Assembly (NCBI GenBank): GCA_902500785.1
Contig: CABVRW010000029.1
Span: forward strand, 8,061-44,880
DNA length: 36,820 bases
Reading direction: 5' to 3'
Origin: an uncultured Nitrospira sp.
Lineage (GTDB): Bacteria > Nitrospirota > Nitrospiria > Nitrospirales > Nitrospiraceae
The notes below the pieces were generated by a model that did not search any database, was not told the DNA's origin, and saw only the letters and a list, made by a program, of their open reading frames with translations. Numbering within the stretch: the first letter of the stretch is position 1; every line of letters starts with the position of its first letter. Below, piece after piece: positions 1 to 36,820 of this stretch. A program made the translations under genes and the position numbers.

Positions 1-349
1 CGTAGGTGTGCATGTCGCCGGCGGGCGACGCGTTCAACAGCGAACCCAGCGTGGTATCCGAAGGCAGACCCTGCGGAGTCCAAAAGGTCGCCCCGAAAAT
101 CACGAGTATGAGGACGATGCCGACTGAGATCATGAGCGGATAGGCCGTCAGCGCCGACATCGTCAACAGGCCCACCGAGGCCGTCCAATACAATCCGCCG
201 GCCATGAACAGAATGCAGGCGACGACGCCAAGCCGTGCGGTATCGCGAGATTCTTCGGCCGCTTCGTCGGCAGGCCTGGCATGCCGGTGCGTTGAATCCG
301 CCCCGTTGAGACCGCACGAATCGCTGGATTCTTGACGTAACGAACCCAT
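1..349 (-). CDS. Partial membrane protein, 3' end outside window
   Basis: An open frame of 116 codons runs without a stop from an ATG at 349 off the left edge, so the C-terminus is missing. The first ~48 residues are polar and charged. Two hydrophobic stretches follow (about residues 50-72 and 80-100), giving a two-TM hairpin with a soluble N-terminus, and then a Pro/Ser/Asp-rich segment. A GGGGAGG lies only 2 nt before the ATG, which is unusually close, so the start is not certain. It lies downstream of fliA on the same strand but beyond terminator-like hairpins. I do not recognise the family. Confidence 0.5.
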   Translation of the reverse strand, partial: MGSLRQESSDSCGLNGADSTHRHARPADEAAEESRDTARLGVVACILFMAGGLYWTASVGLLTMSALTAYPLMISVGIVLILVIFGATFWTPQGLPSDTTLGSLLNASPAGDMHTY

Positions 350-484
350 AACCTCCCCGATGGAGCGTGGCAGCCCCGACGCGGGAGCAGCATGCTGCCG
401 AACACTCGCCGATCGTCCGATGCGCGGCGATCAGTGCATGGCTGGTGTTGGTATCGGAAAAGATAGGAGGAAACTGAAGACAGG

Positions 485-549
485 GCCGCTCGCACGACGT
501 CCGAGCGGCGACGCCGGCACGAACGAACAGCAACGACGGCTACGCCGTC
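485..549 (-). terminator. Two hairpins downstream of fliA
   Basis: Two perfect inverted repeats follow the fliA stop: a 6-bp stem with 3-nt loop (535-540/544-549) and an 8-bp GC-rich stem with 9-nt loop (485-492/502-509). Read on the minus strand, the second is followed by a moderately T-rich stretch. No classical U-tract is present, so this is a probable but imperfect terminator of the fliL-fliA unit. The rest of the 350-561 gap shows no gene. Confidence 0.45.
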
Positions 550-561
550 CGGTGGGGTATA

Positions 562-1323
562 TCACACATCGACCGGTTCAAGTCTCGCCTTGAGATGGAT
601 GATGGCTTTCGAATGGATCTGGCAGACCCGCGATTCGGTGACCTTGAGCGCCTGTCCGATCTCTTTCATGGTGAGTTCCTCGAAGTAGTAGAGGGACAAC
701 ACCAGGCGTTCTTTCTCCGGCAGATCCTGGATCGCAGATTCGAGCACGTGGCGTGCCCGTTCGTTCACCAGGACGGACAACGGATCGGGCTGATTGGAGT
801 CGGTCAGCACACTGATGATTTTATGCCCATCGGCATCCTGTACCCCGAGGTCGTCCAGGCTGATCACCACCGCGCCGCGCGAGCGGGTCAGGAACTCATC
901 CAATTCCTCCGCGGTCATTTTCAGCTCTTTGCCGACTTCCTGATCCGTCGGTGGACGGCCGAAGCGATGCAACAGTTCCGAATAGGTCTTTTGGAGGAGC
1001 GTAATCCGTTCATGGACCGAGCGCGGAATCCAATCCATCGATCGGATTTCATCGAGCATGGCACCACGAATGCGAAACTCCGCATAGGTTTTGAATTTGG
1101 CTTCACGGGTCGGATCATACTTATCCATCGCATCCATGAGGCCCATGATCCCGACGGACATCAAGTCCTCCGCGTCCATGTACGCCGGCAAGCGAAAGGC
1201 CAGTCGATGGGCCATGGCTTTCACGACGTGGGTGAATTCCTGAATCACCCGTTCACGATCCGCCTCTGCAATCACGCGACGCGGGACGTTTCCGACCGCA
1301 GACATTTTTCGAGCATCCATCAT
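562..1323 (-). CDS. fliA: Flagellar sigma factor FliA (sigma-28)
   Basis: RNA polymerase sigma factor that directs late flagellar genes such as flagellin and motor/chemotaxis genes, none of which are in this window. At 253 aa it is the usual FliA/WhiG length. Region 2 spans about residues 28-100, with the family signature DLMSVGIMGLMDAMDKYDP followed by a FRIRGAMLDEIRSMDWIPR block. Region 3 is about 105-175. Region 4 is about 190-245, with a helix-turn-helix near LKVTESRVCQIHSKA. Two adjacent ATGs (1323, 1320) could start it. It is the last gene of the fliL-fliA unit, 19 nt after flhG. The anti-sigma factor FlgM is not visible here. Identity is very secure. Confidence 0.96.
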   Translation of the reverse strand: MMDARKMSAVGNVPRRVIAEADRERVIQEFTHVVKAMAHRLAFRLPAYMDAEDLMSVGIMGLMDAMDKYDPTREAKFKTYAEFRIRGAMLDEIRSMDWIPRSVHERITLLQKTYSELLHRFGRPPTDQEVGKELKMTAEELDEFLTRSRGAVVISLDDLGVQDADGHKIISVLTDSNQPDPLSVLVNERARHVLESAIQDLPEKERLVLSLYYFEELTMKEIGQALKVTESRVCQIHSKAIIHLKARLEPVDV

Positions 1324-1342
1324 TCGCGTACAATCCTTTCAG

Positions 1343-2209
1343 TCAGTGCGTTCGCAGGAGTTGTTGCCAGAGGAACTGCACTGTGCCTTTGGGAAGCGCC
1401 GGTGGGGTCAACTGAGCCACCGCCTCAGTCAACTCTCGAAACGCGCGGCTGGCTGGAGCATGAGGAAAGAGATCGATCACGGCCCGCTGCTGGGTGACGG
1501 CCATCGGCACATAGTCGTCGAGAGGAATCGCGCCCAGATAGTCCAGAGAAATATGAAGAAAGCGACTGACCGCCAACTCCAGTTTCCGGAAAATGCGCGC
1601 GGCGTCACGCGGAGACTTCACCATATTGACCAGCACATGAAAACGGCGTTCCCGGTATTGCCGCAGCAAGACTTTCATCAAGGCATACGCGTCGGTCATG
1701 GAGGTGGGCTCCGGGGATACCACGACGACGATCGATTGAGCGGCCGCCGCAAAGTAAGTCACCGTCGAGGAGATACCTGCTCCGGTATCGATCAACAAGA
1801 CATCCATGGCAGACGCCAGACGCTCAAGTTCTTCTTGAAGTATCAGCTGTTGGCTTTCCGTCAGCACCGTCAGCTGCGAAATGCCGGTGCTGGCCGGAAG
1901 CACGACGATGCCGTTGGGACCGGTCAACGCAATGTCTTCGAGCCGGCAGGTCTTGGCGAGCACGTGCTCCAGGGTATATTTCGGTGTCAGGCCCAGTAGG
2001 ATATCGACATTTCCCAATCCGAGATCGGCATCCAACACGAGCACGCGCTTTCCGGTTTGGGCCAAGGCGATGGCGGTGTTCGCCACAACGTTGGTCTTCC
2101 CCACCCCGCCTTTGCCGCTGGTGACGGTAATGACCTGTGTTCGAGAGGGACCGACGCGTTCATCAAGCACTCTCATGTGTGGATCCAAGATTCCTGGTTG
2201 CATCGCCAT
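1343..2209 (-). CDS. flhG: MinD/ParA-type ATPase FlhG (FleN)
   Basis: A 288-aa MinD-like ATPase that in known systems limits flagellar number and acts with FlhF at the pole. The deviant Walker A motif KGGVGKT is at residues 33-39. The nucleotide-sensing Asp segments VLVLDADLGLGNVDILLG and LLIDTGAGIS follow. The N-terminal extension of about 22 residues does not clearly show the DQAxxLR motif by which FlhG proteins stimulate FlhF. An SD-like GGAGAG precedes the ATG at 2209, and a second ATG two codons on is also possible. It lies between flhF (28 nt gap) and fliA (19 nt gap), the standard flhF-flhG-fliA order. Confidence 0.94.
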   Translation of the reverse strand: MAMQPGILDPHMRVLDERVGPSRTQVITVTSGKGGVGKTNVVANTAIALAQTGKRVLVLDADLGLGNVDILLGLTPKYTLEHVLAKTCRLEDIALTGPNGIVVLPASTGISQLTVLTESQQLILQEELERLASAMDVLLIDTGAGISSTVTYFAAAAQSIVVVVSPEPTSMTDAYALMKVLLRQYRERRFHVLVNMVKSPRDAARIFRKLELAVSRFLHISLDYLGAIPLDDYVPMAVTQQRAVIDLFPHAPASRAFRELTEAVAQLTPPALPKGTVQFLWQQLLRTH

Positions 2210-2237
2210 CGTCTCTCCCCTCTTGTTCGACCGTCAC

Positions 2238-3521
2238 CTATCGCGCGTAGGTCTTGATACCGGGCACACCTGCCGGCGTCGTCTGCCGATCCCATGACTG
2301 AGCGGTCACGCCTCCTGGCGTCCGCACCTGTCCCCCCAACAGCAAGTCGCCCAAACGATCCACGTGCGCCTGGACCAGGTCGTCGGGTACCCGTTGACCG
2401 ATCCCCCAGTAGGACAGAGGAATGCCGGTGCGATGGGTCGCCTCAAAGATGCCGCCATACCCGGCAGTCTCATCGAGCTTGGTAAACAATAGGCGCAGAC
2501 CTGGCACGTCGACACACTGGCTGGTACTGACCACCAGATCCGGCACGCGAGTGCCGGCCGCCAGGACGAGATGGACCTCCATGGGATAGGCTCCGTTCAG
2601 CAACCCTCTCCAGCGTTGCGCCGTGATGGATTCATAGGGATTGAACCCTGTGGTATCGATCAGAATCAGCTCGGCTTCACGGGCCTGCTCGATCGCTGCA
2701 CGGGCCTCTTCGCAAGAACCGGCCACGGACAGCTCGATGCCCAACACCTCGGCATACAAGCGCAGGTGTTCCACCCCCGCTGGCCGATAGGTATCCATCG
2801 TAATCAGGGCCACGCTCCGCTGCTCGACGATGCCGTATTGTGTCGCCAACTTGGCAATGCTGGAGGTCTTGCCGACGCCGCTCGGACCGACGAACAGCGC
2901 AATCTTCTGTTCTCCAGCCGGGCTCAGCAACGGTCCGGCGGTGGTGACGCGATCCAAGAGTACCGTCCGGAGCAACTGGAGAGAGGAATTCCGTTGAGTA
3001 GATCTCTGCTCTACGAGCGTCTCGCGCAATTCCCGCAGACAGCTTTCGGCCGTGGTATGTTCGACTCCCTGAGCCAGCAGATCTTCATACACTCGCTGAA
3101 AGGACTGAAAGGTGGTTCCTTGGCTCTCCCCGGTCTGGCGGGTGAGAGCTGGTGTCGTGCGCGTCTCGCGAGATGGAGGTTGGACTTGGCTGGTACCGGG
3201 ACGAGGTGTCTCGATCCCCGTCTCCATCGCTCCCTGCAGGGTTCTCTGAAAGCGCGATTCTTCTGCCGGTACCATGGGCGTGTGCGGATCCGTCTGATGG
3301 GGGTGGTCTGCCTCGTCGAGCAAGGGCGCGGCGTCGGGGACTGCCGCGTCATCTTCGATGGCCGCCATGACTTCCAGCATCGATCCGCCCAACAGGCCGA
3401 ACCCGTTATCCCACGAGCGCACCCGTTTCGTAGACAGAATCACGGCATCCGGCCCCAACGTGTCCTTGATGGACCGGATGGCTTCGTGCATCGATTTGAC
3501 GTGGAACGTCCGAACCTTCAT
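2238..3521 (-). CDS. flhF: SRP-family GTPase FlhF
   Basis: Signal-recognition-particle-type GTPase that marks the site of flagellar assembly, usually a pole. The protein has 427 aa. A basic N-terminal B domain (1-50) is followed by a poorly conserved Pro/Thr-rich linker (about 55-140), then the N and G domains. G1 P-loop GPSGVGKT is at 212-219, the DTYRPAGVEHL block at 243-253 and the G3 element DTTGF at 289-293; the LFTKLDET block that follows is the G4 region. It overlaps flhA by 4 nt (ATGA), which indicates translational coupling. FlhF/FlhG point to polar rather than peritrichous flagella. Confidence is very high. Confidence 0.95.
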   Translation of the reverse strand: MKVRTFHVKSMHEAIRSIKDTLGPDAVILSTKRVRSWDNGFGLLGGSMLEVMAAIEDDAAVPDAAPLLDEADHPHQTDPHTPMVPAEESRFQRTLQGAMETGIETPRPGTSQVQPPSRETRTTPALTRQTGESQGTTFQSFQRVYEDLLAQGVEHTTAESCLRELRETLVEQRSTQRNSSLQLLRTVLLDRVTTAGPLLSPAGEQKIALFVGPSGVGKTSSIAKLATQYGIVEQRSVALITMDTYRPAGVEHLRLYAEVLGIELSVAGSCEEARAAIEQAREAELILIDTTGFNPYESITAQRWRGLLNGAYPMEVHLVLAAGTRVPDLVVSTSQCVDVPGLRLLFTKLDETAGYGGIFEATHRTGIPLSYWGIGQRVPDDLVQAHVDRLGDLLLGGQVRTPGGVTAQSWDRQTTPAGVPGIKTYAR

Positions 3522-5626
3522 GCCAAGCTCCTGGTTTCACCGAGTTCAAGGTCGAGACGGACGGTTTCCATCGCCTGCAACCGTGTCACACTTTCCACCT
3601 CGTTCAACCCCAAGATCGGGACGGAGTGCAGGATACGATCCGTCAGTTTTCGCAGATGCCGGCGCAACGAGGGGGAACACAAAATCACCGGTTGATGTCC
3701 GCGCCCGACCATTCGTTCCGCGGCCTGCTTCAGTGCAGTGAGCAGTTTCTGTGCCACCAGCGGATCGGGAACCCATTGGTTTCCCTGCCCTGCCGCATTC
3801 GCCTGATCGGCGAGCGTGCGATCCAGGCGCGGATCGAGTCCGATGATCGGCAACGAGCCGTCCGGCGCCAGATAGGGCTTCGTAATGGTCCGTCCCAGCG
3901 CTTGTCGAGCGACTTCCGTCAAAATATCCGCATCTTTCGTGGTTGCCGCGTGGTCGGCGATCGTTTCAAGAATGGTTCGCAAGTCGCGAATCGGCACGCT
4001 CTCGCGCAAGAGATGCGACAACACCCTGACGAGCGTGCCCAACGGAATCAGATTGGGAATCACTTCCTCGACCAACTTGGGATGATTTTTGCCGAGTTCA
4101 TCCAACAAGCCCTGCACTTCTTGCCGACCCAACAGTTCATGGGCATGCCGTTTGATGAGTTCTGACAGGTGCGTCGCGATCGCGGATCCCGGATCCACGA
4201 CGGTATATCCCGCCATCTGCGCCTGTTCCCGCTGTTTCTCCGGTACCCACATGGCCGGAAGTCCAAACGCCGGTTCTTTGGTCGGCAACCCATGGATGGT
4301 CCCGCGCTGAGCCGTGCCGGGATCAATAGCCAACACGTGCGCCGGCATGACCTCCGACTTGGCCAACTCCACGCCTTTGAGCAACGCCGCATATTCATTG
4401 GGCCTCAGCTGCAGGTTGTCTCGAATGTGAATCGGCGGGAGGACGAAGCCCATTTGCTCGGCAAACTGGCGCCGTAATCCCTTGATACGATCCAGTAAGG
4501 TACCGCCCTGCCCTCCATCGACCAAACCGATGAGGCCATACCCGACCTGCACTTCCATGAGGTCCAGAGGAACCACCTGGGTGCCGACCTCTTCAGCTTT
4601 CACTTGAGGCGAGACCGGAGGCGGAACGGCTTCGGCCGTCTTCTGCTGCTCATTGATTTGATAGGCCATCCAAGCAGTCATGCCGCCGAGCGCGAGGAAC
4701 GCCAAGTGGGGAAGACCGGGGACCAGACCCAGCGCGAGCAGAATTCCCGAGGCGGTGCCGATGGCCTTCGGGGAGATCAGAACCTGCCGGGTGATCTCGA
4801 ATCCCAAGTTCACCTCGGAGGCGGCCCGGGTGATGACGATACCGGCAGCCGTCGACACAATGAGCGCCGGGACCTGCGCGACTAATCCTTCCCCCACCGT
4901 CAGCAACGTATAAGTCTGGGCGGCCGCGGCCAGCGTCATGCCCTGTTGTAGGACGCCGATGGTCAACCCGCCCAGAATGTTCACGAGTGTGATGATGACC
5001 GCCGCCACGGCATCGCCACGGACGAATTTGCTCGAACCATCCATGGCTCCATAGAAATCCGCCTCCTGCGCGATCTCTTTTCGTCGCTGACGGGCCTCCT
5101 TGTCATTGATCAGTCCGGCGTTCAGATCCGCATCGATGCTCATCTGTTTGCCGGGCATGGCGTCCAAGGTGAAGCGCGCGGCGACTTCGGCGACTCGACC
5201 GGCGCCTTTCGTGATGACCACGAAGTTGATGATGACCAAAATCGTGAACACCACCAGACCGACGGTATAGTTCCCGCCGACGACGAACGTCCCAAAGGCC
5301 CGGATGACTTCTCCTGCAGCGGCGGCGCCTTCGTTGCCGTGCAACAGAATCAATCGCGTAGAGGCAATGTTGAGCGCCAGACGCAGGAGTGTGACCATCA
5401 GCAAGATCGACGGGAAGACGGAGAACTCCAGGGGACGGCGTACTTGCATTCCGACGAGCAGAATGATGATCGACAGGGTGATGTTGAAGCTCAACAAGAG
5501 ATCCAAGAAGAAACGCGGAAGGGGGATCAGCATCACCATCAGAATCCCCACCACCCCCACGGACATCAGAATGTCCGGGTGTTTTACCAGGGAGGTGGTG
5601 GGAAGCGATGTGTTCTCGTTGCTCAT
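3518..5626 (-). CDS. flhA: Flagellar export gate protein FlhA
   Basis: A 702-aa integral membrane component of the type III export gate that couples proton flow to protein export. Residues ~15-325 hold about eight TM segments. The FHIPEP-family cytoplasmic loop (roughly 145-215) is recognisable by GRVAEVAARFTLDAMPGKQM and the following DADLNAG and RRKEIAQEADFYGAMDG elements. The C-terminal half (about 350-702) is the cytosolic domain that docks chaperone-substrate complexes. The start ATG at 5626 has GGAGC upstream. It lies 22 nt after flhB and overlaps flhF by 4 nt. Length and all landmarks are typical. Confidence 0.97.
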   Translation of the reverse strand: MSNENTSLPTTSLVKHPDILMSVGVVGILMVMLIPLPRFFLDLLLSFNITLSIIILLVGMQVRRPLEFSVFPSILLMVTLLRLALNIASTRLILLHGNEGAAAAGEVIRAFGTFVVGGNYTVGLVVFTILVIINFVVITKGAGRVAEVAARFTLDAMPGKQMSIDADLNAGLINDKEARQRRKEIAQEADFYGAMDGSSKFVRGDAVAAVIITLVNILGGLTIGVLQQGMTLAAAAQTYTLLTVGEGLVAQVPALIVSTAAGIVITRAASEVNLGFEITRQVLISPKAIGTASGILLALGLVPGLPHLAFLALGGMTAWMAYQINEQQKTAEAVPPPVSPQVKAEEVGTQVVPLDLMEVQVGYGLIGLVDGGQGGTLLDRIKGLRRQFAEQMGFVLPPIHIRDNLQLRPNEYAALLKGVELAKSEVMPAHVLAIDPGTAQRGTIHGLPTKEPAFGLPAMWVPEKQREQAQMAGYTVVDPGSAIATHLSELIKRHAHELLGRQEVQGLLDELGKNHPKLVEEVIPNLIPLGTLVRVLSHLLRESVPIRDLRTILETIADHAATTKDADILTEVARQALGRTITKPYLAPDGSLPIIGLDPRLDRTLADQANAAGQGNQWVPDPLVAQKLLTALKQAAERMVGRGHQPVILCSPSLRRHLRKLTDRILHSVPILGLNEVESVTRLQAMETVRLDLELGETRSLA

Positions 5627-5648
5627 CTATGCTCCATGATGTGCCGGA

Positions 5649-6731
5649 TTAGGCCGGCGGCAATTTGCCGCGCACGCGATACACGAAGGCGAGAATTTCA
5701 GCGACGGCGCGGTAGAGGTCTTCCGGAACTTCCCGGCCGACCTCGACCAATTTGAACAGGGTGCGCGCGACCAACTTATTTTCGACGATCATGACCCCAT
5801 GGTGGCGACCGATTTCCCGGATCTTTTCGGCGACGAACCCCGCACCCTTTGCGACGACGACCGGCGCCCCCATGGCTTTCGAGTCATACTTCAGCGCGAC
5901 GGCCAAGTGCGTCGGATTGGTGATGATCACATCCGCTTTCGGTACTTCGGCCATCATGCGTTTCCGAGACATCTCTTTCTGCGTGCTACGGATCTTCGCC
6001 TTCAGTCCGGGGTCACCCTCAGCGGCGCGACTCTCCTCTTTGATTTCGTCGCGCGACATGCGCAAGTCGCGTTCCCATTGAAAGCGTTGAAATCCATAGT
6101 CGAGCGCGCCGATCACCAGGGTCGCTCCGCCCATCATGAGCGCGGCTTTGAAGGTCGCCCACCCGACGGTCGGCAGGAGGATTTCCATCCCGAATTGCGT
6201 CAGCGGTGAAAACAGCACCATATCCTGCTTGATCGTGAGATATCCGACGCCTCCGATCGCGAATATCTTGAGCCAGGATTTGACGAGTTCGCTCAACGAC
6301 CGAACCGAGAAGAGCCGGGAGAACCCGCCCATCGGATTGATGCGCGACACTTCCATCTGCAGGCCATCCCGTTTCCAGAGGAAACCGGTTTGCATCAGGT
6401 TGGCGCTGACTCCGACGACCGCGATACCGGCCACGACCGGCCCGAGCATGACAAACACATCCAGGCCGATCTGCCTCAAGATCAAATGCAGGTGATCCAG
6501 AGTGAGCGTCCGATGGGAGGACTCTTCCATGGATGCGCTGAGCCACACGTGGAGCGATTTCCGTAGCCCCTGTAGAATGCCCGGAGTCATCCAATAGAGA
6601 GCGCCCAGGCTGCCCATCAGTCCGACGGCCATCGCCGCATCGCGGCTGAGAGCGATCTGACCTTTCGCTCTCGCATCTGCTTTGCGTTTCGGGGTTGCCT
6701 GTTCTGTCCGATTCTGTGCGCTGTCAGCCAT
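5649..6731 (-). CDS. flhB: Export substrate-specificity switch protein FlhB
   Basis: A 360-aa export-apparatus protein that switches secretion from rod/hook to filament substrates. The N-terminus starts with the family pattern QNRTEQATPKRKADARAKGQI, followed by four TM segments between about residues 30 and 215. The cytosolic domain carries the self-cleavage motif NPTH at 272-275, in ITNPTHLAVALKY. All key residues are intact. It overlaps the end of fliR by 8 nt. Its partner in the switch, the hook-length ruler FliK, is encoded at 12881-14458. Confidence 0.97.
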   Translation of the reverse strand: MADSAQNRTEQATPKRKADARAKGQIALSRDAAMAVGLMGSLGALYWMTPGILQGLRKSLHVWLSASMEESSHRTLTLDHLHLILRQIGLDVFVMLGPVVAGIAVVGVSANLMQTGFLWKRDGLQMEVSRINPMGGFSRLFSVRSLSELVKSWLKIFAIGGVGYLTIKQDMVLFSPLTQFGMEILLPTVGWATFKAALMMGGATLVIGALDYGFQRFQWERDLRMSRDEIKEESRAAEGDPGLKAKIRSTQKEMSRKRMMAEVPKADVIITNPTHLAVALKYDSKAMGAPVVVAKGAGFVAEKIREIGRHHGVMIVENKLVARTLFKLVEVGREVPEDLYRAVAEILAFVYRVRGKLPPA

Positions 6732-7512
6732 GGCCGAGGGCCTTCAAGAGTCCTAGGATGGTGTCCACTAAGGTCAAAAACTCTTTTTCAAACAACGACA
6801 GGGTGAAGGGCATGGCGAGGCTCATCGCCAGCAGTCCCGACCCGATGGTGATCGGAAAACTCGTCACAAAGACGTTCATCTGAGGCACGGCTCGACCGAG
6901 GATCGCGAGAACGGTATTCACGATAAGGAGGGTCGCAAAGACGGGCGCCGCCAACTTCAACGCGACCCCCAGCATGTTCTGCGCCAAGTGAAGAATGCCC
7001 TCCGCAATGCCCTCGGACAACTTGGCCCCGAACGGCGGCACAAACTCGTAGCTCATGCCGATGGCATGCACCACCAGGAGATGCGCATTGAGGGACAGAA
7101 ACACCAGCGATCCGAGCGTGAGTTGGAATTGCGCAATGAGCGGCGCATTTTGGTGGCTCATAGGATCGAACATCTGAATCGCGCCGAAACCCATCTGCGT
7201 GCCGATCATGTCGCCGGCCACTTGGAAGCCCGCGAACAGCAGCCGCACCGCCAAGCCGATGGTGAGGCCGATCAGAAACTCACTGCCGATCCCGGCGATG
7301 ACGATGACCGGATCGGTCGGAAGACTCGGCAATTGAATGATCGGGGTCAGCACCAGACCCAACATGGTCACCAGTCCCGTTTTGACCGGCATCGGAATCG
7401 TACGCGTATTGAGGATGGGAAAGACGCTGACGATGCCCGCAATCCTCACCAGCAAGATTGAAAAGGCCTGAAACTGAGGCAAGGCGAGATGCAGGGTTTG
7501 CGCGACGCTCAT
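6724..7512 (-). CDS. fliR: Flagellar export apparatus protein FliR
   Basis: A 262-aa, strongly hydrophobic protein with about six TM segments, typical of FliR/SpaR/HrcT proteins, which form the export-gate core with FliP and FliQ. The family patterns RIAGIVSVFPILNTRTIPMPVK near the N-terminus and AGFQVAGDMIGTQMGFG at about 95-112 are present. ATG at 7512. The gene lies 16 nt downstream of fliQ and overlaps flhB by 8 nt, which fits the fixed fliP-Q-R-flhB order. Confidence 0.95.
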   Translation of the reverse strand: MSVAQTLHLALPQFQAFSILLVRIAGIVSVFPILNTRTIPMPVKTGLVTMLGLVLTPIIQLPSLPTDPVIVIAGIGSEFLIGLTIGLAVRLLFAGFQVAGDMIGTQMGFGAIQMFDPMSHQNAPLIAQFQLTLGSLVFLSLNAHLLVVHAIGMSYEFVPPFGAKLSEGIAEGILHLAQNMLGVALKLAAPVFATLLIVNTVLAILGRAVPQMNVFVTSFPITIGSGLLAMSLAMPFTLSLFEKEFLTLVDTILGLLKALGHG

Positions 7513-7528
7513 TGTGGTGTCCAGTCTC

Positions 7529-7798
7529 TCAGTGGATCAACGTTGGGATACTCGTGATGATATGGGTCATAAAGGCGATCAAGACGCCCATCATCCAGGG
7601 GAGAAACAACAGCGTGGCGGCGAACACCGCCAGCACCTTCGGCACGAAGGTCAAGGTCGCCTCGTTGATCTGCGTCATCGCCTGAAAGCTGCTGACCAGC
7701 AACCCGACGATCAGACTCAGCCCCAATATCGGCGCCGAGACCAACATGGCGGTTTCGATGGCTTGGCGGCCGATTTCTGTGACCGTTTCAATCGTCAT
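7529..7798 (-). CDS. fliQ: Flagellar export apparatus protein FliQ
   Basis: A small 89-aa protein starting at the ATG at 7798, with two TM helices (about 15-40 and 50-75). It contains the family pattern GLLVSSFQAMTQINEATL, followed by FVPKVLAV. It is the canonical FliQ of the export gate. It lies 11 nt after fliP and 16 nt before fliR. A much longer open frame reads upstream through fliP in another frame, but only this 89-codon part is a plausible gene. Confidence 0.95.
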   Translation of the reverse strand: MTIETVTEIGRQAIETAMLVSAPILGLSLIVGLLVSSFQAMTQINEATLTFVPKVLAVFAATLLFLPWMMGVLIAFMTHIITSIPTLIH

Positions 7799-7809
7799 GG
7801 GCGGGTATC

Positions 7810-8610
7810 CTATTGAAAGCTCTTGACCATCGATCCGACGACCAGGTACCAGCCGTCGGCGAGGACGAACAGAATCAGTTTGAACGGCAACGAAATCATG
7901 ACGGGCGGCAGTAACATCATGCCCATGGACATCAACACGCTGGCCACGACCATATCCACGATGAGGAACGGAATGTAGAGGAGGAATCCGATCTGAAACG
8001 AGATGCGCAGCTCGCTTAAAACGAATGCGGGAATGATGACATGAATCGGAACCTGCTCCACTTGCGTCGCTTTGGGAGCGTGCGAGAGCTCCATGAACAA
8101 CTCCAGATCCTTGTCGCGCATTTGTTTCAGCATGAACGCACGAATCGGTTGAATGCCTCGGTTCCACGCGTCTTCGTACCCGATTTGTTCGGCGAGCAAC
8201 GGCTGGAGGGCATCTTTGTAGACGGCCTGTCCCACAGGAGCCATGACGAACATCGTCAGAAACAGCGCCAAGCTGATCAACACTTGGTTGGGTGGCACCT
8301 GCTGCGTGCCCAGGGCTTGGCGAAGAAACGACAGCACGATGACCATGCGCGTAAACGACGTCACCATGATGAACATGGCGGGAGCCAAAGAGAGGACGGT
8401 GAACAGCGCGAGAATCTGCAGGACCACGGCGGTCTGTTTGGTGCCGCCCTGGCCGAGGTCGAGCGTCAAAGACGGTCCTTCGGCGTGAACGGCTGACGTA
8501 CTGAACAGGCAGGCGAGAATCACCAGACTGATGGCGAGACCGATCGACCGCCTCAGTCGTTGAGGGGTCGATGCTCGTCCTTGCCCGCATGCAACACTAC
8601 CTGGTTGCAC
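7810..8610 (-). CDS. fliP: Flagellar export apparatus protein FliP
   Basis: Core export-gate protein of 266 aa with a cleavable signal peptide followed by TM segments. Signature blocks MFIMVTSFTRMVIVLSFLRQ and the C-terminal ISLPFKLILFVLADGW are intact. I chose the GTG at 8610 because a perfect AGGAGG lies 6 nt before it. The longer frame starts at a TTG (8625) placed inside that SD, with no SD of its own. With the GTG start, fliP overlaps fliO by 14 nt. The signal-peptide hydrophobic core covers about residues 20-42. Confidence 0.93.
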   Translation of the reverse strand: MQPGSVACGQGRASTPQRLRRSIGLAISLVILACLFSTSAVHAEGPSLTLDLGQGGTKQTAVVLQILALFTVLSLAPAMFIMVTSFTRMVIVLSFLRQALGTQQVPPNQVLISLALFLTMFVMAPVGQAVYKDALQPLLAEQIGYEDAWNRGIQPIRAFMLKQMRDKDLELFMELSHAPKATQVEQVPIHVIIPAFVLSELRISFQIGFLLYIPFLIVDMVVASVLMSMGMMLLPPVMISLPFKLILFVLADGWYLVVGSMVKSFQ

Positions 8611-8965
8611 GACGCCCCTCCTCAAGATGGTCCGAATGAATGATCCCGGAAACCGACGTCGAAGGAGTTGAGGACGCGTCGGCCATGAGGCGTGTCACCA
8701 CTTCCGGATCGGTGATCTTTCCGAGCGGAACCACATCGGTCGCAGTCGTGCCGAGGATCAAGACCTCTCCCGCGACAGCCACCACCATCACATGCTTTCT
8801 GGAGCCCAGCGGACTGCTTCCCAAAATCCTGACCAACGGAGTGCCGTTCACCGGAAGAAACCGCCGCCCGACGGCGGATCGCGCCACCGCGAGCAGACCC
8901 AGAATCAAGGCCAACACGATCCCGAGCGATGACACCATGCGAACCACGTTGTCCCAAATTTCCAT
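8597..8965 (-). CDS. fliO: Flagellar biosynthesis protein FliO
   Basis: A 122-aa, single-TM protein with the hydrophobic segment at about residues 10-30, then a short cytoplasmic domain with the FliO pattern LGSRKHVMVVAVAGEVLILG. FliO is an assembly chaperone for the FliP ring. Its position between fliN and fliP is standard. The family is poorly conserved, so context carries part of the assignment. The ribosome binding site is weak (GGGGAA, distant). Confidence 0.88.
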   Translation of the reverse strand: MEIWDNVVRMVSSLGIVLALILGLLAVARSAVGRRFLPVNGTPLVRILGSSPLGSRKHVMVVAVAGEVLILGTTATDVVPLGKITDPEVVTRLMADASSTPSTSVSGIIHSDHLEEGRRATR

Positions 8966-9013
8966 GGCAACCGTTCATTCCCCTCGCCGACCGCACGATA
9001 GCTTTGCGGCGAC

Positions 9014-9382
9014 CTATCCGAGTTGCTGAATCCGCTGGTTAGCACTGACCACATCGGTGAGGCGAATCCCGAATTTTTCGTTGACGACTACCACTTCGCC
9101 GCGCGCTACTAATTTGTTGTTCACCAGAACTTCCATCGGTTCGCCCGCCAGCTTATTGAGTTCGATGACGGACCCCTGCCCGAGTTGGAGCAACTCCCGA
9201 ATCAGCATCCGTGTCGAGCCGATCTGCACCGTGACGTGCAGCGGGATATCGAGCACGAACTCGATATTCTTGTGGGCCGGCACGGCACCCTGGTTGTCGA
9301 CCGGTGGAAAGGAGGTTGGTTGCGGGTTCATCTCGTCGGCGTTGGAAGAATCCGACTGTGTCGTTGTGTCGCCGTTGCCCAT
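9014..9382 (-). CDS. fliN: Flagellar motor switch protein FliN
   Basis: A 122-aa protein with a variable Ser/Asp/Pro-rich N-terminal tail (1-38) and a SpoA (surface presentation of antigens) domain at about 45-117, including LDIPLHVTVQIGSTRM and GSVIELNKLAGEPMEVLVN. FliN builds the lower C-ring with FliM and binds FliH at the C-ring, which matters here because FliH is fused to a receiver domain. ATG 9382 has an AGGAGA SD. It lies 29 nt after fliM. Confidence 0.95.
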   Translation of the reverse strand: MGNGDTTTQSDSSNADEMNPQPTSFPPVDNQGAVPAHKNIEFVLDIPLHVTVQIGSTRMLIRELLQLGQGSVIELNKLAGEPMEVLVNNKLVARGEVVVVNEKFGIRLTDVVSANQRIQQLG

Positions 9383-9411
9383 GCGCCAATCTCCTTTGCT
9401 GCCGACAAACC

Positions 9412-10383
9412 CTAACTCAATATCTTGGTGACCCGGCAGGCATGATTGCCCTTAAACACTCCCGGTTGTCCGTGAAACTTCGGATCGCCTTCGACCAGGC
9501 ACAGCATCGGATCGCCCGGATGTTGGTCCAGCATCAACACATCGCCGGTGTTGAAGTTCAGCAAGTCCTGTACGTTGATGCGAGCCGTTCCCAGTTGCAC
9601 CGCCACGGCCACGTCGCATTCCTGCAACGAGTCCTTGAAGCGGCTGCCCCAACTGCTGTCTTGCTCGACGTTGTCGGCGAACAACCCGGAATAGAGCTTC
9701 TCCTTGATCGGCTCGAGCATGGAGTAGGGATAGGCGATAAACATTTCGCGGGTGATGTCGCCTAGGTGAACCTGCAACGTCACCACCACCACGATTTCGG
9801 AGGTCGTCACGACCATGGCGAACTGCGGGTTACTCTCCGATCGGCAGTAGCTGAGCTTCACCGACATGACGGCGTGCCAGGCTTTCTCCAGATCAGCGAG
9901 CGCTTGCTGCACCAGTTTCTTCACCAATCGCAGCTGAATCGTGGTGAACTCTCGTCCTTCCGGCTTCACATGGGTTTGCACTTTTCCGCCGAAGAAAAAA
10001 TCCACGATCAGATACACCAGCATGGCGTCCATGACGTAGAGCCCGTTGCCGCGTAACGGCTCCATGGCGAACAGATTGAGGGAGGAGGGAACCGGAACTT
10101 TTTGAATGAAATCTCCGAACTTGATGATTTGAGTTCCGAGGACGCTGAACTCGATCTTCTCGCGCAGCACGCCGCTCCACGAGGCGGATTGCTGACGCGT
10201 GAAACGATCATTGATCATTTCCATCGTGGGCATTCGCCCGCGAATGATGCGCTCCTGACTGGTGAGACTATAGGTCTTGACACCGCCCGGGTTTTCCTCT
10301 TCCTTTGGAGCCGTCTCGACATCGCCGGACATCACGCCCCCCATCAGGGCATCGATTTCTTCTTGGGAGAGTATCTTGTCCAT
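9412..10383 (-). CDS. fliM: Flagellar motor switch protein FliM
   Basis: A 323-aa C-ring protein that binds phospho-CheY and contacts FliG. The N-terminal peptide MDKILSQEEIDALMGG is the conserved CheY-P-binding segment. The middle domain (about 50-235) is CheC-like, and a C-terminal SpoA domain follows (about 250-320, with VAVQLGTARINVQDLLNF). The ATG at 10383 has GAGGACG upstream. It lies 25 nt after fliL. Confidence 0.96.
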   Translation of the reverse strand: MDKILSQEEIDALMGGVMSGDVETAPKEEENPGGVKTYSLTSQERIIRGRMPTMEMINDRFTRQQSASWSGVLREKIEFSVLGTQIIKFGDFIQKVPVPSSLNLFAMEPLRGNGLYVMDAMLVYLIVDFFFGGKVQTHVKPEGREFTTIQLRLVKKLVQQALADLEKAWHAVMSVKLSYCRSESNPQFAMVVTTSEIVVVVTLQVHLGDITREMFIAYPYSMLEPIKEKLYSGLFADNVEQDSSWGSRFKDSLQECDVAVAVQLGTARINVQDLLNFNTGDVLMLDQHPGDPMLCLVEGDPKFHGQPGVFKGNHACRVTKILS

Positions 10384-10408
10384 GACGTCCTCGACGAACG
10401 GCGATCGG

Positions 10409-10945
10409 CTATTGAATGACGAATTCCGTGAAGTAGGTCGACTTGACCGATTTTTTCGGTAACAACCCGTTGATGCGCTCCGTGATGTCTTCGCGCAACT
10501 TGTGTTTGCCTTGCGGAGAGCGAGCCGTGGCGGAATCCAAGCCGGTCAGCAACACGAGGATCGCGTCCCGGATTTGCGGGGTGCGCGCCTTGATCAGCTC
10601 GACGGTGCTGGAGCTGTCAGCCTCTACCTTAAGCGTGACTTTGAGATAACGAATCTCCGGCGTATCTGCGAGGTTGACGATGAAGGGATCCAGATCCGCA
10701 ATCGCACCGGCATCGGCAGACGCCCCATGTCCGCCTCCCTTCTCCGCCGATTCACCATGCGCGGCCGGCTTGGCCTCCTCGCCTTCGCCGTGCGCCTTCT
10801 CCCCGGATGGTCCGCTCATCATTTTCATCATCGCAAAACCGCCGCCAAGGGCCAGAACCAATACTCCCGCGACGATGATAATGACCATCTTCATGGGAAT
10901 ACCCGTGGGCGGTGCGGGCGCCTTCTCTTCAACTGCTTCTGACAT
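10409..10945 (-). CDS. fliL: Flagellar basal-body/stator protein FliL
   Basis: A 178-aa inner-membrane protein with one TM helix (about residues 19-40), a Gly/His/Glu-rich linker, and a periplasmic domain with the FliL core FIVNLADTPEIRYLKVTLKVE and the C-terminal KSTYFTEFVIQ. FliL rings associate with stators. I use the ATG at 10945, which has a perfect AGGAGG 5 nt upstream. A longer frame to 11020 would read through the sigma-54-like promoter leader and is unlikely. It is the first gene of the fliL-fliA unit. Confidence 0.93.
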   Translation of the reverse strand: MSEAVEEKAPAPPTGIPMKMVIIIVAGVLVLALGGGFAMMKMMSGPSGEKAHGEGEEAKPAAHGESAEKGGGHGASADAGAIADLDPFIVNLADTPEIRYLKVTLKVEADSSSTVELIKARTPQIRDAILVLLTGLDSATARSPQGKHKLREDITERINGLLPKKSVKSTYFTEFVIQ

Positions 10946-10987
10946 ACAGACCTCCTGCGGACAGTGTTTGCCGGTGCAGCTCGGTTG

Positions 10988-11003
10988 TGCAATGCATATG
11001 CCA
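10988..11003 (-). promoter_or_regulatory. Sigma-54-type -24/-12 promoter of fliL unit
   Basis: Read on the minus strand the site is TGGCATATGCATTGCA. It has the -24 TGGCA and -12 TTGCA elements with exactly 10 nt between the GG and GC dinucleotides. The expected transcript start is near 10977, about 32 nt before the fliL ATG. It would drive fliL through fliA. The remainder of the 290-bp gap (11004-11235) holds no gene. Confidence 0.65.
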
Positions 11004-11235
11004 CGCGCGGACCTGCCCACTCATCGTCCCGCGCAGAGAAACCACTTTGTGTGCCCGCTAACACAATGATTTCAGGTCGCCACGTTCCGTACACCTAGGC
11101 GACGGATGATGCTGCATGAGTGGTTGTCAGTGTGGTGACGCGCGATTCAGGAAGGCCGACAGAATGTTGACGAGAAGAGGGATCTGCCGAAGAGTTGCGG
11201 GATGGAAAGATGCTAGGAAGAAATTGCCGAGCTGG

Positions 11236-11270
11236 GCCCTGACGCGCCTCGATGGAGTGCGCATCAGGGC
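11236..11270 (-). terminator. Strong hairpin after flgE
   Basis: A 12-bp inverted repeat with one G-T pair (11236-11247/11259-11270) and an 11-nt loop starts 9 nt after the flgE stop. It separates flgE from the fliL promoter. There is no immediate U-tract on the minus strand, so it may stabilise the 3' end or act as a weak intrinsic terminator. Confidence 0.55.
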
Positions 11271-11279
11271 TCTACTGGT

Positions 11280-12503
11280 TTATCGCTTGAGATTCACGAG
11301 TTCTTGCAACATCTCGTCGCTGGTCGTAATCGCGCGCGAATTCGCTTGAAACGCACGCTGCGTAATAATCATGTCCACGAATTCCTTCCCGAGATCTACA
11401 TTGGACTGTTCCACGGTCTCTGACAAAATTCTCCCGAGTCCATTCGTCGTCGGAGCTCCGGATAGCGCGGCACCAGACTCGATGGTTTCAAGAAAGTGGT
11501 TGTCTCCGCTGCCTACTAATCCATCAGGATTTACGAAACGACTCAAGACAATTTGCGCAAGGGATCTGGTTTGACCGTTAGTAAACTGCGCCACGACCCT
11601 CCCTTGCTGGTCAACGCTGATTTTATCAAGGCTTCCCGACGAATACCCATTCTGCGTTTGACTGACCACGCCGGACGGTGAGCCAAACTGTGTCAAGGCA
11701 GACAGGTCTACGGTCACAGACTGTGGTGTGGTGGCACCATTGCTCAACACAGCACTCACGTTCTGTGTCCCACCCGCCGTCAATGTGCCGTTGGCATTAA
11801 AAGCCAAAGCGGTTTGAGCTGTTGCTGTGCCGTTATCGATCTGAGAATAAACACCCCAGGCATTTGCGGCGGTTTTTCGGAAATAGAGCTGCAACTGATG
11901 AGAATTCCCCAAGGAGTCATAGAATGTCTCCCCGGTGGCAAAGTTGTAAGAAGATGGGTCTGTTGCACTGAATGCGGAAGTCGGCACGGTGGCGTTTGCG
12001 TTAAGATTGCCAAGAATGGCTGCAGTGCTCGTTGCTTGTGGTGACACCGCACTCGATGTCAGCGTGATACCACCGATTGTGCTCGTGATGTTTCCGTTGG
12101 TGTCGGCTTGATAGGCTTGAAGCAGTGCCCCGCTGGAGTCAATAACTTGCCCCAGATTATCGACCTTAAATTGTCCGGCGCGCGTATAGAAATTTGCACC
12201 GGAGCTATTGCGCAGCAAATAAAACCCGTTCCCATCAATACCCAGGTCGAAGGTATTCCCCGTGGTGCTAATGGACCCCTGTGAAAAATTCGTTTGGACA
12301 TCATTAAGATATACCCCGAGACCGATTTGATTGCCGCCGAGTCCACCAGAAAGACTGGCGGAGATAAGATCTGAAAATGTCGCTCTGCCGGACTTAAACC
12401 CTACAGTGCCGACGTTGGCGATATTATTGCCGATCACACCCATGGCATTCCCGTACGTACTCAACCCGGTCACTGCGGTGAACATCGATGTTAAAATGCC
12501 CAT
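11280..12503 (-). CDS. flgE: Flagellar hook protein FlgE
   Basis: A 407-aa structural protein of the hook. The N-terminal rod-type domain contains the signature TAVTGLSTYGNAMGVIGNNIANV with the downstream VGFKSGRATFSDL. The Ser/Thr/Ala-rich middle forms the variable surface domain. The C-terminal domain has VEQSNVDLGKEFVDMIITQR and the final coiled-coil-forming heptads. The ATG at 12503 has AAGGAGG. Two 60-base lines I counted in the gene are 45-47% GC, whereas a line in fliI is 72%, so this gene is compositionally unlike its neighbours. The export substrate likely depends on the hook cap FlgD encoded next to it. Confidence 0.95.
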   Translation of the reverse strand: MGILTSMFTAVTGLSTYGNAMGVIGNNIANVGTVGFKSGRATFSDLISASLSGGLGGNQIGLGVYLNDVQTNFSQGSISTTGNTFDLGIDGNGFYLLRNSSGANFYTRAGQFKVDNLGQVIDSSGALLQAYQADTNGNITSTIGGITLTSSAVSPQATSTAAILGNLNANATVPTSAFSATDPSSYNFATGETFYDSLGNSHQLQLYFRKTAANAWGVYSQIDNGTATAQTALAFNANGTLTAGGTQNVSAVLSNGATTPQSVTVDLSALTQFGSPSGVVSQTQNGYSSGSLDKISVDQQGRVVAQFTNGQTRSLAQIVLSRFVNPDGLVGSGDNHFLETIESGAALSGAPTTNGLGRILSETVEQSNVDLGKEFVDMIITQRAFQANSRAITTSDEMLQELVNLKR

Positions 12504-12575
12504 GTCTCATCCTCCTTGTTACACAACCCGTGAAGACCTGTCGACGCTTCCGACACGCCGCCGGATGGCGAAATC

Positions 12576-12869
12576 TTAGGCGACAGCCGTCGTCCCGTCT
12601 GTCGTGGTCTTATTCTGAGCGGTTTCCTGTAGCGTGACACTCTTCTCCATCAACGACACCAGCTTCGACATTTGCTCCAACTGTGAAAACTGAGCGGTCT
12701 GCGCGATGAAGTCCTGATTCTCCAGGGGCTTCAGCGGATCCTGATTTTGGAGCTGGGTGACCAGGAGTTTTAGGAAATCGTCTTTGCCGAGCGGCTTCGG
12801 ACCATCGCTGGTCGGTGTGGTCGATGAATCGGTCGGGGTCGTCTGCGTAATCAGTTTGCTGATATCCAT
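12576..12869 (-). CDS. flgD: Short hook-capping protein FlgD
   Basis: Scaffold needed to assemble the hook. Only 97 aa, compared with over 200 in enterobacteria. The conserved N-terminal block is complete ([20 protein letters not shown], then [20 protein letters not shown]). The protein stops right after it, without the C-terminal Tudor/FnIII-like domains. The frame is clean and the stop is followed 72 nt later by flgE, so this looks like a natural short form rather than a break. ATG at 12869 with GGAGG SD, 11 nt after fliK. Confidence 0.88.
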
Positions 12870-12880
12870 AGGTCCTCCGA

Positions 12881-14458
12881 TCAGGCAAAAATACTCACAT
12901 GTTCACTGCTGTAAGGCCCGCGCTCTCCCCTCGCACTGCGTTCCTCTTCTCCTGTCGCCGGGCGTGCGTCCGCCGCAGGCGCAGTGCGTCCCTGTTGCTG
13001 CTGTTGGAACAGCCACGCATTGTCGTTTCGTCCCTGCTGTTGATCGACCGTGACCCGCAGCATCCCCATCTCCAGGCCCGTCGTTCTGAGCGACGACTCC
13101 AGAGACTGTCCTTGCTGCAACAGGCCTTGTCCTAGCTCGCCATGTTCCGTTCGGATATGCGCATGCACGGTCTGGTCGCTCATCATGACGCGAACCCGCA
13201 AGGGGCCCATGTCCAGGGGATCCAGATCCAGCATCACACTGTGTGCCACGGGCGAGGCTTCCCGAAACTCGGTCACACGCTCGGATTGACCCACTCGCGG
13301 GACGGGGGCCGTCTGTCCGGTCTCGCTGCGGCCTGGCGAGTTTTCGTTGGGCGACGATACCGCTTGATTCAGACCGTTGAGGCGATCGAACGCGACCAGT
13401 CGATCTGCGGACTCACTTGCCGCCGCCTGGTTCGGCACGGAGCGATCGGCGTCGGCGGAGGAGTCGGAAAACTGCTGTGCCCCTGTCTCCGGAGACGTGT
13501 CCGCATTCCCCGCCTCCTGTCCGGTACTCAAGGAGTTGTCCTGCGAAATCGCATCGAGAATCGTCCGGCGGTCGACTTGGTCGGCTGCGGCGGTCTCCGG
13601 TGTCCTCGTGTCCGACTTGATCGTCGTCACAACCGCGACCGCTGCAGGAATCCTATCGGGCTCGCCCGTCGCGTTTTTGCTCGCCCCCTCTGAGCCGGCC
13701 ACGTTCTGCTCCGGCAGAACGCCTTCCTGTTGGGCTGGAGTGAATTCCGAGACATCTATCACTCCGTCAGATGCCTGTCCCTTGGCAGGGGTTTGCTTCA
13801 CGTCGGCGCTCTGTTCTGCAGCATCCGGTGAGACGTTGCTCACAGCGGTCTGTCCGAGCATCTGGACCGATGAATTCGTGGAGGTGACTTGAGACGAAGT
13901 GGTATTCGACAGACCTGTCGAAGTTGCAGATGCCGCGTTCCCCGTGGAATCTCCTGATGTGTCCGATTCTGAATCCGGTGTCGCGTCGGCCTGTACTTCC
14001 GGAAGGTCCACCGTAGGGGCCGGGACAATCATCGTGGCCAGAATCATTTCCTGCTGTTGCGTGGTCTGATCATCAGACTGGTCGGTCTTGTCTTCGATAC
14101 GATCGCCGTCCGATTTCTCGGTCGACGCTTGTTCCGACTTTGGCCGCGCCTCGTCCTTCCGGCCGACCGTAGGTTCCTTCCGCACCGGGGCCGTAGATCG
14201 ATCGGACGAGTGGCTCTGAGATTCCGCCGTGGAACGAGACGCCACACGAGCCTGTGAAGACGGCTTTGATCCCGCCCGCGCCGATGCCGGTTCTTGTTTC
14301 ATTGTTGTCTGGCGCGCATCTGCGCGTTCAAGCAACGAATCGAAGTCGCGTGCGTACTCCGGATTCTTGACCGCCGGAACGCGCTCGCGCGCGTCCGGGA
14401 CGGCCCGGGTGCTGTGATTCGGGATTCCGCTAAATAAAGGCTGCATATCGGTGGCCAT
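12881..14458 (-). CDS. fliK: Hook-length control protein FliK
   Basis: Secreted molecular ruler that triggers the FlhB specificity switch. The 525-aa product has a long low-complexity N-terminal and middle part rich in Ser, Thr, Asp, Gln and Pro, as expected. A conserved C-terminal domain follows (about residues 400-490), with [39 protein letters not shown] and [10 protein letters not shown] use the ATG at 14458, preceded by AGGAA. A longer open frame to 14536 would run through the putative promoter and lacks an SD. It is first gene of the fliK-flgD-flgE unit. Confidence 0.88.
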
Positions 14459-14506
14459 AGGTGTTCCTGTGCATGTCGGGTGCTGTGCGTTGTCAGGGAA
14501 CACCTT

Positions 14507-14522
14507 TACAAAGGTCATGCCA
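14507..14522 (-). promoter_or_regulatory. Possible sigma-54-type promoter of fliK
   Basis: On the minus strand the site reads TGGCATGACCTTTGTA. It has a good -24 (TGGCA, as upstream of fliL), and a -12 of TTGTA, so GC is replaced by GT at the correct 10-nt spacing. The predicted transcript start is about 38 nt before fliK. The rest of the 198-bp gap (14459-14656) shows only a small 5-bp hairpin near motE and no gene. Confidence 0.35.
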
Positions 14523-14656
14523 TCCGCAGCCCGCATGAAAAACTCGCATGACGCAGGATTTTCGCGCCGGCACTCAGGATCAAGGGATTGAAGAAGGAAG
14601 TTTCTGCAGGAGGCGACGGCAAAACATGCCGGAGCAGAGGGGATGGAAGGTGGTGA

Positions 14657-15289
14657 CTACGGAGTCGTCAGCAATTGTTCGGTCAGGCGAGCAGCACGCT
14701 CCGGCTTGACCTCCGCGAGAATGGCCCCGGCGGATTTGCCCTTGAGTAGCCGCAGCACTTCTAACGCTTTGCGCTCGGGCATCCGTTCCAGGCGGGCTGC
14801 GGCTTCTTCTGCGGGCATCGCTTCATAGATTTTTGCCAGCTGGGCCTGATTGACGTTGGCCGCTCCGCCGGGTTTGGTCCCCGGCTTGGGCTTCTCGGCG
14901 TCGCTCGTAGCCTTGGCTTGAGCGGCCTGGCGGCGTTTTTTTTCGGCTTCGACTGCCTGTTCATGCCGCGTGACAATCTGTTCGAGTTCCGCTTTGAGCT
15001 CCAACAGGTGTGTCTCGGATCCTCGTAATGCCGCTTCGCGCTTATCCAGCAAGCGTTTGCGTTGCTCCAGCATCTCGAAGATCTCCCTTGGCGCACTGGT
15101 GGCCGGTCCTTGCGCCTCTTTCTTGAGCGCCTCGGCGTTCGGTTCTTCCTTCGCGGCGGCAGGCTCCTGTATCTCCTCTTCGGCCATGGCGATGGTCGAT
15201 ACAGCGGCCGCCAGCGCCACACCAAGGGCGACTCGCAGGATCCGACCTGCGCACAGGACTCGAGCTTGCACCCCACCAGTCGCGGTCAT
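14657..15289 (-). CDS. MotE-like flagellar protein (MgtE-N domain)
   Basis: A 210-aa protein with an N-terminal signal or TM segment (about residues 18-36), an Ala/Glu-rich linker and a predicted coiled coil (about 75-125, many Glu/Arg/Lys heptads). The C-terminal domain (about 148-207) has the MgtE-N/MotE pattern LAKIYEAMPAEEAAARLERM and GAILAEVKPERAA. Such proteins stabilise the stator or export machinery in some flagella. It overlaps fliJ by 4 nt (ATGA) and ends the flgB unit. Domain assignment is by pattern; the exact role is inferred. Confidence 0.75.
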   Translation of the reverse strand: MTATGGVQARVLCAGRILRVALGVALAAAVSTIAMAEEEIQEPAAAKEEPNAEALKKEAQGPATSAPREIFEMLEQRKRLLDKREAALRGSETHLLELKAELEQIVTRHEQAVEAEKKRRQAAQAKATSDAEKPKPGTKPGGAANVNQAQLAKIYEAMPAEEAAARLERMPERKALEVLRLLKGKSAGAILAEVKPERAARLTEQLLTTP

Positions 15290-15726
15290 GCCCGTTCTCC
15301 CTTTTGTAAGGGGCCTCGTCGCCAGGCCCGTTCATCGAGCAGCTGTTGATCCTGCCGTTCTCGACGCCGCCGCAATTCAAGAGCAGCGCGTGCTTCGAGG
15401 AGATCCAGCTTCTTGCGGTACTGCATCGCCTCAAGGAGCTCACCCCGTTTGTGCTCCATGTTGGCTTGCTGATCCAGATGCGTCTGTTCCAAGCGCTTCC
15501 GCGCAGCAATTGCCTGGTCCATGTCATCGAGATGGGCATACACTTGATCCACCGTGGTGCCCTCCCGGACTTGGAGCAAATACCCATCGGCATCCGCGCG
15601 CGCCCGTGACTCCAACAGGGTCATACGCTCGACCGTCTCCTGCAGCGACTTCGCAAGTTCCGCCAATTCCAATTTGGCGACCTCTTCTAATTGCACCGCA
15701 TATGTACGAAGGACGGTGACGTTCAT
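15286..15726 (-). CDS. fliJ: Export chaperone/escort protein FliJ
   Basis: A 146-aa, almost wholly helical protein rich in Arg, Glu, Leu and Ala with two long coiled-coil stretches. It fits FliJ, the rotor-stalk-like cofactor of the FliI ATPase. FliJ is poorly conserved, so position directly after fliI, 4-nt overlaps at both ends, size and coiled-coil character carry the call. Confidence 0.85.
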   Translation of the reverse strand: MNVTVLRTYAVQLEEVAKLELAELAKSLQETVERMTLLESRARADADGYLLQVREGTTVDQVYAHLDDMDQAIAARKRLEQTHLDQQANMEHKRGELLEAMQYRKKLDLLEARAALELRRRRERQDQQLLDERAWRRGPLQKGERA

Positions 15727-17030
15727 TGAATGGTGCCCGCCAGCGACAGTAATGCGTCGATGGATTGAGTCAAGCCGATCGGCTGCTTGGTTTCCTGCCG
15801 TAAGAATGCAGTAATGCCCTCATGGGCAGACACGGCTTTATCCAGCTCCTTGCTCGTGCCGGGCTTGTACGCACCCAACGTGATCAGATCCTCGGAGCGT
15901 CGATACAACGCCGTACGTTCGAGAACCAATCGCGCCGCGGCGTAGTGGGCCGGGGTCACGATGTCCCGCATGACCCGACTCGTACTCTGCAGAATATCGA
16001 TGGCCGGAAAGTGGTTGCGAGCGGCGAGTTCGCGAGAGAGCACGATATGCCCATCGAGAATGGACCGCACCGCATCCGCGACCGGATCGTTGAGATCGTC
16101 TCCGTCGACGAGCACGGTATAAAGCCCGGTAATGCTGCCCCCGCTCTGCGCCGGCCCGACTCGTTCCAACAACTTGGGCAAGACGGCAAACACGGACGGC
16201 GTATATCCTTTGGTGGTGGGAGGTTCCCCGACGGCCAAGCCGACTTCCCTCTGGCTGTAGGCCAGGCGCGAGAGGGAGTCCATCATCAACAACACATGTT
16301 TGCCGCAATCACGGAAATACTCGGCGATGGCCGTCGCCACTAATGCGCCCCGAATGCGGACCAGGGGCGGTTGATCCGAGGTCGCGACGACGACGATGGA
16401 ACGAGCCCTCGCTTCAGGTGTCAGGTCGCGTTCCAGAAACTCTTTGACCTCGCGTCCCCGTTCGCCGACGAGGGCGATGATCCTGATGTCGGCCTGCGTA
16501 TACCGGCTAATCATGCCCAACAACACGCTTTTTCCCACCCCAGATCCGGCGAATACCCCGATTTTCTGCCCTTGACCGCAGGTGAGCAGCGCATTGATGG
16601 CTCGGATGCCGAGATCGACGGGCTGCGTGATCCTGGCGCGATGCAACGGATTCAGCGGAGCCGCATATAAGGGGACCCGCGCCTCGGCGCGCACCGGCGG
16701 CAATCCGTCCAGCGGATGTCCGAGCCCATCAAAAATGCGCCCCAACATCTGTGGTCCGACCGGCACCGAGGCGACGTGCCCCTTCATGATGACCCGGCTT
16801 CCCGGTCCGATGCCCTGCATTTCACCGAGCGGCATCAGCAGCACGCGATCCTCCCGAAATCCCACCACCTCCGCCATCACAGAACCGTGGCCGCCCTCAC
16901 GGGTGATCTCACAGACCTCCCCGACGGACGTAAAGGGCCCGGAGGCTTCGATGACGATCCCGACGGCCTGGGCCACGCGCCCCGTGACGGATAACGGCTC
17001 GACCTGTTCGAGGCGATCGCTAAGTTTCAC
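15723..17030 (-). CDS. fliI: Flagellum-specific export ATPase FliI
   Basis: A 435-aa F1-beta-like ATPase that unfolds and delivers export substrates. The Walker A motif is GSGVGKSVL (near residue 162), preceded by GQKIGVFA. The Walker B segment VLLMMDSLSRLAYSQREVGLA and the FliI/YscN signature PPTTKGYTPSVFAVLPKLLER are intact. The start is a GTG at 17030. It lies inside the end of the upstream receiver-FliH gene (11-nt overlap), suggesting coupled translation with its own regulator. Confidence 0.96.
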   Translation of the reverse strand: MKLSDRLEQVEPLSVTGRVAQAVGIVIEASGPFTSVGEVCEITREGGHGSVMAEVVGFREDRVLLMPLGEMQGIGPGSRVIMKGHVASVPVGPQMLGRIFDGLGHPLDGLPPVRAEARVPLYAAPLNPLHRARITQPVDLGIRAINALLTCGQGQKIGVFAGSGVGKSVLLGMISRYTQADIRIIALVGERGREVKEFLERDLTPEARARSIVVVATSDQPPLVRIRGALVATAIAEYFRDCGKHVLLMMDSLSRLAYSQREVGLAVGEPPTTKGYTPSVFAVLPKLLERVGPAQSGGSITGLYTVLVDGDDLNDPVADAVRSILDGHIVLSRELAARNHFPAIDILQSTSRVMRDIVTPAHYAAARLVLERTALYRRSEDLITLGAYKPGTSKELDKAVSAHEGITAFLRQETKQPIGLTQSIDALLSLAGTIQ

Positions 17031-18069
17031 CGGAATCCCGCTTTCTCAGGGCTTCACCAAGCCGCAACAGTTGCGTATCCAGCGTGGCGTCGATCAAGAG
17101 GCTCTGTGCCTGAACGAGGCACCCTCCCGGGCTGACCCCGGGATCCGTTTCAAATTTCAGGGTCAACATCCCATGAGGAGTCTGACTCAAGGCTACCCGC
17201 GCCGATTCAAGCATCGGCAGATCCGAGGGATGCACTCGGATTCGGACGAGACCGCTTTCATGCAAATGTGCAAGCGCCGTCCGCACCTGCGTCACGATCA
17301 CCTCGCGCTTTTCCGTCATGAGTTCGCGCAAGACCTTCTGGGCGATCATGAAGGACAGCGCGGCGACTTCTTCTTCCACCGTCTCATGCAGACTCCGCCA
17401 ACTCTCTTCCAATTGCGTCATGAGCGCGGACACCAGGCCCTGCTCTCGTTGTCGCATCGCCGCGACCCGCTCTGTGGCGCGCTTTTCCCCTTCCGACACG
17501 CCACGCTCAAACTCCGTCACGTCATCCGTTCCGAACGGTCGATTGCCTCGGCTGAAATCCGCCAGCGGCACCGTCCGCACCTGAATGTTGCCGGAACGGA
17601 TCAAGGTGCGGGTGAGCACCGTATTTTCTTGCCGCAAGCGGTAGAGCTCCAACAGTCTCGCGACTGCCTGTCGCACTAAGTCAACCTGAAACGGCTTGGT
17701 TAAGAAATCAGCGGCCCCGGATTTCATGGCTCGGACCGCCATCTCGATGTTGCCGTGACCGGTCATGACGATACTCAGAAGCCGACTATCGACATCCAAG
17801 GCCTGCTGCACGAAGGTGATACCATCGGTGCCGGCCAATCGCACATCGACGATCAGCACGGCAATCGGGTGGGAACTGAGGTGGGTCATGGCCTCATTCA
17901 CGGACCCGGCCGTGAGAATCGGATGTCCTGTGGACTGCAGCATCTCGGACAACAAGAGACAGATCGCGGGTTCATCATCCACGATGAGAATGGCTCGAGG
18001 CGCGAGTTCCTTCTCGGATTCCGCAGGAGATGCCTGCGGGAGACCTGTGCTCAACGCCGCACCTCCCAT
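17020..18069 (-). CDS. fliH: Response-regulator receiver fused to FliH
   Basis: A 349-aa two-domain protein in the fliH position. Residues ~25-140 form a complete CheY/NtrC-type receiver with acidic pair D31-D32, phospho-acceptor D75 in VLIVDVRLAG, switch T103 and K125 in DFLTKPF. A helical linker (about 140-160) joins it to a C-terminal FliH part. That part has a coiled coil at about 185-240 and the FliH/HrpE globular domain at about 235-345, including SGLVRIRVHPSDLPMLE and the terminal DPGVSPGGCLVQAQSLLIDA. FliH normally restrains FliI and links it to FliN. The ATG at 18069 touches the fliG stop. A TTG at 18054 has a better SD (GGGAGG, 6 nt) and may be the true start. The receiver is very like that of the regulator at 27148-28563. 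Confidence 0.9.
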   Translation of the reverse strand: MGGAALSTGLPQASPAESEKELAPRAILIVDDEPAICLLLSEMLQSTGHPILTAGSVNEAMTHLSSHPIAVLIVDVRLAGTDGITFVQQALDVDSRLLSIVMTGHGNIEMAVRAMKSGAADFLTKPFQVDLVRQAVARLLELYRLRQENTVLTRTLIRSGNIQVRTVPLADFSRGNRPFGTDDVTEFERGVSEGEKRATERVAAMRQREQGLVSALMTQLEESWRSLHETVEEEVAALSFMIAQKVLRELMTEKREVIVTQVRTALAHLHESGLVRIRVHPSDLPMLESARVALSQTPHGMLTLKFETDPGVSPGGCLVQAQSLLIDATLDTQLLRLGEALRKRDSGET

Positions 18070-19062
18070 CTACAACAACCCTTCTCCTCCGCCGCTAACC
18101 ACAATGCGACCTTCCTCTTCGAGCTTGCGACAGACTTTGAGAATGTTCTGCTGAGCCTTTTCGACCTCGGACACCTTGACCGGCCCGCGTGTCTCAATGT
18201 CTTCCTTGAGCATTTCGGCCGCGCGGCTGGACATATTCTTAAGAAACTTGTCTTTGACTTCAGGGGTCGCGCCGCGGAGTGCGATCGGGAGATCTTCTTT
18301 GCTGATTTCTTTCATAAGCTCCTGCATCCCCCGAGAATCCAAATCAATCAGATCATCAAAGACAAACATTAATGCACGGATGCTGTCTGCCAAGGCCTGA
18401 TCGCGTTCGGTGATCTTGGCCATAATGGCCCCTTCAGTGTTCTTATCGACACGCGTCAGAATATTGGCCATCAGCTCAGCCCCGACGACCGACATGCTCG
18501 ACATACCCATCGACGCCGACAGGATTTCTTGCAGACTGTCGCTCAATTCTGACAGCACCTCCGGCTGCACTTCTTGCATCGTCGCCAAACGTAGCGACAC
18601 ATCCGCATGAAGGTGCACCGGCAACAACGCCAGCACCCCGCTGGCTTGTTCGGCCTCCATCTGGCCCAAACACACGGCAATCGTCTGGGGGTGTTCGCTC
18701 TTGAGGATCTGCGCCACCGTGCGAGGATCTACCCATTTCAAGGCGTCGATGCCGGGATAGGTCTTCGTGTTCAGGGACTCCATCATTCTGGCGGCCTTCT
18801 CAGGTCCCAGCGCTTTTTTCAGAATAGCTTCCATGTACTCGCGACCCTCGAATTCCACCTCGCCGGATGAGCTGGCCTGATCGAATTCGGCGATCACGCT
18901 GTCTTCTTCCTGCTTCGTAATATTCGCGGTCTCTTTCATGAAGGAACCGAGCTTTCGAATGTCCTTCGGATCGAGCGCCTTCATGACCGCCGCCGCGGCT
19001 TCCTCACCGATGGCCCGAAGCAAGATCGCCGCTTTTTGTGCACCCGACAATTCTTTGTTCAT
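18070..19062 (-). CDS. fliG: Flagellar motor switch protein FliG
   Basis: A 330-aa C-ring protein that converts stator action into torque. The N-terminal domain (SGAQKAAILLRAIGEE), the middle domain with the EHPQTIAVCLG motif and a helical C-terminal domain with alternating charges (DLIDLDSRGMQELMKEISKE) are all present. I use the ATG at 19062. A TTG two codons upstream is also possible, and neither has a clear SD. It ends immediately before the receiver-FliH gene. Confidence 0.95.
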   Translation of the reverse strand: MNKELSGAQKAAILLRAIGEEAAAAVMKALDPKDIRKLGSFMKETANITKQEEDSVIAEFDQASSSGEVEFEGREYMEAILKKALGPEKAARMMESLNTKTYPGIDALKWVDPRTVAQILKSEHPQTIAVCLGQMEAEQASGVLALLPVHLHADVSLRLATMQEVQPEVLSELSDSLQEILSASMGMSSMSVVGAELMANILTRVDKNTEGAIMAKITERDQALADSIRALMFVFDDLIDLDSRGMQELMKEISKEDLPIALRGATPEVKDKFLKNMSSRAAEMLKEDIETRGPVKVSEVEKAQQNILKVCRKLEEEGRIVVSGGGEGLL

Positions 19063-19080
19063 GCTCAATGATCAGGAAGG

Positions 19081-20637
19081 TTAGGCGTTACTCTTCAGCC
19101 ACTGTTTGACGACCACGGCGGTATTCGCGGGGTTGTTTTTCGCCATATCAAGGATCTGACTAGGCTGCTTGCTGCTCATGGCGGCCTCGACCTGTCCCAG
19201 CGACGCCGGCAAGGCCGGTGTCTCGCCCAGGCCGACGGTCGGCGCGGATTGCACCAGCATGACCATCAACGGGCGGACCACCATGAAGAGAATCAGGAAG
19301 AACAGGAGCCCACCGACCCCATAGCGAACATAGGGCATCCAGGCCTTGCTCGTGTCAGGCGTGGCTTCGACGGCTGCGCCGACCGGCTCTTCCGCTCCCA
19401 AGCCGAATTGAATACTCACCACTTCCAACTGATCCTGTCGCTCAGTCGAATACCCCATGGCTTTCTTGACGATCTCTTCAATCCGCTTCATCTCTTCTTC
19501 GGAACGAGGCACATACTTCTTGGGCTGATCCGCGGCCACGTCGCCCGCCTTGCCGCCCTCATACGTGCCATCGACCAGGACTGCAACCGACAGCTTCTTG
19601 ATCATTCCGGTCGGCTCCACGATACGTGACACCGTCCGGCTGATTTCGTAGTTGACCGTCTCGTTCTTCGTCTGGTTGTTGTTCGAACTGGTTTGGCCGC
19701 CGTCGGCCTCCGCGCCGCCGGGCAGATTCGACTCCACGCCGGGCACGCCACCCGAGGTGCCGTTCACCCCGCTGGATTTTTCCTGCCCGCGCTGCTCACT
19801 GCGAACCACCTGCCCGTTCGGATCGTAGCGTTCTTCCGTGGTTTCGATTTTTCTGAAATCCAAGACACTCGATACTCGAACGACGGCCTTGTTCACACCG
19901 ACAATCCGCTCGAGCATGGTCTGAATGCGGCTCTCGATGTCCTTCTCCAAGGTCCGCTGATATTCCATTTGCGTGCCGGAGAGTCCGGCCGATTCATCGT
20001 TCGAGGTATTCGACAAGAGATTGCCGTGACCATCGACGACAGTGACATCACGTGCCTGAAGACCTTCCACGCTGCTGGACACCAGATGAACCACGCCCTG
20101 AATTTGCGCCTTCGTCAACGATTGACTCGAACGCAGCGAGACGACGACGGAGGCGCGCGCACGATCCTGTTCCGTGGCAAACAGCCGACGTTCGGGAATC
20201 GCCAGATGGACGCGTGCGCGCTCGACTTCCGGCATTTGAGTGATCGTGCGCGCCAACTCTCCTTGCAAGGCTCGTCGATAATTCAACTTCTGCACGAAAT
20301 CGGACATGCCCATCGTGGTCCGATCGAAAATTTCGTAGCCGACACCGCCGCCATGTGGAAGGCCCTGGCCGGCCATCTCCAAGCGCAAGTCATGCACCTG
20401 CGCATTGGGTACCAAGATTGTGGTGCCGCCATTGCTCGTCTCATAGGGCACTTTCGCGTCCTTCAACTTGTCGATGATGCCCGACGCATCATCGACCGCT
20501 AGGTTCGCAAAGAGCACCTGCATGTCCGGCTGTTGCGTCCAGAGGGTCACCGCGACCAGTCCGGCGATAGATCCGGCGAGCGCGAGCAGAATGATGAAGC
20601 GTTGGTTGATCGTGAACTGGTTGAATTTTGAAAACAT
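19081..20637 (-). CDS. fliF: MS-ring protein FliF
   Basis: A 518-aa membrane ring protein that is the platform of the basal body. There are two TM segments, at about residues 17-38 and 440-460, flanking the periplasmic YscJ/FliF ring-building domains (GYEIFDRTTMGMSDFVQKLNYRRALQ at about 100). The cytoplasmic C-terminus (465-518) includes the FliG-binding tail. An acidic/Gly/Asn-rich insert near 280-325 lies between the ring domains. ATG 20637 has AAAGGA upstream. Standard length. Confidence 0.96.
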   Translation of the reverse strand: MFSKFNQFTINQRFIILLALAGSIAGLVAVTLWTQQPDMQVLFANLAVDDASGIIDKLKDAKVPYETSNGGTTILVPNAQVHDLRLEMAGQGLPHGGGVGYEIFDRTTMGMSDFVQKLNYRRALQGELARTITQMPEVERARVHLAIPERRLFATEQDRARASVVVSLRSSQSLTKAQIQGVVHLVSSSVEGLQARDVTVVDGHGNLLSNTSNDESAGLSGTQMEYQRTLEKDIESRIQTMLERIVGVNKAVVRVSSVLDFRKIETTEERYDPNGQVVRSEQRGQEKSSGVNGTSGGVPGVESNLPGGAEADGGQTSSNNNQTKNETVNYEISRTVSRIVEPTGMIKKLSVAVLVDGTYEGGKAGDVAADQPKKYVPRSEEEMKRIEEIVKKAMGYSTERQDQLEVVSIQFGLGAEEPVGAAVEATPDTSKAWMPYVRYGVGGLLFFLILFMVVRPLMVMLVQSAPTVGLGETPALPASLGQVEAAMSSKQPSQILDMAKNNPANTAVVVKQWLKSNA

Positions 20638-20686
20638 ACGCTGTGGAGTCCTTTATGCGTGAGCCCGGCGACCGGATGACACTCGG

Positions 20687-20998
20687 CTAAATCTGCATTC
20701 GCTGAATTTCCTCATACGCCGTGACCAGCTTGTTCCGCACCTGCATCATCAGTTGAAAGGACACATCCGCCTGTTGCATCGCCACCATGGTTTGATGAAT
20801 GTTGGTGCTCTGCCCGGTCACCAAGGCATCGACGGCTTGGCTGGCTCCGGTTTGGGCTTCATTGATATGGCCGATGGCCTCCTTGAGGGACCCCAGAAAG
20901 TTGCCCGCGCCGGGCTCACTCCCTTGCCCGATCCCGTGAATCTCCGGCGCCTCGATCGGTTTCGGCAGATTGGCGCCCGCGATACGCAGATCAGACAT
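20687..20998 (-). CDS. fliE: Hook-basal body protein FliE
   Basis: A 103-aa adaptor between the MS ring and the rod. The conserved C-terminal half has ALVTGQSTNIHQTMVAMQQAD and the ending SFQLMMQVRNKLVTAYEEIQRMQI pattern. I use the ATG at 20998, which has GGGAGG upstream. The 11 codons before it in the open frame are unlikely to be translated. It starts 2 nt after flgC. Confidence 0.94.
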   Translation of the reverse strand: MSDLRIAGANLPKPIEAPEIHGIGQGSEPGAGNFLGSLKEAIGHINEAQTGASQAVDALVTGQSTNIHQTMVAMQQADVSFQLMMQVRNKLVTAYEEIQRMQI

Positions 20999-21000
20999 GA

Positions 21001-21450
21001 TTACCTCCCGATCTCCAGCGCGCGATTCCACATGGTGCGGGTTGCGTTAATCGCCTGCACGTTCGCCTCATAGGCGCGGGACGCGCCCATCATATTGACC
21101 ATTTCTTCCATGACGTTCACATTGGGCATCGTGACGAACCCCTTCTTATCCGCATCGGGATGGCGAGGGTCGTACACGGTTTGTCCCGGTTTGTGATCTT
21201 CGATGACGCGGGCGACTTTGACACCGTCTAACGCATGACGGTCCGGTCCGGACGCCACTTGTTTGAACGCCCGCTGAAATGCCGACGACACGGGGGCGGC
21301 CTGAAACACGACATCCCGACGGCGATAGGGTCCGCCGGTACTCGTCTTCGTAGACTGTGCGTTGGCCAAGTTGCTGGCGATGACATTCAAACGATGCCGA
21401 TGGGCATCGAGCGCGGAGACCGAGACAGCCAGACTATCCGTTAAATCCAT
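21001..21450 (-). CDS. flgC: Flagellar proximal rod protein FlgC
   Basis: A 149-aa rod protein. The N-terminal signature SALDAHRHRLNVIASNLANAQ and the C-terminal VNVMEEMVNMMGASRAYEANV, which form the rod-type coiled coil, are intact. The ATG at 21450 has a GAGG SD; a GTG directly before it (21453) is also possible. It is followed by fliE after 2 nt. The upstream gap to flgB is 60 nt and holds no other gene. Confidence 0.95.
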   Translation of the reverse strand: MDLTDSLAVSVSALDAHRHRLNVIASNLANAQSTKTSTGGPYRRRDVVFQAAPVSSAFQRAFKQVASGPDRHALDGVKVARVIEDHKPGQTVYDPRHPDADKKGFVTMPNVNVMEEMVNMMGASRAYEANVQAINATRTMWNRALEIGR

Positions 21451-21510
21451 CACACACCTCGTTGTGGTTGCGTCCAGGGTCGTTGAGCCGATGGTTTCTC
21501 ATGATCGTGC

Positions 21511-21918
21511 CTAGCGCCCTTCCCGAATGACACTCAGAAGGCTTTTGAACTTCATCCCGATGATGGTCGCGGCGGTATTGTACTGCTGTGCGTTATCCGA
21601 CATTTTTGCCATTTCGAGTTCGATATTGACGGAATTCGCATCCAGTGGCAGATCCCCGCCGGGGACTTCTTCCATACGTCCGACTACTCGTTGATACCCC
21701 GTGCCTTTGGGACCGAAATGCTGCTGATTGGTGGACACCAGAGTGATCGGGAGCTTGCCCTGCTGGGCGTTAGCCAAGGCCTGGCCGAAGTTCAAATCCC
21801 TCGCACGATATTTTGGCGTCTCCTCATTGGCGATATTGGCGGCAATCACCTGCTGGCGAGCCCCCCGGAGATCCAAAGATCGTTCAAGCAACCGCATCGT
21901 CCTGTCAAAGATCGTCAT
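21511..21918 (-). CDS. flgB: Flagellar proximal rod protein FlgB
   Basis: A 135-aa rod protein starting at the ATG at 21918, with AAGGAG upstream. Signature LDLRGARQQVIAANIANEETPKYRARDLNF is near the N-terminus. The C-terminal MAKMSDNAQQYNTAATII matches the rod helix. A longer open frame to 21969 would enter the sigma-54-like promoter and is rejected. It is first gene of the flgB-motE unit. Confidence 0.94.
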   Translation of the reverse strand: MTIFDRTMRLLERSLDLRGARQQVIAANIANEETPKYRARDLNFGQALANAQQGKLPITLVSTNQQHFGPKGTGYQRVVGRMEEVPGGDLPLDANSVNIELEMAKMSDNAQQYNTAATIIGMKFKSLLSVIREGR

Positions 21919-21964
21919 GATGAACTCTCCTTCGTACAAGAGACCAACGCGCACCCGAAGACTG

Positions 21965-21980
21965 TGCAATCTGTATACCG
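21965..21980 (-). promoter_or_regulatory. Sigma-54-type promoter of flgB unit
   Basis: On the minus strand the site reads CGGTATACAGATTGCA. The GG and GC are 10 nt apart and the -12 side (ATTGCACA) is identical to that of the fliL promoter. The -24 side is less conserved (CGGTA). The predicted transcript start near 21954 gives a 36-nt leader to flgB. Confidence 0.5.
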
Positions 21981-22063
21981 CGCTCGCGTCCCACCGAACC
22001 GGAGCTTAGGAGAGTCCCTGCGGATGCGACGAGAACAACCCGGCAAATATGACCCTGTCAGAG

Positions 22064-22091
22064 AAAAAATTGCCCGGTCCCACGTGCACCG
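22064..22091 (-). terminator. Weak terminator-like site after flrC-like gene
   Basis: Just after the regulator's stop, the minus strand has a short 4-bp stem (22075-22078/22088-22091). A GC-rich stretch follows and then a run of six T (22064-22069). The stem is short, so this may only weaken transcription. It sits between the regulator unit and the flgB promoter. Confidence 0.35.
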
Positions 22092-22093
22092 CG

Positions 22094-23512
22094 TCAAGAC
22101 TTCTCAGCTTCGACCGGGTAGCCCATGTCGCGATACTCGCGCAATTTATTCCGTAGCGTTCGGATGCTGATCCCCAATTCTTTGGCGGCATGGGTACGGT
22201 TTTCCTTCACGCGCGCCAGGGTCTTAAAGATCAGATCCCGCTCCATTTCCCACAACGACCCATGTGCTGAAGGGGCGACGATCGCCTCGCTCACCTCCGC
22301 CTCTCGTATCGGCATCGTCCCATCCCCCGGCATCAGATGATCCACGTCCACCGCCCCTCCGGTGGCCACCAGGATGGCGCGCTCCATCACGTTTTCCAGT
22401 TCGCGGACGTTGCCCTTCCAGGGACGCTGCTGAAGATCTGCGATCGCGCGCGCCGACAGCGTCGGCATGGTCAGTCCGTTTCGTTGCGCCGAGGAACGGA
22501 GAAAATGTCTGGCCAGCAGTGGGATATCGCCCGGACGTTCGCGGAGCGGCGGCACCGTGACCGGGAACACGTTCAAGCGATAGAAGAGATCTTCACGAAA
22601 GCGCCCTTGCGTGACTTCGTGATACAGCGAACGATTGGTCGTGGCGATCACCCGGATATTCACCGGCACCGGCTCACGCCCGCCGATACGGTCCACTTCC
22701 CGTTCTTGCAGCACGCGTAACAGTTTCGACTGCAACCCCAAGTTCATTTCGCTGATTTCATCCAGAAACAAGGTTCCGGTATGCGCCATCTCGAACTTGC
22801 CCAGTTTTTTCTGAATGGCGCCGGTAAAGGCTCCGCGCTCATGACCGAACAACTCGCTTTCCAAGAGGCTGTCCGGGAGGGCGGCGCAATTCAACGCCAC
22901 AAACGGACGATGCGCGCGCGGACTCCGCGCATGGATGTAGCGCGCCAACAATTCCTTGCCCGTGCCGCTTTCGCCGCTGATCAACACGGTGGCTTGACTG
23001 GCGGCGACGCCCTCCAGAGTCGTGAGCAAGCGGATCATCCCGGCGTCTTGCGTCAAAATCGGGCGGGCTTCCAGGGTGGCAGGACCGTCCTGTTCGTCCG
23101 GAGCGGTCGTCGCCTGCAGGTTCAAGATCACTCGTTCCAACAAGTCCGTGGAGAAGGGCTTCAAAATGTAATCGTTCGCCCCGTACTTCATCGCTTCCAC
23201 CGCGGTCTCCACGGTGCCGTAGGCGGTCATGAGAATAATGAAGGTCTGGGGCGCTTTCTGTTTGATGGCCTTGACGAGTTCAAGCCCGTTCAGGCGCGGC
23301 ATTTTCAAGTCGGTGACCACCAGCCAGGGTTTCAGTCGTTCCATCTGTTCGATCGCGTCGGCTCCGTCGATCGCACCCCGCACCTGATAGCCCAACCGAC
23401 GAACGGTTTCCGTCAAGGCGGTCCGCATCGACGGTTCATCATCGACGATCAATACCATTCGAGCTTCTTCGGGGGAGGCTGAGGGGCCCTGCAAAGTCTG
23501 TTGCACACTCAT
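22094..23512 (-). CDS. flrC: NtrC-family regulator, FlrC/FleR-like
   Basis: A 472-aa sigma-54 activator. The N-terminal receiver has D24-D25, phospho-acceptor D68, T96 and K118. The central AAA+ domain has Walker A GESGTGKE at 180-187 and the sigma-54-contacting GAFTGA at 227-232. A Fis-type HTH ends the protein (HAAKELGISIRTLRNKLREY). I use the ATG at 23512, which overlaps the kinase stop by 4 nt (ATGA). A longer frame to 23617 lies within the kinase gene. By partner and position, it should activate flgB, fliK and fliL units. The symbol is by analogy with Vibrio FlrC. Confidence 0.88.
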   Translation of the reverse strand: MSVQQTLQGPSASPEEARMVLIVDDEPSMRTALTETVRRLGYQVRGAIDGADAIEQMERLKPWLVVTDLKMPRLNGLELVKAIKQKAPQTFIILMTAYGTVETAVEAMKYGANDYILKPFSTDLLERVILNLQATTAPDEQDGPATLEARPILTQDAGMIRLLTTLEGVAASQATVLISGESGTGKELLARYIHARSPRAHRPFVALNCAALPDSLLESELFGHERGAFTGAIQKKLGKFEMAHTGTLFLDEISEMNLGLQSKLLRVLQEREVDRIGGREPVPVNIRVIATTNRSLYHEVTQGRFREDLFYRLNVFPVTVPPLRERPGDIPLLARHFLRSSAQRNGLTMPTLSARAIADLQQRPWKGNVRELENVMERAILVATGGAVDVDHLMPGDGTMPIREAEVSEAIVAPSAHGSLWEMERDLIFKTLARVKENRTHAAKELGISIRTLRNKLREYRDMGYPVEAEKS

Positions 23513-24795
23513 TCGTAGGTCTCCTCTTCGGTTGCGCTCGCGGCCAAACGAGATTTCCCAGATCGACCGGACCATGCGGCAGTGCGCGCAGGCGGGGCGG
23601 ACTGCGCGGGACCCCATGGCAACGTCATGACAAACGAAGTGCCCTGTCCGGGGCTGCTCTCGACGTCAATGCGGCCATGATGAGCCTCCACCAGCGCATG
23701 CACGATGGCGAGGCCCAAACCGGTCCCCTGGTCTTTGGTAGTAAAGAACGGATCGAATATTCGCGACTGTAGTTCGGGGGAAATCCCCGTACCGGTGTCG
23801 CTGACCGTGAGCTGGACCATTGGCGATTCAGCGTCATGAGCGGGAGTGACTCGAGCGGCCAACGTGAGGGTCCCGCCTTCGGGCATGGCCTGCACGGCGT
23901 TCAAGACGAGGTTCAGCAGCACTTGCTTCATTTTCGCGCCGTCACACCACAGCTGCGGCACGAGGCGGTCGACCTCGCAACGGACCACGATCGAAGCCGG
24001 CAACATGGCATGGCTCGCCAGGGTCAAGACTTCCCGGATCAGCGGTTCCGTGTCGTGCCATGCCAATCTGGAACAGTCAGGTCGGGTATAGACGAGCAAG
24101 TTGGACAACAACCGGTCCATGGCCTGAACCGCAAGGGAAATATGCTCCGCATAGATTCGCAGATGGGGCTGATCACGCAGGTCTTTGCGCAGCATCGACG
24201 CGAACAATTCGACGCTCCCGAGTGGATTCCTGATCTCATGCGCGATGTTGCCGACCATCTGCCCCATGGCCTCCAGCCGGTTACGCCGTTGCAATCGATC
24301 CTCAAGTTGGCGAATGTGGGACACGTCATGAATCAACACCAACTTGCCGATCAAACTCCCCGTTTCATCGGCCAAATCGCTCTGCGAAAGGACCAACGTC
24401 ACACCCGTCGGCAGCACCAGCGGATACTCGCCGTGATCTTTGCGGATCTCTTGAAGGATGTCCGTCGCTCGTCGCCCCCGTAGCTGGGCTTGTGATACGC
24501 CCAGCAGCCGCTCGGTGGCATGATTGCACCGCACCACCAGATCCTGCGAATCGGCCACGATCACACCCGTATCCAACGACTCCAACACCGCCGTCACATG
24601 CGCGCGCATTTCTTCGGTCTCACGCAGATGTTCGCGTAAACTGGCATTGGTTTGCGCGAGTTCGAGGTCCATCTGCTGCAACCGTGTGGTCAACGCGTCA
24701 TACGATTGCTGCAGCACGGTGGCGGCCTGGTCGAAATCCTGGAAGGCGCGCGTCAACAGATCATTGTTCGATGTCTCGGAGCGGGAGGCCGTCAT
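23509..24795 (-). CDS. flrB: PAS sensor histidine kinase, FlrB/FleS-like
   Basis: A 428-aa soluble kinase with no TM segment. An N-terminal coiled coil (about 20-65) is followed by a PAS domain (about 67-160). The H box is NIAHEIRNPLGSVE, with phospho-site H186. The ATPase domain shows the N box (LNLVLNAVQAMPEGG), DTGTGIS, and GTGLGLAIV. It is translationally coupled to both neighbours by ATGA overlaps. FlrB/FleS kinases sense assembly state in other bacteria. Here the preceding TPR gene is a possible source of the signal. It is also the closest candidate donor for the receiver-FliH protein (inference). Confidence 0.88.
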   Translation of the reverse strand: MTASRSETSNNDLLTRAFQDFDQAATVLQQSYDALTTRLQQMDLELAQTNASLREHLRETEEMRAHVTAVLESLDTGVIVADSQDLVVRCNHATERLLGVSQAQLRGRRATDILQEIRKDHGEYPLVLPTGVTLVLSQSDLADETGSLIGKLVLIHDVSHIRQLEDRLQRRNRLEAMGQMVGNIAHEIRNPLGSVELFASMLRKDLRDQPHLRIYAEHISLAVQAMDRLLSNLLVYTRPDCSRLAWHDTEPLIREVLTLASHAMLPASIVVRCEVDRLVPQLWCDGAKMKQVLLNLVLNAVQAMPEGGTLTLAARVTPAHDAESPMVQLTVSDTGTGISPELQSRIFDPFFTTKDQGTGLGLAIVHALVEAHHGRIDVESSPGQGTSFVMTLPWGPAQSAPPARTAAWSGRSGKSRLAASATEEETYE

Positions 24796-26969
24796 GGTTT
24801 GGGGCCTCCCTTGGCGGATGTCGGCCGGGGCAATTCGGTCTGCAGCACGGCGGCCATACGCCGAACCAGACTATCGCTGTTCTCACTCAGCGAGCGAAGC
24901 CCGTTCCGCGCAAACTCTTCGCGCTTCGTGCCCCGCGCCAGCTGCACGATCTGAAACTGTGCCCAGGCTTCTTGCTCCGGTTCGAGTCCCGCCACCAAGG
25001 CTTGCTTATACAGGGCCAGCGCCGGCTCCTGGCGGTTCAATCTGGCCAAGACGTCGGCATGTCGCAGCCGGTCTAACGCCGTCAGATCCATCCCCGCCTT
25101 CTGCACGCTCTCGTACAAGGCAGCCGCCTCGCTGTCGCGTTTCGCGAGTCCCAACGCATCGGCCAACTTCAGCTGAACCGACGCCCGGTCCGGATGGCGC
25201 GGGTGGTGGGCCAACCATTGTCTCCCGAGCTTGATCAACCCCTCGAGATTCCCCTCCCCTTCAAACGAACGCAGAATTCCCAGCAACGCCTCGCCCGCGA
25301 AGCGACCGGTAGGAAACTGGAGACGATACCGCTCAAAGACGGAGCGGGCCGCGCGCATGTCGGTTTGCTCCAGGTAACTTTGCCCCAGTCCCATCAAGGC
25401 GACTTCGTGAAACGCTTCGGATTTGGAATCGCGAATCACGGATTGAAAAAGCCGGGCTGATTCAATTGGGAATCCGAGCCGGCGATGCGCCTCGGCCACT
25501 TTGAGCAGCAGTTCCGTCCCGGCATACAGCCGATCGGCCAGCGGGCCGTTACGATGAAAGAGATTGATGAGTTCGAAATCGTCCCCTGCGTTGAGTGCCG
25601 CTTCGAGCCGGGGGCGAAGAAAGGTCACCAGTCGCGCGCCGCTCTTCTCTGGCCAGGGATCGTTCTCAAACTTGCCCGTGCGCATCACCCCCTGCTCGTA
25701 GGCTTTCAGCGCGTCTTCACGCTTCCCGGCCCGCTCGAACGCTTCCCCGAGATGAAACAAGGCTTCGCTCCCGACCGATGAGTCCTCATACTCTTTGGCG
25801 CTGCTTTCGAAGACCTGGCGCGGACTCAGCATTTCACCCGGCCGTAGGGGAATATTGGCAAGGTGTGCGGCGATCGTGTGCCGGAGATTGACGTCATCGC
25901 CTTCCGGCGCGAGATGCTCCTGCACGTCCGCATATCGAAGTTTGGCCGTGGCCGCGACCGGCCCATCCGGGTACTGACTGACCAGCGCCGCGTAGAACAG
26001 ACTCGCCTCCTCCCATCGTCCCGCCTCCTTGTAACTGTCGGCGAGATGCATCAATACCAAGGGATTTTCTGGCCGGGAGGGATACAGATTGTAAAAATGA
26101 AGGAGCTGGTCGCGCATCACGGGTCCGCGCTGAGATTCGTCGGCGGTATCGGCATATCGCAGCAAGGCAACGGGGTCTGCACGAAGCGACGCCGGCCACC
26201 GCCCACTGATGCTTTCATATAATGCATCCGCGTCTTTGATGCGCCCCAGCCGATACAGGCTATGCGCTTGCCCCAGCGAGGCAGCGACCAGCAACGTGGG
26301 GTCCGTGGTCCGTTTCAGCACGTGGTCGAACGTTTGCACACTGTCTTTCCAATTCTTGGTGCCGCGCAACACATAGCCCAGGCCGAGCATGGCGCGATTG
26401 GCATCGTAGGAGTCACGCTCGGTGAGACTGAGCGCATGCTGGTAGGCGATCTGCGCCTCTTGAAGCCAGCCTTCGACCCGATACACGTCGCCGATCCGCC
26501 AGGCCGCCCGCTTGGCATTCGTCGACTGGGGGTCCTCGCGCATGAGGGTCTTATACTGATCGATGATTTCAATCGGCCTGACGTCCTGCGCGCCGCTCTT
26601 CAAGGCGCTTTCGGCGAGAAACGCCTGCATCGCCGACCGTAGGGGTGTGTCGCGATGCTCTCTGAGCATCGCGGTAAAGTGTAGCCGCGCCTCGAGATAC
26701 TGCCGCTGCTTATAGAGGGTCACGCCCTGCTCAAACTGACTCCATTCCGGACGTTCAGGCAGCCGTGCAAAACGAGGCCCCGGATCGGGCAACGCGCCAC
26801 GCACCAGTTCCGAGGGCTCAGGCATCATGGCCGGTAACGCTTGTCGCATCGTCGATGGTCCGCCTGCTGCCATGACCGGAATCATCCCTATGAAACACAG
26901 ACTGCCCAGTACGATCGCCAGGCGTACGCCGATCAGGGCCGGTTGTCGTGTGGCAGCGTGGGGTTGCAC
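24792..26969 (-). CDS. Exported multi-TPR protein in regulator operon
   Basis: A 725-aa protein with an N-terminal signal peptide or anchor (basic start, then a hydrophobic core at about 17-36, Ala-Ala end). The rest is helical repeats of TPR/YbgF type throughout (for example RLHFTAMLREHRDTP-, AWRIGDVYRVEGWLQEA-, ALFHLGEAFERAGKREDALKAYEQG-like units). It is likely periplasmic. It starts with GTG at 26969, with an in-frame stop 5 codons upstream and no SD, only about 4 nt from the predicted sigma-54 transcript start. It is first gene of a TPR-kinase-regulator operon. Function is unknown; an assembly or envelope signal input to the kinase is only inference. Confidence 0.8.
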   Translation of the reverse strand: MQPHAATRQPALIGVRLAIVLGSLCFIGMIPVMAAGGPSTMRQALPAMMPEPSELVRGALPDPGPRFARLPERPEWSQFEQGVTLYKQRQYLEARLHFTAMLREHRDTPLRSAMQAFLAESALKSGAQDVRPIEIIDQYKTLMREDPQSTNAKRAAWRIGDVYRVEGWLQEAQIAYQHALSLTERDSYDANRAMLGLGYVLRGTKNWKDSVQTFDHVLKRTTDPTLLVAASLGQAHSLYRLGRIKDADALYESISGRWPASLRADPVALLRYADTADESQRGPVMRDQLLHFYNLYPSRPENPLVLMHLADSYKEAGRWEEASLFYAALVSQYPDGPVAATAKLRYADVQEHLAPEGDDVNLRHTIAAHLANIPLRPGEMLSPRQVFESSAKEYEDSSVGSEALFHLGEAFERAGKREDALKAYEQGVMRTGKFENDPWPEKSGARLVTFLRPRLEAALNAGDDFELINLFHRNGPLADRLYAGTELLLKVAEAHRRLGFPIESARLFQSVIRDSKSEAFHEVALMGLGQSYLEQTDMRAARSVFERYRLQFPTGRFAGEALLGILRSFEGEGNLEGLIKLGRQWLAHHPRHPDRASVQLKLADALGLAKRDSEAAALYESVQKAGMDLTALDRLRHADVLARLNRQEPALALYKQALVAGLEPEQEAWAQFQIVQLARGTKREEFARNGLRSLSENSDSLVRRMAAVLQTELPRPTSAKGGPKP

Positions 26970-26983
26970 AGGGGGGTCAAATC

Positions 26984-26999
26984 AGCAAGTCCTGTGCCC
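26984..26999 (-). promoter_or_regulatory. Near-consensus sigma-54 promoter of TPR-kinase operon
   Basis: On the minus strand the site reads GGGCACAGGACTTGCT. It carries GGCAC at -24 and TTGCT at -12, with 10 nt between GG and GC, the best match in the window. Predicted transcription starts near 26973, so the transcript would be almost leaderless relative to the GTG at 26969. It fits activation by the FleQ-like regulator encoded just upstream. Confidence 0.7.
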
Positions 27000-27147
27000 C
27001 TTGAGGAATCAGGCAAATCGCGACATCACTTGAAGATTTTGCCGCGCGAGAGAGGTCAGCGGAGGGGATTGTCAGAAATCCCCACAGGCGCAATCGAAGA
27101 CCGGTCAAGAAATTGACGTGCAGGCGGAAGGAAGGCGATGAGCGGAG

Positions 27148-28563
27148 TTAGTTTTGAATAGAGTAGCCGTGCGTTTTGGGGTCAAACCCTTTTCGTTTTA
27201 GCTTTTCCACCAGAGTGGTTCGATTGACCTGCAGTAACTGCGCGGCCCGGCTGGTGATTCCGTTGGCTTTTCGCAACGCTTCCCCGATCAGCCTGTTTTC
27301 ATAATGCTCAAGCTCTTTGGTCAAATTGATCCCGTCTTCGGAGAAGCGAATAAACTGCTCAGGCGAATCAGCCGCCTTTCCGGCGTTCATCTTCACGGGC
27401 CGATCAGGCAGGTCGGCGGTGGTGATCATCCCCCGCTTTTTCAACACGCAGAGGCGTTCGATCATATTTTCAAGCTCCCGGATGTTGCCCGGCCATTCTT
27501 CCTCGGTCATGCGGGCCAGAGCCTCCGGCTCCATGCCCGGAATCTCGGTCCGCCTCAACTGATTGAACTGGGCGATGAAATGGTTGACCAAGAGCGGAAT
27601 ATCGCTCCGCCGTTCGCGCAACGGTGGAATGTGAATGGGAATGACGTGCAGCCGATAGTACAAGTCTTGCCGAAACCGACGTTCCTGCACGGCCTGGGCG
27701 AGGTCTTGATTGGTCGCCGCAATGATACGGACGTCGACATTGATCGTCCTGGTTCCCCCGACTCGCTCGAAACATCGCTCTTGGAGCACGCGCAGCAGTT
27801 TCACCTGCAGCGGCAAACTCATCTCCCCGACTTCATCCAAAAAGATCGTCCCACCATGAGCCAATTCAAATCGCCCGAGTCGAGTGTGAGCCGCGCCGGT
27901 AAAGGCTCCCTTCTCATGGCCGAACAGTTCCGACTCCAACAGGGTTTCCGGAATCGCGCCGCAATTGACCGGAACCAGAGGCCGGTCTCGGCGCATGCTG
28001 TTGAAATGCAGCATACGTGCGATCAATTCCTTGCCGGTCCCGCTCTCTCCCTCGATCAGGACCGTGCTGTCGCTGTCGGCCACCTTTTCGACAAAATCGA
28101 GCACCATCCGCATCGGGGCACTCGTCCCCACCAGATGCTCCAGTCGGTATTGATCCCGCACGGCCTTCCGAAGCAGGTGATTTTCCTGCTTCAACTTGTA
28201 AATATCCAGCGCCTTTCGAACCACGACCGCCACGGTATCGGGCTCAAACGGCTTGGTAATGAAATCAAACGCGCCCGCTTTCATGGCTCGCACGGCGTAG
28301 TCGACCGTCCCATAACCAGTCATGACGATCGCGATGATTTTCGAGTCGATTTTTGAGATGCGATCGATGGTTTCCAATCCGTCGATGCCCGGCATTTGCA
28401 GATCGGTCAAGACGACATGCACCGGTTGATCCTTGACCGCCTCCACACCCTCCAGACCGCTGGACATCACCGTCACCTGATGGCCTTCACCGGTGAGCGT
28501 CTCCGCCAACAACTGGCGCACCGCAGAGTCATCATCGATCACGAGAATATGTGACTGGCTCAT
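27148..28563 (-). CDS. NtrC-family sigma-54 activator, FleQ/FlrA-like
   Basis: A 471-aa regulator. The receiver domain is complete (D10-D11, phospho-acceptor D54, T82, K104), unlike Pseudomonas FleQ, where it is degenerate. The AAA+ domain has GESGTGKE at 172-179 and GAFTGA at 219-224. The Fis-type HTH, with AAQLLQVNRTTLVEKLKRKG, resembles FleQ/AtoC-type ends. The ATG at 28563 has GAGGAG 8 nt upstream; a GTG at 28572 overlaps that SD and is less likely. It is monocistronic, at the head of the flagellar region. It may be the master activator, but an unrelated AtoC-type role is possible. Confidence 0.85.
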   Translation of the reverse strand: MSQSHILVIDDDSAVRQLLAETLTGEGHQVTVMSSGLEGVEAVKDQPVHVVLTDLQMPGIDGLETIDRISKIDSKIIAIVMTGYGTVDYAVRAMKAGAFDFITKPFEPDTVAVVVRKALDIYKLKQENHLLRKAVRDQYRLEHLVGTSAPMRMVLDFVEKVADSDSTVLIEGESGTGKELIARMLHFNSMRRDRPLVPVNCGAIPETLLESELFGHEKGAFTGAAHTRLGRFELAHGGTIFLDEVGEMSLPLQVKLLRVLQERCFERVGGTRTINVDVRIIAATNQDLAQAVQERRFRQDLYYRLHVIPIHIPPLRERRSDIPLLVNHFIAQFNQLRRTEIPGMEPEALARMTEEEWPGNIRELENMIERLCVLKKRGMITTADLPDRPVKMNAGKAADSPEQFIRFSEDGINLTKELEHYENRLIGEALRKANGITSRAAQLLQVNRTTLVEKLKRKGFDPKTHGYSIQN

Positions 28564-28572
28564 CAAGGACAC

Positions 28573-28789
28573 TCCTCTCTAGGGACCGGAGAACTCACGC
28601 TCGGCTGATCTGAATGGGGCGACAAGGGCACCTTGCGGAAGACCATGCGCTTGTCGAGGGAATCCACACAGATTCAGCTTATTGGGAATTTAAACTTTAT
28701 TCAAGTAAAAGTGAGGACGGCCGGAAAGTCGTCTGGCGACCCCTCGCGCGAGGCCTGCGTCCCACGGATCGACGGGCCGGGGCCGCATC
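28573..28789. other. Intergenic region between regulator and tRNA-Thr
   Basis: No gene is seen. An AT-rich tract at about 28670-28710 probably holds the promoter of the leftward regulator, but no convincing -35/-10 pair stands out. A perfect 12-bp palindrome, CCTCGCGCGAGG, lies at 28742-28753. Confidence 0.4.
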
Positions 28790-28818
28790 TTGACAGGTGA
28801 GACGAAGAATTGTAGGGT
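28790..28818 (+). promoter_or_regulatory. Sigma-70 promoter of tRNA-Thr
   Basis: TTGACA (28790-28795), a 17-nt spacer and TAGGGT (28813-28818), ending 49 nt before the tRNA. The -35 is perfect and the spacing ideal; the -10 matches moderately. Confidence 0.6.
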
Positions 28819-28867
28819 TCTGCCCCTTGGATACACGCGAGATCATGTCGAAGACATGCTCCCGAGG

Positions 28868-28943
28868 GCTGGCGTAGCTCAATTGGCAGAGCAGCGGTTT
28901 TGTAAACCGCAGGTTGAAGGTTCGATTCCTTTCGCCAGCTCCA
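28868..28943 (+). tRNA. tRNA-Thr (anticodon TGT)
   Basis: A 76-nt cloverleaf. The acceptor stem GCTGGCG/CGCCAGC pairs perfectly, and the D-arm has TAGCTCAATTGGCAGAGCA. The anticodon stem is GCGGT/ACCGC with loop TTTGTAA, giving anticodon TGT, which reads ACA. The T-arm has GGTTCGATTCC, followed by discriminator T and an encoded CCA at 941-943 of the same block. Its 3' part is the likely integration target of the adjacent integrase, whose stop codon lies antisense inside it. Confidence 0.95.
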
Positions 28944-30135
28944 CAACTTCCACTGACGAATCAACCACTTCGCGGCTTACAGAGCCACTGCTCTCCCCTC
29001 GTAATTCTGCGAGTGTAACCGTGAGTGTAACCGTCTGACGTTCAAAGTACGCAGAGAGCGAACGCGCCGCGTGTTCGAGGTCCCGTTCGTTCACAATGTT
29101 GTACCGGTCAAACACACTCCGCGTCTTATGGCCGGAGATGGACATGGCCACCTTCTCAGGCACTCCTGCTCGCACCATGTTCCGCACAGCAGTACGGCGG
29201 AAGTCATGTGGGATTCTACCTGCCCACACCAGATGCTTTTTTTTCTCGTCTTGCACCATCCCGCCAAGCCCGACAGTCTCGCACGCCTTCCGCCAAGAGT
29301 GCTTCAAACTCTGTAGGCGATTTCCTCCACGGTGGCAGATCCAGGGGCAACCCGGCCATTTAAGGTCGCAGCGAGCCTTCCAAGCCAGCAGGACTCGGTA
29401 GAGGTCCCCTGTGAGGTAGAGAACACGGGGAGTATTGGTTTTGGTGTCCTGAGCCTGGAGAAACAGTTTCCCTTCCGTCCAGTTGATTTGCCGCCATTGG
29501 AGCGAGCACACCTCCCCCATTCGCATTCCGCTGTAGTATGCGATCGTAGCCGCGACCTGGGCATAGTCCGGTAAGGCGCCCCGAAGCGCGAGGAAATCCT
29601 CGTGCTCGAAGAATCCTGATCGAATGTTGTATTCCTTCAATTGAGGAATATGAGGAACCCGAGCGACGAGCTGGGGCGTCTGTTGAAAGCCCATCCGGAA
29701 CATCCGTTTGAGGAATCCAGTCTCCCGGTTGATGGTGCCATTTGCCGCGCCCTGTGCTTGACGTTTGACGATATAGGCTTTGATGCGTTCCGTCGTGATG
29801 GTCGATACCCGCATCTTTCGAAAGTACGGTTCCAAGTGGTGCTGAAACTCGTTGATCCGCCTTCCGGTCTTTCGTTTGTTCAATTCGTAGTCTTGTCTGA
29901 CGAGTGCAGCGAGATCCTCATAGCGGATCCGGTCGATGTTGGGTCCGCGATACGCCCCCGCTGCTATCTCCCCTTCTTTGATTTTTAGAAGCCGTTTGGC
30001 TTGATCCTTATCGCTGGTCCTCGTGCTTTCTTGGATTGGTCGGCCCTCAATGTAATATTTCATCCAATATGGTCCCTGTTCTTCCAAAGTCCCCGTCGTC
30101 GGGTCGCGCTTTTTGCGACGATATATCATTCCCAT
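28879..30135 (-). CDS. int: Tyrosine recombinase/integrase at tRNA-Thr
   Basis: A 418-aa site-specific recombinase. A SAM-like core-binding domain (about 65-165) precedes the catalytic domain. Active-site residues are all present: R205 (SGMRMGE), K232, H310 and R313 (HDFRR), H336 (SGHKTR) and Y345 (FDRYNI). The ATG at 30135 has GGGAGG upstream. The last ~21 codons are the complement of tRNA-Thr, and the stop is 12 nt inside the tRNA, so the C-terminal tail is supplied by the host site. A tandem 12-bp repeat encodes a TVTLTVTL-type stretch near the C-terminus. It appears intact. Confidence 0.92.
   Translation of the reverse strand: MGMIYRRKKRDPTTGTLEEQGPYWMKYYIEGRPIQESTRTSDKDQAKRLLKIKEGEIAAGAYRGPNIDRIRYEDLAALVRQDYELNKRKTGRRINEFQHHLEPYFRKMRVSTITTERIKAYIVKRQAQGAANGTINRETGFLKRMFRMGFQQTPQLVARVPHIPQLKEYNIRSGFFEHEDFLALRGALPDYAQVAATIAYYSGMRMGEVCSLQWRQINWTEGKLFLQAQDTKTNTPRVLYLTGDLYRVLLAWKARCDLKWPGCPWICHRGGNRLQSLKHSWRKACETVGLGGMVQDEKKKHLVWAGRIPHDFRRTAVRNMVRAGVPEKVAMSISGHKTRSVFDRYNIVNERDLEHAARSLSAYFERQTVTLTVTLAELRGESSGSVSREVVDSSVEVVELAKGIEPSTCGLQNRCSAN
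29011..29034. repeat. Tandem 12-bp repeat near attachment site
   Basis: GAGTGTAACCGT occurs twice in tandem (29011-29022 and 29023-29034), inside the 3' end of int. An 11-base copy, AGTGTAACCGT, lies at 33456-33466, near the start of the broken rep gene. These may be recombinase arm sites or a simple in-frame duplication (codons for a repeated Thr-Val-Thr-Leu). Confidence 0.6.
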
Positions 30136-30325
30136 GATGCCCCTCCCTTTTGTTGTTTTCGATGAACCGATCCATATCGTAAATGTCGAACAGAACACGC
30201 CGGCCTTGTCGTACACAGGGCAGCTTGCTGGTCCAATTGAGATGCCGTACTGCCCATTGGCTGACTCCGAGATATCGAGCCGCCTCTCTCACCGAATACA
30301 ACCGTTTGAATACTTCCTCTGACAT
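30047..30325 (-). CDS. Small HTH (MerR/excisionase-type) protein
   Basis: A 92-aa protein starting at the ATG at 30325. An N-terminal winged-helix pattern of the excisionase/MerR type (LYSVREAARYLGVSQWAVRHL, residues about 7-27) is followed by a wing (PCVRQGRRVLFDIYDMDRFI) and a charged tail. The tail overlaps the 5' end of int by 89 nt in another frame. The position directly before int and the small size fit Xis, the directionality factor for excision, though plain transcriptional control of int is possible. The SD is a G-run 8 nt upstream. Confidence 0.75.
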   Translation of the reverse strand: MSEEVFKRLYSVREAARYLGVSQWAVRHLNWTSKLPCVRQGRRVLFDIYDMDRFIENNKREGHHGNDISSQKARPDDGDFGRTGTILDEILH

Positions 30326-30383
30326 TTGATTCACCCCCTTTCGTTTAGAACTGGTTATTCCACACTGACGACCGATCACCTTG

Positions 30384-30683
30384 CTAGGATTTTTGTTTGG
30401 ATTTCTTTAGATCAGGCGAATTCATTATCACTCCAAGACCCTTTAACGCCTCCCCGGTCATCTTCTGCCATCCCTTCATGGCCTGATCCAGCTTTCCTGC
30501 TTTTGCCTGTTCCAACATCGTCGCCATGTGTTCGAGAATCGGTTGCTGTTCGGCTAATAAATCCCGAATGATTTCGGCTCGCGGCTTTTCCATAGCAGCG
30601 GATACACGCGAAATGGTGTTGTAGAGGTCCGTGGGTAAAGACAATAGAACTCGATGCGGTGTGTTTTTAGGCTTTGGACTCAT
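30384..30683 (-). CDS. Small ribbon-helix-helix-like protein
   Basis: A 99-aa protein. The N-terminus resembles a ribbon-helix-helix DNA-binding unit (HRVLLSLPTDLYNTISRVS, then PRAEIIRDLLAEQ). A helical tail (about 45-99) is rich in Met, Lys and Gln. The ATG at 30683 has GGAGGG. It has its own strong promoter, overlapped by a palindrome (30709-30731), so autoregulation is plausible. It sits 58 nt before the HTH gene on the same strand. No close family name is recognised. Confidence 0.65.
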   Translation of the reverse strand: MSPKPKNTPHRVLLSLPTDLYNTISRVSAAMEKPRAEIIRDLLAEQQPILEHMATMLEQAKAGKLDQAMKGWQKMTGEALKGLGVIMNSPDLKKSKQKS

Positions 30684-30708
30684 CTATGGCCCTCCGTTAT
30701 ATTGGTGA

Positions 30709-30738
30709 GTATATAGCGAATGGATATATACGTGTCAA
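30709..30738 (-). promoter_or_regulatory. Strong sigma-70 promoter with palindromic operator
   Basis: On the minus strand there is a TTGACA (30733-30738), a 17-nt spacer, then TATATA (30710-30715). A perfect inverted repeat, GTATATA-N9-TATATAC (30709-30731), covers the -10 and most of the spacer, which is a typical repressor site. It drives the RHH-like, HTH and int genes. Confidence 0.7.
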
Positions 30739-30840
30739 GCGGCCCAGAAGCGTAATCGACGGAAGTATGTACGAATGTCTCGTGCTACTGAAATGGGCCA
30801 TTTCGCCCGGCGCTTCAATAGGCACCGCTTGACAGGTATA
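30727..30840. repeat. 16-bp inverted repeat in divergent promoter region
   Basis: The left arm 30727-30742 and the right arm 30825-30840 are reverse complements at 15 of 16 positions, 82 bp apart. Each arm includes a TTGACA. They place mirror-image -35 elements for leftward and rightward transcription. Confidence 0.7.
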
Positions 30841-30857
30841 CATCGGTGGCCTAGCCT
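30829..30857 (+). promoter_or_regulatory. Candidate rightward promoter for HEPN-like gene
   Basis: TTGACA (30829-30834), a 17-nt spacer and TAGCCT (30852-30857), 32 nt before the ATG at 30890. The -35 is perfect and the -10 weak. It is the mirror of the leftward promoter's -35. Confidence 0.45.
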
Positions 30858-30889
30858 AGCCACAACCTACTTGCTGCTTGGTTAATTTT

Positions 30890-31360
30890 ATGGAAGCGAA
30901 GGAAGCAGAAAGGACGATCAATCGCCTAAATATCGCAAGGGGTGATGTCGATCGATGCGTTAAGTTTTTAGAGGCTGCCAATCACCATGCGCCGCGGAGT
31001 ATCGAATATGAGGCGCTAGTTGCATGTGCAATAATCAACTATGCAAAACCGTTCTCCCAAAACGAACGACCGGGGTCGTCGAAAGCACTGCCTAGTGTTC
31101 CTCAATCGGTTATCAGGGACTATTCGGTGCAGGAACTTGAACTGCACGACCGCATTATAAATCGACGCAATAAAGCTATTGCACATTCCGAGTGGAATGA
31201 ATTTCAGACTTCGGTAGACTGTGACACTAAAATGATTGACAGGCAGCGTTACTTTATCTATCCAGAATTTCTTGACATAAAGCCGTTTACATCGCTGGCC
31301 AAGAAGCTACTCGATCAGTTGCATAACGTGGTCGCGGATCTTGTGCTTGGCAAATCCTAG
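30890..31360 (+). CDS. Hypothetical protein with HEPN-type RxxxxxH motif
   Basis: A 156-aa mainly helical protein starting at the ATG at 30890. A TTG 12 nt upstream opens the longer frame but has no SD. Near residue 100 it has RNKAIAH, which fits the HEPN ribonuclease signature R-x(4-6)-H with a polar residue after Arg. It is preceded by a long helix (LELHDRIINRR). HEPN proteins occur in toxin-antitoxin and phage-defence systems. No nucleotidyltransferase antitoxin is visible next to it. GC is low here: one 60-base line inside it counts 38%, against 72% in fliI, which supports foreign origin. The function is inference only. Confidence 0.5.
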   Translation: MEAKEAERTINRLNIARGDVDRCVKFLEAANHHAPRSIEYEALVACAIINYAKPFSQNERPGSSKALPSVPQSVIRDYSVQELELHDRIINRRNKAIAHSEWNEFQTSVDCDTKMIDRQRYFIYPEFLDIKPFTSLAKKLLDQLHNVVADLVLGKS

Positions 31361-31447
31361 CAACCGGTTTCGATTAATGCTGCCAATTCTCATCGATAGA
31401 TTGCCCCTTGCATTAGCTCGGAAGGATCAAGCTGCTGAGGAGAATTA

Positions 31448-32338
31448 ATGAAGCATTTTCTGCTTGCTTTCTTTGTCGCTCTAACCGTGACTGACGCCGC
31501 CGCCGAGCCTATAGTCGATATGATCGGCAGCAAGACCTATTGGCTGGCGATGGATTGGGAAAATGCAGAGAAGTCAGAAATATGGCAGATGAGCGGTTGG
31601 AGTGTATTTGAAGGTAAGCAAGATAACGATCAGACATTTACGAAGGTACGCCCAGCAAACATTGACGGGAAACAATTCACGGCATATCTGCTAGTCATTA
31701 AAACGCCCAAACGGCGAGATGCGTTGTCGCTCTCTTCAATTGAGCTTTTAGCCGACGAATGTGAACAAGTTGGCGACTGGCTTGCAGGGAAACTTGGTGA
31801 CCCTCAACGCGTGGTTGATGGAAGTTACAAGTACGATTTAATTGCTGCTGGGAATACCGTGGAAATCATCGACAAGACGTTCCAATGGGACATCGGTTCG
31901 ACTCGCGCTACCTTTTCATGTGCAGGTATCAAGCCCAGAGCGAAGGACCTAACGAGGGAGAAGAACCGTTCAGTTGGTATTTTGAGCTTCGGCAATAAAG
32001 CCACCGAGCGGGAGGTTAAGCGGCTCTTCGGCTTGCGCTGCACCCAATGGTACAAGACTATTGGGCTAGATCAGGCACCAAAAAATGGAGAAGACCTGGC
32101 CGTTATTATCGATGAGAACAAGAATCGTGTTCTGAAAGCGAACAAGGATCCGCTCCCTGGCCAACACCGAATCACTGAGGACGTAATAGAGGTCAAGACA
32201 ACGGCAAACGGCACTATGATTGAATTTTCTATCAACCGCCATACCGGAGCCTTCAACGGGAAATCCCTCATTCCCAAAGGAGGAGTCAATATGTTTGGTC
32301 AATGCGAAAAAATAGAGGCAGGCGAGCGTAAGTTTTAA
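31448..32338 (+). CDS. Secreted protein of unknown function
   Basis: A 296-aa protein with a clear signal peptide (MKHFLLAFFVALTVTDAAAEP, cleavage probably after Ala19 or Ala-Glu). There are four Cys in the mature part and no TM segment. The sequence is mixed alpha/beta with no family I recognise. The ATG has GAGGAG 6 nt upstream. It shares the AT-rich composition of the element. The following 18-bp palindrome (32358-32375) may terminate it. It could be an element cargo gene. Confidence 0.7.
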   Translation: MKHFLLAFFVALTVTDAAAEPIVDMIGSKTYWLAMDWENAEKSEIWQMSGWSVFEGKQDNDQTFTKVRPANIDGKQFTAYLLVIKTPKRRDALSLSSIELLADECEQVGDWLAGKLGDPQRVVDGSYKYDLIAAGNTVEIIDKTFQWDIGSTRATFSCAGIKPRAKDLTREKNRSVGILSFGNKATEREVKRLFGLRCTQWYKTIGLDQAPKNGEDLAVIIDENKNRVLKANKDPLPGQHRITEDVIEVKTTANGTMIEFSINRHTGAFNGKSLIPKGGVNMFGQCEKIEAGERKF

Positions 32339-32357
32339 TTCAGCACAATGGACGATT

Positions 32358-32416
32358 TATTAGGTGCACCTAATATCAATAATTACGGGGGAGTCTTACG
32401 ACCCCCCCACTCCCCC
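32358..32416. repeat. 18-bp perfect palindrome and G/C hairpin
   Basis: TATTAGGTGCACCTAATA (32358-32375) is a perfect palindrome without a loop. It is followed by a hairpin with an 8-bp stem (32387-32394/32409-32416), whose G-run can also pair with a second C-run. The site lies between the convergent secreted-protein gene and the rep remnant. It could be a bidirectional terminator, an operator or part of a rolling-circle origin. Confidence 0.6.
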
Positions 32417-32457
32417 ATGGATCACCCGCGCTTCAGCAAGCGCCGGATTCGTTTCCA

Positions 32458-33447
32458 TCAGGAGCTGACATTAACAGGCACAGCTGTAGACGCTTCGGTA
32501 CTCCATCGCATTGAGGCATCCTCAAAACCGGCCATCCACCCATAGGTGCCCGATCCACCCATCCATTCCGTAAGACGGCAGCAGACGCCGACACGACGCA
32601 AGGCCTCTTGCCGAATGAGGGAGTACATTTTCCTTTCCACGTCCTTTGCCATTCGGTCCAACACAAGTTCATGCTTTTACGTAGGCACCTTGACGCCTAA
32701 GGAACAAAAGTATCGGTGCTCTTCAAATTCACGCGGCATGTTGTCAAAATCCTTGCTGATGTATTTCGACAGGTAGCGGGCAAGTTTCACCGGCGAACTT
32801 CCGGGACGAGGCCCTCTGACGTTCACTTGTCCCTGACCGTTCTCGACAATCTCGTACCAGCATCGTCGCAAGAGCCGAACATCCTGAATCCTTTCATGGC
32901 TAAATGCGGATGCAGCGCCCCACGCGGTTTGCCGTTCCAGGACCGCTACATAAGGCATGGAACAGTCGGACCGTGAGAGTGCCCGCCATAACCGTTCCAG
33001 ATCGTGTAAGACACGCTCCCGATCCTCCACATTTGTTCGATAGGTCAAGGTCACGAGGTGGTCGGCTCCGATGGTCAGGCATTTCTTCCGAATTGTACTT
33101 TTGGCCCGGCCTCGTGCCCGAGCCTCGTTCATCTTTCTATTCCGCGATGCGCCTTTCTCTCCTCTCTTACCTTGCATCGGGTCTAACCTACCCCAGGACA
33201 TTTCAACCCACTGTTTCCCAAAATCATGAATCGTAATGGACCAGACATTGCCCTGTGGTTGTGGTGTGGTGTGTGGTCGAGTGTGATCGCTGAGAAATGT
33301 CATCCTGTCAAGTTTAGGAATGGCCGCTCGCGCGGCTCCCGTGAGCGGGTGGCTTCCGCCACCCCGCGCACCGGCATCACCGGCCGAGCGGGACAGCCTC
33401 GATTGCTGCGTTGGTTCTTTTTCGTTCCTGTCCACGTTCGACCTCAT
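32458..33447 (-). pseudogene. Rolling-circle replication initiator (HUH Rep), decayed
   Basis: The frame from the ATG at 33447 matches phage/plasmid Rep proteins: an AKSTIRKKCLTIGADHLVTLTYR block, then RLWRALSR, YVAVLERQ, a RLLRRCWYEI block, and the catalytic-type LARYLSKYISK. Two defects are visible. The metal-binding HxH segment is out of frame: ALHPHLAMKGF is encoded in another frame at 32886-32918, so an insertion and a deletion cancel. An in-frame TAA at 32677-32679 then cuts off about 72 residues that continue in the same frame (KHELVLDRMAKDVERKMYSL) to 32458. The first ~48 residues may not be translated. No element can use this Rep as it stands. Confidence 0.8.
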
Positions 33448-33686
33448 CGCAAAAAAGTGTAACCGTAACGGCCCTTTTTACCCTTTTGAATGACAACTCC
33501 ACGCAACATGGCACTATCGTCTAACCCAATGGTGGATCAGGCTCTTCTATGTACTTTGGTGGTGTGCAGAGCGGGGGAGAAATTGCTTCAGGACTGGTTT
33601 GAAAACCGCCGGTTGAGCATCGAACGCTCGCTTGAAGGCAGGTCGGGCTTGGGCGCGGGCGACATAGGCAAATATCCCTTTCTGCC
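33448..33686. other. Intergenic, likely element edge
   Basis: No gene is supported in these 239 bp. It contains one copy of AGTGTAACCGT (33456-33466) like the tandem repeat in int. A tRNA-like patch around 33590-33620 does not fold as a tRNA, and no copy of the tRNA-Thr 3' end was found. Confidence 0.4.
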
Positions 33687-34121
33687 CTACCGTTGGGACC
33701 GGGATGGGTCTGAGACATCGCGCAACACGGCCCCGGATGTCTGCGGGTCCAGTCCATCAATGACTAGGTCCCCTATGGAGACGATCCCCACCAGGCGTTT
33801 CGTTCTCGACAGAACGGGCAACCGCCGGATCTGCTTGTCGGCCATGATTTCCGCGGCCACTTCCGAGTCGTCGTCCTCAAAACAGTAGACTAGCCCTCCC
33901 GTCATTGCCTCACTCACCCGGGCTTGAACGGGATCACGACCGATTGCCATGACGCGGAGCACTAGATCCCGGTCCGTGACCATTCCAAGTAATTTTTCTC
34001 CATCGCAGACTGGAATGGCTCCCACATCAAGGTCCATCATTTTACGAGCGGCATCAGCAGCGGTGGCATTGGGCGAAATAATTTCCACGCTGGGTGTCAT
34101 GAGTTCTTTAAGTAGCGGCAT
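33687..34121 (-). CDS. CBS-domain pair protein
   Basis: A 144-aa protein made of two CBS domains (about 8-60 and 72-128) with the usual motifs AIPVCDGEKLLGMVTDRDLV and RRLPVLSRTKRLVGIVSIGDLV. Such stand-alone Bateman modules bind adenine nucleotides and regulate partner proteins; the partner is unknown here. The ATG at 34121 has AGGAGG 6 nt upstream, so the GTG at 34127 is less likely. It is not obviously related to the mobile element. Confidence 0.88.
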   Translation of the reverse strand: MPLLKELMTPSVEIISPNATAADAARKMMDLDVGAIPVCDGEKLLGMVTDRDLVLRVMAIGRDPVQARVSEAMTGGLVYCFEDDDSEVAAEIMADKQIRRLPVLSRTKRLVGIVSIGDLVIDGLDPQTSGAVLRDVSDPSRSQR

Positions 34122-34537
34122 AGGCACCCTCCTGGTCGAGTTCCTGCGGTTTGGTTAGGGTATTCACAATCTACTATCTGCCAGAGGGAAGTCCACTGGG
34201 TGAATCCCTTGAGCGGAGAGCCGTGAGAACTGAAGGACAGGTCCAGAGCCCCTTTACAAGGTTATTCTGACGACCGCCTTCTTTCATCACAGACCGACCC
34301 TTCATGTTTCTCACCTAAAGTGGCTATGCAATATCCACCACAGGTAATTAGGTAATCTCTAGGCTCGCGATTTGTGTGGAAACAATGACGAGATTTAATG
34401 TATCCACATTCGTCCGCGGAGTGATGGGCACCTAGGTTGGGGGCTCGTGTTCACAAATTAGTCCATCGATTGCAGTCTTCGAAGATCCAGACGCACTAGA
34501 ACACTCAAATGCACTGGAGCCTCTGAGAGGTCACACT
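34122..34537. other. Intergenic region before SGNH gene
   Basis: About 410 bp without a gene on either strand. A possible promoter (TTGTGT, 16 nt, TTTAAT) lies near 34371-34398 on the plus strand, together with a TGTGGA/TCCACA inverted pair around 34375-34408. Neither is strong. Confidence 0.3.
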
Positions 34538-36157
34538 TTGGCTTTTTTGAACGACCAGATGCGGAAAACCTTGCAGGTTTATGGCATGGTGGGTGCGTGT
34601 CTGCTGATGGGAGCCGGCGCCATGGTGACGGCCTATGACATCGCCTCCTTTTTAACTTACGCCGGCCCAGCAACTCCTTTCGCGGTCAGGTCTGGGGCGA
34701 CTTACCTCCTGCTGATTGGGGGAGTATTACCCATTATCGCTTCCCTCTTTGTGTTTGCCGCCTATCAAACCCAACAAGCGAACTCGGTACATAGGTCCAT
34801 CGTGGCCACCTGGTCGATGCCATTCTCCCTGTTGCTTGTTTGCGTAATCGGCTTCTTATGGCTCGTTTACTATCCTATACCTCGGCATAGCCATCACATT
34901 GATAAGTTTTCGGCCCTCGCTCTCGTGACCGGGCTCTGGGGCGCGTGGTACGTGCGTTCTCCTAAGAGCCTGCAGCGACTCCTATGCGGACGATCTTACG
35001 GTCTTCTTAAAGTCGCGTTTATCAATTTAATGATCTTCCTTTGTCTTGGCGAGACCGCAATGCGGTTGGCCGATCCTATCCTCGGCAGAAGTGGTTTGTT
35101 CGGCGGGAAGCACACGCCGGCAGATCTCCGTCCCCATGCCGAAGTCAACGGGTCGATTGAGCGTTCAAATTCGCAGGGCTTCCGGGATAAGGAACGGGTT
35201 CTTGAGAAACCGGACACCTATACTAGAGTCCTCGCAGTTGGCGATTCGTTTACATGGGGCGCGGGTGTGAGCTATGACCAAGCGTTCGTGACGTTACTTG
35301 AGCGGCAGTTACAAGCCCAGCTTCCACGCGTTGAACTGATAAACCAGGGCGTGCCAGGATGGGAACCTCCTCAAGAGCTCCACCTGCTCCAACATCATGG
35401 GATTCATTTTCAGCCAGACCTCGTGGTGCTAAATTTCTTCGTGGGAAACGATATCGTTCGTCGACGAGGAGCCGAACGGGAGCAATCGTTAGTTGTAGCA
35501 GGGCAGAGCTATTATGTGCATGAGAATGGGAACTGGGTCCACGACAACCTCGGTCCTGAGCGGTGGTTCCTCTATCACAACATAAATTATCTTTTCCGTG
35601 TCGGCATGTTATCACTACGCCCCGTCCTTCAAGCCAAATCGAGGAGACACGAATACTCCCCGCTCAATAGACCTCGACAGGAATATTTGCAGGAAATGGA
35701 CGAACGCTCTGACATATATCTGCGCGAATATCCGCCCTCCGTCAAATCGCATTGGGACCAGACCTGGTCCACCCTTCAGGAGCTGAAGGAGTTCCTCTTG
35801 GTGCAGCACGTGCGATTGTTAATCGTGCTCATTCCCGATCAAATACAGCTGGACGGCGATTTACGGGAAGAACTCCTCGAACAAGTCCAGTTTTCTCCAT
35901 CTCGCTACGACTTTGAGAAGCCTCAGACCTTATTGATCAGGTGGTGTAGAGAGAATCGTGTCTCATGTTTCGATTTGCTTCCTGCCTTCAAAAAACACCC
36001 CGAGCCATCCAGTTTGTATCTTAAAAATGACCTCCATTGGAGCGCTACCGGTCATGCGCTTGCCGCGGAAGTCGTATTTCCGGTGGTCAAAAACCAGCTC
36101 CTAGATTTGATGTCTCAAGCCTCTGAGGTCCTCCCCTTCGAGACAGTTCTGAACTGA
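34538..36157 (+). CDS. Multi-TM SGNH/GDSL hydrolase-like protein
   Basis: A 539-aa protein. The N-terminal part has five TM segments (about 14-34, 50-76, 92-112, 123-139, 155-175). A C-terminal SGNH hydrolase domain follows: block I GDSFTWG with Ser237, block II GVPGW, block III GND at 303-305, and the terminal D498-x-H500 in DLHWSATGH. Such proteins often modify surface polysaccharides by acyl removal or transfer; the substrate is unknown. A TTG start at 34538 has GAGAGG 7 nt upstream, and an ATG 7 codons later is possible. The last 11 codons and stop lie in the inverted repeat of the IS remnant, so the natural C-terminus may be lost, though the catalytic domain is complete. Confidence 0.8.
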   Translation: MAFLNDQMRKTLQVYGMVGACLLMGAGAMVTAYDIASFLTYAGPATPFAVRSGATYLLLIGGVLPIIASLFVFAAYQTQQANSVHRSIVATWSMPFSLLLVCVIGFLWLVYYPIPRHSHHIDKFSALALVTGLWGAWYVRSPKSLQRLLCGRSYGLLKVAFINLMIFLCLGETAMRLADPILGRSGLFGGKHTPADLRPHAEVNGSIERSNSQGFRDKERVLEKPDTYTRVLAVGDSFTWGAGVSYDQAFVTLLERQLQAQLPRVELINQGVPGWEPPQELHLLQHHGIHFQPDLVVLNFFVGNDIVRRRGAEREQSLVVAGQSYYVHENGNWVHDNLGPERWFLYHNINYLFRVGMLSLRPVLQAKSRRHEYSPLNRPRQEYLQEMDERSDIYLREYPPSVKSHWDQTWSTLQELKEFLLVQHVRLLIVLIPDQIQLDGDLREELLEQVQFSPSRYDFEKPQTLLIRWCRENRVSCFDLLPAFKKHPEPSSLYLKNDLHWSATGHALAAEVVFPVVKNQLLDLMSQASEVLPFETVLN

Positions 36158-36480
36158 ATCGATTTCTTCCGTGGTCTGTCTGGCCTGACGTTGGTCGACA
36201 AACTCGTGGGGCGTCACGTGCTCGAGTGAGCCGTGTGGGCGGTGGTGATTGTAATCCATCCGCCACGCTTCAAGGATGGCTTGGGCCTCGGCCAGCGAGA
36301 CGGACCGGTGCACGAGTAAGCACTCGTCACGGAGCCGCCCGCTAAACGATTCGATAAAGGCATTTTCCACTGGGTTCCCACAGCGGAGGATGTCCAGTTG
36401 GACACCTCGCCAATGGCCCAATCTTCCACGGCGCTTGTTTGGAGTTCAGTGCCGTGATCGATGGTGATCGACCGCGGTCC
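36101..36480 (-). pseudogene. IS3 transposase OrfB, C-terminal fragment, frameshifted
   Basis: Integrase-core (DDE) fragment. The second Asp is in RSITIDHGTEL and the catalytic Glu in NPVENAFIESFSGRLRDE, followed by MDYNHHRPHGSLEHVTP. A frameshift near 36415-36425 separates the two parts. The N-terminal part of OrfB with the first Asp is missing. The frame reads out through the left IR into the end of the SGNH gene. Confidence 0.85.
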
Positions 36481-36702
36481 TCGTTCACCGCGTCACACGA
36501 TCATAGAAGGTGGCGTTACTTATTCCGAGCTGCCGGCAGAGGTCCCCGATCGGGGTGCCGGAGTCAGCTTGGCGGAGGGCGTAGACGATCTGTTTCTCAG
36601 AGAATTTCGACCGCTTCATCGATCCACTCCTTTCGTCGAGGACCGCCGAAGCCGCCATCTTACTCTCGTTTTAACCTACCGTCGTTTTCGGGGGAGACGT
36701 CA
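36124..36702 (-). mobile_element. IS3-family remnant with internal deletion
   Basis: The ends match imperfectly as inverted repeats: left TGAGGTCCTCCCC (36124) and right, on minus, TGACGTCTCCCCC (36702) agree at 10 of 13 positions. Between them are the start of orfA (36619 leftward) and the C-terminal part of orfB, joined with the middle missing, so it is about 580 bp instead of over 1.2 kb. No target duplication is evident. It cannot move by itself. Confidence 0.7.
36485..36619 (-). pseudogene. IS3 transposase OrfA, N-terminal fragment
   Basis: Forty-four codons from an ATG at 36619 encode the HTH part of OrfA (MKRSKFSEKQIVYALRQADS, then GTPIGDLCRQLGISNATFY). The sequence then leaves the family pattern and stops, at the deletion junction with orfB. 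The final 118 bp of the window (36703-36820) show no gene. Confidence 0.8.
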
Positions 36703-36820
36703 TTCGTGGATCTCTTCCATCACAATGCCAGGTCTCGAGAGACATGTAGATGGTCCGGGCAAGCACATCCGGCGTGGGCGGCCATAGATCCGGAACGTGG
36801 ACGCACATCCCCGGAGCAGC

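Follow-up and report, generated by a model that had tools for sequence, protein, structure and literature searches.

Divergent back-to-back sigma-70 promoters are two promoters that lie in one intergenic region and face away from each other. For an operon that is repressed by its own ribbon-helix-helix (RHH) protein, the closest described system is MobC of plasmid RA3, an RHH protein that represses its own synthesis via an imperfect palindrome between the putative -35 and -10 (PMC4175270). At the level of whole elements, the closest are the P4-like phage satellites, small integrated elements with conserved genes and with anti-phage hotspots (PMC9122126).

The locus considered here lies in a stretch of 36,820 nt from an uncultured Nitrospira sp. 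(hereafter the window), where the 206-nt intergenic region between a leftward gene (30384-30683) and a rightward gene (30890-31360) contains an inverted repeat. We consider it probable that this region holds two independent back-to-back sigma-70-type promoters at a core/cargo junction, with an RHH-autorepressed integration operon on one side and a separately promoted cargo gene on the other. The features are as follows:

28868-28943, + strand: tRNA-Thr(TGT), integration site (ARAGORN)
28899-28943, + strand: left attachment site, the 3' part of tRNA-Thr(TGT); recurs in the right ends of relatives
28879-30216, - strand: tyrosine integrase (int), 3' end overlapping the tRNA (PF00589 E=1.1e-16; phrog_1 E=5e-50)
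30047-30325, - strand: HTH_17 protein, probable excisionase (xis); longer ORF 30047-30379 (PF12728 E=1.7e-8; phrog_66 excisionase E=2.4e-8)
30384-30683, - strand: RHH protein of CopG type, candidate autorepressor, encoded first in the leftward operon (RHH_1)
30685-30701, - strand: O2, operator-like TATAACGGAGGGCCATA with the Shine-Dalgarno of the RHH gene embedded (17/17 loci, same register)
30710-30715, - strand: leftward -10 TATATA (from aligned promoters; 17-nt spacer; alternative TATACT at 19)
30712-30728, - strand: O1, palindromic operator-like TATATC-N5-GCTATA between -35 and -10 (17/17 loci)
30723-30742, - strand: left arm of the inverted repeat, with the leftward -35 TTGACA (30733-30738) and half of O1
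30753-30824, no strand: probable core/cargo junction, holding GAAATGGGCCATTTC (in BLAST, the homology to relatives stops at 30700-30752)
30825-30844, + strand: right arm of the inverted repeat, with the rightward -35 TTGACA (30829-30834)
30852-30857, + strand: rightward -10 TAGCCT (17-nt spacer; TTGACA-N11-GTGGCCTAGCCT recurs in other genomes)
30890-31360, + strand: cargo gene, 'HEPN-like', with RNKAIAH motif; alternative start TTG at 30878 (AbiU2 E=0.055, below cut-off)
31448-32338, + strand: second cargo gene (no hit in Pfam, PHROGs, PADLOC or NCBIfam)
32677-33447, - strand: rolling-circle Rep, in the right part of the conserved core (32387-33615) (phrog_3419 E=1.3e-41)
33590-33615, + strand: remnant of the right attachment site (alignment with the tRNA end)

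Core and cargo of the Nitrospira element family

Nitrospira are important nitrifiers, and among the papers listed by literature searches no description of the elements to which this locus belongs was recognised. The window copy (28944-33615) and ten relatives (L025-L034) form a family of small integrative elements with int-xis-RHH on the left, the rolling-circle Rep on the right and cargo in between. The window copy is integrated at tRNA-Thr and, according to ARAGORN, several other copies lie at or near a tRNA-Thr as well. The 3' part of the tRNA recurs with 80-92% identity at the right end in eight of the ten related genus elements, six of which were aligned. Unlike those six, the window copy loses its likeness to the tRNA end at about 33615, and this element may therefore be immobile.

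A search of 197 genomes with the RHH protein found 14 copies in 11 genomes, which are the window's own and 13 in ten others, and when named genomes were scanned, 11 loci emerged, including Candidatus Nitrospira defluvii (FP929003.1). The records bear the name Nitrospira or Nitrospiraceae for ten of these 11, and 'uncultured Nitrosospira' for the other. Thirteen longer stretches were compared with the window, ten of them elements in seven genomes of the window's genus and three from other genera (L035-L037). All of int, xis, RHH and Rep are present in 10/13, namely in the ten genus elements, where the xis protein is 62-88% identical in every case. Of six window proteins, the three loci from other genera yielded just RHH; xis is absent from them, and L037 ends with its contig beside the RHH gene, so that int and xis could not be seen there. 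Next after the RHH gene, these three loci have a gene for a protein of about 360 aa (HGIDTVQCAYYL), which is cut by the contig end in L037; the product matched no Pfam family (L035), and PHROGs gave no match for L035 and a weak match of unknown function for L036. L035 also carries a serine recombinase.

Homology at the DNA level divides the element into parts. On the left it runs from 28800-28899 to 30700-30752 at 74-86% identity in all ten genus elements, with weaker aligned similarity perhaps to about 30800. It resumes on the right at 32382-32425, again in all ten, with 83-85% identity in the main piece, and ends at 33613-33615 in eight elements and at 33378 in L031 and L034; in L030 and L031 the right core part contains one additional, secondary hit apiece. 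Between these parts, from 30753 to 32381, BLAST found no DNA shared with the ten elements. Since conserved sequence flanks this unshared stretch, the element has an exchangeable slot with conserved core to its left and right, and by this homology the left arm of the repeat is part of the core and the right arm of the cargo slot. The core homology ends before the right arm.

The slot can carry defence-type genes. When ten slot proteins from five of the ten elements were compared with PADLOC, five proteins from three elements matched at E up to 0.01 (PDC-M71A, PDC-M71B, PD-T4-2_A, a TIR effector and a partial Avs4 match), and the two cargo proteins of the window had no match at E up to 1. The first of these contains an RNKAIAH motif that we take to be of HEPN type, and its gene is without a clear Shine-Dalgarno. 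Folded alone, this protein gave an unreliable and unusable model (pLDDT 39). It has matches in 6 of the 197 genomes, its own included; the five others share 27-37% identity over at most 65 residues, and none is in a genome of the genus or in one that bears the RHH gene. Pattern-based scans of viral contigs and plasmids found no relatives either, and none of the 13 related loci keeps the gene. The product of the second cargo gene is, judged by eye, probably exported.

The two probable promoters and the operator-like sites

The earlier note had described two outward-facing promoter-like sites, the left one for the int side and the right one for the 'HEPN-like' gene, which one protein could co-regulate. 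The two sites are supported, the left one serving RHH-xis-int, and the shared control is not supported. Both are of sigma-70 type, TTGACA-17-TATATA on the left and TTGACA-17-TAGCCT on the right. A scan of 28800-34600 with a fixed E. coli-type promoter rule listed neither of them, because the hexamers TATATA and TAGCCT fail its -10 rule; it found two promoters vs 4.5 expected in shuffles. In the whole genome the pattern CTTGACA-N5..25-TANNNT has 65 matches, a count into which four -35 sites enter twice. Spacers of 17 or 18 nt account for 47 of them, compared with about 6 expected if all 21 spacings were equally frequent. When CTTGACA was replaced by its reversed form ACAGTTC, a hand count gave 2/34 matches with such a spacer. 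The total is not raised (65 vs 58 in a reversed-pattern control) and the spacing alone is skewed. Because of this skew, CTTGACA can be taken as a genuine -35 in this genome. Both promoters are probably real. When the -10 was fixed as TAGCCT, five of eight genome matches had a spacer of 17 (reversed control: 9 matches).

The left promoter is well conserved. Its TTGAC and O1 are kept in 17/17 loci, including those of other genera, and the -10 of the relatives reads TATAAA, TATAAG, TATATA or TATATG at a spacer of 16-18 nt. The 17 loci are the window, the 13 loci from the search of 197 genomes and three further ones from the named-genome scan, and they comprise 15 distinct 75-nt promoters, with 11 distinct O1 sequences besides that of the window. 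The O1 consensus is TATA[G/T/A]C-N5-G[A/C]TATA, with halves symmetric in 5 or 6 of 6 positions, and the pattern occurs at a single place in the whole 3.9-Mb genome. A second palindrome, O2, of the form TATAAC-GGAGG-GCTATA with the Shine-Dalgarno of the RHH gene inside, is found at the same place in the window and the 16 relatives; 11 of the 17 loci have the exact palindrome pattern, and the window and five others are off by one or two bases.

The protein most naturally expected to bind O1 and O2 is the RHH protein. O1 persists in L035-L037, which share just the RHH gene with the window, and this ties the site to the RHH protein. All 11 family members match RHH_1, with a best E of 2.5e-6, and the window copy (E=0.0018) falls below the Pfam cut-off. 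Foldseek with the model of the RHH protein returned nothing at E up to 0.001 (RHH-type yiiF at E 4.3, Arc at E 9.8), and a profile search of solved structures gave no RHH protein and instead helical proteins such as designed PPR repeats. A pattern-based scan of viral contigs found no relatives of the protein. In the mechanism that we propose, the left promoter, as part of the tRNA-Thr element core, would drive RHH-xis-int, and the RHH protein would most likely repress this operon, its own, by binding O1 between the -35 and -10 and O2 over the Shine-Dalgarno. Repression via both sites would then limit integration and excision.

The right promoter resembles a recurrent type. TTGACA-N11-GTGGCCTAGCCT occurs 23 times in 11 of the 197 genomes, ahead of varied genes (reversed-pattern control: 0), and 16 of the 23 occurrences are in four genomes of one genus from another family. 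Since the pattern is found in other genomes, no copying of the left arm is needed to explain the right promoter. It would rather have arrived with the exchangeable cargo and would drive the 'HEPN-like' gene independently. A related observation is that a conserved promoter-like TTGACAGG[T/C]-N8-GTGGCCTAGCCT is present in 3-5 copies in each of those four genomes (L084-L105), before unrelated genes, and this set could be a regulon.

Possible origins of the inverted repeat

The earlier note was correct in that arms of 16 nt (30727-30742 / 30825-30840) are reverse complements at 15/16 positions, lie exactly 82 nt apart and each hold an outward-facing TTGACA. The repeat extends to arms of 20 nt with 18/20 identical positions. 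This value was reached in none of 2000 dinucleotide shuffles of the 206-nt intergenic region (maximum 16), nor, with the left arm fixed, in any of 300 shuffles of its 200 nt upstream (maximum 15). The shared -35 makes some of this match predictable: half of each arm, its first 10 nt, is identical between the two and reads CCGCTTGACA, which includes that -35. The remaining 10 nt match at 8/10 positions, an unusual degree of likeness: among 1275 pairings of promoter-like sites in the genome, two reach it, one of them being the present pair. Past the 20th nucleotide the arms are no longer similar, and the two promoters have different -10 regions. Between the arms lies a perfect palindrome, GAAATGGGCCATTTC, at 30790-30804, and in three relatives of other genera (L019-L021) a hairpin sequence resembling CCCCCGT...ACGGGGG stands, judged by eye, at a similar position; it is shorter in L021.

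When each of the 16 relatives was examined for a second, inverted version of its left arm within 200 nt, none was found; the best matches are 9-12 of 20, within the shuffle range. TGTCAA occurs within 700 nt in one of them (L082, at -397).

The 8/10 match beyond the common 10 nt covers half of O1 and could imply a shared operator, with the RHH protein or another one binding both arms and co-repressing the integration operon and the cargo gene, perhaps by looping, much as the earlier note proposed. Read in the O1 register, the right arm is TACATC-N5-CCTAGC, which is one half-site with a mismatch. The half TACATC is fairly rare (155 of 73630 positions reach a half-site match with a matrix trained on a mixture of O1 and O2 sites), but with the same matrix the two halves score 6.0 and -5.1, so that the second half-site is missing. 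A symmetric O1 matrix places this register at rank 77 of 36804 window positions, yet with a negative score of -1.3 vs 22.6 for O1 and 14.4 for O2. The two promoters thus do not carry the same operator, the O1 pattern has just one place in the genome, and the arrangement is not conserved in related elements, all 16 of which are without an inverted arm within 200 nt. Binding of one protein to both arms, and looping between them, therefore seem unlikely, although weak binding at the right arm may occur. A bolder form of this reading, in which the RHH protein acts as master regulator of a satellite-like Nitrospira family that seems not to have been described before and here also reaches the cargo promoter via the right-arm half-operator, we regard as about equally unlikely. 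If true, integration and the 'HEPN-like' gene would be released together.

The 18/20 match and its absence from 2000 shuffles would equally suit a right arm that is an inverted copy of the left one. Against such a duplicated promoter, the likeness stops after 20 nt at differing -10 hexamers (TATATA vs TAGCCT), the surroundings of the right -10 fit the pattern from other genomes, and the right arm lies in cargo, with no inverted arm within 200 nt in any of the 16 relatives; we judge this origin very improbable. Arms of 20 nt that are inverted and 82 nt apart could also bound an invertible segment or a small transposable unit (MITE). Flipping the 82-nt middle would leave both promoters outward and unchanged, relatives possess the left promoter without the right arm, and no target duplication was seen by eye at the arm ends. 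An invertible switch and a MITE are both at odds with the first two of these points, and we give them hardly any credence. Nor would such an inversion change which gene is transcribed, the promoters being situated in and outside the arms with an outward direction. A two-way genetic switch, which the earlier note had suggested, finds no support in a left arm that belongs to the core and a right arm that belongs to the cargo and is missing from 16/16 relatives.

Two independent promoters thus remain the preferred explanation of the repeat. On this explanation the likeness of the arms comes from the common -35 context CCGCTTGACA present in each. What matches beyond it, at 8/10 positions, is best read as coincidence or as the vestige of a half-operator, given that there is no second half-site and O1 occurs at one genome place. 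A striking inverted repeat can then arise simply from two unrelated promoters that share a strong -35. Here it marks where, in a Nitrospira mobile element family, the fixed core gives way to exchangeable cargo that is sometimes of defence type. The conserved RHH gene with O1 and O2 offers a clean, testable operator candidate for integration control, and the element family and this control region are a more useful by-product than the repeat itself.

Comparison with known systems

Compared with divergent sigma-70 promoters in general, the window pair differs in that it consists of one core and one cargo promoter, and because of this its pairing is not conserved.

As in phage satellites of the P4/PICI type, the element has an integrase with attachment-site repeats, the right site being degraded in the window and the repeat present in eight of the ten genus relatives. 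It also has its own replication gene, the rolling-circle Rep (phrog_3419 E=1.3e-41), which scores just under the cut-off against PF23343 (E=9.7e-6). No packaging or capsid-remodelling gene or helper phage was recognised with the six element proteins in Pfam and PHROGs, the one weak terminase-small-subunit match being that of the HTH_17 protein (E 0.00096). Like the P4-like satellites described in PMC9122126, the window element is small and integrated and has an exchangeable slot able to hold defence genes. Unlike them it carries a rolling-circle Rep and an RHH regulator, and the two are likened here by their layout.

The control region comes closest to the autorepressed RHH operons of the MobC/CopG type. 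MobC of RA3 is a conjugation accessory protein (PMC4175270), whereas the window operon is xis-int; the window also has a second operator-like site, O2, over the Shine-Dalgarno, and binding is here predicted. The ribbon-helix-helix domain is present, with the window copy below the cut-off, and a palindrome, O1, overlaps the operon's own promoter in 17/17 loci. As with MobC (PMC4175270), the RHH gene stands first in an operon on a mobile element, and the palindrome lies between the -35 and the -10.
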